NCBI RefSeq assembly: GCF_000202835.1
Contig: NC_015186.1
Coordinates: forward strand, 3,257,501-3,321,500
Origin: Acidiphilium multivorum AIU301
Lineage (GTDB): Bacteria; Pseudomonadota; Alphaproteobacteria; Acetobacterales; Acetobacteraceae
Length of the DNA stretch: 64,000 nt
Direction of reading: 5' to 3'
The notes under the pieces were generated by a model that made no database searches, had not been told where the DNA came from, and was given only the letters and a program-made list of their open reading frames with translations. Every line of letters begins with the position of its first letter. The first letter of the stretch is position 1. This document shows positions 1-64,000 of this stretch, in pieces. The translations under genes and the position numbers were made by a program.

Positions 1-101
1 GCATCGACATTTCCTTCATCGTCGGCTTCCTGCTGCTGCGCGCGCTGCAGATCTTCCTCGGCGGGCTCTACGGCCACCTCGCCGCGATGGGCTACCAGTG
101 A
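1..101 (+). CDS. YggT family membrane protein (C-terminal fragment)
   Basis: The last 32 codons of a gene that begins before the window, ending with TGA at 99-101. The visible peptide is a hydrophobic helix ([18 protein letters not shown]) followed by a short polar tail ending GYQ. YggT proteins are small membrane proteins with two such segments, and in alphaproteobacteria they commonly sit just upstream of folD, as here. The stop overlaps the GTG start of folD (GTGA), so translational coupling is likely. The family assignment rests on this tail and the neighbour only. Confidence 0.6.
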
Positions 102-949
102 GCGCCCCGATGGCGGCCCGCGTCATCGACGGCAAGGCGGTCGCCGCCGCCCTGCGCGCCGAGGTGGCCGCCCGCGCCGCCACCTTGCCCTACGCGCCCG
201 GCCTCGCCGTCGTCCTCGTCGGCGAGGACCCGGCGAGCCAGGTCTATGTCCGCAACAAGGAGCGCGCCGCGAAGGCGGCCGGCTTCGCCAGCGAGACCAT
301 CCGCCTGCCCGCGAGCGCGAGCCAGGCCGAGCTGCTCGCCCTGATCGCCCGCCTCAACCGCGATCCCGCGGTCGACGGCATCCTCGTCCAGCTGCCCCTG
401 CCGGCCGGCATCGACCCGCAGGCGGTGATCCGCGCGATCGACCCGGCCAAGGATGTCGACGGCTTCCACCCCGACAATGTCGCCGCCCTCGCGCTCGGCA
501 CGCCCTTCCTCGTGCCCTGCACCCCGCGCGGCGTGATGAAGCTGCTCGCCGCCGCCGGCATCGCCCCGCGCGGCGCCCGCGCCCTCGTGCTCGGCCGCTC
601 CAACATCGTCGGCCGCCCGATGGCCGCCCTGCTGCTCGCCGCCGACGCCACCGTCACCATCGCCCATTCCCGCACGCGCGACCTCGCCGCCGAATGCCGC
701 CGCGCCGAAATCCTGATCGCCGCGGTCGGCCGCGCCGAAATGGTGAAGGGCGACTGGGTTTCCCCCGGCGCCACGGTCATCGATGTCGGCATCAACCGCA
801 CGGCGGCGGGCGGGCTGGTCGGCGACGTCGCCTACGCGGAGGCCGCCGCCGTCGCCGGCGCGATCACCCCGGTCCCCGGCGGCGTCGGGCCGATGACCAT
901 CGCCTGCCTGCTCGAAAACACCCTGATCGCCGCCGCCGCCCGCCGCTGA
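98..949 (+). CDS. folD: Bifunctional methylenetetrahydrofolate dehydrogenase/methenyltetrahydrofolate cyclohydrolase FolD
   Basis: Cytosolic enzyme that interconverts 5,10-methylene-, 5,10-methenyl- and 10-formyl-THF using NADP. 283 aa, the usual size. Visible family motifs: YVRNK with the catalytic Tyr50/Lys54, [10 protein letters not shown] at 93-102, [10 protein letters not shown] at 118-127, PCTPRGVM, and the Rossmann segment [13 protein letters not shown] near 164-176. The start is a GTG overlapping the YggT stop; an ATG four codons later is an alternative. It supplies one-carbon units for purine synthesis, which fits purQ/purL 7 kb downstream, although these are not one operon. Confidence 0.97.
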
Positions 950-1015
950 GTTTTTGCTCCGGCGCCGGCGCGGCCACCCGCGAACGGGCGAGGGCGCCTC
1001 ACCCCGCGTCGTGCC

Positions 1016-1080
1016 GGACGCGGTTATCCCTCGATCTGTAGGACGCGGTTAACCCTCGATCTGTAGGACGCGGTTATCCC
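1016..1080. repeat. 25-bp tandem repeat, about 2.6 copies
   Basis: Copies at 1016-1040 and 1041-1065 differ at a single base (ttatccc versus ttaaccc); a third partial copy runs from 1066. The third copy carries the TAA stop of the minus-strand lytic transglycosylase (tta at 1074-1076), so the repeat grew outward from the end of that gene. Confidence 0.9.
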
Positions 1081-2381
1081 GCGTCGGGCGACAGCACCGC
1101 GCAGCCGGTCGGCCCGCCCTGCAACTGCCGGCAGGCGCTCACCGCGGCGCTGTGCGGCAGGTTGACGAACCGCGCCCGGTAGAACCGGCCCCGCGCGGTC
1201 GAGATCGGCTCGACCACCGGCTGCCCCTTCATCAGCATGGCCACCGCGCTCAGCTCGGCGATGCCGAGCGCCGCCTTGGCGTGCGCCGGGGTGTCGTAGG
1301 CGCCGACCTGGATGCTCCAGCGCCCGCCGCCGAGCTGCCGCGTCGGCTGCGGTGCTGCGGCAACCGGCGCCCGCGCTGCCGCGAGGCGCATCGTCGCCGG
1401 GCGCGGCGCCGCCACCGCGCGCGGCGCCAGCGCGCTCGCGGTGCGGATGGAAGGCGTCGCCTGCCGGGTCACCGGCGGCCCGTCCATCACCGGCGTCGCC
1501 GCCTCGGCCGAGGGAATCAGCGAGAACCCGCCGAACCCGTGCGGCCGGCGAACCGGCGGCATGGACCGCGTGGCCACCGCCACCGGCACGGCCTGCGGCT
1601 CCACCGCGGCGGGCGGCGCGAGCGCGGCCACGCGCACCGGCGCCGGCGCCGGCGATGGCGCGGGCAGCGTCGGCGCCGTCTGCCGCATCGCGATCTGCGC
1701 CTGGTTCAGCCGCGAGGTCTCGCCGCCATCGTCCGCCGGGCGGATGCCCGCCGGAATCCGCGTCGGCAGCTGGTTCATCGCCACCGCCTCCGCCTCGGAC
1801 GGCCCGGCCGGATACACGCCGGCGATCTGCGGCGCGATCATCGCCACATAGTGCCGCGTCTGCGCCGGCAGCGGCTGGCGGTAGTCGAGATAGTCGTCGA
1901 GCCGCCCCGGCCCCGCGTTATACGCGGCGAGGAAGCCCGGCGAGCCGTAGATCTCGTACATCTGGTGGATATACGCCGTCCCCGCCATGATGTTGTCGAG
2001 CGGGTTGAACGGGTCCGGCCCCAGCCCGTAGCGCGCCGCCATCTCCTGGTAGGTCTCGGGCTCCAGCTGCATCAGCCCCATCGCCCCGGCGCTGGAGACG
2101 GTGAGATGCCCGTTCATGTATTCGTGCCCGCCCGACTCGACATGCATCACCGCGCGGATCCATTTCGCCGGCACGTCGAACCGCGCCGAGGCCTGCTCGA
2201 TATACGGCCCCCACGGGTCGCCGGGCGGTCCCGGCGGGCGGTAATCGGCCGGCGCGTTGGCGGCATAGCGCGCCGCGAGCTGGCTCGGGCTCAGATTGGT
2301 CTGCCGGGTCGAACAGGCGGCCAGCAGGGCGAGGGCGGAGAGTCCGGCGAATCGCCAGGCGTGTCGCAGCTTCGCGGTCAT
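1074..2381 (-). CDS. Lytic transglycosylase lipoprotein with C-terminal SPOR domain
   Basis: Predicted envelope lipoprotein that cleaves peptidoglycan glycan strands. From the ATG at 2381 it is 435 aa: a signal peptide with lipobox LAAC (Cys23), an SLT/goose-lysozyme-like domain at about 58-165 with the catalytic Glu82 in HVESGG, then GAMGLMQLEP and AAYNAGPGR, a long Pro/Ala-rich linker at about 240-350, and a SPOR domain at about 358-430 (RWSIQVGAYDT). SPOR domains bind denuded glycan at division septa, suggesting septal targeting. Longer upstream frames exist, but the lipoprotein signal fixes this start. Its stop codon lies in a tandem repeat. Confidence 0.9.
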   Translation of the reverse strand: MTAKLRHAWRFAGLSALALLAACSTRQTNLSPSQLAARYAANAPADYRPPGPPGDPWGPYIEQASARFDVPAKWIRAVMHVESGGHEYMNGHLTVSSAGAMGLMQLEPETYQEMAARYGLGPDPFNPLDNIMAGTAYIHQMYEIYGSPGFLAAYNAGPGRLDDYLDYRQPLPAQTRHYVAMIAPQIAGVYPAGPSEAEAVAMNQLPTRIPAGIRPADDGGETSRLNQAQIAMRQTAPTLPAPSPAPAPVRVAALAPPAAVEPQAVPVAVATRSMPPVRRPHGFGGFSLIPSAEAATPVMDGPPVTRQATPSIRTASALAPRAVAAPRPATMRLAAARAPVAAAPQPTRQLGGGRWSIQVGAYDTPAHAKAALGIAELSAVAMLMKGQPVVEPISTARGRFYRARFVNLPHSAAVSACRQLQGGPTGCAVLSPDAG

Positions 2382-2620
2382 CGCGGACGGCTCGCGCGGA
2401 GCGGGGCGGGGTGGAACGCAGCGTTCAACACGTGTCTCCCATCGCAGTTCGGCGCGGCGCGTGGCATCCGCCCGGGGGGGTTGGGGCGGCCAGCCGCTCC
2501 GTTGCGCCGGCAGCCTCGCCCGGCACATGAAATTCGTCTCATAACCGCTTAACTTATCGGCGATTTCAAGGCAACATGATTCTGCAAATCACCGCGCATC
2601 CGCGCATCGGAGATCCCGCG

Positions 2621-2953
2621 ATGACCCGTCTCCCGCCACCCGCCCGTGCGATCGGCCTTTTTCTCCTGCTCGCCGGCTGCGCCGCGCCGCCGCCGCCCGC
2701 GCCGCCGCGCGCCGCCGGCCTCGCCGGCACGGTGGTCGCGGTCCGCCCGGTCGCGCCCGGCGCCCGCCGCATCGTGCTCGGCGCGCTGGGCGTCGATACC
2801 GCCCCCTCCGCCGCGCCGGCCGCCGAATACATCGTCCGCCTCGCCGATGGCAGCGTGGTCTCGGTGGTCGAGCCGGGTCCGCCCACCCTGCGGCGCGGCG
2901 CCCGCGTGCGCGTCCTCCGCCATCCGGCGCGCCTGGTGCCCGCCTCGCGCTGA
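2621..2953 (+). CDS. Small outer-membrane lipoprotein, SlyB/glycine-zipper-like tail
   Basis: 110 aa from ATG 2621. The N-terminus is a lipoprotein signal (LFLLLAGCAAP) followed by a proline-rich spacer. The rest reads as a small beta domain: GTVVAVRPV, EYIVRLADGSVVSVVEPG, RRGARVRVLR, ending ARLVPASR. This resembles the C-terminal half of SlyB/Pal-associated lipoproteins that carry GTVV...GxRVxVL motifs, but no glycine zipper is present, so the family call is tentative. It is divergent from the lytic transglycosylase across a 239-bp gap. Confidence 0.65.
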   Translation: MTRLPPPARAIGLFLLLAGCAAPPPPAPPRAAGLAGTVVAVRPVAPGARRIVLGALGVDTAPSAAPAAEYIVRLADGSVVSVVEPGPPTLRRGARVRVLRHPARLVPASR

Positions 2954-3037
2954 GCGCGTTTCCGCTTGCCAAGCCGGTCCGCTCTCCCCACACTCTCACC
3001 GGAGCGCCGCGGCGGCCGCAACCCTCGGGGACAGGCG

Positions 3038-4021
3038 ATGAACGAACGCAGGCTGGGCAGATCGCTGGTGGTCTCGGCCATGGGCTTCGGCTGCATGGGG
3101 CTGACCGAGTCCGCCGCGGCACCCGATTCCGCCGCCGCCGAGGCGCTGCTCCGCCACGCGGTCGATCGCGGCGTCACCTTCTTCGACACCGCCGATGTCT
3201 ATGGTCTCGGCGCCAACGAGCGCCTGGTCGGCCGCGCCCTCGCCCCGGTGCGCGACCGTGTCGTCCTCGCCACCAAGTCCGGTATCCGCCGCGGCGCCGA
3301 CGGCGCCTTTCTCGGCATCGACGGCTCGCCCGCCCATCTGCGCGCCGGCGTCGAGGCCAGCCTCCGCCGCCTCGCCACCCCGGTGATCGACCTGCTGATC
3401 CTCCACCGCGTCGATCCCGCCATCCCGGTCGAGGATTCGGTGGGCGAGATGTCCCGCCTCGTCGCCGAGGGCAAGGTGCGCTTCCTCGGCCTGTCCGAGG
3501 CGTCGCCCGACTCGATCCGCCGCGCCCACGCCACCCACCGGCTCGCCGCGGTCGAGAGCGAATACTCGCTCCTCACCCGCGACCCCGAGGCCGGCACGCT
3601 GGCCTGCCTGCGCGAGCTCAACATCGGCTTCATCGCCGCCTCGCCGCTCGCCCGCGGCCTGCTCACCGGCACCCTGCACGAGCCGGACGACCTGCCCGAA
3701 GGCGACGTCCGCCGCAACCAGCCGCGCTTCTTCGCCGGGAATTTCGACCGCAACGTCGCCCTCGTCCGCATCGTCGAGGACATGGCGCACCGCCTGCGCT
3801 GCAGCCCGGCCCAGCTCGCGCTCGCCTTCCTGCTCGCCCAGGGCAGCGACGTGGTGCCGATTCCCGGCCCGACCGGCCTCGCCGAGTTCGACGAGAACAT
3901 CCGCGCGCTCGACGTGCCGCTCTCCGCCGAGGATCTCGGCCGGCTCGCCCGCGCGGTCCCGCCCGGCGCCGCCGCCGGCGCCCGCCACGTCCCCGAGCAG
4001 ATGGCGACCCTCGGCCACTGA
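3038..4021 (+). CDS. Aldo/keto reductase
   Basis: 327-aa TIM-barrel NAD(P)H-dependent oxidoreductase of the AKR superfamily; the substrate cannot be read from sequence. The catalytic tetrad is visible: Asp50 and Tyr55 in FFDTADVYG, Lys80 in LATKSG and His123 in LLILHRVD. The C-terminal cofactor segment has VVPIPGPT. It looks like the YakC/AKR13-type group (AMGFGCMGLTE at the N-terminus). The start is the ATG at 3038 after CGGGGACAGGCG; an upstream in-frame ATG at 2966 would add a charged non-homologous leader. Stands alone on the plus strand. Confidence 0.9.
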   Translation: MNERRLGRSLVVSAMGFGCMGLTESAAAPDSAAAEALLRHAVDRGVTFFDTADVYGLGANERLVGRALAPVRDRVVLATKSGIRRGADGAFLGIDGSPAHLRAGVEASLRRLATPVIDLLILHRVDPAIPVEDSVGEMSRLVAEGKVRFLGLSEASPDSIRRAHATHRLAAVESEYSLLTRDPEAGTLACLRELNIGFIAASPLARGLLTGTLHEPDDLPEGDVRRNQPRFFAGNFDRNVALVRIVEDMAHRLRCSPAQLALAFLLAQGSDVVPIPGPTGLAEFDENIRALDVPLSAEDLGRLARAVPPGAAAGARHVPEQMATLGH

Positions 4022-4023
4022 GC

Positions 4024-4136
4024 GCGCGCCGCCCGGCGGCGCCGCGACAGGATCAGATTAGCGCGCCGCCCATGCGGCGGCGCGAGGGGGTCAGGCAAGC
4101 GCGCCGCCCCTGCGGCGGCGCGACGGGGTCAGGTCT
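4024..4136. repeat. About 38-bp tandem repeat, 3 copies, GC-rich hairpin units
   Basis: Approximate copies at 4024-4060, 4061-4098 and 4099-4136. Each has an internal inverted repeat (GCGCGCCGCCC...GGCGGCGCG) followed by a GG(A/T)TCAG element. The third copy contains the folE stop (tca at 4129-4131). The hairpins lie downstream of both the reductase (plus) and folE (minus) and could act as transcription barriers. Confidence 0.8.
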
Positions 4137-4767
4137 CGAAGCCGGTGCAGCGCCGTCCCTGGATCATCGCGAGGAACTCCCGCCGCGTCGAGGGGTCGTC
4201 GCGGAACGCGCCGAGCATCCGGCTGGTCACCATCGACACGCCCGGCTTGTGCACCCCGCGGGTCGACATGCATTCGTGCCCCGCCTCGATCACCACGGCG
4301 ACGCCGCGCGGCTGCAGCACCTCGTTGATCGTGTTGGCGATCTGCGCCGTCAGCTTCTCCTGGATCTGCAGCCGCCGCGCATAGGCGTCCACCACGCGGG
4401 CGAGCTTGCTGATCCCCACCACCCGCCGGTTCGGCAGGTAGGCGACATGGGCGACCCCGATGATCGGCACCATGTGGTGCTCGCAATGCGATTCCACGCG
4501 GATGTCGCGCAGCAGCACCATCTCGTCATAGCCCTCGGTTTCCTCGAAGGTGCGGGAGAGAATGGCCTCCGGGTCCTCGCCATAGCCGCGGAAGAAATCC
4601 TCGTAGGCGCGGGCGACGCGGGCCGGCGTGTCCCGCACCCCCTCGCGGTCGGCGTCGTCCCCGGCCCAGCGGATCAGCGTGCGGATCGCCGCCTCCGCGT
4701 CCTCGCGGCTGGGGCGGCCGTCCTCCAGGGTGGTGTCGAGCTGGTCCGGCGGCGTGCGAATGTCCAC
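4129..4767 (-). CDS. folE: GTP cyclohydrolase I FolE
   Basis: Cytosolic enzyme that converts GTP to 7,8-dihydroneopterin triphosphate, the first step of folate and pterin synthesis. 212 aa from a GTG at 4767, chosen because GGAG lies 8 nt upstream and the remaining length fits the family. Zinc ligands are visible: Cys95 and His98 in SHCEHHMVP and Cys166 in [10 protein letters not shown]. Also present are the [14 protein letters not shown] and [11 protein letters not shown] core helices. A longer frame reaches 4854 but begins with unrelated Arg-rich sequence. Same strand as apaG, 100 bp downstream of it. Confidence 0.95.
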
Positions 4768-4867
4768 GTGCGTGTCTCCATGTCCTGCGCGGATCCGGCC
4801 GTCGCCCGGCCACCCGCCTCGACGCTGATATGGTCGGGGGTGCGAAACTGGCAACCCGCCGGCGGGC

Positions 4868-5296
4868 TCAGTGCCGCCGCTGGTCCGCGTGTGGGCTGTC
4901 GAGGCTGAAGCCCGGCGTCGGCACGTCGAATTCCTCGCCGCTGTCCACCGCCACCATGTGGAAGATCCCGGTCATGAAGCCCGAGGGCGTCTCCAGCGGC
5001 GTGCCGGAGGTGTATTCGAAGGCGTCGCCGGGGTCGAGCACCGGCTGCTCGCCGACCACGCCGGGGCCGTGAACGTGCTGGACATGGCCGTTGCCGTCGG
5101 TGATCGTCCAGGTCCGCATCATGAGCTGCGCCGTCACCTGGCCGACATTCTCGATCCGCACCTGATACGCCCAGACGAAATGCCGCTCCTCCGGACGGGA
5201 CTGGTCCTCGAGGAAGATCGCCCGGATGCTCACCCTGATGCGTGCATCCTCGTTGACGAACAGGGCGCCGGTCGGGTCGGGGCGGTGGCTGGTCAT
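4868..5296 (-). CDS. apaG: ApaG domain protein
   Basis: 142 aa from ATG 5296. An ApaG/DUF525 fibronectin-III-like single domain: [46 protein letters not shown] and [10 protein letters not shown] are the family signatures. ApaG is linked to Co2+/Mg2+ sensitivity in enterobacteria, and the fold is shared with an F-box-associated domain; its molecular activity is unsettled. The gene precedes folE on the same strand and is divergent from the TPR gene. Confidence 0.92.
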
Positions 5297-5426
5297 GCGT
5301 GGACGTCTCGTCGTTGCGGGCCGGTTCCGGCCCCTCTTCACGTTTTTGTAGTCCCCGCCATCCCCGACGACAAGCCGGCCGCCCGGCGGGCGTGACCGCG
5401 CGCCGGATCGGGAGTAGGAAGGCCGC

Positions 5427-7100
5427 ATGAGAAGGCTTCCCATCGCGGCCCTCCGCCGCGCGCCGCGCCGCGCCCTCGGCGCGCTCGCCCTGTGCCTCGC
5501 CGCCGCCGCGCCGGCCGCCGCCGCGCTGCCGCCGGTCTCCGCGCCCTATGGCGCCGCCATGGCCGGCGCCTATGCCGCCCAGACCGGCGACAACGCGGCC
5601 GCCGCGCATTACTTCGCCGCCGCCCTCGCCGCCGACCCTGACAATGCCCGCCTCGCCGGCCAGAGCTTCCTCAGCGCCCTGCTCGCCGGCAAGGCCGACG
5701 CCGCGCGCCTCGCCGCCCGCCTGCCCGGCGATCCGCTCGCCGTCATGACGCTGGGCGACGCGGCGGCGAAGGCGGGGGACTGGAAGCAGGCCGCCACCCG
5801 TTTCGCCGCGCTGCCGGCCGAGGGGCTCACCGGCCTGATCCGCCCGGTCCTGCTCGCCTGGTGCGAGGCCGGCGACGCCGAATACGGCGCCGCGATCGGC
5901 CGGCTCGACCGCGCCGCCGCGCACCCCGGCCCCTTCGCGCCGATCTACCGGCTCAACGCCGCGCTGATCGCCGACATGGCCGGGCGCGAGGCCCAGGCCG
6001 CCCGCTTCTACGCCCTCGCCACGCTCGGCATCGGCCAGCCCAACCTGCGTCTCGCCCTCGCCCTGGCCAGCTTCGCCGACCGCGCCGGCCATCCCGGCCA
6101 CGCCCGCGCCCTGCTGCTGCAACTGGTCGCCTCCCACCCCGAGCTGCGCATCGCCCTGCCGGCGCTCGAACGCGCCGCCCGCCGCCCGGTCGTCGACACC
6201 CCCCGCCAGGGCATCGCCGAGGCCTATCTCACCCTCGCCGGCACCGTCGGCGGCCGGCAGGACCCGCTGCTGCGCCGCATCCTGCTCCGCTTCGCGCTCG
6301 ATCTGCGGCCCGACCTCACCGCCGCCCGCATGCTTGCCGCGACCGATGCGATGCAGGACAAGCGCCCCGAGGCGGCCGCCGCCCTGCTCGCCGGCATCGC
6401 GCCGGACGATCCGCTCTACGCCCCCGCGCTGCTGCAACGCACCGGCATCCTGATCGGCCTCGGCAAGGGCAAGTCGCTGCTGCCCGCGCTCGCCGCCCTG
6501 GCGAAGGCGCATCCGCGCGCCACCGAGCCGCTCGCCCTCGCCGCCGACATCGAGCGCGCCGCCGGCGACAACGCGGCCGCCATCCGCCTCTCCACCGCGG
6601 CGATTGGCCGCGCCGGCATGCCGCTGCCCGCCTCGGCCTGGGCGCTGTTCTACGCCCGCGCCATCGCCGAGGACCACGCGAAGCAGTGGAAGGCCGCCCA
6701 GTCCGACCTGCGCGAGGCGCTCGCCCTCGCGCCCGGCCAGCCCTACGTGCTCAACTACCTCGCCTATTCCTGGGCGCTGCGCGGCGAGCACCTCGCCGAG
6801 GCCGAGCGGATGCTCCGCCAGGCCCTCACCGTCGATCCCAACGAGGGCGCCATCGTCGACAGTCTCGGCTACGTCCTCCTGCGCGAGGGCAAGATCGCCG
6901 AGGCGATGAAGACGCAGATCCACGCCGTCCATCTCGCCCCGGACGATGCCGAGGTGAACGCCCACCTCGCCGACATCTTCGCCGCCGCCGGCCACCGCCT
7001 CGCCGCCGAGCACCAGTGGGAGCGCGCGCTCTCCCTGCACCCCGACGCGAAGCAGCGCGCGCGGATCGAGGCACGGCTGAAGGCCGCCGCCGCCCGCTGA
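5427..7100 (+). CDS. Exported tetratricopeptide-repeat protein
   Basis: 557 aa with an Arg-rich N-terminus and Ala-rich hydrophobic core ([19 protein letters not shown]), a likely Sec signal peptide. The rest is helical repeats; TPR units are clearest at the C-terminus ([51 protein letters not shown]). This is the general pattern of alphaproteobacterial periplasmic TPR proteins similar to NrfG/BamD-like scaffolds, and no enzyme domain is visible. ispE begins 10 nt after its stop, so the two are probably co-transcribed. Confidence 0.85.
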
Positions 7101-7110
7101 GAGACCGGAC

Positions 7111-7989
7111 ATGACCGACGCTTCCCCCGGCTTCGCCTGCGCGCCCGGCTTCGCCTGCGCGAAGGTGAACCTCCATCTGCACGTCACCGGCCGCCGCGCC
7201 GATGGCTACCACCTGCTCGACAGCCTGGTGGTCTTCCCGCCCGTGGGCGACACGCTGTCGCTCGCCCCCGCCGCCGGCCTGTCCCTCGCCGTCGACGGCC
7301 CTTTTGCGCCGGCGCTGTCGGGCGAGGGGGACAATCTCGTCCTCCGCGCCGCCGCCCGCTTCGCCGCCCATGCCGGCCGCGCGCCGGAGGCCGCCTTCCG
7401 CCTCGTCAAGACCCTGCCCGTCGCCTCCGGCATCGGCGGCGGCTCGGCGGATGCCGCGGCGGCGCTGCGCCTGCTCGCGGCGCGCTGGAACCTTCCCATC
7501 CCGCCCGATCTCGCCCTCGCCCTCGGCGCCGACGTCCCGGTCTGCCTCGCCCGCCGCCCGGTGCGGATGTCCGGCATCGGCGAAATCCTCGCCCCCGCGC
7601 CCGACCTGCCGGAATTCGGCCTCGTGCTGGTCAATCCCGGCGTCGCGGTCTCCACCCCGGCGATCTTCCGCGCCCGCGCCGGCGAATTTTCCCCGCAAGC
7701 CGACCTGCCCCCGGCCTGGCCCACCGCCGGGCGCATGGCCGCCGACCTCGCCCGCCTCGGCAACGATCTGCAAACCCCCGCCATCGCCCTCGCCCCCGTC
7801 ATCGCCGATGTCCTCGCCGCGATCGCGGCCGCCGACTCCTGCCTGCTGGCGCGGATGAGCGGCTCGGGGGCCACCTGTTTCGGCCTGTTCCCCGATGCCG
7901 AGGCCGCCCGCCGCGCCGCCGCCGGCCTCGCCCGCGACGGCTGGTGGTGCTGGGGCGGGGCCGGGCAGATGGCGCCGGCGCAGGGCTGA
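7111..7989 (+). CDS. ispE: 4-diphosphocytidyl-2-C-methyl-D-erythritol kinase IspE
   Basis: GHMP kinase of the MEP isoprenoid pathway that phosphorylates CDP-ME. 292 aa. Motifs: [18 protein letters not shown] with Lys18, the phosphate-binding loop [16 protein letters not shown] at about 103-118, and GADVPVCL. The C-terminal [12 protein letters not shown] motif is typical. The N-terminus contains an exact 18-bp in-frame duplication encoding PGFACA twice; FACAK of the second copy supplies the normal family start, so the first copy is an extension. Follows the TPR gene by 10 nt. Confidence 0.95.
7126..7161. repeat. 18-bp in-frame tandem duplication at the ispE 5' end
   Basis: The unit CCCGGCTTCGCCTGCGCG occurs twice with no mismatch, at 7126-7143 and 7144-7161, encoding [12 protein letters not shown]. 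It lengthens the N-terminus ahead of the conserved AKVNL core. Confidence 0.95.
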
Positions 7990-8056
7990 ACCCGCGCCGC
8001 CCCGGTTGCATCCCCCGGCGGGGACGGGCAAGACGCGGCAAGACGGAGCACGAACC

Positions 8057-8748
8057 ATGCGCGCAGGCATCATCCTCTTCCCCGGCATCAACCGCGAACG
8101 CGACATCGCCATCGCCCTGGAGGCGAGCCTCGGCGCCAGGCCGCGCCTCGTCTGGCACCGCGAGACCGACCTCGCCGGGCTCGACCTCGTGGTGATCCCC
8201 GGCGGCTTCTCCTATGGCGACTACCTGCGCTGCGGCGCGATGGCGGCGCAGTCCCCGGTGATGCGCGCGGTGGTCGAGCACGCGAAGCGCGGCGGCTACG
8301 TGCTCGGCGTCTGCAACGGCTTCCAGATCCTCACCGAGGCGCAGCTCCTCCCCGGCGCGCTGCTGCGCAATGCCGGGCTGCGCTTCCTCTCGATGGACTG
8401 CCGCCTCCGCGTCGAGCGCAACGACACCGTCTTCGCCGGCCGATACGAAAAAGGCGCCGTCTTCCGCGCCCCGATGGCGCATGGCGACGGCAACTACATC
8501 GCCGATCCCGAAACGCTCGACCGCCTGGAAGGCGAGGGGCTGGTCGCCTTCCGCTATGTCGATGCGACCGGTGCGGCGACCGAGGCCGCCAATCTCAACG
8601 GCTCCGCCCGCAACATCGCCGGCATCTACGCGCCCGGCCTGCGCATTCTCGGCCTGATGCCGCACCCGGAAAACCTGGTCGACCCGGCCACCGGCGGCAC
8701 CGACGGCAAACCCCTGTTCGACAGTCTCAACGCCATCGGGAGGGCGGC

Positions 8749-8752
<4 letters not shown>
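8057..8752 (+). CDS. purQ: Phosphoribosylformylglycinamidine synthase, glutaminase subunit PurQ
   Basis: 231-aa class I glutamine amidotransferase that feeds ammonia to PurL in step 4 of purine synthesis. Nucleophile Cys86 lies in LGVCNGFQ, with [14 protein letters not shown] at about 48-61 and the catalytic His/Glu in MPHPEN near the C-terminus. Start ATG 8057 matches the family N-terminus ([14 protein letters not shown]). It overlaps purL by four bases (ATGA). The small partner PurS, needed by this split-type enzyme, is not adjacent. Confidence 0.96.
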
Positions 8753-10932
<2,180 letters not shown>

Positions 10933-10950
10933 ACGACGAGGACACTCCCC

Positions 10951-11184
10951 ATGGCCATGTCGGCCGCCGAAATCGAGGACATGATCAAGTCCGCCCTGCC
11001 GGACGCGCGGATTACCGTGGAAGACCTCGCCGGCGATGGCGAGCACTATGCCGCCACCGTCGTCAGCGAGCAGTTCCGCGGCCTCTCGCGGGTGCGCCAG
11101 CACCAGCTCGTCTATGCCGCCCTGCAAGGGCGGATGGGCGGCGTGCTGCACGCCCTCGCGCTGCAGACCTCGGCGCCCGAGTAA
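10951..11184 (+). CDS. BolA/IbaG family iron-sulfur regulator protein
   Basis: 77 aa BolA-like domain. The signatures are VEDLAGDGEHYAATVVS and FRGLSRVRQHQLVYAAL, followed by GGVLHALALQT, with the conserved His available for cluster ligation in BolA-Grx heterodimers. It lies 33 nt upstream of a CGFS monothiol glutaredoxin; BolA and CGFS glutaredoxins form [2Fe-2S] complexes, so the pair very probably acts together. Length and lack of an N-terminal extension favour the IbaG-like subgroup. Confidence 0.93.
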   Translation: MAMSAAEIEDMIKSALPDARITVEDLAGDGEHYAATVVSEQFRGLSRVRQHQLVYAALQGRMGGVLHALALQTSAPE

Positions 11185-11217
11185 CGCCCGGCGCCCTTTT
11201 TCCCCAGGAGACATCCC

Positions 11218-11565
11218 ATGAGCCAGGCCACCGAAAATCCGGCCTTCGCCAGCATCAAGACCGCCGTCGAGGAAAACCCCGTCATGCTCTTCATGAAGGG
11301 CACGGCGATGTTCCCGCAATGCGGCTTCTCCGCCCGCGTGGTGCAGATCCTCACCCACATGGGCGTGCCCTTCAAGACCGCGAACGTGCTCGAGGACCCC
11401 GAGCTGCGCGACGGCATCAAGCAGTTCTCCAACTGGCCGACGATCCCGCAGCTCTACGTCAAGGGCGAGTTCGTCGGCGGCTGCGACATCGTGACCGAGA
11501 TGTTCCAGTCCGGCGAGCTGCAGACGCTGTTCGACCAGAACGGGATCGCCAGGACCGGCGCCTGA
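11218..11565 (+). CDS. grxD: Monothiol CGFS glutaredoxin, Grx4 type
   Basis: 115-aa single-domain glutaredoxin. The active-site/cluster motif CGFS is at 35-38 ([11 protein letters not shown]), with MLFMKGT before it and the glutathione-binding [20 protein letters not shown] after it. Such proteins carry and transfer [2Fe-2S] clusters rather than reduce disulfides. RBS CAGGAG precedes the ATG. Likely in an operon with the adjacent BolA gene. Confidence 0.96.
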
Positions 11566-11615
11566 CCGCTTGCGGCGGGGCGTGACTCTCCCGCGCCGAC
11601 CGGGAGGTTGCGGCC

Positions 11616-12815
11616 ATGCCGCGTGAAGGCCGCCGCCGCTTCGGCTTCGTCACCGACGAGTGGCCGCGCGCGGGTGCCGCCGGCCATCTCGCCTACAATC
11701 ACGCGCTGATCGCCCATCTGCGCGAGGCCGGGCACACGGTCGATCTCTATCTCACCCGGCCGCGCCTGCCCTGGCCGGTGATGCGCCTGCCGCCCGGCGC
11801 CGGCGCCGTGTCCGGCCCGCGCCTCGTGCGCCTCGGCCGCACCCTCCTCGCCGCCGAGCCGCGCGCCGCCGCCGCCGCCCTGATGCGCCGCCTCGCCCCC
11901 GCCGCCGTCCCGCGCCGCCGCGCCAACGATGTCGTGCTCGGTGCCGCCATCACCCCGGCGGAAGCCGGCTGGATCGCCGCGCGCCTCGCCGCCGCCAGGC
12001 CCGACGCGATCCTGATCGACACCATCTTCCGCGCCCGCCTGCTCGACGAACCGGCCCTCGCCGGCATCCCCTCGGTGCTGCTGACGCACGACCTGTTCCA
12101 CCGCCGCCACGCCGCGCTTCGCCTCGCCGGCTACCGCGTCGCCCCCGCCGAACTCGGCCGCGACGACGAGGCCGCGCTGCTCGCCCGCGCCGGCACCCTG
12201 GTCGCGATCCAGCCCGAGGAAGCCGCCCTGCTCCGCCGCATGTGCCCCTCGCGCCGCGTCCTCACCGTGCCGATGCCGGCAACCCCGCAGCCCCGCCCGC
12301 CCGGCATCGCCCGCGCGCCCGACCGGCTGGTCTTCGTCGGCTCCGACAACCTGCCGAATCTCGACGGGCTGCGCTGGTTCCTGCGCGATGTCTGGCCCGG
12401 GCTGCGCGGCGCGCGGCCGCGCCTGCGTCTCGATCTCGCGGGCGATTGCGGCGCCGCCCTCGGCCGCCTGCCGGCCGGCATCCGCCGCCTCGGCCGCGTG
12501 CCCGACCTCGCGCCGGTGCTGCACGAGGCCGCCCTCGCCATCGCCCCGCTGCGCACCGGCTCCGGTCTCAAGGTCAAGCTGCTCGACTATGCCCGCCACG
12601 GACTCTGGACGGTCGCCACCCAGGAGGCCCGCGCCGGCCTCGCGCCGGATGACGTGCTGCCGGTTCACGTGGCCGACACGGCGGCGAATTTCGGCGCCAC
12701 CATCCTCGCCGCCCTCGCCCAGGGCGGCGAGGATGCCGACGCGCTCGGCTACATAAGCCGCCACTACGCCCCGGCCACCGTCTTCGCGCCGCTGGACGCG
12801 CTGCTGACCGTCTGA
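11616..12815 (+). CDS. Glycosyltransferase, GT4-like
   Basis: 399 aa. The C-terminal half has the GT-B nucleotide-sugar-binding pattern: FVGSDNLPNLDGLRWF, LRLDLAGDCG, RRLGRVPDLAPVLHEA and IAPLRTGSGLKVKLLDYA. The N-terminal half is a poorly conserved acceptor domain opening FGFVTDEWPRAGAAGHLAYN. Donor and acceptor are unknown; a cell-surface polysaccharide or glycolipid role is possible. It converges with pyc, leaving only 5 nt between the stops. Confidence 0.8.
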   Translation: MPREGRRRFGFVTDEWPRAGAAGHLAYNHALIAHLREAGHTVDLYLTRPRLPWPVMRLPPGAGAVSGPRLVRLGRTLLAAEPRAAAAALMRRLAPAAVPRRRANDVVLGAAITPAEAGWIAARLAAARPDAILIDTIFRARLLDEPALAGIPSVLLTHDLFHRRHAALRLAGYRVAPAELGRDDEAALLARAGTLVAIQPEEAALLRRMCPSRRVLTVPMPATPQPRPPGIARAPDRLVFVGSDNLPNLDGLRWFLRDVWPGLRGARPRLRLDLAGDCGAALGRLPAGIRRLGRVPDLAPVLHEAALAIAPLRTGSGLKVKLLDYARHGLWTVATQEARAGLAPDDVLPVHVADTAANFGATILAALAQGGEDADALGYISRHYAPATVFAPLDALLTV

Positions 12816-12820
12816 GGGAA

Positions 12821-15800
12821 CTACCCGATCTCGACCAGCAGGTCCTTCGCGTCCACCGCGTCGCCCGGCTTGACGTGCAGCGCCTTCACCCGCCCGTCGC
12901 GCGGTGCGGAAATCCGCGTCTGCATCTTCATCGCCTCGATCGCGACCAGCGCCTCGCCCTGCGTCACCGCCTGGCCCTCCGCCACCAGCACGCTGGCGAT
13001 CACGCCGGGCATCGGCGCGCCGATCTCGCCCTCGGCCTGGTCCTGCGCCTTGCGCCGGTGCGCGCGGGTCGGCGTCGCCGCCCGGTTCGGCACCTTGACC
13101 ATGCGCGGCTGGCCGTTCAGCTCGAAGAACACCCGCACATCGCCGTCATCGTCGGTCTCGGTCAGCGTCTGCAGCCGGATCACCAGCCGCTTGCCCGGCT
13201 CGATATCCACGGCGATGTCCTCGCCCGGCTCCATCCCGTAGAAGAACACCGGCGTCGGCAGCACCGCCACCGGCCCGTAATGCCCCCGCGCCTTGCGATA
13301 GGCGGCATACACGTCGGGATACATCGCATAGGCGGCGAGTTCGTCCTCGTCGATCTTGGCGCCGCAGCGCTTCTCCGCCTCGGCGCGCATCGCGTCGAGA
13401 TCGGCCGGCGGCAGCAGCGAGCCGGGGCGGACGGTATAGGCCGCCTCGTCGCGCAGCGCCTTCGCCTGCAACGCCTCCGGCCATCCGCCCGGCGGCTGGC
13501 CGAGATCGCCGCGCAGCATCTCGATGGTCGAGGCCGGAAACGCGATCTCCCGCGTCGGGTCGAGCACGTCGCCCACCGACAGCCCCTGGCTGACCATCAT
13601 CAGCGCCATGTCGCCCACCACCTTCGACGACGGCGTCACCTTCACGATGTCGCCGAACATCATGTTCACGTCGCGATAGGCGCGGGCGATCTCGTGCCAG
13701 CGCTCGGCCAGCCCCATCGAGGCCGCCTGCTCGCGCAGGTTGGTGAACTGCCCGCCCGGCATCTCGTGCAGATACACTTCCGACGCGCCGGACTGCAGGT
13801 CGCTCTCGAACGCGGCATACTGCGCCCGCACCGCCTCCCAGTAGAACGAGAGCTGGCGGATCGCCACCGGGTCGAGCCCGGCGTCGCGCCCGGTATGCCG
13901 CCACGCCTCCACCAGCGAGCCGAGGCAGGGCTGCGAGGTCAGGCCGGACATCGGGTCCATCGCCGCGTCCACCGCGTCCACCCCGGCCTCCACCGCGGCC
14001 AGCACCGTCGCCGCCGAAATCCCCGACGTGTCATGCGTATGCAGATGGATCGGCAGCCCCACCGCCTCCTTCAGCGCCCGCACCAGCACGCCCGCCGCCG
14101 AGGGTTTCAGCACCCCCGCCATGTCCTTGATCGCGAGGATGTGGCAGCCCGCCGCCTCCAGCTCCTTCGCCAGCCCCACATAGTAGTTCAGCGAATATTT
14201 CGCCCGCTCCGGGTCGAGAATGTCGCCGGTATAGCAGATCGCCCCCTCGGCGAGCCGCCCGCTCTCGCGCACCGCATCGATGGCGACGCGCATGTTCTCC
14301 ACCCAGTTCAGGCAGTCGAAGATCCGGAACAGGTCGATCCCGCCCGCCGCCGCGCGCCGCACGAAATGCCGCACCACGTTGTCGGGATAGTTGGTGTAGC
14401 CCACCCCGTTCGCCCCGCGCAGCAGCATCTGCAACAGGATGTTCGGCACCGCTTCGCGGATCTCGCGCAGCCGCTCCCACGGGCTCTCGGTCAGGAACCG
14501 CATGGCGACGTCGAACGTCGCCCCGCCCCAGCATTCCAGCGAGAACAGCCCCGGCAGCCCGGCGGCATAGGCGGGCGAGGCGGCGACGATGTCGTAACTG
14601 CGCATCCGCGTCGCCAGCAGCGACTGGTGGGCGTCGCGCATCGTCGTGTCGGTCACCAGCACCCGGGTCTGCTCGCGCATCCATTGCGCGAACCCCTCGG
14701 GGCCGAGCCGCTCCAGCACCTGCTTCGTCCCCTCGATTGGCGCCGCCGCCAGCCGCGGCACCTCCGGCCGCCGCGCGCTCGCCGCCGGCCGCCGCCGCCC
14801 CCGCGTCTCCGGGTGCCCGTTCACCGTCACGTCGGCGATGTAGCGCAGCAGCCGCGTCGCCCGGTCGCGCCGGCGGGGCAGGGCGAACAGCTCCGGCGTG
14901 GTGTCGATGAACCGCGTGGTGTAATCCCCGGCGCGGAACGCGGGATGCGTCAGCAGCGCCTCCAGGAAGGGCAGGTTGGTGCTCACCCCGCGGATGCGAT
15001 ACTCGCGGATCGCCCGCACCATCCGCGCGATCGCCTCCTCCGGCGTCGGCGCCCAGGCCGTCACCTTCTCCAGCAGCGCGTCGTAGAAGCGTGTCACCAC
15101 CGCGCCCGAATAGGCCGTCCCGCCATCGAGGCGGATGCCGAATCCGAACGCCCCGCGATAGGCGGAAATCCGTCCGTAATCCGGAATGAAATTGTTCTCC
15201 GGGTTTTCCGTGGTGATCCGGCATTGCAGCGCGTGCCCGTCGAGCACGATGGCCTCCTGCGCCGGAATCCCGGTCTCGTCCGGCCGCCCGATCCGCCCGC
15301 CCTCGGCGATGCGGATCTGCGCCTTCACGATATCGAGCCCGGTCACCACCTCGGTCACCGTGTGCTCCACCTGGATGCGCGGATTGACCTCGATGAAATA
15401 GAACCGCCCGGTCTCGCGGTCGAGCAGGAACTCCACCGTCCCGGCGTTGCGGTAATCGGTCGCCCGGCCGATCGCCAGCGCCGCCGCGCACAGCCCCTCG
15501 CGCGTCGCGGCGTCGAGATACGGCGCCGGCGCCCGCTCGATCACCTTCTGGTGCCGCCGCTGGATCGTGCAGTCCCGCTCGAACAGGTGCACGAGATTGC
15601 CGTGCGAATCGCCGAGGATCTGCACCTCGACATGCCGCGCCCGCCGCACCAGCTTCTCGAAATACACCTCGTCATTGCCGAACGCCGCCAGCGCCTCGCG
15701 CCGCGCCGTCTCCACCTGCTCGGCCAGCCCCTCCGCGCCCTCGATCGGCCGCATCCCGCGCCCGCCGCCGCCCCAGGAGGCCTTGAGCATCACCGGATAG

Positions 15801-16264
15801 CCGATCTCCGCGGCGATCCGCCCGATCTCCGCCGCATCCCGCGGCAGCGGCGCCGAGGCCGGCATCACCGGCACGCCGACGCTCTCCGCGAGCTGCCTGG
15901 CCGCCACCTTGTTGCCCAGCGTGCGCATCGTCCGCGGCGCCGGCCCGATGAACGCGATCCCCCGCGCCGCGCAGGCCTCGGCGAACTCCGGATTTTCCGA
16001 CAGGAACCCGTAGCCCGGATGGATCGCGTCCGCCTTCGCCTCCTCGGCGACGCGCAGCACCTCCTCGATCGACAGATACGCCTCGATCGGCCCCATCCCC
16101 TCGCCGATCAGATAGGCCTCGTCCGCCTTGAAGCGGTGCAGCGAGAGCTTGTCCTGCTCGGCATAGATGCCGATCGTGGTAATCCCGAGCTCGGTCGCCG
16201 CCCGGAACACCCGGATCGCGATCTCCGACCGGTTCGCCACCAGCAGCCGCCTGAATGTCTGCAC
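12821..16264 (-). CDS. pyc: Pyruvate carboxylase
   Basis: Biotin enzyme that makes oxaloacetate from pyruvate, bicarbonate and ATP, replenishing the TCA cycle. 1147 aa from GTG 16264, matching the single-chain family length. Order: biotin carboxylase (VANRSEIAIRVFRAATELG onward, with WGGGGRGMR and FIEVNPRIQVEHTVTE), carboxyltransferase (VTDTTMRDAHQSLLATRMR, with HTHDTSG), PYC-OADA region, and biotinyl domain with Lys1113 in EAMKM. The frame extends upstream to 16444, but the conserved start and the G-rich RBS (GGGGG, then CAGGGC) favour this GTG. Convergent with the glycosyltransferase. Confidence 0.96.
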   Translation of the reverse strand: MQTFRRLLVANRSEIAIRVFRAATELGITTIGIYAEQDKLSLHRFKADEAYLIGEGMGPIEAYLSIEEVLRVAEEAKADAIHPGYGFLSENPEFAEACAARGIAFIGPAPRTMRTLGNKVAARQLAESVGVPVMPASAPLPRDAAEIGRIAAEIGYPVMLKASWGGGGRGMRPIEGAEGLAEQVETARREALAAFGNDEVYFEKLVRRARHVEVQILGDSHGNLVHLFERDCTIQRRHQKVIERAPAPYLDAATREGLCAAALAIGRATDYRNAGTVEFLLDRETGRFYFIEVNPRIQVEHTVTEVVTGLDIVKAQIRIAEGGRIGRPDETGIPAQEAIVLDGHALQCRITTENPENNFIPDYGRISAYRGAFGFGIRLDGGTAYSGAVVTRFYDALLEKVTAWAPTPEEAIARMVRAIREYRIRGVSTNLPFLEALLTHPAFRAGDYTTRFIDTTPELFALPRRRDRATRLLRYIADVTVNGHPETRGRRRPAASARRPEVPRLAAAPIEGTKQVLERLGPEGFAQWMREQTRVLVTDTTMRDAHQSLLATRMRSYDIVAASPAYAAGLPGLFSLECWGGATFDVAMRFLTESPWERLREIREAVPNILLQMLLRGANGVGYTNYPDNVVRHFVRRAAAGGIDLFRIFDCLNWVENMRVAIDAVRESGRLAEGAICYTGDILDPERAKYSLNYYVGLAKELEAAGCHILAIKDMAGVLKPSAAGVLVRALKEAVGLPIHLHTHDTSGISAATVLAAVEAGVDAVDAAMDPMSGLTSQPCLGSLVEAWRHTGRDAGLDPVAIRQLSFYWEAVRAQYAAFESDLQSGASEVYLHEMPGGQFTNLREQAASMGLAERWHEIARAYRDVNMMFGDIVKVTPSSKVVGDMALMMVSQGLSVGDVLDPTREIAFPASTIEMLRGDLGQPPGGWPEALQAKALRDEAAYTVRPGSLLPPADLDAMRAEAEKRCGAKIDEDELAAYAMYPDVYAAYRKARGHYGPVAVLPTPVFFYGMEPGEDIAVDIEPGKRLVIRLQTLTETDDDGDVRVFFELNGQPRMVKVPNRAATPTRAHRRKAQDQAEGEIGAPMPGVIASVLVAEGQAVTQGEALVAIEAMKMQTRISAPRDGRVKALHVKPGDAVDAKDLLVEIG

Positions 16265-16427
16265 CGCCCTGTACCCCCTTTGTAACTTTTTTTGACCCCC
16301 GGACCCTATGGTCACCTCGCCGCGAGGGCAAGGCTTTTTGTGCGCTGCGGCAAAAATCGCCCCCCGCTTCACCCCGCGCCCGTTCTGCGCGACAACCGGC
16401 CCGATCACCGCGAGGGAAGAGGAGTCC

Positions 16428-18098
16428 ATGAGCCAGCCGCGCACGACCGCACCCGCCGTTACCTGTTTCGGCCCCGATTTCCCTTTCGCCTATGACGACT
16501 GGCTGTCCCACCCCGCCGGCCTCGGCGCGCTGCCCGAAGCCGCGCACGGCGCCGAGGTCGCGATCATCGGCGCCGGCATCGCCGGCATCGTCGCCGCCTA
16601 CGAGCTGATGAAGCTCGGCCTCCGCCCCGTCCTCTACGAGCAGGGCCGTCTCGGCGGCCGCCTCCGCTCCGAGCGTTTCGCCGGCGCCGAGGATGTCATC
16701 GCCGAACTCGGCGGCATGCGCTTCCCCACCTCGTCGCGCGGCTTCTACCACTATCTCGACCTCGTCGGGCTCGACACCGCGCCCTTCCCGAACCCGCTCT
16801 CGCCGGCCTCGCCGAGCACCGTGATCGACCTCGAGGGCACCACGACCTATATCGAGGGCACCGGCCCGCTGCCGCCCTTCTTCGCCGAGGTGCAATCCGC
16901 CTGGGCCGAGGCTTTGGAGCAGCAATCCGGCTTCGCCGCCCTGCAGGCGGCCCTCCGCGCGCGCGACGTCGCCGCCCTGAAATCGCTGTGGAACCCCATC
17001 GTCGCCGCCTGGGACGAACGCACCTTCTACGATTTCGTCGCCTCCAGCCCCGCCTTCGCCCGCCTGTCCTTCCACCACCGCGAGGTCTTCGGCCAGGTCG
17101 GCTTCGGCACCGGCGGCTGGGATTCCGACTTCCCGAATTCCATGCTCGAAATCCTCCGCGTCGTCCTCACCGAGCTCGAGGACGACCAGCGCCTCGTCAT
17201 CGGCGGTGTCGAGCAGCTGCCCCGCCGCCTCTGGGCCCACGCGCCGTCGCGCCTCGTCCACTGGCCCGCCGGCACCACGCTGTCGGCGCTGCACAACGGC
17301 GCGCCGCGCCCCGGCGTCGCCCGCCTCGCCCGCGCGCCCGACGGCGCCATCGCCGTCACCGACCGCTGGGGCCACGAGCGCCGCTACGCCGCCGTCCTCT
17401 CCACCTGCCAGACCTGGCTGCTCACCACCGCGATCGAGACCGACGAGCGCCTGTTCTCCCAGAAACTGTGGATGGCGCTCGACCGCACCCGCTACATGCA
17501 GTCCTCGAAAACCTTCGTGATGGTCGACCGCCCCTTCTGGCGCGACCGCGACCCCGTCACCAACCGCTATCGCATGTCCTGCACCCTGTCGGACCGTCTG
17601 ACCCGCGGCACCTACCTGTTCGACAACGGGCCGGACCGCCCGGCCGTCATCTGCCTCTCCTATTCCTGGATGAGCGATGCGCTGAAGGTCCTTCCCCTGC
17701 CGCCGGAGCGCCGCGTCGCCCTCATGCTCCGCGCCCTCTCCGCCATCTACCCGGATGTCGACCTGCCCGCCCGCATCATCGGCGATCCCGTCACCATCTC
17801 ATGGGAGGCCGACCCCGGCTTCCTCGGCGCCTTCAAGGGCGCGCTCCCCGGCCATTACCGCTACAACCGCCGCATGTACTGCCACTTCATGCAGGACGAC
17901 CTGCCGCCCGAGCAGCGCGGCCTCTTCCTCGCCGGCGACGAAATCTCCTTCACCCCGGCCTGGGCCGAGGGGGCGGTGCAGACCGCGCTCAACGCCGTCG
18001 GCGGCATCGTCCGTCATCTCGGCGGCGCCGCACCGGCGGCGAATCCCGGCCCCGCCGAATCCTTCGCCGCCCTCGCCCCCGTCGAGCTCCCCGAATGA
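16428..18098 (+). CDS. L-lysine 2-monooxygenase-like flavin amine oxidase (DavB-like)
   Basis: 556-aa FAD amine oxidase of the tryptophan/lysine monooxygenase group, which turns an amino acid into its amide (lysine to 5-aminopentanamide for DavB). Visible: the dinucleotide fold VAIIGAGIAGIVAAYELMK at 44-62, LGGRLRSE, AELGGMRFP, FGTGGWDSDFPNSMLE, RYMQSSKTFVMVDRPFW and the C-terminal FLAGDEISFTPAWAEGAV. From memory these blocks and the opening FGPDFPFAYDDWLSHPAGLG match Pseudomonas DavB better than IaaM. The partner amidase DavA is absent here. RBS GAGGAG precedes ATG 16428. Substrate is inferred, not proven. Confidence 0.8.
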   Translation: MSQPRTTAPAVTCFGPDFPFAYDDWLSHPAGLGALPEAAHGAEVAIIGAGIAGIVAAYELMKLGLRPVLYEQGRLGGRLRSERFAGAEDVIAELGGMRFPTSSRGFYHYLDLVGLDTAPFPNPLSPASPSTVIDLEGTTTYIEGTGPLPPFFAEVQSAWAEALEQQSGFAALQAALRARDVAALKSLWNPIVAAWDERTFYDFVASSPAFARLSFHHREVFGQVGFGTGGWDSDFPNSMLEILRVVLTELEDDQRLVIGGVEQLPRRLWAHAPSRLVHWPAGTTLSALHNGAPRPGVARLARAPDGAIAVTDRWGHERRYAAVLSTCQTWLLTTAIETDERLFSQKLWMALDRTRYMQSSKTFVMVDRPFWRDRDPVTNRYRMSCTLSDRLTRGTYLFDNGPDRPAVICLSYSWMSDALKVLPLPPERRVALMLRALSAIYPDVDLPARIIGDPVTISWEADPGFLGAFKGALPGHYRYNRRMYCHFMQDDLPPEQRGLFLAGDEISFTPAWAEGAVQTALNAVGGIVRHLGGAAPAANPGPAESFAALAPVELPE

Positions 18099-18213
18099 CG
18101 CCGCCCCGCTCACCATCCCGTCATCCGCCGCTGACATAAGCTCCCGCCGCCCCTACGTGACGCTCCGCGCCCGGCATCAGGGGCCGGCGCGCCACGGAGA
18201 ACGGAGCAAAAAC

Positions 18214-18867
18214 ATGGATCTGGCCTTCGCCGCGCGGTTCCTGGGGGCGTTCTTCGCCATCATGAACCCCTTCGTCACCCTGCCGATCTTCCTGTCGATG
18301 ACGGCGGACCGCACCGTCGCCGAACAGCGGTCGATCGCCCTGCAGGTCGGCACCTACAGCACGGTGATGTGCATCGTCATCGCCGTCGCCGGCAACGCGA
18401 TCATCGGCTTCTTCGGCATTTCGATCGACGCCTTCCGCGTCGCCGGCGGCCTGGTCCTGCTCGGCATCGCCTTCTCGATGCTGAACGGCCACCCGATCAC
18501 CGCGCACGAGCGCGGCGACCACGAGAAATCCGCCGACTCCGCCGCCGATGCGGCGGACGACGCCGAGGGCGGCATCGCCTTCTACCCGATGACCTTCCCC
18601 CTCGTGGTCGGCCCCGGCACCATCGCCACCCTGATCATCTATGCCGGGCAGGCCCGCGGTGTGCCGGAATACGTCGCCCTCGGGCTGATCACCGCGCTGC
18701 TGCTCGCGGTGCTGATCGTCGTCCTCTACTTCGCCGCCTCGATCGGCCGGCTGCTCTCCGCCCGGATGCGCGTGGTCATGACCCGCCTGATGGGCATGAT
18801 CCTCGCCGCCATCGCCGTCGGCATGGTCACCGCCGGCCTGAAGATCCTGCTCCCCGGCCTCACCTGA
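18214..18867 (+). CDS. MarC family integral membrane protein
   Basis: 217 aa with about six transmembrane helices. Family marks: AIMNPFVTLPIFLSMT near the N-terminus, FRVAGGLVLLGIAFSML, and FYPMTFPLVVGPGTIATLI in the middle, followed by a C-terminal LMGMILAAIAVGMVTAGLK helix. A charged, acidic cytoplasmic loop (HEKSADSAADAADDAEGG) separates the two halves. MarC proteins (UPF0056) have no established substrate. The YdhR-like gene begins 26 nt downstream. Confidence 0.93.
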   Translation: MDLAFAARFLGAFFAIMNPFVTLPIFLSMTADRTVAEQRSIALQVGTYSTVMCIVIAVAGNAIIGFFGISIDAFRVAGGLVLLGIAFSMLNGHPITAHERGDHEKSADSAADAADDAEGGIAFYPMTFPLVVGPGTIATLIIYAGQARGVPEYVALGLITALLLAVLIVVLYFAASIGRLLSARMRVVMTRLMGMILAAIAVGMVTAGLKILLPGLT

Positions 18868-18893
18868 GGCCCCGCGAACCGCACAGGAGCCCC

Positions 18894-19214
18894 ATGCGCG
18901 CCATCCTCTCCGTCCGGATTTCCTCGCCCCTGCCGGCCGACGAACTCGTCCGCCGCATGAACGCCCGCGCCGCGGACTTCGCCGCCGTGCCCGGCCTCGT
19001 CCAGAAATCCTTCGGCCTCGACCCGCTCAGCGGCGACATCTGCGGCATCTACATCTTCGAAACCCGCGCCGCCCTCGAAGCCTACCGCGCCAGCCCCCTC
19101 GCCACCTCGATCCCCGCCGCCTACGCGGCGACGGAGATCCGCCGGGAAATTTTCGATCTGGTCAACCTCGTGCAGGCGCAGAGCGCCGGGGCGCCGAGGG
19201 CGGAGCCGTCATAG
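18894..19214 (+). CDS. YdhR-like small ABM-fold protein
   Basis: 106 aa from ATG 18894, with AGGAG 6 nt upstream. The sequence shows a ferredoxin-like alpha+beta pattern: ILSVRISSPLP, a helix rich in Arg/Ala, VPGLVQKSFGLDPLSGDICG, IYIFETRAALEAYRAS. This is the pattern of YdhR/antibiotic-biosynthesis-monooxygenase-like dimers, in which monitoring loss or turnover of the substrate is undefined. Its stop overlaps by 6 nt with the stop of the interrupted gene on the other strand, marking the edge of the accessory patch. Confidence 0.75.
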   Translation: MRAILSVRISSPLPADELVRRMNARAADFAAVPGLVQKSFGLDPLSGDICGIYIFETRAALEAYRASPLATSIPAAYAATEIRREIFDLVNLVQAQSAGAPRAEPS

Positions 19215-19464
19215 ATTTTGTGACTTGGCCGTGTTGCTAACCAGGTTCACGTGCTGTTTGCCGCCGAACATTGTCGAACGACAGAAAAGGCAGTCGAACA
19301 CGAGGATTTCGGGATCGATCTTCTTCACCTCGGCGAGCGCGGTCGACAGTGTCATGTCCGACTTGAACATGCGGTTTCTGACGGTCAGGACGGACGAAAA
19401 CTTGTGGCTGTATTTGCTCTTATGCATTTTGGCATATGCGGAAGAAGATTTGTCCGCCACCTTC
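19209..19464 (-). pseudogene. 3' fragment of the IS-interrupted gene
   Basis: C-terminal 84 codons plus stop (TGA at 19209-19211) of the gene whose 5' part lies at 20553-20974. Deleting the IS and one target copy joins the halves in frame, creating an ATG (Met) codon exactly at the junction, followed by KVADKSSS. The fragment contains VLTVRNRMFKSDMTLS and ILVFDCLFCRS, with a closely spaced cysteine pair, and ends AKSQNL. Codon use is clearly less GC-rich than in neighbouring genes. No function is recognised for this half. Confidence 0.8.
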
Positions 19465-19472
19465 ATTCGATC
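19465..19472. repeat. Left target-site duplication ATTCGATC
   Basis: The 8-bp direct repeat ATTCGATC directly abuts the left end of the IS and recurs at the right end (20553-20560). Eight base pairs is the expected duplication length for the IS1595 family. Confidence 0.95.
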
Positions 19473-19488
19473 CTTGCCTATCCGGTTG
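19473..19488. repeat. IS left terminal inverted repeat
   Basis: CTTGCCTATCCGGTTG, identical to the reverse complement of 20537-20552. The adjoining 20 or so bases (ACCCACACC.ACTA.AT.TAG) still match the other end imperfectly. Confidence 0.93.
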
Positions 19489-20505
19489 TTACCCACACCC
19501 ACTAAATGTAGGGTGTGTCCATTCCCCGGAATAAAGCTCGTCAAAGGTTGGTGCGGCTGCCCTACCCGCGATTCCGAGCAGCGAGCGGAACGCGTTGAAG
19601 GGATAGAGGCGCCGGTTGAACCGAAACGTGAATTCATTGAGGTAGGCTTGTAGATGTTTGGCGCTGACCCCGTGATGGATGCCGTTGATCCAGGTCTTCA
19701 GGTTGGTAAAGACCAAGTGGACGATCGGCAGGAATTCTTCTGCCACCTCCGGGTCGCCGCATTCGGCGATTGCATGGTGGTCGAACCCGCGCCTTCCGAG
19801 ACCGGCATAGCCGCTCCAGTCGTCGGTAACGATCAGCGATCCGGGAGCAACGGCGTTTTCGACGAATCCGCAGAGCGAATTGGCGCTACGGTCGGGGACA
19901 ACAGCGAGACGAACGCGTCCCGCGTAGCGACCGTCTTTCCGATTGTCGAGCTTGGTTCCCGGTTTCCGGTGGCGCACCTCCACGGCACAGGCGACGAGAA
20001 CCTTGTGATGGACACCCCGTCCATCGCCTCGGGTTCGTCCTCCAACCCACGTTTCATCCACTTCGACGTGTTCTTGCGGCGTGTCGCCAATCTTGTCGCG
20101 CTCGGGGCGCACCATCCCGGCGCGCAGCTTATGAAGGATGCCGAAGGCGGTCTCGTAGCGCGACAGGCCGAGTTGCCGCTGAAATTGGACGGCCGACATT
20201 CCGGGCGTCTGGCTGGCGATCAAGTAAGCCGCCCAGAACCAAGTCGACAGCGGCGTGTGACTGCGTTCCATAACGGTCCCAGCCATCAGGCTTACGTCTT
20301 TGCGACAGGCCCGGCAGCGCAGAACGCCCGGGCGCGCCTCGAAACGGAACGGCTCGCCAACGACGCCGCACCTTGGGCAGGCGAACCCTCCATTCCAGCG
20401 GGCGCTTTCGAGATAGGCGGCACAGGCCGCGTCGTTCGGGAAAATACGCTGGAATTCCGGCAGAGACTGCGGGAACGGCAGGTCTTCACGGGCCAGGACA
20501 TCCAT
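19489..20505 (-). CDS. IS1595-family (ISXO2-like) transposase
   Basis: 338 aa from ATG 20505; a GTG at 20514 is an alternative. An N-terminal zinc ribbon (CPRCG and CRACR, spaced about 25 residues) is followed by the ISXO2-like DDE-type catalytic core: first acid in VDETWVGG, second in VTDDWSGY, and the third region HLVFTNLKTWINGIHHG, then SAKHLQAYLNEFTFRFNRR. Complete with no internal stops. The TAA stop lies immediately inside the left inverted repeat, which is normal for compact IS elements. Confidence 0.95.
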   Translation of the reverse strand: MDVLAREDLPFPQSLPEFQRIFPNDAACAAYLESARWNGGFACPRCGVVGEPFRFEARPGVLRCRACRKDVSLMAGTVMERSHTPLSTWFWAAYLIASQTPGMSAVQFQRQLGLSRYETAFGILHKLRAGMVRPERDKIGDTPQEHVEVDETWVGGRTRGDGRGVHHKVLVACAVEVRHRKPGTKLDNRKDGRYAGRVRLAVVPDRSANSLCGFVENAVAPGSLIVTDDWSGYAGLGRRGFDHHAIAECGDPEVAEEFLPIVHLVFTNLKTWINGIHHGVSAKHLQAYLNEFTFRFNRRLYPFNAFRSLLGIAGRAAAPTFDELYSGEWTHPTFSGCG

Positions 20506-20536
20506 GCCCAACACTAGATCTAGTAGGTATGGGAGT

Positions 20537-20552
20537 CAACCGGATAGGCAAG
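20537..20552. repeat. IS right terminal inverted repeat
   Basis: Sixteen bases (CAACCGGATAGGCAAG) forming a perfect inverted match to the left end at 19473-19488. Confidence 0.93.
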
Positions 20553-20560
20553 ATTCGATC
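20553..20560. repeat. Right target-site duplication ATTCGATC
   Basis: Exact copy of 19465-19472, directly next to the right IS end. Confidence 0.95.
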
Positions 20561-20974
20561 GTCCAAAAAATTATAGTCTTTAAAATTTTGATTGATGGTT
20601 TGGGCGATGGAGTCATATGTCTCCCCCATCTCGTTGTTGCCCTTGCCCTGATATTTGGTCAGGATGTAGTCGAAACATGATTCGCCCTCGCTAACGAGTT
20701 CTTTCACGGCGCCGACGCTGTGGTAGAAGCTGCTGAATCCGGGGTCGACAACCGAATATGTATCTTCGGAGTAAAACCGCAGCACCGTATTGCTGGGTAC
20801 GGTGAAAATGTTGGTCTTCGTCAGCACCGTATGTCCGCCATGGGCGGTGATGATGCACGTATTCGTCCCGATCTTGGGCTTGAAATAATATAGCTGATCG
20901 CCGAGTTCGTAGATGTCGAGCCCTCCCCGCTCGGTGACTTTGGTCATCTTCGTCTTCGAATCAAAAATGCCCAC
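20553..20974 (-). pseudogene. 5' fragment of the IS-interrupted gene, possible Stv-like domain
   Basis: N-terminal part of a protein of about 225 aa before insertion. I chose the GTG at 20974 because AAGGGAG lies 9 nt upstream; a TTG at 20998 would add 8 residues. The sequence has CIITAHGGHTVLTKT, then FTVPSNTVLRFYSEDTYSV and DPGFSSFYHS. That HGG/FTVP/FY/DPG pattern recalls the putative adhesin Stv domain seen in some bacterial toxin and effector proteins, but I cannot confirm it. The frame is open up to the IS. Lower GC than its surroundings suggests horizontal origin. Confidence 0.75.
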
Positions 20975-21249
20975 GATCTGAAACTCCCTTCCGGTCAAGC
21001 CGGCAGAAATTGAACGAATATTGAAAATCTGACGCCTTTATCTAGGCTATTCGCGAAACCAAAAGCCGGGTGGTGACGGCCGGAGCACTCGTTCGCGCCG
21101 AGCGGCCGATGGTAGCGACAGCGAAACGGGTTCATCGCACATATGATTTTTACCTTGACCCGCAGTGCCGACAAGTGTCCCGCGTCACACAACCGATGCG
21201 GAGAAAAAACGATTGCCCACCCCCGCCCCTCCATGGTCTTCTGCGCCGC

Positions 21250-21811
21250 ATGAACCTGGCCGCCCGCTTCGCCGCGATCATCCAAGGCCTCTGCGCCGCA
21301 GTCGCGAGGCGCGGCGCTAACGGGGCGTTCGTGCGCGAAACGTCGCGTCGCGGCTCGGCCTTCGCCGACCCGCACGCCCTGACCGTCCTGCTCTGGTCCC
21401 GCCTGCAACGCGCCGTCGCCCGCTTCGCCCGCCTCGCCGCCGGCGCCCCGCCGCCGCGCCCGCGCCCGCACACCCCGCGCCCGGCCCGCGCCCGCAGCGC
21501 GCCGGACCTGCCGCGCCGCCGGGGCTGGCTGCTCGCCCCGGTGCCCGAAGCCACCGCCGCCGCCTCGCAACTCCGCGCCTTCCTCGCCGAACCCGAAACC
21601 CGCGCCCTCATCGCCGCCGAACCCCGGCTCGGCCGCATCCTCCGCCCGCTCTGCCGCACCCTCGGGATTTTGCTCCCCGCACCGCAATCTCGCGCCCGCC
21701 GCCCCCGCGCACCCGGCGCCCCGGTCGCCGCCGACCCGCCGACCCGGCCGCACCGCCCGGCCCGGCACGTATCCGCTCCGCCGCCCGCGCGCCCCGCCCG
21801 CGCCCGCCTGA
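21250..21811 (+). pseudogene. Hypothetical Pro/Arg-rich protein, probably frameshifted at its 3' end
   Basis: From ATG 21250 the frame opens MNLAARFAAIIQGLCAAVA, then ALTVLLWSRLQRAVARFARLA, a proline/arginine-rich stretch and LRAFLAEPETRALIAAEPRL, GRILRPLCRTLGI. I recall similar hypothetical proteins of about 200 aa in Acetobacteraceae. In this frame there is no stop until 22659, deep inside antisense gltX, which is implausible. The +1 frame stops at 21811 after RRPRAPPAPA, so a frameshift after about 21660 would give a normal end. No clear RBS. The first 135 codons look coding; the remainder is uncertain. Confidence 0.4.
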
Positions 21812-21877
21812 CCGGGCAAGCCATCCGTTTTCCGCCCGCCCGACGGCCCCGCCGCCGGACGCATCCGCGCGCGCCGA

Positions 21878-23212
21878 TTACCCCGCGGCGCGTTCCAGTC
21901 GCGCCGCCGCCCGCGCCCGGCCGATCAGCGGCAGCAGCGCCGCCAGTTCCGGCCCGTGGCTCTCCCCGGTCAGCGCCAGCCGCAACGGCAGATACAGCGC
22001 CTTGCCCCGCGCCCCGCTCGCCGCCGCCACCGCCCCGGTCCATCCCTTCCAGGTCGTCTCGTCCCACGGCTCCGGCGGCAACGCCTCCAACGCGGCGCGC
22101 AGCAGCGAAGCCGCCTCCGGCAGCGACGGCGTCTCGATCTCGCCGCTCACCACCTCCCGCCACAGCCGCGCCTCCGACAGCAGGTCCAGGTTCCCCCGCA
22201 CCGCCATCCAGAATTCTGCTCCGCACCCCTCGGGCAGGCGCTCGGCCACCGCCTCGAAAGGCAGCCCATGCAGCACCCGCCGGTTCAGCGCCAGCAACTG
22301 CTTCGGATCGAAGCGCGGCGCCCCGCGCGAGAAATCGCCAAGGTCGAACGTCCCCGCCAGCTCCTCCAGCGTCAGCGGCTCCGGGTCGCGCCGGCTGCCC
22401 AGCCTCGCCAGGTAAGAGACCAGCGCCATCGCCTCGATCCCGTCGCGCCGGAACTGCCGCACCGAAACGCTCCCCGCCCGCTTCGACAGTTTTTCGCCCG
22501 TCACGTCCGAAATCAGCGGTAGATGCCCGAACGCCGGCACCGCCCGCCGCGGCTCCAGCGCGCGCATCAGGTCGATCTGCACCGCCGTGTTGGTCACATG
22601 ATCCTCGCCGCGGATCACATGCGTCACCCCCAGCTCCAGATCGTCCACCACCGAGGTGAACGTATAGAGCGGCGTACCGTCGGCGCGGATCAGCACCGGG
22701 TCGGACACGGTGCCGAGCACCACCTCCCGCCGGCCCAGCACCAGGTCGTTCCACGCCACCGCCCCGTCCGACAGCTTGAACCGGAAATAGGGCCGCTTGC
22801 CGCCCGCCTCCGCCGCCGCGCGCTGCTCGGCCGTCAGGCTCAGCATCGCCCGGTCATACACCGGCGGCAGATGCCGCTTCGCCCGCAGCGCCCGCTTCGC
22901 CGCGAGCTCCTCCTCCGACTCGAAACACGGATAGAGCAGCCCCGCCGCCTTCAGCCGCTCCGCCGCCGCCGCGTAGCGGTCCATCCGGTCGGACTGCCGC
23001 GCCATCTCGTCCCAGCCGATGCCGAGCCAGCGCAGGTCCTGCTCGATCCCCGCCTCGTATTCCGGCTTCGACCGCTCGCGGTCGGTATCGTCGATGCGCA
23101 GCAGCAGCGTCCCGCCCATCGCCCGCGCGGCGAGGGCGTTGACCACCGCGAGCCTCGCATTGCCCGCGTGCAGATGACCGGTGGGGGAGGGTGCGAAACG
23201 GAACTTGACCAT
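21878..23212 (-). CDS. gltX: Glutamate--tRNA ligase
   Basis: 444-aa class I aminoacyl-tRNA synthetase. Catalytic signatures: FAPSPTGHLHAGNARLAVVN (HIGH-like) at residues 6-25, LLLRIDDTDRERS, and the KMSKS-equivalent EKLSKRAGS near 240. Also HVIRGEDHVTNTAVQ. Shorter than E. coli GltX (471 aa). Alphaproteobacteria often carry two GluRS copies, one for tRNA-Gln; which one this is cannot be told here. Divergent from the MFS gene; the start ATG 23212 gives the canonical MVKFRFAPSPTG N-terminus. Confidence 0.95.
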   Translation of the reverse strand: MVKFRFAPSPTGHLHAGNARLAVVNALAARAMGGTLLLRIDDTDRERSKPEYEAGIEQDLRWLGIGWDEMARQSDRMDRYAAAAERLKAAGLLYPCFESEEELAAKRALRAKRHLPPVYDRAMLSLTAEQRAAAEAGGKRPYFRFKLSDGAVAWNDLVLGRREVVLGTVSDPVLIRADGTPLYTFTSVVDDLELGVTHVIRGEDHVTNTAVQIDLMRALEPRRAVPAFGHLPLISDVTGEKLSKRAGSVSVRQFRRDGIEAMALVSYLARLGSRRDPEPLTLEELAGTFDLGDFSRGAPRFDPKQLLALNRRVLHGLPFEAVAERLPEGCGAEFWMAVRGNLDLLSEARLWREVVSGEIETPSLPEAASLLRAALEALPPEPWDETTWKGWTGAVAAASGARGKALYLPLRLALTGESHGPELAALLPLIGRARAAARLERAAG

Positions 23213-23303
23213 GTCCCTCCGCTAGCATGGCATGATTGCGCCGGGCGAGAGGCCTCGCGCGCATTTTCATGGCATAACCGCTCCCCGTCCGGGAGACCCA
23301 CAC

Positions 23304-24494
23304 GTGAGCGCCACCGTCCAGACCCGCCCCCAGGCCACCGGCCGCACCGCCATGGCCGTGCTCGTCGGCGTCAGCATCTGCCACCTGCTGAACGACATGC
23401 TGCAGGTCCTGCTGCCGGCGGTCTACCCGCTGCTCAAGGGCGGCTTTCACCTGAACTTCGCGCAGATCGGCCTGATCACCCTGGTCTACCAGGCCACCGG
23501 CTCGCTGCTGCAACCGCACGTCGGCCTCTATACCGATGCGCGGCCGATGCCCTACTCGCTGCCGGTCGGCATGGCGCTGTCGATGTCCGGCATCGTCACC
23601 ATCGCCTGGGCGCCGAGCTACGACATCCTGCTGGCCGGCGCCTGCCTGCTCGGCATGGGCTCGTCGATCTTCCATCCCGAATCGGCGCGCATCGCCCGCG
23701 TCGCCTCCGGCGGCCGGCACGGCCTCGCCCAGGCGATCTTCCAGGTCGGCGGCAATTTCGGCCAGTCCCTCGGCCCGCTGCTCGCCGCCTTCTTCATCCT
23801 GCCGCGCGGGCGGGCGAGCATGGCCTGGTTCGCCATCGCCGCCCTCTGCGGCATGGCGCTCCTCACCGCGCTCGGCCACTGGTTCCGCGCCAGCGGCCAC
23901 GCCCGCCCCCGGCAGCGGACGACGCTCACCGCCGCCGACCTCGACACGCGCAAGGTGCTGGTCCCGCTCGCCCTGCTCGGCGTGCTGATGATGTCGAAAT
24001 TCGTCTACCTCTCGAGCATCAACTCCTATTACATCTTCTACCTGATGCACCGCTTCGGCCTGAAGGTGCAGGCGGCGCAGATCGACCTGTTCATCTTCCT
24101 CGCCTCGGCGGCGGCGGGAATCATGATCGGCGGGCCGATCGGCGACAGGGTGGGCCGCCGCACCGTGATCATCGGCTCCATCCTCGGCGTGCTGCCCTTC
24201 ACCCTCGCGCTGCCCTATGTCGGCGAGACGATGACGGTGGTGCTCTCGGTCATCATCGGGCTGATCCTGTCCTCCGCCTTCGCCTCGATCGTGGTCTACG
24301 CGAACGAGCTGGTGCCGGGCCGGGTCGGCGCCGTCTCCGGCCTGTTCTTCGGCCTCGCCTTCGGCATCGCCGGGCTCGGCGCCGCCGGCCTCGGCGTGGT
24401 GGCGGACTGGACCAGCATCACCACCGTCTACCAGATCTGCGCGGTGCTGCCCGCACTCGGCATCGTCGCCCTCTGGCTGCCGAAACTGCACTGA
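23304..24494 (+). CDS. MFS transporter, fosmidomycin-resistance (Fsr) type
   Basis: 396 aa, 12 predicted transmembrane segments. The opening VGVSICHLLNDMLQVLLPAVYPLLK and the LGMGSSIFHPESARIARVAS segment are characteristic of the Fsr subgroup, as is the C-half MIGGPIGDRVGRRTVIIGSI motif. Fsr of E. coli exports fosmidomycin, an inhibitor of the MEP pathway that this organism uses (ispE at 7.1 kb). The start is GTG 23304 with GGGAG 8 nt upstream. mntR follows 60 bp downstream. Confidence 0.88.
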   Translation: MSATVQTRPQATGRTAMAVLVGVSICHLLNDMLQVLLPAVYPLLKGGFHLNFAQIGLITLVYQATGSLLQPHVGLYTDARPMPYSLPVGMALSMSGIVTIAWAPSYDILLAGACLLGMGSSIFHPESARIARVASGGRHGLAQAIFQVGGNFGQSLGPLLAAFFILPRGRASMAWFAIAALCGMALLTALGHWFRASGHARPRQRTTLTAADLDTRKVLVPLALLGVLMMSKFVYLSSINSYYIFYLMHRFGLKVQAAQIDLFIFLASAAAGIMIGGPIGDRVGRRTVIIGSILGVLPFTLALPYVGETMTVVLSVIIGLILSSAFASIVVYANELVPGRVGAVSGLFFGLAFGIAGLGAAGLGVVADWTSITTVYQICAVLPALGIVALWLPKLH

Positions 24495-24554
24495 CCGCGC
24501 GCGGTTGGCGTTTCCCCGCCGGGCCGGCTATGCAGGGCCGATGCGGAGACCGAG

Positions 24555-25004
24555 ATGCCAGCTGCCGTGAACCCCCCGCCCGACGACCTGCCCGCCGAGC
24601 CCACCCAGGCGCGCCGGTTCGGCAAGGCGCGCACGGCGCAGGCGAGCGCCGTGCTGGAAGACTATGTCGAGCTGATCGCCGACCTTATCGCGATCAATGG
24701 CGAGGCGCGGCCGATCGACATCGCCCGCCGCCTCGGCGTCTCGCACCCGACGGCGGTGAAGACCATCGCCCGGCTCAAGCGCGAGGGGCTGGCCACGGCG
24801 AAACCCTATCGCGGCGTCTTCCTCACCGAGGCGGGCCAGGCGCTGGCCGAGCGCGTGCGCACCCGGCACCGGCTGGTGGTCGCCCTGCTCAAGGCGGTCG
24901 GCGTGCCGCCCGAGACCGCCGAGGCCGATGCCGAGGGCATCGAGCACCACGTGTCGGACATCGCGCTGAACGCCTTCAGCCGCTATCTCAAGACCCGGGG
25001 CTGA
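24555..25004 (+). CDS. mntR: Manganese-responsive transcriptional regulator MntR
   Basis: 149-aa DtxR/MntR-family repressor. The winged helix reads EDYVELIADLIAINGEARPIDIARRLGVSHPTAVKTIARLKREGL, followed by PYRGVFLTEAG; the metal-binding/dimerisation helices contain RTRHRLVVALLKAVGV and EGIEHHVSD, which supply Asp/Glu/His ligands. In proteobacteria it represses mntH-type Mn uptake when Mn is ample. No mntH is adjacent, so its regulon lies outside this stretch. Confidence 0.92.
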   Translation: MPAAVNPPPDDLPAEPTQARRFGKARTAQASAVLEDYVELIADLIAINGEARPIDIARRLGVSHPTAVKTIARLKREGLATAKPYRGVFLTEAGQALAERVRTRHRLVVALLKAVGVPPETAEADAEGIEHHVSDIALNAFSRYLKTRG

Positions 25005-25148
25005 TCCGGCCGGACGGGCATCGTCCGAACGGGCAGGGCGATGCTTGCGCTGGATCAAGGGGGGCAACCACGCCCGCTCCTAGCCTGAGCCCGTTGGCGC
25101 GCCACGGGGCGCGCCGGTGCATCGCACAGGCAGAGGAGATCATCCGCC

Positions 25149-25607
25149 ATGTCCACCCTTCGTCACCGCCGCGCCGTGCTGGCATTCGCCGCCGCCGGCC
25201 TCGCCGCGCTGGGCGCCGGCCGCGCCTTCGCCCAGGACCAGACCCGCACCCAGGACCAGACCCGCGCCCAGGATCAGCTTCGCACGCAGGACCAGCAGCG
25301 CCTGCTCGACCAGCAGCGCCTGCGCGAGCGCCAGCAGGACCGGCTGCACCAGCGGGCCGACGCCGAGACCGAGCGGCTGCGCGAGCGCGAGCGCGACCGC
25401 CTTCGCGAGCGCGACCGCGAGAACGAGCGCGCGCAGATGCGCAACGGCAACGGCAATGGCAACGGCGAGCAGAACCGCGTCCAGAACCAGTACGAGAATC
25501 AGAACCAGAACCAGTATCAGGACCAGATGCAGAACCGCTCGGGGATGGGCGGCGTCGGCGGCGGCGGCATGGGCGGCGGAATGAGCGGCGGCGGCCGCGG
25601 GCGCTGA
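25149..25607 (+). CDS. Exported Gln/Arg/Asn-rich repeat protein
   Basis: 152 aa. A signal peptide (AVLAFAAAGLAALGAGRAFAQ) is followed by degenerate TQDQTRAQDQ repeats at about 30-55, an Arg/Glu/Gln-rich helix (RLRERERDRLRERDRENER) likely to be a charged coiled coil, an Asn/Gln stretch (NGNGNGNGE, QNQNQNQYQDQ), and a Gly-rich tail. No known domain. Periplasmic or surface location is inferred from the signal. It converges with the AI-2E family gene, the stops 15 bp apart within a strong hairpin. Confidence 0.8.
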   Translation: MSTLRHRRAVLAFAAAGLAALGAGRAFAQDQTRTQDQTRAQDQLRTQDQQRLLDQQRLRERQQDRLHQRADAETERLRERERDRLRERDRENERAQMRNGNGNGNGEQNRVQNQYENQNQNQYQDQMQNRSGMGGVGGGGMGGGMSGGGRGR

Positions 25608-25611
25608 GCGC

Positions 25612-25643
25612 GGCGGCGCCGGTCAGGACGGGCCGGCGCCGCC
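25612..25643. terminator. GC hairpin between convergent genes
   Basis: GGCGGCGCCGG (25612-25622) pairs perfectly with CCGGCGCCGCC (25633-25643), an 11-bp stem with a 10-nt loop. It covers the stop codon of the minus-strand transporter and lies just past the plus-strand gene. There is no T-run on either side, so intrinsic termination is uncertain. Confidence 0.4.
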
Positions 25644-26681
25644 TTCCGCGCGCGCCCGCAGCGCCTCGAACAGCACGAGCGTCGCGCTGACGATCAGCGG
25701 GCCGAGCACGAAACCCGGCGGGCCGAACAGGATCAGCCCGCCGATGATCGCGATGAAGGACGGCACCGTGTGCAGCTGCAGCCGGTTGCCGACCAGCACG
25801 GGGCGGACCACGTTGTCGATCGTGCCGACCACCAGCGCCCCCCAGAGCGAGAGGATGATCGCCTTCTCCTCGTGGCCGTTCAGCGCCAGCAGCACCGCCT
25901 CGGGAATCCAGACGATGAAGGCGCCGAGCACCGGCACCAGCGAGAGCATCCCCATCACCACGCCCCAGAGCAACGGCGCGGCGAGGCCGAGGCCCCAGAA
26001 CATCAGCCCGCCGAGCAGGCCCTGCAGGGTCGAGACCATCACCGTGCCGTAGATCACGGCATAGACCGTATCGGCGGTGCGGCTGAACAGCCGGTCGGTC
26101 TCCGGCCCGGTCAGCGGCAGCACGGCGCGCAGCGCGGCATCGGCCCGCGCGCGGTCGCGCAGGAAGAAGAACAGGATGTAGAAGGTCAGCACGATCTCGA
26201 CCGCCTGCGCCAGCGAGCCGCGCAGGAACGAGGCGCCGACCGTGCTGAGCAGGCCGCTGGCCCGGGTGATCATCGCCTGCAGGTCGATCTGCCTGGCGAG
26301 CCAGTCCACCTGCGGCGGCACCGCGAGCGTGCCGGCGGCGAGGTGCTGCTGCACATAGGCGGCACTCGCCGCCGCCTCGCGCACCAGCCGCTCGATCACC
26401 AGCACCGCGGGGGCGGCGACGACGATGGCGGCGATGCCCACCGTGATGATCGCGGCGGCACCCGGATGGCGCACCAGCCGTTCGAGCCGGCGCTGCAGCG
26501 GGGTGAACAGGATGGCGAGGGTCAGCGCCCAGGTCAGCGCGCCGGCGAAGGGCGCGGCGAGCAGGGCGCAGAGCACGAGCCCGCCGATCGCCCCGGCGGC
26601 GAGGGCGAGCACGCCGGCGCGCGGCAGGGTTCCGCCCGGCTCGGCCGCGCGCTGGCGAGATGGCGGGGCCGGGCCGGTCAT
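25623..26681 (-). CDS. AI-2E transporter (PerM/YdiK) family membrane protein
   Basis: 352 aa from ATG 26681. Two N-terminal membrane helices, a central soluble region, and a block of about five helices at the C-terminus. Family patterns: FYILFFFLRDRARAD, YGTVMVSTLQGLLGGLMFWGLGL, LLSLVPVLGAFIVWIPEAV, and VGTIDNVVRPVLVGN. The family includes a quorum-signal exporter and Na+/H+ antiporters, so the substrate is unknown. It is the last gene of the AsmA-ATP12-acylphosphatase operon, beginning 8 nt after the acylphosphatase stop. Confidence 0.9.
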   Translation of the reverse strand: MTGPAPPSRQRAAEPGGTLPRAGVLALAAGAIGGLVLCALLAAPFAGALTWALTLAILFTPLQRRLERLVRHPGAAAIITVGIAAIVVAAPAVLVIERLVREAAASAAYVQQHLAAGTLAVPPQVDWLARQIDLQAMITRASGLLSTVGASFLRGSLAQAVEIVLTFYILFFFLRDRARADAALRAVLPLTGPETDRLFSRTADTVYAVIYGTVMVSTLQGLLGGLMFWGLGLAAPLLWGVVMGMLSLVPVLGAFIVWIPEAVLLALNGHEEKAIILSLWGALVVGTIDNVVRPVLVGNRLQLHTVPSFIAIIGGLILFGPPGFVLGPLIVSATLVLFEALRARAEGGAGPS

Positions 26682-26689
26682 CGCGCCGC

Positions 26690-26965
26690 CTAGCCGGTCG
26701 CGCGCTTGACGAAGCCGGGTTCGGCGGGCGGCTCGGCGAAGGTCTCGACGATGTCGGTGACATCGGCGAGCGGCGGGCCGCGGCGGCAGGCGCGCAGCAA
26801 TTCCTCGACCGCGGGCGCATCCCCGGCGACCAGCGCCTCGAGCGTGCCGTCCGCCCGGTTGCGGACCCAGCCGGCCAGGGCGAGGCGGCGGGCGCGCGTC
26901 ACCATCCAGTCGCGGAACCCGACACCCTGGACGCGGCCCGACAGGATCAGATGCTTCGCGATCAT
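26690..26965 (-). CDS. Acylphosphatase
   Basis: 91-aa enzyme that hydrolyses carboxyl-phosphate bonds. The catalytic loop GRVQGVGFRDWM contains the active-site Arg (about residue 18), and GWVRNRADGTLEAL contains the catalytic Asn (36). The C-terminus is slightly divergent. It overlaps the ATP12 stop by 4 nt. Confidence 0.95.
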   Translation of the reverse strand: MIAKHLILSGRVQGVGFRDWMVTRARRLALAGWVRNRADGTLEALVAGDAPAVEELLRACRRGPPLADVTDIVETFAEPPAEPGFVKRATG

Positions 26966-27663
26966 GACCGGGCGAGATTAACGAACCGGGCGGCGCTGGC
27001 AATCTCCCCGCCGATCCGCGCGCGGCGGGCGGCGGCCTCGGCGTCCTCGCCCCAGAGCCGTTCCTGCCAGCGTTCGTCGAGCGTCGCGCAGTCATGCGCC
27101 GCCGCCGGCGCGATCGCGCCCGCCGCGACGGCGAGGCCGAGCACGAGGCTGCCGAGGGCGGGGACGGTGACGCCGAGCCCGGCGAGGCTCCAGGCATCGT
27201 GGGTGGCGAGCGCCGCGTCGAGGCCGGCGATCGCCTCCGGCGGCTGGTCGATCGCGGTGATGCCGGCGGTGACGGCGAGGCGCGCGCCGAGCGTGGCGCC
27301 GGCCCAGTCGAGCCAGGGCTGCCAGAGCCGCGCCTGTTCGGCCACCAGCCCGTCCGGCCCGGTGGCGCGGTAGCAGAGCAGGTCGCTGCGTCCATAGGCG
27401 AGCAGGCCGGCGCGCACCGGCGCCGTGTCGGGCGCGATGCGCTCGACGGCGGTGCCGGCGAGGCGGGTGAGCGGCAGGTCGTCGGGGCGGATGTCCTGAT
27501 CCTTGTCCGGCGCGTCCCACTCGGCGGCGATGGCGCGGGCGAGGGCCTCGGCCGGCACGGCGAGCGGGGCGCCGCCGGGCAGGCGCACCGGCCTGCCATC
27601 GAGCGTGATGCCGAAGCCCGTCTCCAGCGCCTGCACGGCGACGGCGCTCCAGATGCGCTTCAT
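26962..27663 (-). CDS. ATP12-family F1 ATPase assembly chaperone
   Basis: 233 aa. Related to mitochondrial Atp12, which binds the alpha subunit during F1 assembly, and found mainly in alphaproteobacteria. Motifs: the N-terminal FGITLDGRPVRLPGG, AAEWDAP with DIRPDDLPLTRLAGTAVERI, LLAYGRSDLLCYRA, and the helical C-terminus. Start ATG 27663; it is 10 nt from AsmA on the same strand and overlaps the acylphosphatase start. Confidence 0.92.
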   Translation of the reverse strand: MKRIWSAVAVQALETGFGITLDGRPVRLPGGAPLAVPAEALARAIAAEWDAPDKDQDIRPDDLPLTRLAGTAVERIAPDTAPVRAGLLAYGRSDLLCYRATGPDGLVAEQARLWQPWLDWAGATLGARLAVTAGITAIDQPPEAIAGLDAALATHDAWSLAGLGVTVPALGSLVLGLAVAAGAIAPAAAHDCATLDERWQERLWGEDAEAAARRARIGGEIASAARFVNLARS

Positions 27664-27673
27664 CGCCGCGCCG

Positions 27674-30361
27674 TCAGTGGAACAGCGACTGGAGCAGGTT
27701 CTGCGGCCCGCTCACCGCGCCGGGGGCCTGGCCGCTGCCGCTGCCGGTGCCGCCGCCGTTGCCGCCGCCCGTGGCGAGGCCGGCGGTGGTCGGCGCCGGG
27801 CCGGGATGGCCCATCCGCGCGAGAGCCAGGGCCGAGGCGCAGCTCTGCGGCGCGGCGGAGCGCGGCGCCAGGCCGAGCTGGCGGGTGATCTGGCCGAACA
27901 GGGTCTGCCCGCCGCCCATCTTCTGGCCGGCGGCGGCGATCGCCTGGGCATAGTCGCCGGGCGGGGCGATGCCGGTGGCCGGATGCGCCAGCGTGCCGGT
28001 GACCGCGAAGGGGATCGGCGTGGCGCCGCCGCCGAGATCGGTCTGCGGCCGGAGCACGACGTTGAGCCCCTCGGTCGCGAGGTTGACGGTGCCGCCGCCG
28101 GTCATGAACAGCCGGCTGGAATCGAGCGTCAGCGCGCGGATGCTGGCGAGGCCGGCATGGGCGTCGATCCGCGTGGCGAAGCAGCGCAGCTGCACCGGGC
28201 CCTGGGCGCCGGCGACGCCGGCGGGCAGGCCGGCGGCGGTCAGCAGCCGGTCGAGCAGCGCGCCGTCGATCTCGCCGTTCACCGTCGAGACGCCGAGCGA
28301 GCCGTTCAGGGTCGAGGCGATGTCATGCGCGGTGGAGCCGGCGCCGCCGAGATCGGCGTAGAGCTGCACCGTCGCCGAGGCCGAGCCGGGCTGGCCGAGC
28401 AGGCGGAGCAGCGGGCCGAGGCGGAAGGCCGGCGCCTGTTCGATGAGGCGCACGCTCGGCGGATTTGCCGCGGCGTCGACCATCAGCGTGCCGGAGACCG
28501 GGCCGCCGGGCAGCTCGCCGCTGATCGGGCGGACCGTGAGCACGCCGTTGCGCAGCAGCGCGTGCGCCGTCAGCGCGCGGTAATCGGCGCCGGCATAGGT
28601 GAGCTTGTCCACCGTCAGCTCGACATTGCCGTCCGCCGCGCGGAGCAGGTTGAAGGGCAGCGGCGTATCGGGGATCAGATGCGGGTTCGACGGCGCGACC
28701 GCCGCCGCCGGTTTCGGCTGCGGGCTGGCCTGCGGCGGCGCGGCACCGCCGGCGCCGGCCGTGCCGGGCGTGGCCGCCGCCGGCTTCGGCATCGCCTTGA
28801 GCAGCGCCGTCAGGTCGATCCGCGAGGCGTGGATCACCGCCTGCAGGTCGGGCTTCGGGCCGAGCCGCAGGCTGAAGGCGCCACCGAGCTGCGCCTGGGC
28901 GGAGCTGATCGCGAGGCTGTTCAGCGCGACCGTGTTTGCAAGCCCCTGGCCGCCCGGATCGGTGAGCAGGCCGGAGACGCCGATATCGGTCCAGGCCGGC
29001 AGCGGCGTGCCGACGAGGTCGGAGAGTTTCGCGAGGTCGGGGATCGTCGCGCTCAGCTTCATCGCGACGCCGGCGAGCTTCGAGGGGGTCGCCATGCCGC
29101 CCGCGGCGTTGAACAGCGCGTTGCCGACCCGGCCGGCGACGTTCATGGTGAAGCGCTCGGTGGGCACGGCGTGGGCCGGGGCGGGTGCGCCGAGGGCCGC
29201 CTCGATCACGGGGCCGACCGGGCCGGCCTTGCCTTCGAGCCCGACCTGCCGGCCCTGGTACTGGCCGGCCAGCGCGACGTCCACCGCCTGGTCGAGCGCG
29301 GGCAGGGTGATGTTCATCGAGCGGAGCGACAGGCCCTTGCGCCAGGCGGTCAGGTCCGACTTGCCGGCGGTGAGGCTGACATTGGTGACCGAGGGCAGGG
29401 TCCCGCCGGCGGGCGGGCCGAGATCCGCCCGCAGGTCGACCTGTTGCAGCGGCGGCAGGTCGCCGCGGTCGGCGGCGGGCAGGTAGGCGGCGAGCGGGGC
29501 GAGGTCGGGTGCCGTGGCGTGCAGGTGCAGCGCGTAGCCGCTGGCCTCGCGCGGATGGGCGATCTGCCCGGTCACGCGCAGGTTCGCCCCCTGGCCGCTC
29601 ACGGTCAGGTCCACCGGCCAGGGCGCGCCGCCGGCGACGCTGCCGGTCAGCCGCGAGACCGGCCCGGTGGTGCCGGCCACGGTGAAGGGGGTGCCGTTGT
29701 ACTGCGCGTCGATCGCCAGCTGCAGCGGCGCGTCGAGCGAGGCGGCGCGGCCGGTGAAGCGGGCGATGTGCAGGACGGTGGGCTGCGGCGTCGCCAGCGC
29801 GGCGGGCTGGCCGGCGTTGAGCGGGACCAGCGCCATCGGCGGGTGGTAGGTGATCGTGCCGTTCTCGATCGAGACCGATTGCAGGGCGACGCCGGCCGCC
29901 GGGCCGGATGCGGACCCGGTGCCGGCGCCGGTGCCGGCGGGTGCCGGGGCGCCCTGGCCGATCAGCCAGTCGGGCGTGCCGGTCGGCCCGTATTCGAGGT
30001 TGATCACCGGATCGACCAGCACGAGATCGAGGATGTTGAGCTGGTGGCGCAGCAGCGGCAGCAGCGCGACCTTCGCCTCGATCCGCCGCAGGGTGGCGAG
30101 ATTGGTGTTCTGGTAGCCGGGCGGATTGGCGATGGTGATGCCGGTGGCCGAGATCGTCGGCACCAGCGAGAGGCTCATGCGCAGCCGCCCGTCGATGCTG
30201 ACGGGCCGGTGCAGCGCCCGTTCCGCCGCGGCGATCACCTGCGGCTTGTAGCTGTTGGGATCGAAGCTCGCGAGGAATAGGCCGATGACCGCGAGCGGTG
30301 CCAGAATGACGATCGCGACAACGATGACCGCGATGCGCCGGAAGGTCCGTCTTGCCTGCAT
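27674..30361 (-). CDS. AsmA family protein
   Basis: 895 aa, anchored by one N-terminal transmembrane helix (IAVIVVAIVILAPLAVIGLFL) with the bulk in the periplasm. Domain pattern: the AsmA N-terminal domain with ASFDPNSYKPQVIAAAERAL and DGRLRMSLSLVPTI, a central variable region, and the AsmA C-terminal domain near VSTVNGEIDGALLDRLL and LFMTGGGTVNLATEGL. The family forms bridge-like lipid-transfer tubes between membranes. The start is ATG 30361 with AAGGGG upstream; a TTG two codons earlier is less likely. Leads the minus-strand operon. Confidence 0.9.
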   Translation of the reverse strand: MQARRTFRRIAVIVVAIVILAPLAVIGLFLASFDPNSYKPQVIAAAERALHRPVSIDGRLRMSLSLVPTISATGITIANPPGYQNTNLATLRRIEAKVALLPLLRHQLNILDLVLVDPVINLEYGPTGTPDWLIGQGAPAPAGTGAGTGSASGPAAGVALQSVSIENGTITYHPPMALVPLNAGQPAALATPQPTVLHIARFTGRAASLDAPLQLAIDAQYNGTPFTVAGTTGPVSRLTGSVAGGAPWPVDLTVSGQGANLRVTGQIAHPREASGYALHLHATAPDLAPLAAYLPAADRGDLPPLQQVDLRADLGPPAGGTLPSVTNVSLTAGKSDLTAWRKGLSLRSMNITLPALDQAVDVALAGQYQGRQVGLEGKAGPVGPVIEAALGAPAPAHAVPTERFTMNVAGRVGNALFNAAGGMATPSKLAGVAMKLSATIPDLAKLSDLVGTPLPAWTDIGVSGLLTDPGGQGLANTVALNSLAISSAQAQLGGAFSLRLGPKPDLQAVIHASRIDLTALLKAMPKPAAATPGTAGAGGAAPPQASPQPKPAAAVAPSNPHLIPDTPLPFNLLRAADGNVELTVDKLTYAGADYRALTAHALLRNGVLTVRPISGELPGGPVSGTLMVDAAANPPSVRLIEQAPAFRLGPLLRLLGQPGSASATVQLYADLGGAGSTAHDIASTLNGSLGVSTVNGEIDGALLDRLLTAAGLPAGVAGAQGPVQLRCFATRIDAHAGLASIRALTLDSSRLFMTGGGTVNLATEGLNVVLRPQTDLGGGATPIPFAVTGTLAHPATGIAPPGDYAQAIAAAGQKMGGGQTLFGQITRQLGLAPRSAAPQSCASALALARMGHPGPAPTTAGLATGGGNGGGTGSGSGQAPGAVSGPQNLLQSLFH

Positions 30362-30424
30362 GATCAACCCCTTACGCCAAAACCGCGATCGTTGCGAGGG
30401 CGGCGGCGCGGGATTGCGCTGAAT

Positions 30425-32326
30425 TCAGAACCCGAACATGTGATCGAACGAAAACGCGCCATGGCCGAGGCCGGCGCCGTCGTGCTTGCCGTGATAGCCG
30501 AACAGCCGGCAGGTCGCGTCGCGGATGATGACGTAGCCGCCGGCGGCGCGCGCCAGCACCTCGGCGCCGAAGATCCGCCAGGGCTCGACGATGGCCGAAC
30601 CCGAGCAGGCGATGGCCAGTTTCTGCTCGGCCAGCACGCGGCCCTCGGCGTCGTGCAGCATCAGCACGGTGGCCGAGTGCGGATGCCAGGCGGCGGAGGC
30701 GGGGTAGGTCAGCACGCAGAAGCTCGGCCGCGTCGCGCTGCCGAGATCGAGGAACAGCCGGGTCGACAGGCCGGGCGGCGGGCCGGAATAGGATTGCGGC
30801 TCGCCCTTCCAGGTCATCAGCGTGTTGAACACATGCGCGCCGAAGCTGGTTTCGGCGGCGTGCGAGCCGTCCCGCGCCTCGTAGCGGAACAGGCCGTGCA
30901 GCCATCCATCCGCCTCGCCGCCCCCGGCGAAGTCGTAGACCAGCTCGCCATGCCCGCCTTCCGGCAGCGCGCCCTCCGGCAGCACCTCGTCGAGATCGAT
31001 GGCGCAGGCATGGTCGCGCGGGAGCGTGCCGGGCCGGTGCTCGGCCACCTTGCGTCCGTCCGGCGCGAAGACGTCGAGCCGGAGCGGCAGGTCAGCCTGG
31101 GTGTGGGCCATCGGCGTCGGCAGCGCGACCGAGCGGAACCGCTCCCGCGGCAGGATCGGGAAGGGGAGCAGAAAACCGCGGCCGAGCAGCGGCGAGAGGC
31201 TGCGGATCGCCGGATCGGGGCGGAGGTCGGCGCGCTCGACATTCATGTGGGCGATGCGGGTGCGCCCGGCGCGCACCACCTCGTAGCGCGGGCGCACCAC
31301 GTGGCGGCCTGCGCGCAGCTCGATCTGCGCCGGCCAGCGCAGCCCGGGCAGCAGTTCGGCGACGTCGATGGCGCGGGTCGCGAACGGGGCGATCGGCTCC
31401 GCCAGCGCCACCGGCGCCTCGGCGCCCATCCGGTCGAGGCTGATCGCCCCGGCGGGGATCGGCACGGCGTGGCTGTTCTGCACCCAGAGGATCACCGTCT
31501 CGTCCTCGCGCGGGGCGGGCAGGCCGGCGAAGCGCTCGGAGGGCCAGGCATTGGCGTCGTGCGTGCAGGACAGGCTCGCCCCGTTGCCGGCGGCATGGGT
31601 GTCGAGCGCGTATTTCACCACATCGTGACCGGCGACGCCGATGGCGTGGATGAAGAGCTGCCCGGTGAACGGCCCGAGCCCGTGCGCGCGCCGCACCTCG
31701 GCGCTGTCGATGCGGACGCTGCCGGCGTGATCGGGCAGCGCGCGCTCGAACTCGGCGAGCACCGCGCCGGCGGCGTCGAACAGGCGGCACCACAGGCGCA
31801 CGCCGGTCGCGCCGTAGCCGTGCCAGTAATTCGCGGTGACGAGGCTGGTCGTCATCGCGTCGTCGTCGCGGAAGAAGGCGAAATTGGTGGCGAAGTTCAG
31901 CGGGTCGAGATAGCGGCGGCGGTTGGTCAGCAGCCGGTCGGGCAGGCGCACCTCGTCGAGGGTGAGGATGTCGGCGCCGGGCAGCAGGGTGGCCAGCCGG
32001 TCGGCCAGGCGGTGCGCGTCGAAGGCGGCGATCAGCACGGTGGCGGGTGCGGCGGCGACGAGGTCGGTCAGCGGCCTCGTGGCGAGGCCGCCGCGGCGCT
32101 CGCCGATCGCCAGCGTGTCGTGCACGTAGACGGCATCGACCGGAAACGCCGGGGCCAGGGCGCGCAGCGGCGCAAAAATGCGCTCGGGATCGTAGACCGC
32201 GACCGGGCCGGCGGCGGCCAGGCGCGCGGCCAGGCGCTCCAGCGCCGCGGCGGCCAGCGGGTGCGCCAGCGCCTTGTAGACCGCGTTGCCGCCGCGGACA
32301 TTGTCGAACGTGTCGATCTCGAGCAT
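30425..32326 (-). CDS. Unknown 633-aa protein paired with ELM1-family gene
   Basis: I do not recognise this protein. There is no signal peptide or transmembrane helix, and the composition looks like a soluble globular protein. Segments that look conserved: FDNVRGGNAVYKALAHP at the N-terminus, YLDPLNFATNFAFFRDDD near 160, RIAHMNVERADLRPDP in the middle, and IIRDATCRLFGYHGKHDG near the C-terminus. The first 110 residues alternate helix and strand, which could be a nucleotide- or SAM-binding fold, but no motif confirms this. It begins 5 nt after the ELM1-family stop, so the two genes are clearly co-transcribed. Confidence 0.85.
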   Translation of the reverse strand: MLEIDTFDNVRGGNAVYKALAHPLAAAALERLAARLAAAGPVAVYDPERIFAPLRALAPAFPVDAVYVHDTLAIGERRGGLATRPLTDLVAAAPATVLIAAFDAHRLADRLATLLPGADILTLDEVRLPDRLLTNRRRYLDPLNFATNFAFFRDDDAMTTSLVTANYWHGYGATGVRLWCRLFDAAGAVLAEFERALPDHAGSVRIDSAEVRRAHGLGPFTGQLFIHAIGVAGHDVVKYALDTHAAGNGASLSCTHDANAWPSERFAGLPAPREDETVILWVQNSHAVPIPAGAISLDRMGAEAPVALAEPIAPFATRAIDVAELLPGLRWPAQIELRAGRHVVRPRYEVVRAGRTRIAHMNVERADLRPDPAIRSLSPLLGRGFLLPFPILPRERFRSVALPTPMAHTQADLPLRLDVFAPDGRKVAEHRPGTLPRDHACAIDLDEVLPEGALPEGGHGELVYDFAGGGEADGWLHGLFRYEARDGSHAAETSFGAHVFNTLMTWKGEPQSYSGPPPGLSTRLFLDLGSATRPSFCVLTYPASAAWHPHSATVLMLHDAEGRVLAEQKLAIACSGSAIVEPWRIFGAEVLARAAGGYVIIRDATCRLFGYHGKHDGAGLGHGAFSFDHMFGF

Positions 32327-32331
32327 CGAAG

Positions 32332-33351
32332 TCAGACTCCCAGCATCCGGCGCAGCTCGGCGGCGGCCATCGGCGTGTCGTTCAGCGCCGCCGTGGCCCA
32401 GGTCTGCAGCCGGCCATCGAAGTTCCGGGCGCGGCCGCAGGCGACCATGTCGTCCATGAAGGCGCCGATGCGGGTGGATTTGCCGGGCAGGCGGGCGATC
32501 ATCACCGGCGCGTCGGTGGCCACCGCCTCGGAGACCATCGAGACGGAATCCCCCGTCACCACGATCGCGTCGGCGACGGCGAGCATGCCGAAATAGGGGT
32601 TCTCGCCCTGCATGTCCCAGATCCAGGCGCCGCGCGGGCGCAGCGCCTCCTCGAGGATGGCGCGGGCGGCGGGCTCGGTGCGGCGCGAGGGGGTGAGCAT
32701 CAGCCCGACGCGGTCGCGGTCCATCATCCCGGCGAGCTGCTCGGCGAGGGTGCGCGCCGCCGCGGTGTCGAGCCGGTAGCGGCCGTTCGAGCCGCCGACC
32801 AGCACGGCGACGAGCGGGCGCGGCAGGCCGGCGAAATGCGGCGCCCACAGCGCGCGCTCGAGGGCGAGGCGCTCGGGCGTGACCCGGTGCAGCGCGGTGC
32901 GGGTGACGATGACGTTCGGGCCGGTCAGCCCGTCGTGCTTCGCGACCACCACGGCGTCGAACCGGCCGGTGTCCATGCGCGGGTGCTGGATGATCACGGC
33001 CGGCAGGTCCGGCCGGCGCAGCGTCGCCAGCACGCGGGCGGCGGCCCCGCCGGCGCCGAGCATCAGGTCGCCCTCCGGCGGGGCGAGGGCCGCCGCGTCG
33101 ATCGCGCAGCGCGGATCGGGCCAGAGCATCGGCGAGAACAGGGTCCACGGCCGCTTCGGCGCGATGACGCGGAAATCGGTCCGGAATCCGGCGGCTTCCG
33201 CGAGGCCCAGGGCCTGGGAGCGGAGACCGGCGAGGTCGGTGCACAGGACGCGGGCGGTGACCGGAGCGGCCTGTCCGTCGGCGATGGCTTGGGTTGCGGC
33301 CATGAGAGTCGGCGCGGCTTGCATCGCGGCGTTTTCGTGCCAGCCGGACAT
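32332..33351 (-). CDS. ELM1-family glycosyltransferase-like protein
   Basis: 339 aa from the upstream ATG; the conserved part starts around residue 30. Marks of the mitochondrial-fission ELM1 family: GAGGAAARVLATLR, PAVIIQHPRMD, FDAVVVAKHDGLTGPNVI, LVAVLVGGSNGRYRLD, LTPSRRTEPAAR, and VADAIVVTGDSVSMVSEA with an extended GT-B-like C-half. Bacterial members have no settled function; the fold suggests a nucleotide-sugar enzyme. Paired with the unknown 633-aa gene and divergent from the deacylase gene. Confidence 0.85.
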   Translation of the reverse strand: MSGWHENAAMQAAPTLMAATQAIADGQAAPVTARVLCTDLAGLRSQALGLAEAAGFRTDFRVIAPKRPWTLFSPMLWPDPRCAIDAAALAPPEGDLMLGAGGAAARVLATLRRPDLPAVIIQHPRMDTGRFDAVVVAKHDGLTGPNVIVTRTALHRVTPERLALERALWAPHFAGLPRPLVAVLVGGSNGRYRLDTAAARTLAEQLAGMMDRDRVGLMLTPSRRTEPAARAILEEALRPRGAWIWDMQGENPYFGMLAVADAIVVTGDSVSMVSEAVATDAPVMIARLPGKSTRIGAFMDDMVACGRARNFDGRLQTWATAALNDTPMAAAELRRMLGV

Positions 33352-33469
33352 TTCGTCAACACATGTCGCACGGTTGCAGGTTTTTCATCTCTGGGTAGAG
33401 TGGCGCCATGGCAAGTTCGCGCCGAATGAAAGCCCGCCACGACCGCGCCGGACCGGCGGCGCCGCCGTG

Positions 33470-34429
33470 ATGAGCGCGGCCGGGAGCGACACGGCATCGC
33501 TGCCGCGCTTCGAGGTGCGGCTCGCGGCGCCCGACCTTGCGCCCTGGCTGCCGGGCAATACCGGCATCGAGGGGTTCATCACCTTCGCCGCCCCGCGCTC
33601 GGGGCCGCATGTGATGGTGCTGGCGCTGATGCACGGCAACGAGATCGCCGGCGCCGCGGTGCTCGACGCCCTGCTGCGCGAGGGGCCGCGCCCGGCCTGC
33701 GGGCGGCTCACGCTCGGCTTCGTCAACCTCGCCGCCTATCGCCGCTTCGATCCGGAGAACCCGGTCGCCTCGCGCTTCGTCGACGAGGACCTGAACCGGG
33801 TGTGGGACCCGGCGGCGCTGGAAGGCCCGCGCCGCTCCGCCGAGCTCGACCGTGCCCGCGCGATCTGGCCGCTGATCGCCGAGGCGGACTGGGTGATCGA
33901 CCTGCATTCGATGCTCTGGCCCTCGGACCCGCTGGTGCTGTGCGGCCAGGGCGCGCGCAGCCGGGCGCTGGCGATGGCGATGGGCACGCCGGCGCTGGTG
34001 GTGGCCGATGGCGGCCATGCCGGCGGGCGCCGGCTGATCGACCATCCGCGCTTCCTCGCCGAGGCGGGCGATGCCGCGGCCGTGCTGGTCGAGGCCGGGC
34101 AGCACTGGCAGGAGGACACGGTGCGGCAGATGCGCGCGAGCGTGGATGCCGCGCTCGCCCGCGCCGGCATGATCGGGCCGGTGCCGCCGGGCGCGCCGCC
34201 GCGCTTCGCCGAGGTCTCGCGGGTGGTGACCGCCAATACCGGCCGCTTCGCCTTCGTGCGGCCGTTCCGCGGCGGCGAGGTGATCCGCCGGCGGGACACG
34301 CTGCTCGCGCGCGACGGCGCGGCGGAGATCCGCACCCCGCACGACGACTGCCTGCTGATCATGCCGAGCCTGCGCACCAGCCGCGGCCATACCGCCGTGC
34401 GCCTCGCCCGCTTCGCCGCGCCGGAGTGA
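33470..34429 (+). CDS. Succinylglutamate desuccinylase/aspartoacylase family zinc hydrolase
   Basis: 319 aa. M14-like carboxypeptidase fold. Zinc ligands: His/Glu in LALMHGNEIAG and His in VIDLHSM; the substrate segment DLNRVWD lies between them. The C-terminal domain includes AVLVEAGQHWQED. The acyl-amino-acid or other substrate is not known, and no arginine succinyltransferase genes are nearby. The start ATG 33470 overlaps the stop of a possible 20-codon upstream frame. GTG 33467 is an alternative. Confidence 0.85.
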   Translation: MSAAGSDTASLPRFEVRLAAPDLAPWLPGNTGIEGFITFAAPRSGPHVMVLALMHGNEIAGAAVLDALLREGPRPACGRLTLGFVNLAAYRRFDPENPVASRFVDEDLNRVWDPAALEGPRRSAELDRARAIWPLIAEADWVIDLHSMLWPSDPLVLCGQGARSRALAMAMGTPALVVADGGHAGGRRLIDHPRFLAEAGDAAAVLVEAGQHWQEDTVRQMRASVDAALARAGMIGPVPPGAPPRFAEVSRVVTANTGRFAFVRPFRGGEVIRRRDTLLARDGAAEIRTPHDDCLLIMPSLRTSRGHTAVRLARFAAPE

Positions 34430-34439
34430 GCGCCGCGCG

Positions 34440-35318
34440 CTATTCCGAGCCGCGTTCGGCCCCCTGGCGCCAGCGCGCCTCGGCCTCGGCCTGCAGGCGC
34501 TTGAAGCTGCGGCGGCTGAACGGCAGCATCGCCAGGTAGGCGACGACGAGCAGCGAGAGGCCGAGCCAGGGATCGGCCATCAGCACCGCGGCGGCGACGA
34601 TCACGCCGAGCAGGATGCCGATGACGTAGTGCGGCGGCACCTTGAAGTTCTTGAAGTTCCAGACCGGCAGCGTCGAGATGCAGAGCAGCGCGGTGCCGAC
34701 CAGCACCGCGGCGCTGAGCGCCGGTGCGCGGGCGAGGGTGGCGAGGCCGGCGCCGCCGTGCCGCGCCGCCTCGAGGCCGAGATAGATCGGCAGCAGCGCG
34801 ATCGCCGCCCCCGCCGGGGCGGGCACGCCGGTGAAGAAGTTGCCGGCGAAGCGGAAGGCGGGCAGGTGGCCATCGGCCTCGTGCGGGATCTCGTCGATCG
34901 CCGCGTTGAAGCGGGCGAGGCGCAGCGCCATGCAGGCGGTGAACATCAGCGGCGGCAGGTAGCCGAACGCGCCCCAGGCGCTGAGCGACCAGAGATAGAG
35001 CACCAGCGCCGGCGCCGCGCCGAAGCAGAGGAAGTCGGACAGGCTGTCGAATTCCGCGCCGAAGCGGGAGGTGGCCTTGAGCAGGCGGGCGAGCCGGCCG
35101 TCCAGCCCGTCGATCACGCCGGCGACGGCGATGGCGATCACCGCGCCGCCGAAGCGCTGCTCGAGCGCGAAGCGGATCGCGCTGAAGCCGACGCAGAGGC
35201 CGAACAGGGTCAGCAGGTTCGGCAGCATGCGGTTGAAGCTCATGCCGCGCAGGCGGGGGCGGCGCGGCGGGCGGCGCCGGGGCAGGGCGAAGAGCGGCGG
35301 CTTTTCCGCCCCGCTCAT
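34440..35318 (-). CDS. pssA: CDP-diacylglycerol--serine O-phosphatidyltransferase
   Basis: 292-aa membrane enzyme that makes phosphatidylserine. The CDP-alcohol phosphotransferase motif is intact: DGLDGRLARLLKATSRFGAEFDSLSD region, with the Asp-Gly...Ala-Arg...Gly...Asp...Asp pattern near residues 70-95. About 7-8 transmembrane helices. The start overlaps the psd stop by 4 nt, giving a psd-pssA operon that covers both steps from CDP-DAG to phosphatidylethanolamine. The C-terminus is polar. Confidence 0.95.
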   Translation of the reverse strand: MSGAEKPPLFALPRRRPPRRPRLRGMSFNRMLPNLLTLFGLCVGFSAIRFALEQRFGGAVIAIAVAGVIDGLDGRLARLLKATSRFGAEFDSLSDFLCFGAAPALVLYLWSLSAWGAFGYLPPLMFTACMALRLARFNAAIDEIPHEADGHLPAFRFAGNFFTGVPAPAGAAIALLPIYLGLEAARHGGAGLATLARAPALSAAVLVGTALLCISTLPVWNFKNFKVPPHYVIGILLGVIVAAAVLMADPWLGLSLLVVAYLAMLPFSRRSFKRLQAEAEARWRQGAERGSE

Positions 35319-36004
35319 GACCCGCCTTGCGGCGCGGCGGGGGGCAGCAGGCCCATCACCGTCTCGCCGCCGACCATGCGCTGGCCGACCGCGACCAGCG
35401 GCACCGTGCCGGGCGGCAGATAGAGATCGGTGCGGCTGCCGAAGCGGATGATGCCGAAGCGCGCGCCGGTTTCCACCCGGTCGCCCTCGTGCACGTCGCA
35501 CAGGATGCGCCGCGCGATCAGCCCGGCGATCTGCACCACCGCGATCTCGGCGCCGGAATCGAGGCGGATGGCGAGGGCGTTGCGCTCGTTCTCCTCGGCC
35601 TCCTTCGCCGCCGCGTTCACGAACTTGCCGTGGCGGTAGGAGATGCGGGTGACGATGCCGGCCATCGGCACGCGGTTCACATGCACGTCGAGCACCGAGA
35701 GGAAGGTGGCGATGCGCGGCATCATCACCGCCGGCAGGCCGAGCTCGGGCGGCGGCAGCGCCTCGTCGATGATGACGACGCGGCCATCCGCCGGGGCGAG
35801 CAGGGCATCGGGCCGGGCGGGCGGCACGCGCGCGGGGTCGCGGAAGAAGAACAGGCAGAACAGCGCGAACAGCGCGCCGAGCCAGGCCAGCCAGCCGGCG
35901 GTGGCGAGGCCGATCAGGAAGACGACGAGGCCGGCGGCGATGAACGGCCGGCCGGCGCGGTGCGGCGGCACCAGGGCGGCGCGCACGGAGTCGATGATGT
36001 CCAT
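35315..36004 (-). CDS. psd: Phosphatidylserine decarboxylase (PSD-B/archaetidyl type)
   Basis: 229 aa, the short-form family. Two N-terminal transmembrane helices (residues about 20-53), then FFFRDPARVPPA, LLAPADGRV, MFLSVLDVHVNR-like FLSVLDVHVNRVPM, and the self-cleavage site FGS at 188-190 (Ser190 becomes the pyruvoyl group). Matures into two subunits. Makes phosphatidylethanolamine from the PssA product; overlaps pssA. The LysM gene lies 75 bp upstream on the same strand. Confidence 0.95.
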   Translation of the reverse strand: MDIIDSVRAALVPPHRAGRPFIAAGLVVFLIGLATAGWLAWLGALFALFCLFFFRDPARVPPARPDALLAPADGRVVIIDEALPPPELGLPAVMMPRIATFLSVLDVHVNRVPMAGIVTRISYRHGKFVNAAAKEAEENERNALAIRLDSGAEIAVVQIAGLIARRILCDVHEGDRVETGARFGIIRFGSRTDLYLPPGTVPLVAVGQRMVGGETVMGLLPPAAPQGGS

Positions 36005-36059
36005 GCGCGGGTTATGGCGAGCGGGGCGAGGACTGGCAAGAACGCCCTTCGCCCAGGGG

Positions 36060-36089
36060 CGGGATCAGCTCGTGCGGGATCAGCTCGTG
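36060..36089. repeat. 15-bp exact tandem duplication at the LysM gene end
   Basis: CGGGATCAGCTCGTG at 36060-36074 and again at 36075-36089. The second copy contains the LysM gene stop (tca at 36080-36082); the period is a multiple of three, so the same frame is followed by a second stop. Confidence 0.95.
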
Positions 36090-37165
36090 CCGGCGCTGGC
36101 CGGCGGCGGCGCGGGCCGGGCGGCGGGCGGCGCGGGCCGGGCCGTTGCGGCCGCCGGCGCCGGCGCGGCGCCGGTTGCGGGCGGCAGCACGAAGCGCTGG
36201 CCGGGATAGACCAGGTTGGGATCGCGGATGCTCGCCTCGTTCGCCTTGTAGATCAGCGAATAGTCGACGCCGCGGCCATAGACGCGCCGGGCGATCAGCC
36301 ACAGGCAGTCGCCGCGCTCGATCACGACATGGTGCGGCGCGACCGGGCCGACCGCGCGCGGGGCGTAGGCGGTCTTCATCTCGCCGATGACGGCCCCCTT
36401 CGCGTCATGCGCCGTGAGGCTGAAGGTGCCGGGCTTCGCCGGCATGTGCTCGACCTTCAGCGTCCAGCGGCCATCCGGGCCGGCGGTCGCGGTGCCGAGC
36501 GGAGCGCCGTCGAGCGAGAGCGAGACCTGCGCGCCGGGCTTCGCCGTGCCGGCGATCAGCGCGTGGCCCTTGCCGTCGTAGTCGACCGAGCCGATGCCGA
36601 GCGTGCCCGGCGCCGGGCCCTGGCCGCTCAGCACCTTCGAGGGCTCGCCGCTCTTGCCGGCGAGCACCGCGAGCGGCCCCTCGTTCGGCGCGGCGGGCAC
36701 CGAGACGGTGACGTCGCGGTTGCTGGCCAGGGTCTGGCCGCCGGGGCCGGTGGCGGAAAGGGCGAGCTGCTGGCCGCCGGCGGGCAGCGGGCGGGAGGTG
36801 ACGAAGGCGAAGCTACCGGAGGAATCCGCCTTCACCGTGCCGATCGTCTTGCCGTTGGCGGTGATGGTGACGGTGGCGCCGGGCGCGGCGTGGCCGGCGA
36901 TCACCGCGTTGCCGCCGGCATCGACGCGCACCGTGTCGAAGCTCGGGGTGCCGGCGGGCCTGGCCGGCGACGCGGCGGGATGGACGGTGGCGTTCGGCGG
37001 CGGCGCGACCGGCCGGGTCGGTTCGATGTCGCGGCGGTTGCCGAGCACGGCGAGGCCGATCACGGCGCAGAGGCCGAGCGCGCCGATCGCCGCACCGGGC
37101 AGCCAGCCGGGAGCGCGCGTCCGTTCGCCCTGGCTCTCGCCGCTGGGGGTCTGGTTGGTTGACAT
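36080..37165 (-). CDS. LysM-domain envelope protein with Ig-like repeats
   Basis: 361 aa. One transmembrane helix near 22-42 (AIGALGLCAVIGLAVLG), then two Ig-like beta modules (at about 75-150, VRVDAGGNAVIAGHAAPG..., and about 175-255, VDYDGKGHALIAGTAKPG...), then a LysM domain at about 280-328 (VIERGDCLWLIARRVYG, IYKANEASIRDPNLVYPGQ), then an Ala/Pro tail. Such proteins bind peptidoglycan from the inner membrane side; the Ig modules may extend or present. Its stop lies in a tandem duplication. Confidence 0.88.
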   Translation of the reverse strand: MSTNQTPSGESQGERTRAPGWLPGAAIGALGLCAVIGLAVLGNRRDIEPTRPVAPPPNATVHPAASPARPAGTPSFDTVRVDAGGNAVIAGHAAPGATVTITANGKTIGTVKADSSGSFAFVTSRPLPAGGQQLALSATGPGGQTLASNRDVTVSVPAAPNEGPLAVLAGKSGEPSKVLSGQGPAPGTLGIGSVDYDGKGHALIAGTAKPGAQVSLSLDGAPLGTATAGPDGRWTLKVEHMPAKPGTFSLTAHDAKGAVIGEMKTAYAPRAVGPVAPHHVVIERGDCLWLIARRVYGRGVDYSLIYKANEASIRDPNLVYPGQRFVLPPATGAAPAPAAATARPAPPAARPAPPPASAGTS

Positions 37166-37258
37166 GTAAAGAACTCTTGATGCCGATCGCTTGCCTATCC
37201 TGCATTATCCTGCCACGAGGACGGCCGTCTCGAAAGGTTCGGCAGGTAATTCTGGAAT

Positions 37259-37843
37259 ATGAGTCACATTTCGGTCACGGTATTTTGCGGCTCGTCGCCG
37301 GGGACGGCGCCCGACTATCTCGCGGCGGCGCGCGCCCTCGGCGAGGGGCTGGCCGCGCGGGGCATGACCCTGGTGTTCGGTGGCGGCAATGTCGGGCTGA
37401 TGGGGGCGACCGCCGGGGCCGCGCTCGGCGCCGGCGGGGCGGTGACCGGCATCATCCCCGATTTCCTGCGCGCCCGTGAGGTCGAGTTTCCCGGCCTGAC
37501 CGAACTGATCGTCACCGACACGATGCATACCCGCAAGCGGCGCATGTTCGCCCGGGCGGACGCGTTCGTCGTGCTGCCCGGCGGGCTCGGCACGCTGGAC
37601 GAGCTGATGGAGATCCTCACCTGGAAGCAGCTCGGCCGCCACACCAAGCCGATCCTGCTGATCGACATCCGCGGCTGGGCGAGCCGGGTGGCGGCGCTGA
37701 TCGACGGCGTGATCGAGGACGGTTTCGCCCGGCCGTCGGCGCGCGAGCTGATCGAGGTGGTGCCGGACGTGGCGGCCGCGCTCGCCCGGCTCGAGACCTA
37801 TTCGGAATCGGTCAACGGCGCCTCGTCGCTCGGCAACCTGTAA
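37259..37843 (+). CDS. LOG-family phosphoribohydrolase (TIGR00730 type)
   Basis: 194 aa Rossmann-fold enzyme. The signature motif PGGLGTLDE near residue 107-115 sits in FVVLPGGLGTLDELMEILTW, with VFGGGNVGLMGATAG near the N-terminus and MHTRKRRMFARADAF before the motif. LOG proteins split cytokinin riboside monophosphate or related nucleotides; many bacterial members are AMP nucleosidases. The 3' end overlaps the convergent yacG gene by 46 bp. Confidence 0.9.
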   Translation: MSHISVTVFCGSSPGTAPDYLAAARALGEGLAARGMTLVFGGGNVGLMGATAGAALGAGGAVTGIIPDFLRAREVEFPGLTELIVTDTMHTRKRRMFARADAFVVLPGGLGTLDELMEILTWKQLGRHTKPILLIDIRGWASRVAALIDGVIEDGFARPSARELIEVVPDVAAALARLETYSESVNGASSLGNL

Positions 37844-37992
37844 TCCTCGCCGAACCAGCGGCCGAGATCGATCGCGCGGCACCGCGCCGAGCAGAACGGG
37901 CGGTGCGCCTCCTGCGCCTTCCGGCCGCAGATCGGGCAGGCGCCGGCGGGTTTGCGGCGGGGGCGGCTTGCGGGAGCCGGTTCGTCGGTCAT
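37798..37992 (-). CDS. yacG: DNA gyrase inhibitor YacG
   Basis: 64-aa zinc-binding protein; CPICGR and CSARCRAIDLGRWFGEDYRLP supply the four-Cys site. E. coli YacG binds GyrB and blocks DNA binding. It is the distal gene of the infA-maf-RNase E/G-yacG block, starting with a 4-nt overlap with the RNase stop. Its last 15 codons overlap the LOG gene on the opposite strand. Confidence 0.95.
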   Translation of the reverse strand: MTDEPAPASRPRRKPAGACPICGRKAQEAHRPFCSARCRAIDLGRWFGEDYRLPSDEAPLTDSE

Positions 37993-38861
37993 GGCGGCAA
38001 CTCGTGCAGCGGCGGGCGGATGCGGGGGCGGCTGATCTCGGCGAAGCCGAGTGCCGAGAAGCCGAGCAGGCGCGGGCGGAGCGGATCGCGCGCGAGGGCG
38101 GCGGCAAGGTCGGGGGCCAGTTTCGGCCGGGCGGCGGGTTTCATTCCGGCGAAATCGACCAGGATCGCGCCGGCGAGGTTGCGCAGCCGGATCTGCCGGG
38201 CGAGTTCGGGAATGATGGCGCGGTTGAGCCGCAACTGCGCGCCATGCTTGTCGCCCCGCTCGGCGGTGGCCGCGCCGGCATCGATATCGATCGCGGTGAG
38301 CGCCGGCGTCGGGCAGACCGTGCCGCGCGCGCCCTGCGGCAGCGGAAAGACCGGCTCGGCGAGTGCGGCGATCTCCTCCGCCACCGGGGCGAGGCTGGCC
38401 GGATCGTGCGCGACCCCTTCATGCGCCGCGCGCAGCAGGGCGACGAGTTCCCAGTCATCGGCGAGGATCGGCGCGGCCGGATGCAGGGCGCGGAACTCGG
38501 CGATCGGGCCGGGGCCGCGGGCGAGCAGGCCGGGCTTCGCGCCGGGTGCTACACCTTCCGCCAGCGCGAGGCGCGGGCCCTTGCCGCCCTGCGGCGCGCG
38601 GGTGATGCGGACCGCGACGGCATCGCCCTCGGCGAGGCTCTTGCCGCCCGCGCTGTCGGGCAGGAAGCCCGATCCGTCGCCGAGATCGACGAACGCGCCG
38701 CCAAGTGCCGGGGCGCGGGCGGTGATCCGGCCGGAGCGGAGATCGCCGACGCCATCCGGCGCGTCGGGCCGCCAGCGCGTGTAGCCGGCGAGAGTGCCGG
38801 ATTCGGTCAGCGCGAGATGCACCGTGCCGCCGCGCAGCCCGGCGCGGATGACGGCGCTCAT
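37989..38861 (-). CDS. Short ribonuclease E/G family protein
   Basis: 290 aa. Compared with E. coli RNase G (489 aa) it is about half length, with a reduced N-terminal S1-like region (GGAFVDLGDGSGFLPD) and the catalytic part retained: the metal-binding Asp in TAIDIDAGAAT and Asp in AILVDFAGMKP. It lacks the zinc-link Cys pair and the small domain. The same short form next to maf and yacG is common in alphaproteobacteria; its role is not well defined. Overlaps maf by 4 nt at its start. Confidence 0.85.
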   Translation of the reverse strand: MSAVIRAGLRGGTVHLALTESGTLAGYTRWRPDAPDGVGDLRSGRITARAPALGGAFVDLGDGSGFLPDSAGGKSLAEGDAVAVRITRAPQGGKGPRLALAEGVAPGAKPGLLARGPGPIAEFRALHPAAPILADDWELVALLRAAHEGVAHDPASLAPVAEEIAALAEPVFPLPQGARGTVCPTPALTAIDIDAGAATAERGDKHGAQLRLNRAIIPELARQIRLRNLAGAILVDFAGMKPAARPKLAPDLAAALARDPLRPRLLGFSALGFAEISRPRIRPPLHELPP

Positions 38862-39424
38862 GCCCGCCAGCCGAGGCCGCGCAGCAGGTTCAGCGTTTCG
38901 TGCAGAGGCAGGCCGACCACGCCGGAATGCGAGCCGGCGAGAAAATCGACGAACCCCGCCGCCCGGCCCTGGATCGCGTAGCCACCCGCCTTGCCGCGCC
39001 ATTCGCCGCTGGCGAGATAGGCCTCGGCGGCGTCGCGGTCGAGCCGGGCGAAGCCGACGGTGGTGAGCACGTTGCGCGCGGCGATGCGCCCGTCCGGCCC
39101 GCGCGCGGCGACGGCGGAATGCACCCGGTGGCGGCGGCCGGCGAGCAGGTCGAGACAGCGGCGCGCCTCGGCCTCGGTTTCGGTCTTGGGCAGGATGCGG
39201 CGGCCGAGGGCGACGACGGTATCGGCGGCGATGACGAAGGCGCCCGGCGCGGTGACGGAAGCGAGCTTCTCCGCCGCCATGCGCGCGGCGTAGAGCCGGG
39301 GCGGTTCCGCCTTGTGCGGGGTTTCGTCGATATCGGGGGACATCACCGCGTCGGGGACGATGCCGAGCTGACGCAACAGGTCGAGCCTGCGGGGGCTCGA
39401 CGAGGCCAGGATCAGGTCGGCCAT
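38858..39424 (-). CDS. maf: Maf family nucleotide pyrophosphatase
   Basis: 188 aa. Hydrolyses non-canonical or canonical nucleoside triphosphates (dTTP/UTP for the YhdE group). Motifs: LILASSSPRRLDLLRQLG, SPDIDETP, VIAADTVVALGRRILPKT, and GKAGGYAIQGRAAGFVDFLAG. 13 nt after the infA stop, and the stop overlaps the RNase E/G start, indicating one transcript. Confidence 0.95.
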   Translation of the reverse strand: MADLILASSSPRRLDLLRQLGIVPDAVMSPDIDETPHKAEPPRLYAARMAAEKLASVTAPGAFVIAADTVVALGRRILPKTETEAEARRCLDLLAGRRHRVHSAVAARGPDGRIAARNVLTTVGFARLDRDAAEAYLASGEWRGKAGGYAIQGRAAGFVDFLAGSHSGVVGLPLHETLNLLRGLGWRA

Positions 39425-39437
39425 GCGGCGGTCCGGC

Positions 39438-39656
39438 TTACTTGAAGCGGAAGGTGATCCGGCCCTTGGTCAGATCATAGGGCGTCATTTCGACGTTGAC
39501 GCGGTCACCGGCCAGCACGCGGATGCGGTTCTTGCGCATCTTGCCGCTCGTATGGGCGAGAATGATATGGTCGTTGTCGAGTTTCACCCGGAACATCGCG
39601 TTCGGGAGCAGCTCCGCGACGGTGCCGCTGAACTCGATCATGTCTTCTTTTGACAT
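39438..39656 (-). CDS. infA: Translation initiation factor IF-1
   Basis: 72-aa S1/OB-fold protein that binds the 30S A site. Reads [42 protein letters not shown] and ends GRITFRFK, the standard form. The ATG is 39656; the preceding TTG is part of the leader. A very close -10 element suggests little or no leader (see the promoter). First gene of the infA-maf-RNase-yacG operon, 52 bp downstream of hisD. Confidence 0.98.
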
Positions 39657-39662
39657 CAAACC

Positions 39663-39691
39663 TCGATAAAAAATTGCAACATGCGGTTCAA
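39663..39691 (-). promoter_or_regulatory. Candidate infA promoter
   Basis: On the minus strand TTGAAC (39691-39686), a 17-nt spacer, then TATCGA (39668-39663). It lies wholly between the hisD stop and infA. The -10 ends 7 nt before the infA ATG, so transcription could start at or next to the start codon. Confidence 0.5.
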
Positions 39692-39708
39692 ATGAGCCGA
39701 TGGCGCGT

Positions 39709-41019
39709 TCAGGTCAAGTTTTCCGCCCGGTTGCGGGTCAGCCTTGCGCGGATGGAACGGGCGTGGCCGTCGAGGCTCTCGGCCACCGCCAGCGTCGCCG
39801 CGGCGGGTCCGATGGACGCCATCGCCGCCGGATCGAGGGCGACGAAGGTGGTGCGCTTGAGGAAGTCGAACACCGACAGGCCGGAGGAGAACCGCGCCGT
39901 GCCGCCGGTCGGCAGCACGTGGTTGGGCCCGGCGACGTAGTCGCCGATCGCGGTCGGGGCATCGGCGCCGAGAAAGGCGGCGCCGGCATGGCGGATGCGG
40001 GCGAAGACCGCGTCCGGATCGGCGGTCATCACCTGGAGATGCTCCGGGGCGACGCGGTTGGCGATCTCGGCGGCCTCGTCGAGATCGCGGGCGATGATGA
40101 TCGCGCCATGGGCGGCGAGCGAGGCGGCGGCGATCGAGGCGCGGGGCAGGGTTTCCAGCGCGCGGGCGAGTTCGGCGGCGACGGCCTCGGCCAGCGCCGC
40201 ATCGTCGGTGACGAGGAGCGACTGCGCCGCCTCGTCATGCTCGGCCTGGGCGATCATGTCGAGGGCGACGCGCCACGGGTCCTGCCCGGCATCGGCGATG
40301 ATCAGCACTTCCGAGGGGCCGGCGATGGAATCGATGCCGACCTGCCCGAACACCTGCCGCTTCGCCTCGGCGACGAAGGCGTTGCCCGGCCCGACGATGC
40401 GGTCGACCGGGGCGATGGCTTCGGTGCCATAGGCGAGGGCGGCGACGGCCTGCGCGCCGCCGACGCGGTAGATCTCCGCCACCCCGGCGCGCCACGCGGC
40501 GGCGAGGACGAGGTCGTTCATCTGCCCGTCCGGCGTCGGCACGCACATGGCGATCCGCCCGACGCCGGCGACACGGGCGGGAATCGCGTTCATCAGCACC
40601 GAGGAGGGGTAGGACGCCTTGCCCCCCGGCACGTAGAGCCCGACGGCGTCGAGCGGCCCCCAGCGCAGGCCGAGCCGCGCGCCGGCGGCGTCGGTGAAGC
40701 CGATATCCCGCGGCAGCTGGGCGCGGTGGAACGCCTCGATCCGGGTCGCGGCGAGGTCGATCGCCTCAAGCTGTTCGGCGCCGACGCGGGCGCAGGCGGC
40801 GTCGATCTCGGCGGCACTCACCCGCAGGGTTTCGGGCGTGATGGGAAAGCGGTCGTAGCGGCGGGTGAGGTCGATCAGCGCGGCGTCGCCCTCGGCGCGC
40901 ACCCGGGCGATGATCGCGGCGACCGGGGCGGCGACGTCGGTGGCGCTGGCGCGGTCGCTGGCCAGGGCGGCGAGGGCGGCGGCGAAGCCCGGTTCGGCGG
41001 TGTGGAGACGGCGGATCAT
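39709..41019 (-). CDS. hisD: Histidinol dehydrogenase
   Basis: 436-aa zinc enzyme for the last two steps of histidine synthesis. Motifs: [73 protein letters not shown] (with zinc-ligand residues), and [13 protein letters not shown] 41019 overlaps the hisG stop by 4 nt. Confidence 0.97.
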
Positions 41020-41711
41020 GCGGCGGCCAGCGCGTCGCGGAAGCGGGCGATCCAGTGGGCGATTTCCTCCGGCCTTGTCTTCAGCGCGGTGCGGTTGACG
41101 ATCAGCCGCGAGGTGACATGGGCGATGGTCTCGGTCTCGACCAGGCCGTTGGCCTTCAGCGTCGAGCCGGTCTGCACCAGGTCGACGATCAGGCGCGACA
41201 GGCCGAGGCCGGGGGCCAGCTCCATCGCGCCGTTCAGCGCCACGATCTCGGCCTGGATGCCGCGCGCGGCGAAATGGCGGCGGGTGATGTTGGGATATTT
41301 GCTGGCGACGCGCACGCGCGAGAGCCGGCCGAAATCGGTGCGCCCGGCGGCGTCCGCCGGCTCGGCGACGGCGATGCGGCAGGCGCCGATGCCGAGGTCG
41401 AGCGGCGCGTAGATTTCCGGATAGTCGAACTCCATCAGCACGTCGGCGCCGCAGATGCCGATCTCGGCGGCGCCGAAGGCGACGAAGGTGGCGACGTCGA
41501 AACTGCGCACGCGGATCACGTCGAGCTCGGGGATCGCGGTGTGGAAGCGCAGCCGCCGGCTGCTCTCGTCGGCATAGTCCGGCTCGGGCGCGATGCCGGC
41601 GGCGGCGAGCAGCGGCGCGCATTCCTTCAGGATGCGGCCCTTGGGCAGGGCGAGCACGAGCCCGTTGGTGGCGGCCTCGGCGGCCTTCGGCGATGGGGTC
41701 ACGGCGGTCAT
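41016..41711 (-). CDS. hisG: ATP phosphoribosyltransferase, short form
   Basis: 231 aa from ATG 41711. Catalyses the first step of histidine synthesis. Segments: LVLALPKGRILKECAPLL, RVRSFDVATFVAFGAAEIGICG, RVASKYPNITRRHF and the PRPP-binding LIVDLVQTGSTLKANGL. It ends before the C-terminal regulatory domain of long HisG (about 300 aa), so it should need HisZ, which is not in this window. Overlaps hisD. Confidence 0.96.
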   Translation of the reverse strand: MTAVTPSPKAAEAATNGLVLALPKGRILKECAPLLAAAGIAPEPDYADESSRRLRFHTAIPELDVIRVRSFDVATFVAFGAAEIGICGADVLMEFDYPEIYAPLDLGIGACRIAVAEPADAAGRTDFGRLSRVRVASKYPNITRRHFAARGIQAEIVALNGAMELAPGLGLSRLIVDLVQTGSTLKANGLVETETIAHVTSRLIVNRTALKTRPEEIAHWIARFRDALAAA

Positions 41712-41800
41712 CGCGCGGGTTCGTAGCATTGCCGGCGCGCCCTGCCAAACCCGGCGGCGCGGGGCTTGTCCCGGCGGTGCTGTGGGCGCAGATTGCGGCC

Positions 41801-42721
41801 ATGAGCGAGCATGTGATGATCTGCGAGGTCGGCCCGCGCGACGGGCTGCAGATGGCGAAGTCGAGAATGGAGACCGGGGCGAAATGCGACTGGATCGCCG
41901 CCCTGGCGAAGGCCGGGGTGAAGGAGATCGAGGTCGGCAGTTTCGTGCCGGCGAAGCTCATCCCGCAGATGGCGGATACCGAGGCGGTGGTGCGCTTCGC
42001 GAAGGAGATTCCGGGCCTCGTCGTCGTCGCGCTGGCGCCGAACCTGCGCGGGGCGCAGGCGGCGGTGGCGGCCGGGGCGCACCGGGTCAGCATTCCGGTC
42101 TCGGTGAGCGAGGGGCATTCGCGCGCCAACCTGAACCGCGCGCCGGACGAGCAGGTGGCGGTGGTCGGCCAGATCGTCGAGTGGATGGAAAGCGCGGGCA
42201 ATCCGGCGGAAATCGAGGTCGCCTGCTCGACCGCCTTCGGCTGCTCGATCGACGGCGTGGTGCCCGAGCGCGAGGTGGTGCGCATCGCCGCCGCACTCGC
42301 GGAGACGGGGGTGGAGCAGATCGGCCTCGCCGACACGGTGGGCTACGCCAACCCCGCGCAGATCAAGTCGGTCGTGCGGGCGGTGCGGCGCGAGATCGGC
42401 CCGGCGCTGCGCGGGCTGCACCTGCACGACACGATGGGCCTCGGCCTCGCCAACGCGCTGGCCGGGCTCGAGGTCGGGATACGGGATTTCGACGCCGCCC
42501 TCGCCGGGCTCGGCGGCTGCCCGTTCGCGCCCGGGGCGTCGGGCAACATCGTCACCGAGGATCTCGTGTTCATGCTGGAGAGCATGGGCTTCGGCACCGG
42601 CATCGACCTTGCGGCGCTGATCGCCGCGCGGCGCCTGCTGCACGAGGGGCTGCCGGCCGAGCCGATGCACGGCCAGGTCGCGAAGGCGGGCATTCCGCGC
42701 ACCTATCGCCAGGCGGCGTGA
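41801..42721 (+). CDS. Hydroxymethylglutaryl-CoA lyase family protein
   Basis: 306-aa TIM-barrel lyase that likely cleaves an HMG-CoA-like substrate into acetyl-CoA and a keto acid. VGPRDGLQM is the start of the metal-binding strand, HLHDTMGLGLAN holds metal-binding His residues, and GGCPFAPGASGNIVTEDL contains the catalytic Cys loop. Could act in leucine or related branched-acid catabolism. First gene of a three-gene operon with a CoA transferase and a dehydrogenase, 10 nt ahead of the former. Confidence 0.88.
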   Translation: MSEHVMICEVGPRDGLQMAKSRMETGAKCDWIAALAKAGVKEIEVGSFVPAKLIPQMADTEAVVRFAKEIPGLVVVALAPNLRGAQAAVAAGAHRVSIPVSVSEGHSRANLNRAPDEQVAVVGQIVEWMESAGNPAEIEVACSTAFGCSIDGVVPEREVVRIAAALAETGVEQIGLADTVGYANPAQIKSVVRAVRREIGPALRGLHLHDTMGLGLANALAGLEVGIRDFDAALAGLGGCPFAPGASGNIVTEDLVFMLESMGFGTGIDLAALIAARRLLHEGLPAEPMHGQVAKAGIPRTYRQAA

Positions 42722-42731
42722 GGGGCGCGGC

Positions 42732-43910
42732 ATGAGCGGCACACCGCTGGCGGGGCTGCGCGTCGTCGAGTTCGCGCACATGGTGATGGGGCCGACGACC
42801 GGGCTGATCCTCGGCGATCTCGGCGCCGACGTGGTGAAGATCGAGCCGATGCCGGACGGCGACAACACCCGCCGGCTGACCGGCTCGGGAATCGGCTTCT
42901 TCACCATGGCGAGCCGCAACAAGCGCAGCGTCATGCTCGACCTGAAATCGCCCGAGGGGCTCGAAGTGGCGCGGGACCTGGTGGCGCGGGCCGACGTGCT
43001 GACCGAGAATTTCCGCCCCGGCGCGCTGGAGCGGCTCGGCCTCGGCTACGCGGCCTGCGCGGCGCAAAACCCGCGGCTCATCTACTGCTCGCTCAAGGGC
43101 TTCCTGCCCGGGCCGTACGAACACCGCACCGCGCTCGACGAGGTGGTGCAGATGATGGGCGGCCTCGCCTACATGACCGGGCCGATCGGCCGGCCGCTGC
43201 GGGCCGGCGCCTCGGTGATCGACATCATGGGCGGCAGCTACGGCGCCATCGCGGTGCTCGCCGCCCTCGCCGAGCGGGAGCGGACCGGGCGCGGCCAGCA
43301 CGTGCAGTCCGGCCTGTTCGAGAGCGTCGCGATGCTGATGGCGCAGCACATGGCGCAGGCGGCCATCACCGGCGTCGAGCCGGCGCCGATGAGCGCGCGC
43401 GACGTGGCCTGGCCGGTCTATGACATCTTCAACACGAAGGACGGGCAGCAGATCTTCATCGGCGTCGTCACCGACACGCAATGGAAGGTGCTGTGCGCCG
43501 AGTTCGGGCTGGCCGCGCTGGCCGACGATCCGGGGCTGGCGACGCAGGCCGAGCGGCGGGCGGCGCGCCCGCGCACCCTGCCGGTGATCGCCGCGGCCTT
43601 CGCGCGGTTCAGCGCGGCGGATCTGGTCGCGCGCTGCGAACGGCTGGGCCTGCCCTTCGCGCCGATCGCGAAGCCGGCGGACCTGTTCGCCGATCCGCAC
43701 CTGCGGGAGTCGGGCGGGCTGGTCGAGGTCAGCCTGCCGGACGGGCGGAAAATCGGCCTGCCGGGCCTGCCGATCAGCATGGACGGGGCGCGCAGCACGG
43801 CGCGGCGCGACGTGCCGGCGCCCGGCGCGGACACGCGGGACGTGCTGGCGGAGCTGGGCTATCCGGCCGCCGAGATCGACCGGCTGATCGCGGCGGGCGC
43901 CGCCGGCTGA
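42732..43910 (+). CDS. CaiB/BaiF family CoA transferase
   Basis: 392-aa family III CoA transferase. VVEFAHMVMGPTTGLILGDLGADVVKIEP at the N-terminus, RNKRSVMLDLKSPEG, and ENFRPGALERLGLGY are family blocks, with a likely catalytic Asp at 164 in VIDIMGGSY. Transfers CoA between acids; donor and acceptor are not known. Lies between the lyase and the dehydrogenase, suggesting one pathway that activates, cleaves and oxidises a branched hydroxy acid. Confidence 0.92.
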   Translation: MSGTPLAGLRVVEFAHMVMGPTTGLILGDLGADVVKIEPMPDGDNTRRLTGSGIGFFTMASRNKRSVMLDLKSPEGLEVARDLVARADVLTENFRPGALERLGLGYAACAAQNPRLIYCSLKGFLPGPYEHRTALDEVVQMMGGLAYMTGPIGRPLRAGASVIDIMGGSYGAIAVLAALAERERTGRGQHVQSGLFESVAMLMAQHMAQAAITGVEPAPMSARDVAWPVYDIFNTKDGQQIFIGVVTDTQWKVLCAEFGLAALADDPGLATQAERRAARPRTLPVIAAAFARFSAADLVARCERLGLPFAPIAKPADLFADPHLRESGGLVEVSLPDGRKIGLPGLPISMDGARSTARRDVPAPGADTRDVLAELGYPAAEIDRLIAAGAAG

Positions 43911-43937
43911 ACGGAATTTCAGGGAAGGAGCAGAAAA

Positions 43938-44810
43938 ATGGCGAAGGTGGCGTTCATCGGGCTTGGGGTGATGGGCTATCCGATGGCGGGGCATCTGGCC
44001 GCCGGCGGGCACGAGGTGACGGTCTATAACCGTACCCACGCCAAGGCCGAGGCCTGGACCAGGCAGCACAAGGGCACGGCGGCGCCGACCCCGCGCGAGG
44101 CGGCGGCGGGGGCCGATTTCGTGTTCTGCTGCGTCGGCAACGACGACGATCTCCGTTCGGTGACGATCGGGCCGGACGGCGCCTTCGCCGGCATGAAGGA
44201 GGGCGCGCTGTTCGTCGACCACACCACGGCCTCGGCCACGGTGGCGCGCGAGCTGGCGGAGGCCGCCGGCGGGCGTTTCGGCGTGATGGACGGGCCGGTA
44301 TCCGGCGGCCAGGCCGGGGCGGAGAACGGCAAGCTCACGGTGATGATGGGCGGCGAGGCGGCGGATTTCGAGCGGGCCAAGCCGGTGGTCGGCTGCTACG
44401 GCGCCAATATCAGCCATATCGGGCCGCACGGGGCCGGGCAGCTCGCCAAGATGGTCAACCAGATCTGCATCGCCGGCGTCGTCCAGGGCCTCGCCGAGGG
44501 GCTGCATTTCGCCGAGGCCGCCGGGCTCGACGCGGCGAAGGTCATCGGCGCGATCTCGAAAGGTGCTGCGCAGAGCTGGCAGATGGAAAACCGCTGGAAG
44601 ACGATGACGGAGAAAAAATTCGATTTCGGCTTCGCGGTGGACTGGATGCGCAAGGACCTCGGCATCTGCCTCGCCCAGGCGAAGGAAACCGGGGCGCGGC
44701 TGCCGCTCACCGCGCTGGTCGACCAGTTCTACGCCGATGTGCAGCAGATGGGCGGGCGGCGCTGGGACACCTCGTCGCTGATCGCGCGCTTCGGCGGCGT
44801 CTCAGAATAG
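43938..44810 (+). CDS. 3-hydroxyisobutyrate dehydrogenase family oxidoreductase
   Basis: 290-aa beta-hydroxyacid dehydrogenase. The Rossmann loop VAFIGLGVMGYPMAGHL, YNRTHAKAEAW, the substrate-binding DGPVSGGQAGAENGKL, and GHGAGQLAKMVNQI-like GPHGAGQLAKMVNQ with catalytic Lys are visible. Precise substrate unknown (3-hydroxyisobutyrate, tartronate semialdehyde or similar). RBS GGAAGGAG lies before the ATG. The 3' end overlaps the following minus-strand lipoprotein gene by 9 nt. Confidence 0.92.
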   Translation: MAKVAFIGLGVMGYPMAGHLAAGGHEVTVYNRTHAKAEAWTRQHKGTAAPTPREAAAGADFVFCCVGNDDDLRSVTIGPDGAFAGMKEGALFVDHTTASATVARELAEAAGGRFGVMDGPVSGGQAGAENGKLTVMMGGEAADFERAKPVVGCYGANISHIGPHGAGQLAKMVNQICIAGVVQGLAEGLHFAEAAGLDAAKVIGAISKGAAQSWQMENRWKTMTEKKFDFGFAVDWMRKDLGICLAQAKETGARLPLTALVDQFYADVQQMGGRRWDTSSLIARFGGVSE

Positions 44811-45020
44811 GCTGTTGTTGATGCGCAGCACCTCGCGGCAATGCGGGGTGTTGGCCAGCGCGCCGCCATTGTTCTCGCAGCGGACCACCTGGCGCATCAG
44901 CGCGTGCGGGTTCTTGCGGTAATAGGCGGTCTGGCCGCCGCCGGCGCAGCCGGCGAGGGCGCCGCAGGCGAGCAGCAGGGCCGCGAGGCGGGTCGTGGCG
45001 GCGGTGCGGCGGTGGCGCAT
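44802..45020 (-). CDS. Small lipoprotein, EexN-like
   Basis: 72 aa with a lipobox (LLACGALAGCAGG). The mature region TAYYRKNPHALMRQVVRCENNGG... has two cysteines in a pattern (YxxNP...C...C) resembling EexN entry-exclusion lipoproteins of conjugative plasmids and related chromosomal lipoproteins. There is no conjugation gene nearby, so any exclusion function is unlikely. Convergent with the dehydrogenase. Confidence 0.65.
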   Translation of the reverse strand: MRHRRTAATTRLAALLLACGALAGCAGGGQTAYYRKNPHALMRQVVRCENNGGALANTPHCREVLRINNSLF

Positions 45021-45194
45021 CCCTCTGGAACCTCCGTGGTGTCGGGGCCGGCGCGGCGCCCGGGCTCACTGGCCGGCGTTCACCGGCCAGAACGCGCCGG
45101 CAAGAATTCACCGGAATGTCACAGGACCGCCGCGATCCGGTCATCTTCGTCGCCTCTTGTAGCACTCTCGTCAACCATGGGGAGTTCCGACGTG

Positions 45195-45443
45195 ATGAAC
45201 ATTTCGCGCAAGCAATTCGCGGCGATCCTCGGCGGCGCGCTGATCGCCGGCGGTCTTGCCGGCGGTGTCGCCCAGGCCGAATATCAGGGGCACATGATGC
45301 AGGCGCGCCGGGCGCTGCTCGCCGCGCGCCACCAGTTGCAGATCGCCGACCGCGACAAGGGCGGGCATCGCATCGCAGCGCTCCGGGCGGTGAACGAGGC
45401 GCTGCGCCAGGTCGATATCGGCATCCGCTACGACCATCACTGA
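45195..45443 (+). CDS. Small exported protein of unknown function
   Basis: 82 aa. Signal peptide with AAILGGALIAGGLAGGVAQA and a probable cleavage after AQA; the mature part is helical and His-rich (HMMQARRALLAARHQL, ALRQVDIGIRYDHH). Start ATG 45195, GGGGAG about 10 nt upstream; ATG 45177 is also in frame. No family recognised; helix pattern and terminal His residues are the only clues. Confidence 0.7.
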   Translation: MNISRKQFAAILGGALIAGGLAGGVAQAEYQGHMMQARRALLAARHQLQIADRDKGGHRIAALRAVNEALRQVDIGIRYDHH

Positions 45444-45535
45444 CCGGCGTGCTTCGGCCGGCCGGGCCGTTCGCGGCCCGCCGGCCGCGTCTCGCCGCTT
45501 GCGGCCGGCCGGGTGCCGGCGTAAGGCTCGTGCTC

Positions 45536-46054
45536 ATGAAAAAATCCACCGCATACCTTTTCGGCGCCGCGATCGCCCTGCCGCTCGTCGCGCCCCTCGC
45601 GGCCAGGGCCGCCGACCAGCCGAAGCCGCTCGGCACGTTCAAGGCCTGGACGGCGGCGACCTACGGCACCGGCCCGGACATGGTCTGCTACGCCTTCGCC
45701 ACGGCCAAGCCGGAAAAGGGGTCGAAGACCGCGCCGGCGATGCTCACCGTGGCCGAACGCGCGACGTTCCGCGACGAGATCTCGCTCAGCCAGGGCGTCA
45801 CCTACGCCAAGAAGCAGGACGTGACGGTCAAGGTCGGCGGCGCCGCGCTGAAATTCTTCACCAAGGACAACATGGCCTACGCGCTCAAGGGCCCGGCGAC
45901 GGTGAAGGCGTTCCTCGGCGGCGCCTCGGCCGTGGCGAGCACGGGCAAGGGGGCGAAGGCGGTGAGCGACACGTTCAGCCTCGACGGGTTCGGCGACGCC
46001 TACAAGGCGATCGTCAAGGCCTGCCCGCCGGCCGGGCACAAGGCGAAGTCCTGA
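45536..46054 (+). CDS. IalB-family exported protein
   Basis: 172 aa. Signal peptide ([19 protein letters not shown]) then a domain like invasion-associated locus [22 protein letters not shown], with the Cys pair (mature Cys and VKACPP) expected to form a disulfide. The family is widespread in alphaproteobacteria, where it is not generally a virulence factor. rlmN starts 4 nt after its stop. Confidence 0.8.
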
Positions 46055-46058
46055 CCGG

Positions 46059-47243
46059 GTGACGGCGGCGATGCGCGCGGACGCGCCGGCGACGGACGGG
46101 CTGGACGAGGCGGCGCGGGCGCGCATCCTCGCCAAGGCCGCGCTGTTCGCCCCGCCCTCGAACGAGCTGGCGGACGGGCGGCGCGACCTCGTCGGCCTCT
46201 CGCGCGAGGAACTCGCCGCGGCGATGGCCGAGATCGGCGAGCAGCCCTTCCGCGCCAAGCAGCTCTGGCACTGGATCTACCACCAGGGCGTGACCGATTT
46301 CGCCGCGATGGCGAATATCGCCAAGCCCCTGCGGGCGAAGCTCGCCGAACGGTTCGCCATCGGCCGGCCCGAAGTGGCGGCGGACCATCTCAGCGCCGAC
46401 GAGACGCGCAAGATGCTGTTCCGCTTCCGCGACCACGAGGCGGTCGAGACCGTCTACATCCCCGATGTCACCGAGGATCGCGGCGCTGTGTGCCTGTCCT
46501 CGCAGGTCGGCTGCACGCTGTCCTGCCGGTTCTGCCACACCGGCACCCAGCGGCTGACGCGCAACCTCTCCGCCGCCGAGATCGTCGGCCAGTTCATGGC
46601 GATGCGCGACGCCTACGGCGAATGGCCGAGCCCGAAGGGCGAGACGCCGCGGCTGCTCTCCACCATCGTGCTGATGGGTATGGGCGAGCCGCTCTACAAT
46701 TACGAGAACGTCGCCAAGGCGATGAAGATCGTGATGGACGGCGAGGGCATCGGCCTGTCGCGCCGGCGGATCACGCTCTCGACCTCCGGCGTCGTGCCGA
46801 TGATGGACCGGGCGGGGGCGGAACTCGGCGTCAATCTCGCCGTGTCGCTGCACGCCGTGACCGACGACGTGCGCGACGTGATCGTGCCGCTCAACCGCAA
46901 ATACAACATCGCCGAGCTGATCGCCGCCTGCCGGCGCTATCCCGGCGCCTCGAACGCGCGGCGGATCACCTTCGAATACGTGATGCTCAAGGGCATCAAC
47001 GACAGCGAGGCCGATGCCCGCCGCCTGGTCGAGCTGATCGACGGCATCCCGGCCAAGGTGAACCTGATCCCGTTCAACCCCTGGCCGGGCTCGACCTACG
47101 AAACATCGAGCGGCAACGCCATCCGCCGCTTCGCCAACATCGTGATGGACGCCGGCTATGCCGCCCCGGTGCGCACGCCGCGCGGGCAGGACATCCTCGC
47201 CGCCTGCGGGCAGCTCAAGTCGAAGGTCGCGGGCGCGGCGTGA
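46059..47243 (+). CDS. rlmN: 23S rRNA/tRNA adenine-C2 methyltransferase RlmN
   Basis: 394-aa radical SAM enzyme that methylates A2503 of 23S rRNA and A37 of some tRNAs. The 4Fe-4S motif CTLSCRFC lies at 152-159, preceded by VCLSSQVG, and the second catalytic Cys is near the C-terminus (AACGQL). [13 protein letters not shown] and [14 protein letters not shown] are further family marks. The start is GTG 46059, 4 nt after the ialB-like stop; ATG 46071 is possible. Its downstream SDR starts 25 nt later. Confidence 0.96.
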
Positions 47244-47268
47244 GGGGCGGCGCGACGGGGCACTTGCG

Positions 47269-47976
47269 ATGACGGGCCGGGTGGCGCTGATCTCCGGCGG
47301 CGGGCGCGGCATCGGGGCCGCGATCGGCGCGCATCTCGCCGGGCGCGGCTGGCGCGTGGTCGCCGCCGATCGCGACATCGAGGGCCTGACACCGCCCGAC
47401 GGGGTGCGCCTCGTGCGCTGCGACGTCGCCGACGAGGCGGATGTCGCCCGGCTGATCGAGGGCGTCGCGGCGCATGAGGGCCGGCTCGACGGGCTGGTCT
47501 GCAATGCCGGGTTCATGATCCGCAAGCCGATCGGCGCGATCGGCCTCGCCGAATGGCGCGCGGTGATCGACACCCACCTGACCAGCATCTTTCTCCTCGT
47601 GCGCGGGGCGGAGGCGATGCTGCGGGCGGCGAAGGGCGCCATCGTCACCATCGCCTCGACGCGGGCGCACATGTCCGAGCCGGACACCGAGAGCTACGCC
47701 GCGGCGAAGGGCGGGATCGTGGCGCTCAGCCATGCGCTTGCCGTCTCGCTCGGGCCGGATGTGCGGGTGAACTGCATCAGCCCCGGCTGGATCGATACCG
47801 GGAAATACCCGATCGCCCCGTCCGACCACGCGCAGCACCCTGCCGGGCGCGTCGGCACCGTGGCGGACATCGCGGCGCTCGCCGCCTTCCTGCTCGGGCC
47901 GGACTCGGGGTTCTGCACCGGCGCCGAGTTCGTCGCCGATGGCGGCATGACCCGGAAAATGATCTATACCGAATAG
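47269..47976 (+). CDS. Short-chain dehydrogenase/reductase
   Basis: 235 aa. Cofactor loop ISGGGRGIGAAIG, catalytic Ser in VTIAST, Tyr-x3-Lys in ESYAAAKGG, and NCISPGWIDTG downstream. Catalytic Ser-Tyr-Lys is intact. Substrate unknown. Start ATG 47269, 25 nt after rlmN, so co-transcription is likely. Confidence 0.9.
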   Translation: MTGRVALISGGGRGIGAAIGAHLAGRGWRVVAADRDIEGLTPPDGVRLVRCDVADEADVARLIEGVAAHEGRLDGLVCNAGFMIRKPIGAIGLAEWRAVIDTHLTSIFLLVRGAEAMLRAAKGAIVTIASTRAHMSEPDTESYAAAKGGIVALSHALAVSLGPDVRVNCISPGWIDTGKYPIAPSDHAQHPAGRVGTVADIAALAAFLLGPDSGFCTGAEFVADGGMTRKMIYTE

Positions 47977-47992
47977 CTGGCCCGGCCGGCGC

Positions 47993-48021
47993 TTGACCCG
48001 GACGCCGGATTTGGCGATATA
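47993..48021 (+). promoter_or_regulatory. Sigma-70-type promoter for rpmB
   Basis: TTGACC at 47993-47998, a 17-nt spacer, GATATA at 48016-48021. The predicted start is near 48028, giving an rpmB leader of about 95 nt. Confidence 0.7.
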
Positions 48022-48122
48022 GCCGCAACGCCGCGCCGTGGGGTCCATGGCGCGGGACGTGTTTTCGTGTTCCGTCTCCGCTTCTGGCCGGCACGCCGGC
48101 TTTCTGGATCGAGGTTTTCGTC

Positions 48123-48425
48123 ATGACCCGTCGCTGCGACATCACCGGCAAAAGCGTGCTCTCCGGCAACAATGTGAGCCACGCGAACAACAAGTCGCGC
48201 CGCCGGTTCCTGCCGAACCTGCAGGACAGCGCGCTGCAGTCCGACGCGCTGGGCCATTCGGTCAAGCTGCGGGTGACGCCGCGCGGCCTCGCGACGATCG
48301 AGCAGAAGGGCGGGCTGGACGCGTTCCTGCTGGACACGCCGAACCGCAAGCTGACGGACGAGGCGCGCACCCTGAAGCGCCGCGTGGCGAAGGCGGCGGC
48401 CCGGCGCGAGGCGAAATCGGCCTGA
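48123..48425 (+). CDS. rpmB: 50S ribosomal protein L28
   Basis: 100 aa. [28 protein letters not shown] is the classic L28 N-terminus, then FLPNLQ and [18 protein letters not shown]. Cysteine 5 is retained but the second pair of zinc-type L28 is not. Monocistronic: it has its own promoter and an ideal terminator. Confidence 0.97.
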
Positions 48426-48456
48426 TCCTCGCCGCACTCATAGCGAGAACTGCATG

Positions 48457-48484
48457 AAACCCGCCCCTCACGGCGGGTTTTATC
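48457..48484 (+). terminator. Intrinsic terminator of rpmB
   Basis: AAACCCGCC (48457-48465) pairs with GGCGGGTTT (48472-48480), a 9-bp stem with a 6-nt loop, running into TTTTAT. Confidence 0.9.
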
Positions 48485-48514
48485 GTTTGTTTATCGTGGG
48501 ATTGTAGAGTTCGA

Positions 48515-48544
48515 TTGCGGCGCCACATGAACTTACGGTACACT
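48515..48544 (+). promoter_or_regulatory. Candidate promoter for the YbjN-domain gene
   Basis: TTGCGG at 48515-48520, an 18-nt spacer, then TACACT at 48539-48544. A strong RBS (AAGGAGGAG) lies before the ATG at 48627. Confidence 0.5.
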
Positions 48545-48626
48545 CCGATTCGGAGCGGTCATCCGCCGGTCGGCAACCGGCTCGCCGCCTCCGGCTTGGC
48601 TCCCGCACTCAAGGAGGAGATCCTCT

Positions 48627-49130
48627 ATGACCTCCCTGGCCACTGAATCCCCCGAAACCGTCAGCAATCCGCTGGATATCGTCGAGCAGGTCGTCGCCGC
48701 GAACGACTGGGCGTTCGACCGCCGGAGCGACAGCGAAATGGCGGCCGAGGCGCCCGGGCGCTGGTGCGACTACGGGCTCTATTTCTCGTGGTCGCACGAG
48801 ATCTCGGTGATGCATTTCTCCTGCACCTTCGACCTCAAGGCGCCGGAACGCCGGCGCGGCGCGCTGTACGAGCTGCTGGCCCGGGCGAACGAGAAGCTCT
48901 GGATCGGCCATTTCGGCATGGACCATGACGACGGCATGCCGGTGTTCCGCCATTCGGTGCTGCTGCGCGGCGCCGGCGGCGCCTCGGCCGAAAGCGTCGA
49001 GGACATGGTGGATATCGCGGTGTCGGAATGCGAGCGGTTCTTCCCCGCCTTCCAGTTCGTGCTGTGGGGCGGCAAGACGCCGGACGAGGCGCTGGCCGCG
49101 GCCATGCTGGAGTGCGCGGGCGAGGCATGA
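48627..49130 (+). CDS. YbjN domain-containing protein
   Basis: 167-aa protein. Opens NPLDIVEQVVAANDWAFDR, then WCDYGLYFSWSHEISVMHFSC, and RRGALYELLARANEKLWIGHF, the YbjN/type III secretion chaperone-like fold. E. coli YbjN affects motility and stress response but its mechanism is unknown. Its stop overlaps the proC start (ATGA), so translation is coupled with proC. Confidence 0.85.
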   Translation: MTSLATESPETVSNPLDIVEQVVAANDWAFDRRSDSEMAAEAPGRWCDYGLYFSWSHEISVMHFSCTFDLKAPERRRGALYELLARANEKLWIGHFGMDHDDGMPVFRHSVLLRGAGGASAESVEDMVDIAVSECERFFPAFQFVLWGGKTPDEALAAAMLECAGEA

Positions 49131-49939
49131 CCGACGCGGTGCTGCCGCCGCTGCTGCTTCTGGGCGGCGGCAAGATGGGCTCGGCCATGCTCGCCGGCTG
49201 GCGCGAGCGCGGCGTCTCCCGCGTCGTCGTCATCGATCCGGGCGCCGAGGCGCAGGCGCTGGCGGGTGACGGGGTCGAGGTCGTGCCCTCCATCGGGGCG
49301 GTCCCGGCCGGTTTCGCGCCGGGCGCGGTGATCCTCGCGGTCAAGCCGCAGATGGCGGAAGCGGCGGTGGACGGGCTGGCGCGGTTCGCCGGCGAGGCCG
49401 TCATCGTCTCGATCATGGCGGGAATCACCATCAACTGGCTGGCCGGCCGCTTTCCGGGCGGCGCCATCGTGCGCGCCATGCCGAACACGCCGGCCGCCGT
49501 GCGCCAGGGCATCACGGTGGCGGTGGCCGGCGCGGGTGTGGCGCCCGCGCGCCGCGCGCTGGCCGAGGCGCTGCTCGGCGCGGTCGGCGACGTCGCGATG
49601 GTGGACGACGAGGCGCTGCTCGATCCGGTGACGGCGGTCTCCGGCGGCGGGCCGGCCTATGTGTTCCTGCTGGTCGAACTGCTGGAGGCGGCCGCCCTCG
49701 AACAGGGCATTCCGGCGGATCTCGCCCGCCGCCTCGCCCGCCAGACGGTGATCGGCTCGGCCGCGCTGCTCGCGGCGAGCGACCAGCCGGCGGATGCGCT
49801 CCGCCGCGCCGTCACCAGCCCGAAGGGCACGACCGAGCGCGCGCTCGCCGTGCTGATGGACGATGCGGCCTGGCCGGACGCGATGCGCCGGGCGATCGCC
49901 GCCGCCACCGCCCGGTCGCGGGAACTCGCCTCCGGCTGA
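49127..49939 (+). CDS. proC: Pyrroline-5-carboxylate reductase
   Basis: 270 aa. Final step of proline synthesis. LLLGGGKMGSAMLAGW is the dinucleotide-binding loop, ILAVKPQM, AMPNTPAAVRQG, and the substrate site AVSGGGPAYVFLL, plus TSPKGTTERAL. Start ATG 49127 is set by the overlap with the YbjN gene. Followed by a 344-bp non-coding gap ahead of the chemotaxis operon. Confidence 0.95.
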   Translation: MTDAVLPPLLLLGGGKMGSAMLAGWRERGVSRVVVIDPGAEAQALAGDGVEVVPSIGAVPAGFAPGAVILAVKPQMAEAAVDGLARFAGEAVIVSIMAGITINWLAGRFPGGAIVRAMPNTPAAVRQGITVAVAGAGVAPARRALAEALLGAVGDVAMVDDEALLDPVTAVSGGGPAYVFLLVELLEAAALEQGIPADLARRLARQTVIGSAALLAASDQPADALRRAVTSPKGTTERALAVLMDDAAWPDAMRRAIAAATARSRELASG

Positions 49940-50283
49940 ACGGGCCGCGCGGTGCCGGCGGCAAAAAATGCCGCAACGGTTCGCCGGATTAACGATCCCA
50001 TAATCTTTCGCTCATAGGGTCGCTGCCGGGGCGGGCTTCAGCCGCGCCGGTGTGCGAGGAAGCGCGTTTGCGGGGCCAACAGGGTCGGTACTGCGCGCGC
50101 CGCGACATTCGCCGCCGGCATCCGGAAGCCGTTTCGGAAACGCGGAGGCGTGCCCAGTGCGGAGTCGTATTGCATGACCGATCTTGACCGCCAGTTCCTG
50201 CCGTGCGGCCGGCATCGACGAAGAGGCTCCGGCGCCATGCCGGAAGCGCTCGCGCCGCAGCCGCGCCTGTCCGGAGGCGGGCG
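49940..50283. other. Non-coding gap upstream of the chemotaxis operon
   Basis: 344 bp with no convincing gene. The left part has a short AT-richer stretch (GGATTAACGATCCCATAATC at 49986-50005) that could hold promoter elements; the rest is GC-rich. No sigma-28 (TAAA-N15-GCCGATAA) sequence was seen. GGAGG lies upstream of the MCP start. Confidence 0.5.
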
Positions 50284-51813
50284 ATGATCACCTGGTTCCG
50301 CGAGGTCGCGCCGATCCGGACCAAGCTCGCCGTCGCCTTCGGGTCGGAGACCTTTCTGATCCTCGCCGGCTTCCTGGCCGTGATCTGGGCCGGCAACGGC
50401 GGGCCGGAAGGGCTGCCCGTGGTGGTCGGCGCCGTGACCCTGCTGTGGTCGATCGTCGGCGGCTACGTCACCTGGCGGGTGATCACCGACCCGTTCACCG
50501 CCACGATCGAGCGGATGGAGTCGATGGTCGCCGGCAATTACGGCGCGCCCGTGCGCTTCACCGGGTATCGCGATTGCGTCGGCCGGCTGACCCGGGTGAT
50601 CGACCGTTTCCGCGAGGCGGAGCTGGCCCGGCAGCGCGCCGAGGGCGAGGTGCGGGCGATGGCCGACCGCGAGGCCGAGCGGAGCCGCGCGGAGCGGCTG
50701 CGCGAGGCCGAGGTCCGCGAGCGGCTCGACCGCATGATCCGCAGCCTCGGCGGCGCGCTCGAAAGGCTCGCCGCCGGCGTGCTCACCGAGCGGCTGATGG
50801 AGCCGTTCGCGCCGGAATTCGAGACGTTGCGCACCGACTTCAACGCCGCGATGGACCGCCTGCAGGAGGCGATGCGGCTGATCGCGACCAATGCCGCGGC
50901 CATCGGCGCCGGCACCGGTCAGATTTCCAGCGGGGCCGACGATCTCTCCCGCCGCACCGAGCAGCAGGCCGCCACCCTCGAGGAGACGGTCGCCGCCCTC
51001 GACGAGATCACCGCGACGGTGCGCAAGACCGCGGAGGCGGCGATCCACGCAAGGAATGTGGTCGGCACCGCGACGCAGGATGCCGAGCGCGGCGGCGCCG
51101 TGGTGTCCCAGGCCGTGCAGGCGATGGGCGAGATCGAGGCGTCGTCGAGGCAGATCGGCAACATCATCGGCGTGATCGACGAGATCGCCTTCCAGACCAA
51201 CCTGCTGGCGCTGAACGCGGGTGTCGAGGCGGCGCGGGCCGGCGAGGCGGGGCGCGGCTTCGCCGTGGTCGCCTCCGAGGTGCGCGCGCTGGCGCAGCGT
51301 TCGGCCGACGCGGCCAAGGAAATCAAGACGCTGATCTCGACATCGAACCAGCAGGTGGTCGCGGGGGTCGACCTGGTCGGGCAGACCGGCCGGGCGCTGG
51401 AGCGGATCGTTGCCCAGATCGGCGAGATCAACGGCGTCGTCGGCGAAATCGCCGCCTCGGCGCAGGAGCAGTCGACCGGGCTGGTGCAGGTGAATGCCGC
51501 TGTCGGCCAGATGGACCAGACCACGCAGCAGAATGCCGCCATGGTCCAGCAATCCACCGCCGCCAGCCACAACCTGCTGCAGGAAACCAACGAACTCGCC
51601 GCGATGATCGGCCGGTTCCAGATCGGCGCCCCGGTCGCGGCGCCGGGTGCCGCCCCCGGTCGCCGGCGCGGGGTCGCGGGCACCGGCTCCAGACTTGAGA
51701 CGTCGGCAACGATGCGCGCCGCCGCGCCGGCGCGGCCGGTCACCCCGCGTGCGCCGGCGCCGTCCGCCGCCGTGACGGCCGCTGCCGGCGATGACGGCTG
51801 GGAGGATTTTTGA
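50284..51813 (+). CDS. Methyl-accepting chemotaxis protein without a periplasmic sensor domain
   Basis: 509 aa. Two transmembrane helices (about 24-38 and 46-62) are separated by only about 8 residues (NGGPEGLP). Then a HAMP domain (about 63-115), a second HAMP-like stretch (about 150-200), a methyl-accepting domain with the conserved tip [23 protein letters not shown], and a C-terminal GWEDF that fits the CheR/CheB docking pentapeptide (WxxF). Any signal must be sensed in the membrane, the HAMP region or the cytoplasm. First gene of the che operon; RBS GGAGG. Confidence 0.92.
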
Positions 51814-51818
51814 ACGAC

Positions 51819-52121
51819 ATGTCAACCACGACCGACACCACGGAACAGCTGATGCTCGATCCCATTCTCGACCTCAAGGCGGCATCGCCGCTGGCGCAGG
51901 CGTTGCTGGCCCGTCGCGGCGGCGATCTTCGGATCGATGCCGGCGCGGTCGAGCGGCTTGGCGGCCAGTGCCTCCAGGTCCTGCTCTCGGCGCGGGCCAC
52001 CTGGGAGGCGGACGGGCACGCGTTCCGCATCGGGCCGATGTCGGACCAGATGGTCGCATCGCTCGACCTTTTCGGTGTCGGGCCCGCCGCGTTTCAATTT
52101 CAGGAGGACATTTCCGCGTGA
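51819..52121 (+). CDS. STAS-domain protein of the chemotaxis operon
   Basis: 100 aa from ATG 51819 (a TTG three codons earlier is possible). Segments LMLDPILDLKAASPLAQALL, DLRIDAGAVERLGGQCLQVL and LFGVGPAAFQF form a STAS-like (anti-sigma antagonist) fold. The pattern DAGAVERLGGQCLQVL has Gly where a phosphorylatable Ser is often found, though another Ser/Thr may serve. Stop overlaps the cheY start (GTGA). Similar STAS genes accompany some alphaproteobacterial che operons, with undefined roles. Confidence 0.8.
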   Translation: MSTTTDTTEQLMLDPILDLKAASPLAQALLARRGGDLRIDAGAVERLGGQCLQVLLSARATWEADGHAFRIGPMSDQMVASLDLFGVGPAAFQFQEDISA

Positions 52122-52483
52122 CCAAGACGATTCTGACCGTGGATGATTCGCGCACCATGCGGGACATGCTGCGCATGTCGCTGGTCGAGGCGGGCTTTCG
52201 CGTGGTCCAGGCCGAGGACGGCGTGCATGGGCTCGAAGTGCTGCAGGCCGAGACGCCGGATGTCATCGTGACCGACATCAACATGCCGCGGCTCGACGGC
52301 TTCGGTTTCATCGAGGCGGTGCGGCGGGACGCATCATGGCGGTCGACGCCGATGCTGGTGCTGACCACCGAGGTTGATCCGGAAAAGAAGGCCCGCGCCA
52401 AGGCGGCGGGGGCGACGGGGTGGATCGTCAAGCCGTTCGACCCGGTGAAGCTTGTGGACGCAATCCGCCGGGTTGCCGCATGA
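52118..52483 (+). CDS. cheY: CheY response regulator (operon copy 1)
   Basis: 121 aa single receiver domain. Acidic pair in TVDDSRTMRD, phospho-acceptor Asp53 in VTDINMPRLDG, Thr in VLTTEVDPEK and Lys in IVKPFDPVKL. No output domain. The start is GTG 52118, overlapping the STAS stop, with AGGAGG 11 nt upstream. Two CheY-type proteins in the operon may divide motor control and phosphate-sink roles. Confidence 0.94.
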   Translation: MTKTILTVDDSRTMRDMLRMSLVEAGFRVVQAEDGVHGLEVLQAETPDVIVTDINMPRLDGFGFIEAVRRDASWRSTPMLVLTTEVDPEKKARAKAAGATGWIVKPFDPVKLVDAIRRVAA

Positions 52484-52497
52484 CGGGAGGTGGATCG

Positions 52498-54636
52498 ATG
52501 GATCCGATGGCCGAAATCCGGGAAACGTTTTTCCAGGAATGCGAGGAGCAGCTTGCCGAGCTTGAATCCGGGCTCATGCGGATGGAAGCCGGCGAGACCG
52601 ATTCCGAGACGGTGAACGCCGTCTTCCGGGCCGTTCACTCGATCAAGGGCGGCGCGGGTGCGTTCGGCCTCGAAGACCTGGTGCATTTCGCCCATGTGTT
52701 CGAGACGGCACTGGATCTGATCCGCTCCGGGCGGCTCGACCCCGCGCCGGAGGCGATGCGGCTCCTGCTGCGCGCCGCCGATGCGCTGGCCGACCTGGTG
52801 CGGGCGGCGCGCGACGGTGGCAGCACCGATCAGGCGCGCATCGCCGGGATCGAGGGCGAACTGCGCCAGCTGACCGGTGGATCCGGCGCCGCGGCCGACG
52901 AAGCCGACGACGATTTCGGCGATATCGCGTTCGCGGCGGTGCCGGTGGCGATCGACGCCGCGGAGGAAAGGCCGGCGGCGCCGGGCTGGATGATCCGCTT
53001 CAAGCCGTTCGCCGATCTCTACGCGAAAGCCAACGAGACCGCGCTGCTGCTGCGCGAACTCGGCCGCCTCGGCCCGACGCGGGTGACGGTCGACCCCGAG
53101 TGCCTGCCGGATCTTGCCGCGCTCGATCCCGAGGGCGCCTATCTCACCTGGACGATCGCGCTCGATGCGGATTGCTCCGAGGAGGCGGTCCGCGCCGTCT
53201 TCGAATTCGTCGAGGACGATTGCGAACTGGTGATCGAGCGGCGCCAGCCCGAGGGCGCGGCGGTGCCGGAGCCGCCGGCCCGGCCGGCCGACCAGCCGTC
53301 GGATGACGAAATCCTCGCGTTGCTGCGCAATGCGGCGGCTTCGGCCGAACGTGACCATCCGCCCCAGGCCGCGGCCGAGGCGCCGGCGGCGCGGAGCGAG
53401 GCGTCGCACGGCGTCGGCGCCACGATCCGTGTCGATCTCGACCGGGTGGACCGGCTGATCGACCTGGTCGGCGAGCTGGTCATCAACGAGGCGATGCTCT
53501 CGCAGCGGGTGTTCGAGGCCGGGCTGGCCCGCGCCTCGGCCGTGGTGACGGCGCTCGACGAGCTGGAGCAGCTCACGCGCGAAATCCAGGACAGCGTGAT
53601 GGCGATCCGCGCCCAGCCGGTGCGCTCGGTGTTCCAGCGCATGCCGCGCCTCGTGCGGGAAGTCGCGGCGATGACCGGCAAGCAGGTGCGCCTGCTGACC
53701 GACGGCGAGGGCACCGAGGTCGACAAGACGGTGATCGAGCGGATCATCGACCCGCTCACCCACATGATCCGCAATGCGATCGACCACGGCCTGGAATCGA
53801 CCGAAGCGCGGCTTGCCGCCGGGAAGCCGGCCGAAGGCGTGGTGAAGCTCACGGCGCTGCATCGCTCCGGCCGGATCGTCATCGAGGTCGAGGATGACGG
53901 CGCGGGCATCAACCGCGAGCGGGTGCGGGCCAAGGCGATCGAGAACGGGCTGATTTCGCCCGACGCGCAGCTGACCGACGAGGAAACCGACAACCTGATC
54001 TTCATGCCGGGATTTTCGACGGCGAGCGAGATTTCCGACATTTCCGGGCGCGGCGTCGGCATGGACGTGGTGCGGCGCTCGGTGCAGGCGCTGGGCGGGC
54101 GCATTTCGATCGCCTCGCGGCCGGGCCAGGGCTCGACCTTCACGCTCAGCCTGCCGCTCACGCTGGCGGTGCTGGATGGCATGGTGGTCAGCGTCGATGG
54201 CCATACGCTGATCGTTCCGCTCAGCGCGATCGTCGAGACGCTGCAGCCCCGCGCCGAGCAGGTGCACATGCTGGGGGTCGATGTCCGGGTGATCGGGATG
54301 CGGGGTGGCTATATTCCGCTCGTCGATGTCGGCGCCGCGCTGGGCTATCGCCCGGTGCCGGCCGAACCGGAGAAGAGCGTGGCGCTGCTGGTCGAGGGCG
54401 AGGGGGGCGTGCGCGCCGTTCTCGTGGTCGATGGAATCCAGGGCCAGCGCCAGGTCGTCATCAAGAGCCTGGAGGCGAACTACCAGGCGGTTCCCGGCAT
54501 CGCGGCGGCGACCGTGATGGGCGATGGCCGCGTCGCCCTGATTCTCGACGTCGATGCCATCGTCTCCGTGACGAGGAGCGACAATCTGCGGGCCGACGCA
54601 TGTCGCGTCGAGCCGACCCTCATGCCAGCGAGTTGA
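52498..54636 (+). CDS. cheA: Chemotaxis histidine kinase CheA
   Basis: 712 aa. P1 HPt domain with phospho-acceptor His47 in RAVHSIKGGAGAFG, a CheY/CheB-binding-like middle domain (around W168..., FKPFADLYAK to ELVIERRQP), dimerisation helix (RVDRLIDLVGELVINEAM), ATP-binding HATPase (N box MIRNAIDHG, DDGAGI, GRGVGMDVV), and the CheW-like C-terminus. The start ATG 52498 is chosen for the GGGAGG RBS 7 nt upstream, although ATG 52480 overlaps the cheY stop. Confidence 0.95.
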   Translation: MDPMAEIRETFFQECEEQLAELESGLMRMEAGETDSETVNAVFRAVHSIKGGAGAFGLEDLVHFAHVFETALDLIRSGRLDPAPEAMRLLLRAADALADLVRAARDGGSTDQARIAGIEGELRQLTGGSGAAADEADDDFGDIAFAAVPVAIDAAEERPAAPGWMIRFKPFADLYAKANETALLLRELGRLGPTRVTVDPECLPDLAALDPEGAYLTWTIALDADCSEEAVRAVFEFVEDDCELVIERRQPEGAAVPEPPARPADQPSDDEILALLRNAAASAERDHPPQAAAEAPAARSEASHGVGATIRVDLDRVDRLIDLVGELVINEAMLSQRVFEAGLARASAVVTALDELEQLTREIQDSVMAIRAQPVRSVFQRMPRLVREVAAMTGKQVRLLTDGEGTEVDKTVIERIIDPLTHMIRNAIDHGLESTEARLAAGKPAEGVVKLTALHRSGRIVIEVEDDGAGINRERVRAKAIENGLISPDAQLTDEETDNLIFMPGFSTASEISDISGRGVGMDVVRRSVQALGGRISIASRPGQGSTFTLSLPLTLAVLDGMVVSVDGHTLIVPLSAIVETLQPRAEQVHMLGVDVRVIGMRGGYIPLVDVGAALGYRPVPAEPEKSVALLVEGEGGVRAVLVVDGIQGQRQVVIKSLEANYQAVPGIAAATVMGDGRVALILDVDAIVSVTRSDNLRADACRVEPTLMPAS

Positions 54637-54639
54637 GCG

Positions 54640-55104
54640 ATGAATGATGTCATGACCGGCGGGTCGGGAGCCCGCGAACTGATTGCCTTCCGTGTCGGCG
54701 TCCAGGAATTCTGTGTCGACATCATGGCCGTGCGCGAGATCCGCGGCTGGACCGCGGCGACCGTGCTGCCGCAGGCGCCGGGCTATATCTGCGGGGTGAT
54801 CAACCTGCGCGGCGCGGTGCTGCCGATCGTCGATTTCGCGGTCCGGCTCGGATTGCCGCGCTCGGAGCCGTCTGCCCGGCACGTGATCATCGTCGTGCAG
54901 ATCAACCGCCAGATGGTCGGCCTGCTCGTCGATGCCGTGTCCGACATCCTGACGATGAACGACAACGCGATCCAGCCGACGCCGGACATTGCCTCCGACG
55001 TCGTCAAGAGCTTCGTGCGCGGGCTGATGCCGGTGGATGGGCGGATGATCAGCCTGATCTCGCTCGATCATGTGCTGCCGGCGGTGGAGCGGGAAGCCGC
55101 ATGA
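54640..55104 (+). CDS. cheW: Chemotaxis adaptor CheW
   Basis: 154 aa. Couples receptors to Che[52 protein letters not shown] and [16 protein letters not shown] are the standard CheW pattern. The start is 3 nt after the cheA stop; the stop overlaps cheR (ATGA). Confidence 0.95.
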
Positions 55105-55997
55105 ATCTGCGCCCCCGACCACGACGGGAGGGAGACGGCCTCATCGACGGGGCGGAATACGTGCTCACGCGCGAGGATTTCCGCACCATCGCCCGGATCA
55201 TGCGCGAGGAGGCCGGCATCGCGCTGCCCGAATCGAAGGCAACGCTCGTCTATTCCCGGCTGGCGAAACGCCTGCGCACGCTCGGCCTCGGCAGTTTCGC
55301 GGAATATTGCGAACTGGTGGAGAGCCAGCAGGGCGGCGCCGAGCGGCAGGAAATGCTGGGCGCGCTGACCACCAACGTGACGCGGTTCTTCCGCGAGCCC
55401 CATCATTTCGAGCATCTGCGCAGCCGGATCCTGCCGCCGCTGATGGCCCATGCGCGCAGCGGTGGCCGCGTGCGGCTGTGGTCGGCGGCCTGTTCGAGCG
55501 GGCAGGAGCCCTATTCGATCGCGCTGACCGTGCTGGCCCTGCTGCCGGAGGCGCCGCGGTTCGACATCAGGATCCTGGCCACCGATATCGACCGCACAAT
55601 GCTGGCGACCGGCCGGGCCGGCCTCTATGAGGCGAGCGAGATCGCCGCGGTGCCGCCCGAATTGCGCGAGCGCTGGTTCGAGCCGGCGAACAACAATTCG
55701 CCCAAGTTCCGCATTGCCGAGGCCGCGCGGTCGCTCGTCGCGTTCCGGCCCCTGAACCTCATCGGCACCTGGCCGATGCGCGGCCGCTTCAACGCGATCT
55801 TCTGCCGCAACGTGGTGATCTATTTCGACGACGAAACGCAAAAACAGGTGTGGGCCCGAATGGTGCCGCTGCTCGAGGAGGGCGGGGCGCTCTATATCGG
55901 CCATTCCGAGCGCGTGAGCGGCCCGGCCGAACGCGCCCTCGGCAACGATGGCATCACCACATACCGGCTTGCCGGTGCCCGGGAGATGAGAGGATGA
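55101..55997 (+). CDS. cheR: Chemotaxis protein methyltransferase CheR
   Basis: 298 aa. Transfers methyl groups from SAM to receptor glutamates. N-terminal helical domain ([20 protein letters not shown]), then [15 protein letters not shown], the SAM site [25 protein letters not shown] and [11 protein letters not shown]. The beta-subdomain that reads the pentapeptide tail of receptors is present, consistent with the GWEDF tail on the operon MCP. Overlaps cheW and cheB. Confidence 0.95.
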
Positions 55998-57046
55998 CGG
56001 TTCGCGTTCTGATCGTGGATGATTCGGCGACGATGCGCGGCGTGATTTCCGCCTCGCTCCGGCGCGACCCGGAGATCGAGGTGGTCGGCGAGGCGGGCGA
56101 TCCCTACGAGGCGCGCAGCGCGATCAAGGAACTCAATCCGGATGTGATCACCCTCGATGTCGAGATGCCCAACATGAACGGGCTCGACTTCCTGGAAAAG
56201 ATCATGCGGCTGCGGCCGACGCCGGTGATCATGGTGTCCAGCCTGACCTCGGAAGGCGCGCAGGTGACGCTGCAGGCGCTCGAGGCCGGCGCGTTCGACT
56301 GCGTGCCGAAGCCGTCCCTGGGTGACCGGCACGATTTCGACATGCTGGGCGAGAAGGTGAAGGCGGCGGCCAAGACGCGGCTGCGGCTGCGGCCGCGCGA
56401 GGCGGCGCCGGCGCGGCCGGCGGCGGTCTCGTCGGCCGGCGGGTTCAGGTCCGACGGAAGGCTCGTCGCGATCGGCGCGTCGACCGGCGGCGTCGAGGCG
56501 CTGATCGAGGTGCTGTCCCGCTTTCCGGCGAGCTGCCCGCCCACGCTGGTGGTGCAGCACATGCCGCCCTCCTTCACCCGCAGCTTCGCCGACCGGCTGA
56601 ACCGGCTCTGCGCGCCGGTCGTGGCGGAGGCCGAGAACGGGGCGGTGGTGCAGCCGGGCCATGTCTATGTCGCGCCGGGTGACGCCCATCTCGAAATCGC
56701 CGGCGTCGCGGGGTCCGGCCGGCTGCATTGCCGGCTCCATCAGGGCGAGCGGGTCAGCGGCCACCGCCCCTCGGTGGACGTTCTGTTCGGCTCGTTCGCC
56801 CGCGTCATGAAGGGGCGGGCCCTGGGGGTCATCCTCACCGGAATGGGCCGGGATGGCGCCGAGGGGCTGGCCGCCATGCGCCAGAGCGGTGCCGAGACGA
56901 TCGGGCAGGACGAGGCCTCGTCGATCGTCTACGGCATGCCGAAGGCGGCGTTCGAGATCGGCGCGGTGGAGCGGCAGTTGCCGCTGCCGGCGATCGCCGA
57001 CCAGATCATCAAGAGCACGAATCTTACTTACAGGGAGGCAGTCTGA
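55994..57046 (+). CDS. cheB: Chemotaxis protein-glutamate methylesterase CheB
   Basis: 350 aa. N-terminal receiver with phospho-acceptor Asp55 ([13 protein letters not shown]), linker, and methylesterase domain with Ser in [11 protein letters not shown], His in [10 protein letters not shown] and Asp in [11 protein letters not shown]. Phosphorylation by CheA activates the esterase. ATG 55994 overlaps the cheR stop; the cheB stop overlaps the next start (TGATG). Confidence 0.96.
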
Positions 57047-57441
57047 TGCCTTTGGCCAGCTCGTTGACCGTTCTTGTCGTCGACGATCAGCAGACAATAC
57101 GCAGCCTCGCGCGGGTCGGGCTCGAAGCGCTCGGAATCGGCGAAATCGTCGAGGCCGAGGATGGCGAGGAGGCGCTGAAGCTGCTGCTGACGCGCAAGAC
57201 GCCGATCCACCTCGTGATCTCGGACTACAACATGCCCAAATTCAACGGGCTCAGCCTGCTGCGGGCGGTGCGCGCGCACGGGCCGATCAGCAAGACAGCC
57301 TTCATCATGCTCACCGGCCGCGCGGACAAGCAGATGGTGATGACCGCCGTCGAGCACGGCGTGAACAATTACCTGATCAAGCCGTTCACCACCGAGTCCC
57401 TGAAGGAGAAGATCGAAGCCGTGCTCGGGACCCTGACGTGA
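57046..57441 (+). CDS. cheY: CheY response regulator (operon copy 2)
   Basis: 131 aa. Asp pair in [11 protein letters not shown], phospho-acceptor Asp60 in [12 protein letters not shown], Thr in IMLTGRADK, Lys in [13 protein letters not shown]. Closer to motor-binding CheY of E. coli in the C-terminal helix 4 region than copy 1 (inference). RBS CAGGGAGG; overlaps the cheB stop by one base and the cheD start by 4 nt. Confidence 0.95.
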
Positions 57442-58007
57442 CGCCGGTTGCCGCCGCATCACCGGACTATGCTCGCCGCATCAACATCGTGCAGGGCGAG
57501 CATCGGGTCGAACACGATCCGGAAGCCGTCCTGTGCACGATTCTCGGATCGTGCGTCGCCGCCTGCCTCTGGGATCCGGGCGCGTCCGTGGGCGGGATGA
57601 ATCATTTCCTCCTGCCCGGCGATGCCCATGCGCAGGCCGGCGGCGGCGCCGCGATGCGCTATGGCGCCTATGCGATGGAACTCCTGATCAACGACCTGCT
57701 TCGCCACGGCGCCCGCCGCGACCGGCTGAAGGCGAAGCTGTTCGGCGGGGCCTGCCTGATGAAGGGGCTGACCGATATCGGCCGGCTCAACGCCGATTTC
57801 GCCGAGCGGTTCCTCGCCGCCGAGGGAATCGAAATCGTCGGCGGCAGCCTGCGCGGGGAGCGGGGGCGGCGGATCCAGTTCTGGCCGGTCTCCGGCAGGG
57901 CGCGGCAGACGCTCCTGGCCGCCGACCAGCCCGCCCTGCTGAGGGCCGAGCCCGACCTGCGCACCCTGAGAGCGCCGCCGCCGAGCGGGGCGGTCGAACT
58001 GTTCTGA
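57438..58007 (+). CDS. cheD: Chemoreceptor glutamine deamidase CheD
   Basis: 189 aa. Catalytic Cys39 in [13 protein letters not shown] and His56 in [10 protein letters not shown], with [20 protein letters not shown] downstream. Deamidates receptor Gln residues, altering CheA activity. The start is GTG 57438, overlapping the cheY stop. The protein ends ...SGAVELF, similar to the ending of the next gene product. Confidence 0.94.
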
Positions 58008-58023
58008 ACGGAATCCCCCCGCC

Positions 58024-58422
58024 ATGGCCGCATCCGACATCAGCCACGCCCTCCCGGACGAGACGATGAATGACATTCCGACCGGCATGACGATGAACGA
58101 GCTGTTCGCGATCATCGAGGCCGAACTGGTCGATCTCGGCGCCTATGCCGAACGGATGCAGGAGGTCCTCAGCCCGGCGCTCGTCGCCTCGCCGGAGAGC
58201 AGCCTGTGCCGGCAGGAAGCCCAGATGCTCGACATCCTCACCCAGAGGCTGCAGGGGTTGCGCACCTTCATGGAGCATCTGCGCCGGGGCCTGCCGGAGA
58301 CCTGGCTGGTCGATCCTTCGCGGGCGGCGCGCGCCGTCGTGCTGGGCACCCTGGCCGAGCGGCTCAGCGGCGCCAAGGATGTCGTGCCGCTGCCCGCCGC
58401 GGGGGAGATCGAACTGTTCTGA
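58024..58422 (+). CDS. Small helical che-operon protein of unknown function
   Basis: 132 aa, mostly helical (MNELFAIIEAELVDLGAYAERMQEV, QEAQMLDILTQRLQGLRTFMEHLRRG). No family recognised. It ends AGEIELF, similar to CheD ending SGAVELF. E. coli CheZ uses a short C-terminal helix ending LLxxLGF to bind CheY; this tail could have an analogous docking role. A CheY phosphatase role is a hypothesis only: there is no visible CheZ/CheX/CheC motif. Starts 16 nt after cheD, so it is in the same operon. Confidence 0.8.
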   Translation: MAASDISHALPDETMNDIPTGMTMNELFAIIEAELVDLGAYAERMQEVLSPALVASPESSLCRQEAQMLDILTQRLQGLRTFMEHLRRGLPETWLVDPSRAARAVVLGTLAERLSGAKDVVPLPAAGEIELF

Positions 58423-58663
58423 CGGGCCGCCGGCGCAAGCTGGCCAGGCTCGCGGCACGTCGTCGGTCCGCTTCGGTTGGTGGCTATGATGCCCATCACA
58501 TTCAAGTTTTCCATGTTCGTGGCATCGACGTCCTGCCGGCGCGGTTCGCCGGCGGCGCGAACGAATGTGAACGTCGCGGCGCCGGCCTGCCGCTTCCCGC
58601 GGCTGACGGGGGCTGGCACATCGCGCCGGCCGGCTTGCGGCGCGATCGGAGAGGGAGATGCAC

Positions 58664-58957
58664 GTGCGAATGGCAGATCAGGCTGACGATGTTTCGGCGC
58701 GTGTCGGGATGATCTTCGCGCGCCTGTTTCCCGATCTCGCGCCGACCGAGATCGCGCGCGCATCGACACGCACGGTGCGCGCCTGGGATTCGATCACGAC
58801 GCTGAGCCTGATCGTCGAGGCCGAGGACGAGTTCGGCATCGTCATCGGCTTCGACCGCATGGCGGCGATCGAGAGCTTCAGCGATCTCTGCCACATCGTC
58901 GCGCGGCTCAGGCGTGAACAGCTGGGCCGGCTTTCCGGCTCCCGCCTGCTGCACTGA
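58664..58957 (+). CDS. Free-standing acyl carrier protein
   Basis: 97 aa from GTG 58664, the best spaced start (GAGGGAG 6 nt upstream); ATGs at 58658 and 58670 are alternatives. Phosphopantetheine attachment site WDSITTLSLIVEAEDEFGI with Ser43, and typical helix II. Not fabricated with FabD/FabF neighbours, so it is not the housekeeping AcpP but a specialised carrier. No partner ligase or condensing enzyme is adjacent. A 241-bp gap separates it from the che operon. Confidence 0.85.
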   Translation: MRMADQADDVSARVGMIFARLFPDLAPTEIARASTRTVRAWDSITTLSLIVEAEDEFGIVIGFDRMAAIESFSDLCHIVARLRREQLGRLSGSRLLH

Positions 58958-58976
58958 GGCGCCCCGGGCGGGCCGC

Positions 58977-59522
58977 TCAGATCGGGCGGCCCTCGCTGGA
59001 GGCCCAGGCCCTCATCAGCGTGTTGCTCGGCAGCGTCTTGTCCAGCACCTTTCGCGCGGTCTCGGCGCCGGCGACCGGCAGCCCCGCCGGGTCGAGCAGG
59101 CCGAGTTGCACGAGCACCGAGGCCTGGTCCCAGTAGATGTGTTCGTGAACCAGCTTGTCGCCCTCGAACCGGACGATCGCGACGAGCGGGATCTCGACGC
59201 GCCGGCCGGTCGGCGGGATGCCGGGCAGCATCCAGTCGATTTCCGAGGTGTGGGTGAAGCGGAAGATCATCTCGTCGACGATGCTGCTGGCGCCCACGGT
59301 GCGGCTGACCGGCACCATTTCGGTATCCGGCGGGTTGGCGCCGATGAAATGGTATTTGTAGAAGCGCTTGAGGTGGTCATGGCCGACGCCGCCGGTCATG
59401 GTCGGGATGTGGTTGACATAGGGGTCGGCGACCATCGTGGCCATGGTGGCATCGACGTCGCGGGTCTCGAATTCGTAGCGGCAATGCGCTTCCCAGAGGG
59501 CTTCCAGATCGTGTTGCGGCAT
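58977..59522 (-). CDS. NTF2-like (SnoaL/ester cyclase) protein
   Basis: 181 aa from ATG 59522, preceded by GGGAGGAG. The cone-like fold signatures: DLEALWEAHCRYEFETRDVDATMATM, NHIPTMTGGVGHDHLKRFYKYHF, MIFRFTHTSEIDWMLPG and EHIYWDQASVLVQLGLL. Proteins of this type are often annotated as nuclear transport factor 2 family or carboxymethylenebutenolidase-associated. Reaction unknown. Divergent from the hydrolase gene across a 199-bp gap. Confidence 0.82.
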   Translation of the reverse strand: MPQHDLEALWEAHCRYEFETRDVDATMATMVADPYVNHIPTMTGGVGHDHLKRFYKYHFIGANPPDTEMVPVSRTVGASSIVDEMIFRFTHTSEIDWMLPGIPPTGRRVEIPLVAIVRFEGDKLVHEHIYWDQASVLVQLGLLDPAGLPVAGAETARKVLDKTLPSNTLMRAWASSEGRPI

Positions 59523-59721
59523 GCGCGTCTCCTCCCGTGTGATGATCCGACCCCGCCGCCTTGCCGGCGCGGGCGTGCGCGGCGAGATCATCGGGTGTGG
59601 CGCGCCGCGTCAAGGGGGCGGCGCGGCGCTGGCCAAGGGCCGCGGCGCCGGTCTAAGCTCGGCGCATGGACAATTTCCGCAGAGTTGAAACCGGAGGACG
59701 GGCGCCGGGCCCGGTGAGCGC

Positions 59722-60558
59722 GTGCCGTTCCTGACCGAGGCGGAGCCGCGCCGCGGCGTTCCGCATCAGGTGCTGCCCGGCATTCGCCGCGTGGTGGCCC
59801 GCAATCCCGGGGTGATGACCTATCATGGCACCAACACCTGGCTGATCGAGGGCGAGGACGGGCTGACCGTGCTCGATCCGGGCCCCGACGACCCGATCCA
59901 TGTCGGCGACGTGATCGAGGCGGCGGCGGGCGTGCCGATCCGGCGCATCGTGCTGTCGCACACGCATCGCGACCATCTGGGCGCGACGGCCGGGCTGCAA
60001 TCGGCCACCGGCGCGCCGACCTACGGCTTCCATCGCCCGGCGACCGCGATGTTCCGGCCGGACCGGCCGATCGGCGAGGGGGATGTCGTCGCGGGGCTGA
60101 CGGCGCTGCACACGCCCGGCCATGCCAGCGACCACTTGGCCTTCGCCTTTCAGGTGCCGGGGGTGGGCGAGATCCTGTTCAGCGCCGATCACGTGATGTC
60201 GTGGTCGTCATCGATCGTGAACCCGCCGGATGGCGACATGAAGGCCTATTACGCGAGCCTGGAACGCCTGCTCGGCCGGACCGAGGTGCTCTACCTGCCG
60301 GGGCATGGCCCGGCGCTGGAGCGGCCGCGCGAGCTGGTACGGGAGATGCTGGCGCACCGGCAGCGGCGCGAGGCGGCGATTCTGGAGGCGCTGCGCGCCG
60401 GACCGGCGACGGTGACGGACATCGCCGCCCGGCTCTACGCGAAGCAGGACCCGATGCTGAAGATCGCCGCCGAACGCAACGTTCTCGCCCATCTGCTCAA
60501 GCTGCGCGCCGAGGCGCAGGCGGAGGAGCACGGCGAGGTCTGGCGGGTCGCCGCCTGA
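59722..60558 (+). CDS. Metallo-beta-lactamase-fold hydrolase, LACTB2-like
   Basis: 278 aa. Metal site SHTHRDHLGA (HxHxDH), with further ligands in HTPGHASDHLAF, FSADHVM and GHGPALERP. The C-terminal winged-helix-like part (AILEALRAGPATVTDIAARLY) is typical of the LACTB2/RNase-like branch. Start is GTG 59722; GTG 59713 is an alternative. Could hydrolyse RNA or thioesters; not determined. Convergent with rpoH, with a strong terminator between them. Confidence 0.85.
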   Translation: MPFLTEAEPRRGVPHQVLPGIRRVVARNPGVMTYHGTNTWLIEGEDGLTVLDPGPDDPIHVGDVIEAAAGVPIRRIVLSHTHRDHLGATAGLQSATGAPTYGFHRPATAMFRPDRPIGEGDVVAGLTALHTPGHASDHLAFAFQVPGVGEILFSADHVMSWSSSIVNPPDGDMKAYYASLERLLGRTEVLYLPGHGPALERPRELVREMLAHRQRREAAILEALRAGPATVTDIAARLYAKQDPMLKIAAERNVLAHLLKLRAEAQAEEHGEVWRVAA

Positions 60559-60569
60559 GCTTCGGGCAG

Positions 60570-60600
60570 AAAAAACCCTGCGCCCGGGGCGGGCGCAGGG
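60570..60600 (-). terminator. Intrinsic terminator of rpoH
   Basis: CCCTGCGCCC (60576-60585) pairs exactly with GGGCGCAGGG (60591-60600), a 10-bp stem with a 5-nt loop. On the minus strand it is followed by six T (plus-strand A-run at 60570-60575). Confidence 0.9.
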
Positions 60601-60621
60601 GCTGGAAAACCGCTTTATGGA

Positions 60622-61533
60622 TCAGGCGACGGCGCGATCGGCCAGCGCCTGGCGCTGCTCGGCGCGCTGTTCCGCCACCTGCGCCTTCATCGACTTCTGC
60701 AGCTTCTCGAAGGCGCGCACCTCGATCTGGCGGACCCGCTCGCGCGAGATGTTGTATTGCTGCGAGAGGTCCTCGAGCGTCGTCGGGTCGTCCTTCAGGC
60801 GGCGCTGGATGAGGATGTGCCGCTCGCGGTCGTTCAGCGTCTTCAGCGCGGTGGCGAGAAGGGCGCGGCGGCCGGTCATCTCCTCATGATCGCCGATCGC
60901 CTCTTCCTGGCTGTCGGCATCGTCGACCAGCCAGTCCTGCCACTCGCCCTCGCCATCCATGCGGATCGGCGCGTTGAGGCTGTGGTCGGGCGCGGTCAGC
61001 CGGCGGTTCATGCTCACCACGTCCTGCTCGGGAACGCCGAGCACGCGGGCGATCTTTTCCACCTGTTCGGGCTGCATGTCGCCATCCTCGATGGCCTGCA
61101 TCTGCCCCTTGAGGCGGCGCAGGTTGAAGAACAGCTTCTTCTGCGCGGCGGTCGTGCCCATCTTCACCAGCGACCAGGAATGCAGGATGTATTCCTGGAT
61201 GGCGGCGCGGATCCACCACATCGCGTAGGTGGCGAGGCGGAAGCCGCGTTCCGGGTCGAACCGCTTGACCGCCTGCATCATGCCGACATTGCCTTCGGAG
61301 ATGAGTTCGCCGAGCGGCAGGCCATACCCGCGATAGCCCATGGCGATCTTGGCCACGAGACGCAGATGCGAGGTGACGAGCTTGTGGGCGGCCGCCTGGT
61401 CTTCATTGTCCCGCCAGGCGCGGGCGAGCCGGTCCTCTTCCTCCGGGGAGAGCATCGGGAACTTGCGGATTTCCTGCAGATACCGGGCGAGGTTGCCTTC
61501 GCTCGGGGCCATCGTACTGACTCCAGAGGCCAT
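60622..61533 (-). CDS. rpoH: RNA polymerase sigma factor RpoH (sigma 32)
   Basis: 303 aa heat-shock sigma factor. Region 2: LVTSHLRLVAKIAMGYRGYGLPLGELISEGNVGMMQAVKRFDPERGFRLATYAMWWIRAAIQEYIL; RpoH box QKKLFFNLRR; region 4 LEDLSQQYNISRERVRQIEVRAFEKL. Drives chaperone and protease genes. ATG 61533 has AAAGGAG upstream. A TATACT on the minus strand (61628-61623) could be part of its promoter, but no matching -35 is seen. Confidence 0.96.
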   Translation of the reverse strand: MASGVSTMAPSEGNLARYLQEIRKFPMLSPEEEDRLARAWRDNEDQAAAHKLVTSHLRLVAKIAMGYRGYGLPLGELISEGNVGMMQAVKRFDPERGFRLATYAMWWIRAAIQEYILHSWSLVKMGTTAAQKKLFFNLRRLKGQMQAIEDGDMQPEQVEKIARVLGVPEQDVVSMNRRLTAPDHSLNAPIRMDGEGEWQDWLVDDADSQEEAIGDHEEMTGRRALLATALKTLNDRERHILIQRRLKDDPTTLEDLSQQYNISRERVRQIEVRAFEKLQKSMKAQVAEQRAEQRQALADRAVA

Positions 61534-61766
61534 GGGTAGCTCCTTTCGTCTTCTCTACGGGCCGGACATGGATTCGGATGTGGAAAATCCAGACCCTTGT
61601 GATGCCGGTCCCTTCACCGCGGAGTATACACAGGTCAGCGATCTTGCCGTATCACGGTCCCGCGAGAACCCCTGAAAAGGCGGTAACGGGCGGGAAAGAT
61701 CGCGGATCCACTTGACTCCGCTCTTGACTGTGACCTGTCTACCACGCTGATCGGCGGATTGTCAAC

Positions 61767-61786
61767 AAAAAGGACCATACCAGTCC
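61767..61786 (-). terminator. Weak intrinsic terminator of the RluD-type gene
   Basis: A 5-bp stem (plus-strand GGACC 61772-61776 with AGTCC 61782-61786, one G-T pair) followed on the minus strand by five T. About 10 nt past the rluD stop; it separates rluD from rpoH. Confidence 0.5.
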
Positions 61787-61796
61787 AGTATTGCAG

Positions 61797-62795
61797 TCAT
61801 GTCGGGGGAGTAATAGCACCCAGATGTGACAGCAATGTTGCAAGATCGGCCGGAGGCGCGGCCTCGAACCGCAGCTTCGCGCCGCTGCGCGGGTGGGCGA
61901 ACCCAAGCGTGGCAGCATGTAGCGCCTGGCGCGGAAAGTCCAGAAGAAAATCGCGTTGAGGTTGCTGCATCTGCGATGCCGCGGCCGGCCGGCGACGCAG
62001 ATAGACGGGATCGCCCACCAGCGGATGGCCGCGGCTGGCGAGATGCACGCGGATCTGGTGGGTCCGGCCCGTCGCCAGCCGGCAGGCGAGGAGCGTCGCG
62101 CCCAGGCCGAAGCGGCGCAGCGTGCGGTAATGCGTCAGCGCCGGCTTGCCGCCGCGGGCGACGACGGCCATCCGCTTGCGGTCGCGCGGGTCGCGGCCGA
62201 TCGGGCCCTCGATCTCGCCCTCGGCGGGCTGCGGCGCCCCCCAGCACAGGGCGAGATATTCGCGGTCGAGATCGCGCGCGGCGAAGGCGGCGGAGAGCGC
62301 GTTGAGGGCGAGTTCGGTCTTGGCGGCGACCATCACGCCGGAGGTGTCCTTGTCGAGCCGGTGGACGATGCCGGGGCGCCGCTCGCCGCCGATTCCGGCC
62401 AGGCTGTCGCCGCAATGGGCGATGAGCGCGTTGACCAGCGTGCCGTCCGGATTGCCCGGCGCGGGATGGACGACGAGGCCCGCCGGCTTGTCGATCACGA
62501 TCAGGTCGGAGTCCTCATACAATACGGTGAGGTCGAGCGCCTGGCCCTGCGGCGCCGCCGGGATGGCGGGCGGCAGCGCCACGGTGTAGATCGCGCCGGG
62601 CCGCACCGCGGCCGATGGCAGCCTGATCACGGCGCCATCGCACGTGACGGTCCCCGCCTCGATCAGCGCCTTCAGCCGCGAGCGCGACATCTCGCTCAGG
62701 CGGGAGGCGAGAAACCGGTCCAGCCGCTCGCCGCCATCGGCCTCCGTGGCGCGGAACGGCCCGCTCCCGTAGGATGGGGCGTCGGGCGGCGCCAT
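61797..62795 (-). CDS. rluD: RluA/RluD-family 23S rRNA pseudouridine synthase
   Basis: 332 aa from ATG 62795; the frame stays open to 62879, and GTG 62843 is also possible, none with a clear RBS. S4-like RNA-binding region (GERLDRFLASRLSEMSRSRLKALIEAG) at the N-terminus, then the catalytic Asp in HRLDKDTSGVMV, plus IDKPAGLVVHPAPG and GRTHQIRVHLA. RluD modifies helix 69 of 23S rRNA (U1911/1915/1917). Which exact RluA-family member it is cannot be proven by eye. Confidence 0.88.
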   Translation of the reverse strand: MAPPDAPSYGSGPFRATEADGGERLDRFLASRLSEMSRSRLKALIEAGTVTCDGAVIRLPSAAVRPGAIYTVALPPAIPAAPQGQALDLTVLYEDSDLIVIDKPAGLVVHPAPGNPDGTLVNALIAHCGDSLAGIGGERRPGIVHRLDKDTSGVMVAAKTELALNALSAAFAARDLDREYLALCWGAPQPAEGEIEGPIGRDPRDRKRMAVVARGGKPALTHYRTLRRFGLGATLLACRLATGRTHQIRVHLASRGHPLVGDPVYLRRRPAAASQMQQPQRDFLLDFPRQALHAATLGFAHPRSGAKLRFEAAPPADLATLLSHLGAITPPT

Positions 62796-62845
62796 GCCGG
62801 CGGGCGGGGTTGCATGGGAATCGGAGTTGGGTTCGGAGTTCACGG

Positions 62846-63214
62846 ATGCAGGATACACCAATCCGGCCAAGGCCGGCACGCGAGGCTGGCGCGCAGAATC
62901 TGCGGGGGCTGAAAGCGCTCGTCATCGGGCTTGGCATACTGGTCGTGCTGGGCACCGCCCTGGTCATCGGCGTGGTGGTCAAGCGGATTGTGGCGCCGGA
63001 GCACGCGGCCGCGCCTCCGCCGGCGGTCGCGCCGCGCACCGCCGCGCCGCCTTTCGCGACCGAACTGCCGGGCGGTGCGGGCAGCGCGATCGCCGGCGTC
63101 GCGGCGGCGGGCGGCATGGTGGCGATATGGCTGCATGACGGGCAGGGCGGCGCGGTGGTCTTCGTCGATCCGCGCACGGGGCGGATCGCCGGCACGGCGG
63201 CGCCGCGGCACTGA
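62846..63214 (+). CDS. Small single-pass membrane protein of unknown function
   Basis: 122 aa from ATG 62846 (GGAG 7 nt upstream). One transmembrane helix (LKALVIGLGILVVLGTALVIGVVV, about 22-45), then Ala/Pro-rich linker and a soluble tail with GGMVAIWLHDGQGGAVVFVDPRTGRIAG, a beta-rich segment. Resembles alphaproteobacterial small membrane proteins next to rluD. Function unknown. Divergent from rluD. Confidence 0.8.
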   Translation: MQDTPIRPRPAREAGAQNLRGLKALVIGLGILVVLGTALVIGVVVKRIVAPEHAAAPPPAVAPRTAAPPFATELPGGAGSAIAGVAAAGGMVAIWLHDGQGGAVVFVDPRTGRIAGTAAPRH

Positions 63215-63224
63215 GGCCGGCGCG

Positions 63225-63407
63225 GTGCGCAAGGCCGACCTGCCACAGAAGACCTGCGCCGCCTGCGGCCGGCCGTTCGCCTGGCGGCGGAAATGGGCGC
63301 GGGATTGGGACGCCGTCAAATTCTGTTCCGACGCCTGCCGCACCGGCCGGCGCGAGGCCGCACGGGCGCGCCAGGGCGCGACCGGAAAACCGCGTCGTGG
63401 CGCTTGA
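63225..63407 (+). CDS. DUF2256 zinc-ribbon-like protein
   Basis: 60 aa from GTG 63225. Conserved pattern LPQKTCAACGRPFAWRRKW and VKFCSDACR, supplying a four-Cys zinc site (CxxC...C...C). Members of DUF2256 are small and widespread; function unknown. Its stop lies in the -35 element of the tRNA-Glu promoter. Confidence 0.85.
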   Translation: MRKADLPQKTCAACGRPFAWRRKWARDWDAVKFCSDACRTGRREAARARQGATGKPRRGA

Positions 63408-63432
63408 TGCCCGGCGCGAAGTCGACTATCTA
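63404..63432 (+). promoter_or_regulatory. Promoter of tRNA-Glu
   Basis: TTGATG at 63404-63409, a 17-nt spacer, TATCTA at 63427-63432. The tRNA starts 12 nt beyond the -10. The -35 overlaps the stop of the DUF2256 gene. Confidence 0.7.
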
Positions 63433-63444
63433 GCGGCGCACTCG

Positions 63445-63520
63445 GTCCCGTTCGTCTAGAGGCCTAGGACACCGCCCTTTCACGGCGGCAACACCGGTTC
63501 GAATCCGGTACGGGATACCA
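63445..63520 (+). tRNA. tRNA-Glu (anticodon UUC)
   Basis: 76 nt with encoded CCA. Acceptor GTCCCGT pairs with ACGGGAT (first pair G-U). D arm TCGTCTAGAGGCCTAGGA, anticodon stem CCGCC...GGCGG with loop CTTTCAC (anticodon TTC), and T arm ACCGGTTCGAATCCGGT. The pattern matches E. coli tRNA-Glu closely. Confidence 0.96.
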
Positions 63521-63832
63521 TTCAAATCATCGAATTTTTCCGCTTCGCCAACGGCAGATACCGGATATCTGGCCGATATCCGCGCCTCTTGCGGCGATGG
63601 CCGAGGCCGGACACTTTCATGCCGCCGCCGCTCGCATCCCGGCTCGCGCAAGCCCACCCCGCTGTCTCCGCGCCGCACCGCCGCCCGAGGCGCCGGCTCC
63701 GTCAGGAATTTTTACACCCTTGCGATGGCGAATTCATAAAAGCCTGATTTTCGCCGATATATTTTTTGGCATCAAAATTGCTGCGGTTCCGACAGCCTGA
63801 ATGTCTTGCATTGAAATGAAAGTTGCAAAGCC
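63521..63832. other. Intergenic gap after tRNA-Glu
   Basis: 312 bp without a gene. AT-richer than average. Contains an inverted repeat at 63562-63582 (separate entry). A weak promoter-like pair TTTACA (63711-63716), 17 nt, TCATAA (63734-63739) precedes the final gene. No RNA gene recognised. Confidence 0.5.
63562..63582. repeat. Perfect 8-bp inverted repeat with 5-nt loop
   Basis: CGGATATC (63562-63569), loop TGGCC, GATATCCG (63575-63582). No T-run follows, so an operator or hairpin is more likely than a terminator. Confidence 0.7.
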
Positions 63833-64000
63833 ATGAAGCGGATTTTCAAGATTATTATTGGCGCCATGGTCTTCGGTGGCGCCTGGGCTGCCACCGCCCA
63901 CGCGGATCCTGTCACCTTCGGCGGGACATATTCGGTGAGCACAAGCAGTGGCCTCGGCGTGAGCAGCGATCCACTCTTCCCAGTCTTCGACCTCGCACCA
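63833..64000 (+). CDS. Exported protein, N-terminal fragment
   Basis: 56 codons visible; the gene runs off the window. Signal peptide MKRIFKIIIGAMVFGGAWAA with likely cleavage after AHA, then DPVTFGGTYSVSTSSGLGV, Ser/Gly-rich. The look is that of a secreted or surface-sorted (PEP-CTERM-like) protein, but the C-terminus is missing, so this is a guess. RBS GAAAG is weak. Confidence 0.65.
   Translation, partial: MKRIFKIIIGAMVFGGAWAATAHADPVTFGGTYSVSTSSGLGVSSDPLFPVFDLAP

What the first reader, a model, noticed from the sequence alone, without database searches (positions are those of the whole stretch)
19209..20974. IS1595-family insertion that can be removed exactly to restore one open frame
The sequence shows perfect 16-bp IS ends and an 8-bp duplication (ATTCGATC). 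Deleting 19473-20552 plus one duplication rejoins codon 141 of the 5' part to the 3' part in frame, with an ATG codon formed at the seam; the restored protein is about 225 aa with no internal stop. This indicates a very recent insertion, before the remnant gene could decay.
Basis: partly seen in the sequence, partly recalled or inferred. Interest (0 to 1): 0.75.

Follow-up and report, generated by a model that had tools for sequence, protein, structure and literature searches.

The report
Known jumping gene inside foreign gene
A known mobile DNA element of acid-mine bacteria has jumped, apparently not long ago, into the middle of a rare, probably foreign gene and split it; the event is ordinary, though the broken gene may code for a secreted, weapon-like protein.

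Summary
Window 19473-20552 is a complete 1080-bp insertion sequence with perfect 16-bp ends and an 8-bp target duplication. It is the known element ISAcr1 (IS1595 family). The genome matches Acidiphilium multivorum AIU301; 23 identical copies were found and 23 of 23 have exact 8-bp duplications. Taken apart, both gene pieces match Pfam PF21527 (Stv; the 3' piece just below the cut-off) and align to neighbouring, non-overlapping parts of one intact relative, so one gene was split. Recency is well supported (identical copies, matched duplications, open pieces) but not dated. No uninterrupted copy was found; 12 of 12 genus mates gave no match. The gene is 50-51% GC beside 70-72% GC genes and lies in a lineage-specific block. 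Pfam calls the domain a 'putative adhesin', but relatives carry it in front of a VgrG-like type VI spike and at the C-end of a protein annotated as RHS, so the gene may encode a secretion-system cargo. I did not read it as one protein. Overall: an ordinary insertion by a known element.

The parts
19473..20552 (-). ISAcr1, complete 1080-bp IS1595-family element (transposase on the - strand, same direction as the split gene)
   Evidence: 23 identical full-length copies in own genome (40 of 65 candidates scored); PGAP label 'IS1595-like element ISAcr1' on 100% identical plasmid copies
19473..19488 (.). terminal inverted repeat, 16 bp
   Evidence: sequence and script
20537..20552 (.). terminal inverted repeat, 16 bp
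   Evidence: sequence and script
19465..19472 (.). 8-bp target duplication ATTCGATC, left copy
20553..20560 (.). 8-bp target duplication ATTCGATC, right copy
19489..20505 (-). IS1595 transposase, 338 aa from ATG 20505 (the ORF can also start at GTG 20514)
   Evidence: DDE_Tnp_IS1595 137.3 bits, Zn_ribbon_IS1595 53.4 bits; NF033547 201.3 bits, cut-off 75; start as annotated on identical copies
20553..20974 (-). 5' piece of the split gene, Stv domain (PF21527); carries the invariant His-Gly and Pro
   Evidence: 46 bits, cut-off 24.2; aligns to residues 11-106 of an intact relative; invariant H, G and P
19209..19472 (-). 3' piece of the split gene (with one copy of the duplication); carries the invariant Cys
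   Evidence: Stv 20.2 bits, below cut-off 24.2; aligns to residues 111-160 of the same relative
16357..21869 (.). lineage-specific block (amine oxidase, MarC, YdhR-like gene, split Stv gene with ISAcr1, GC-rich repeated segment) between pyruvate carboxylase and glutamyl-tRNA synthetase
   Evidence: in two relatives, G004 and G010, the two flanks lie about 0.9 kb apart; an OmpA-family gene lies between in G004; gene names

Best explanation
ISAcr1, an active or recently active IS1595-family element, transposed into codon 141 of a probably horizontally acquired, low-GC, single-copy Stv-domain gene in Acidiphilium multivorum. It duplicated 8 bp and split the gene so that the invariant His-Gly lies in one piece and the invariant Cys in the other. 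What remains upstream reads on into the IS and stops at 20486 (162 aa from GTG 20974), without the Cys part, so the gene is most likely dead. Shown: element, ends, duplication, copy number, open pieces, collinearity with a relative. Inferred: recency, foreign origin, loss of function, and that the gene worked before insertion.
For: Perfect ends and duplication. 23 identical copies, 23 of 23 with exact 8-bp duplications, at 23 different sites. IS1595 models met. Identical copies on pACRY02, pACRY03 and CP084173. The pieces match one family and align to residues 11-106 and 111-160 of one intact relative. Pieces 50% and 51% GC, YdhR-like gene 70%, gltX 72%. One Stv match in the own genome.
Against: No uninterrupted copy or empty site was found: 1 of 100 genomes searched, the own one, has the 5' piece, and searches found none. 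The 3' piece alone is below Pfam's cut-off. At the junction about 36 of our residues lie unaligned where the relative has 4, so homology does not cover the junction itself. Identity among copies could also be kept by gene conversion.
Confidence: 0.93

Rival explanations
1. The gene was already non-functional or unexpressed foreign DNA when ISAcr1 landed, so the insertion marks tolerated AT-rich DNA rather than a meaningful knock-out.
For: The 23 sites have mean flank GC 48.6% against 71.6% for 192-bp stretches of this window, as expected if insertions survive mainly in foreign or dispensable DNA. No match to the 5' piece in 12 of 12 genus mates.
Against: Neither piece has a stop or visible frameshift; the invariant H, G, P and C are kept; a ribosome-binding-like GGAAGGGAG precedes GTG 20974.
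Confidence: 0.35
2. The insertion is old and the element looks young only because copies homogenise by recombination.
For: Recombination between ISAcr1 copies does seem to happen: pACRY03 keeps one copy with the left flank of one site and the right flank of another.
Against: Such recombination mismatches the duplications; here 23 of 23 match. The pieces remain open.
Confidence: 0.08
3. Assembly artefact: a repeated element placed at the wrong site.
For: 23 identical copies make misassembly conceivable.
Against: The genome is listed as complete (PMC7677001, passage), and each copy has its own matched duplication, which a misjoin would not make.
Confidence: 0.02

Closest known systems
ISAcr1 (IS1595 family), Acidiphilium
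   Same: 100% identical over 1080 bp to copies on A. cryptum JF-5 plasmids pACRY02 and pACRY03 and on CP084173, labelled ISAcr1 in those records
   Different: only the insertion site
Pfam PF21527 (Stv, 'putative adhesin Stv domain')
   Same: 5' piece over the family cut-off, 3' piece just below; invariant H, G, P and C kept
   Different: stand-alone short protein, split by an IS; longer linker at the split
Stv-VgrG-like fusion of Pseudomonas sp. HMWF032 (L082; its Stv part is identical to L076)
   Same: 32% identity to the 5' piece and 32% to the 3' piece
   Different: there the domain stands in front of Phage_GPD, Phage_base_V and Gp5_trimer_C domains (the name VgrG for this set is recalled)

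Membership tests
IS1595 family (ISAcr1) | transposase of IS1595 type | tested here: met
   NF033547 201.3 bits, cut-off 75; PF12762 and PF12760 over cut-off
IS1595 family (ISAcr1) | terminal inverted repeats | tested here: met
   16 of 16 bp perfect, at 19473-19488 and 20537-20552
IS1595 family (ISAcr1) | 8-bp target duplication (length recalled as typical of the family) | tested here: met
   23 of 23 copies
IS1595 family (ISAcr1) | same element as named ISAcr1 | tested here: met
   100% over 1080 bp to copies annotated ISAcr1; the ISfinder entry itself was not seen
IS1595 family (ISAcr1) | catalytic residues of the transposase | not tested
   no residue-by-residue check was made; only the profile matches
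IS1595 family (ISAcr1) | transposition activity | not testable with these tools
   only inferred from identical copies at different sites
Stv domain family PF21527 | profile match over curated cut-off | tested here: inconclusive
   5' piece 46 bits: met; 3' piece 20.2 bits against 24.2: not met alone; the pieces were not joined
Stv domain family PF21527 | invariant His-Gly, Pro and Cys of the relatives | tested here: met
   invariant in the alignment of 6 relatives; H, G, P in the 5' piece, C in the 3' piece
Type VI secretion effector or cargo | fused to or encoded with a type VI part | tested here: inconclusive
   this gene is stand-alone; a relative is fused to spike domains, another sits at the C-end of a protein annotated as RHS; the host has two VipB matches and one Phage_GPD match elsewhere
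Adhesin (the Pfam label) | surface attachment role | not testable with these tools
   no paper with 'Stv domain' or 'putative adhesin Stv' in the held library

The most novel reading that the evidence does not exclude
The 'putative adhesin' Stv domain is not an adhesin but a cargo or effector domain of type VI and RHS-type systems with an invariant His and Cys pair (perhaps a cysteine-dependent hydrolase), and ISAcr1 has just switched off the only copy seen in Acidiphilium by cutting between the two.
Probability: 0.25. Interest if true: 0.45.

Novelty: already known. Interest (0 to 1): 0.2.

Why it matters
It is a clean case of a gene cut by a known element, with 22 sister copies that show its duplication rule, its liking for (or survival in) AT-rich DNA and, on pACRY03, what looks like the recombination scar of two copies. 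If the Stv reading is right, a family filed as 'adhesin' would need re-labelling.

Tried and rejected
Looked for an uninterrupted copy with the 5' piece in 100 related genomes, genome contigs, plasmids by protein and by DNA, phages and viral contigs: only the own genome matched. The tools state that records very near the window's genome may be left out, and the genome sets hold one genome per species, so other A. multivorum or A. cryptum chromosomes could not be tested. The family is rare in the samples: 3 of 385 class genomes and 5 of 398 phylum genomes, the own genome counted in both. With the Stv part of L082 as query, viral contigs gave nothing and plasmids one Pantoea record.

Full report
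What is there. The 1080 bases at 19473-20552 are a complete insertion sequence. The ends are perfect 16-bp inverted repeats and the element is bracketed by ATTCGATC on both sides. The transposase (19489-20505, minus strand) passes Pfam's IS1595 zinc-ribbon and DDE models and NCBIfam's IS1595 model at 201.3 bits against a cut-off of 75. Plasmid records with 100% identical copies over the whole length are annotated 'IS1595-like element ISAcr1', so the element is already known.

Host. The window lies in a genome of 4,214,744 bases in 9 contigs, on a contig of 3,749,411 bases. A table row seen in PMC7677001 gives 3,749,411 for Acidiphilium multivorum AIU301, listed as complete, with 8 plasmids and 4.21 Mb (passages seen only). 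This is an acid-mine bacterium. A passage of the same paper counts 841 transposon sequences in this strain, the most among the genomes studied there.

Copies and age. The search of the genome found 23 identical full-length copies and one of 73% identity (40 of 65 first-look candidates were scored). Of the 23, 23 have exact 8-bp duplications and the 23 sites differ. Copies at 88% occur in two genus mates, G006 and G011 (4 candidates scored per genome). Identical copies sit on A. cryptum JF-5 plasmids pACRY02 and pACRY03 and on CP084173. This points to recent spread. On pACRY03 the one copy has mismatched flanks: the left flank of the first and the right flank of the second of two direct copies that stand 252 bp apart on G000:C1 and on CP084173. 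That is the scar expected from recombination between two copies, and it shows what a matched duplication argues against.

Target sites. The 192-bp flanks of the 23 sites average 48.6% GC, against 71.6% (SD 5.3) for stretches of this window; for the 11 chromosomal sites the mean is 49.7%, reached by 0 of 100,000 random draws from the window. The background is this window alone (a value of 67.0 in the table row of PMC7677001 I read as the strain's GC; the column heads were not in the passage), and survival in dispensable DNA would give the same picture as true target choice. Base counts at the 23 sites suggest roughly W-N-GWWYRWWS-N-W, though single sites are not palindromic beyond column composition.

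The split gene. The 5' piece matches PF21527 (Stv) at 46 bits and the 3' piece matches the same family at 20.2 bits, below the cut-off of 24.2. Compared apart with one intact relative (L076, whose domain is identical to that of L082), the 5' piece covers its residues 11-106 and the 3' piece its residues 111-160. Order, strand and coverage fit one gene cut in a stretch of variable length: about 36 residues of ours lie unaligned where the relative has 4. The reading from the 5' piece into the IS ends at 20486, so a truncated product would lack the Cys part.

Origin of the gene. It is 50-51% GC, against 70% for the YdhR-like gene on one side and 72% for gltX on the other. The family search of the own genome gave one match (the weak 3' piece did not ring, so a fragment elsewhere could be missed). 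The 5' piece had no match in 12 of 12 genus mates, 4 of them under 90% complete; in all 1 of 100 genomes, the own one, matched. The family is rare in the samples: 3 of 385 class genomes and 5 of 398 phylum genomes, own included in both. Of ten loci around gltX in genus mates (L060 to L069), two, from G004 and G010, have gltX and pyruvate carboxylase about 0.9 kb apart instead of the 5.5-kb block of this window; three have DNA like window 4.2-5.2 kb next to gltX; in five the roughly 1.5 kb held beyond gltX matched nothing in the window. The gene thus lies in a variable, lineage-specific block.

What the gene may do. In the alignment of six relatives a His-Gly, a Pro and a Cys are invariant; the first three are in the 5' piece and the Cys in the 3' piece. 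In Pseudomonas sp. HMWF032 the domain precedes Phage_GPD, Phage_base_V and Gp5_trimer_C domains, a set that I recall as VgrG, with a VRR-NUC gene next. In a Pantoea agglomerans plasmid it is the C-terminal end of a protein annotated as RHS (no RHS model passed at E 0.001). The host has two VipB matches and one Phage_GPD match elsewhere. This suggests a secretion-system cargo rather than an adhesin, at low confidence. A structure model of the relative was poor and found nothing. In the held library no paper has 'Stv domain', 'putative adhesin Stv' or 'ISAcr1'.

Verdict. The element and the mechanism are known; interest is low.

Noticed in passing
L089 2001-3080 (pACRY03); L039 (G000:C1:161635-164246); L087 12001-14412: pACRY03 carries a single ISAcr1 at this place with mismatched flanks, the expected product of recombination between two direct copies that are both present on G000:C1 and CP084173.
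   Followed up: yes
L087 (CP084173.1 21278-46357): A plasmid filed under Acidithiobacillus ferrooxidans YQ-N3 is pACRY03-type Acidiphilium DNA in the 24.9 kb (of 79.7 kb) examined: 99% covered at 99.9%. Transfer between classes, or carry-over from a mixed culture.
   Followed up: partly
window 21185-21889: A GC-rich segment of about 700 bp recurs in this genome; best other copies 92% and 91% at G000:C6:2089371-2090036 and 2573727-2574437 (36 matches of the query in the own genome, itself included). No Pfam match for 21250-21870.
   Followed up: partly
window 16357-21869: Variable interval between pyruvate carboxylase and gltX: different content in different genus mates.
   Followed up: partly
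window 19209-19214: The split gene and the convergent YdhR-like gene overlap by six bases at their stop codons.
   Followed up: no
L082 4001-8158: Stv domain on the N-side of a VgrG-like protein, followed by a VRR-NUC gene; four further loci, three of Pseudomonas sp. and one of a Gammaproteobacteria bin, carry a close Stv domain.
   Followed up: partly
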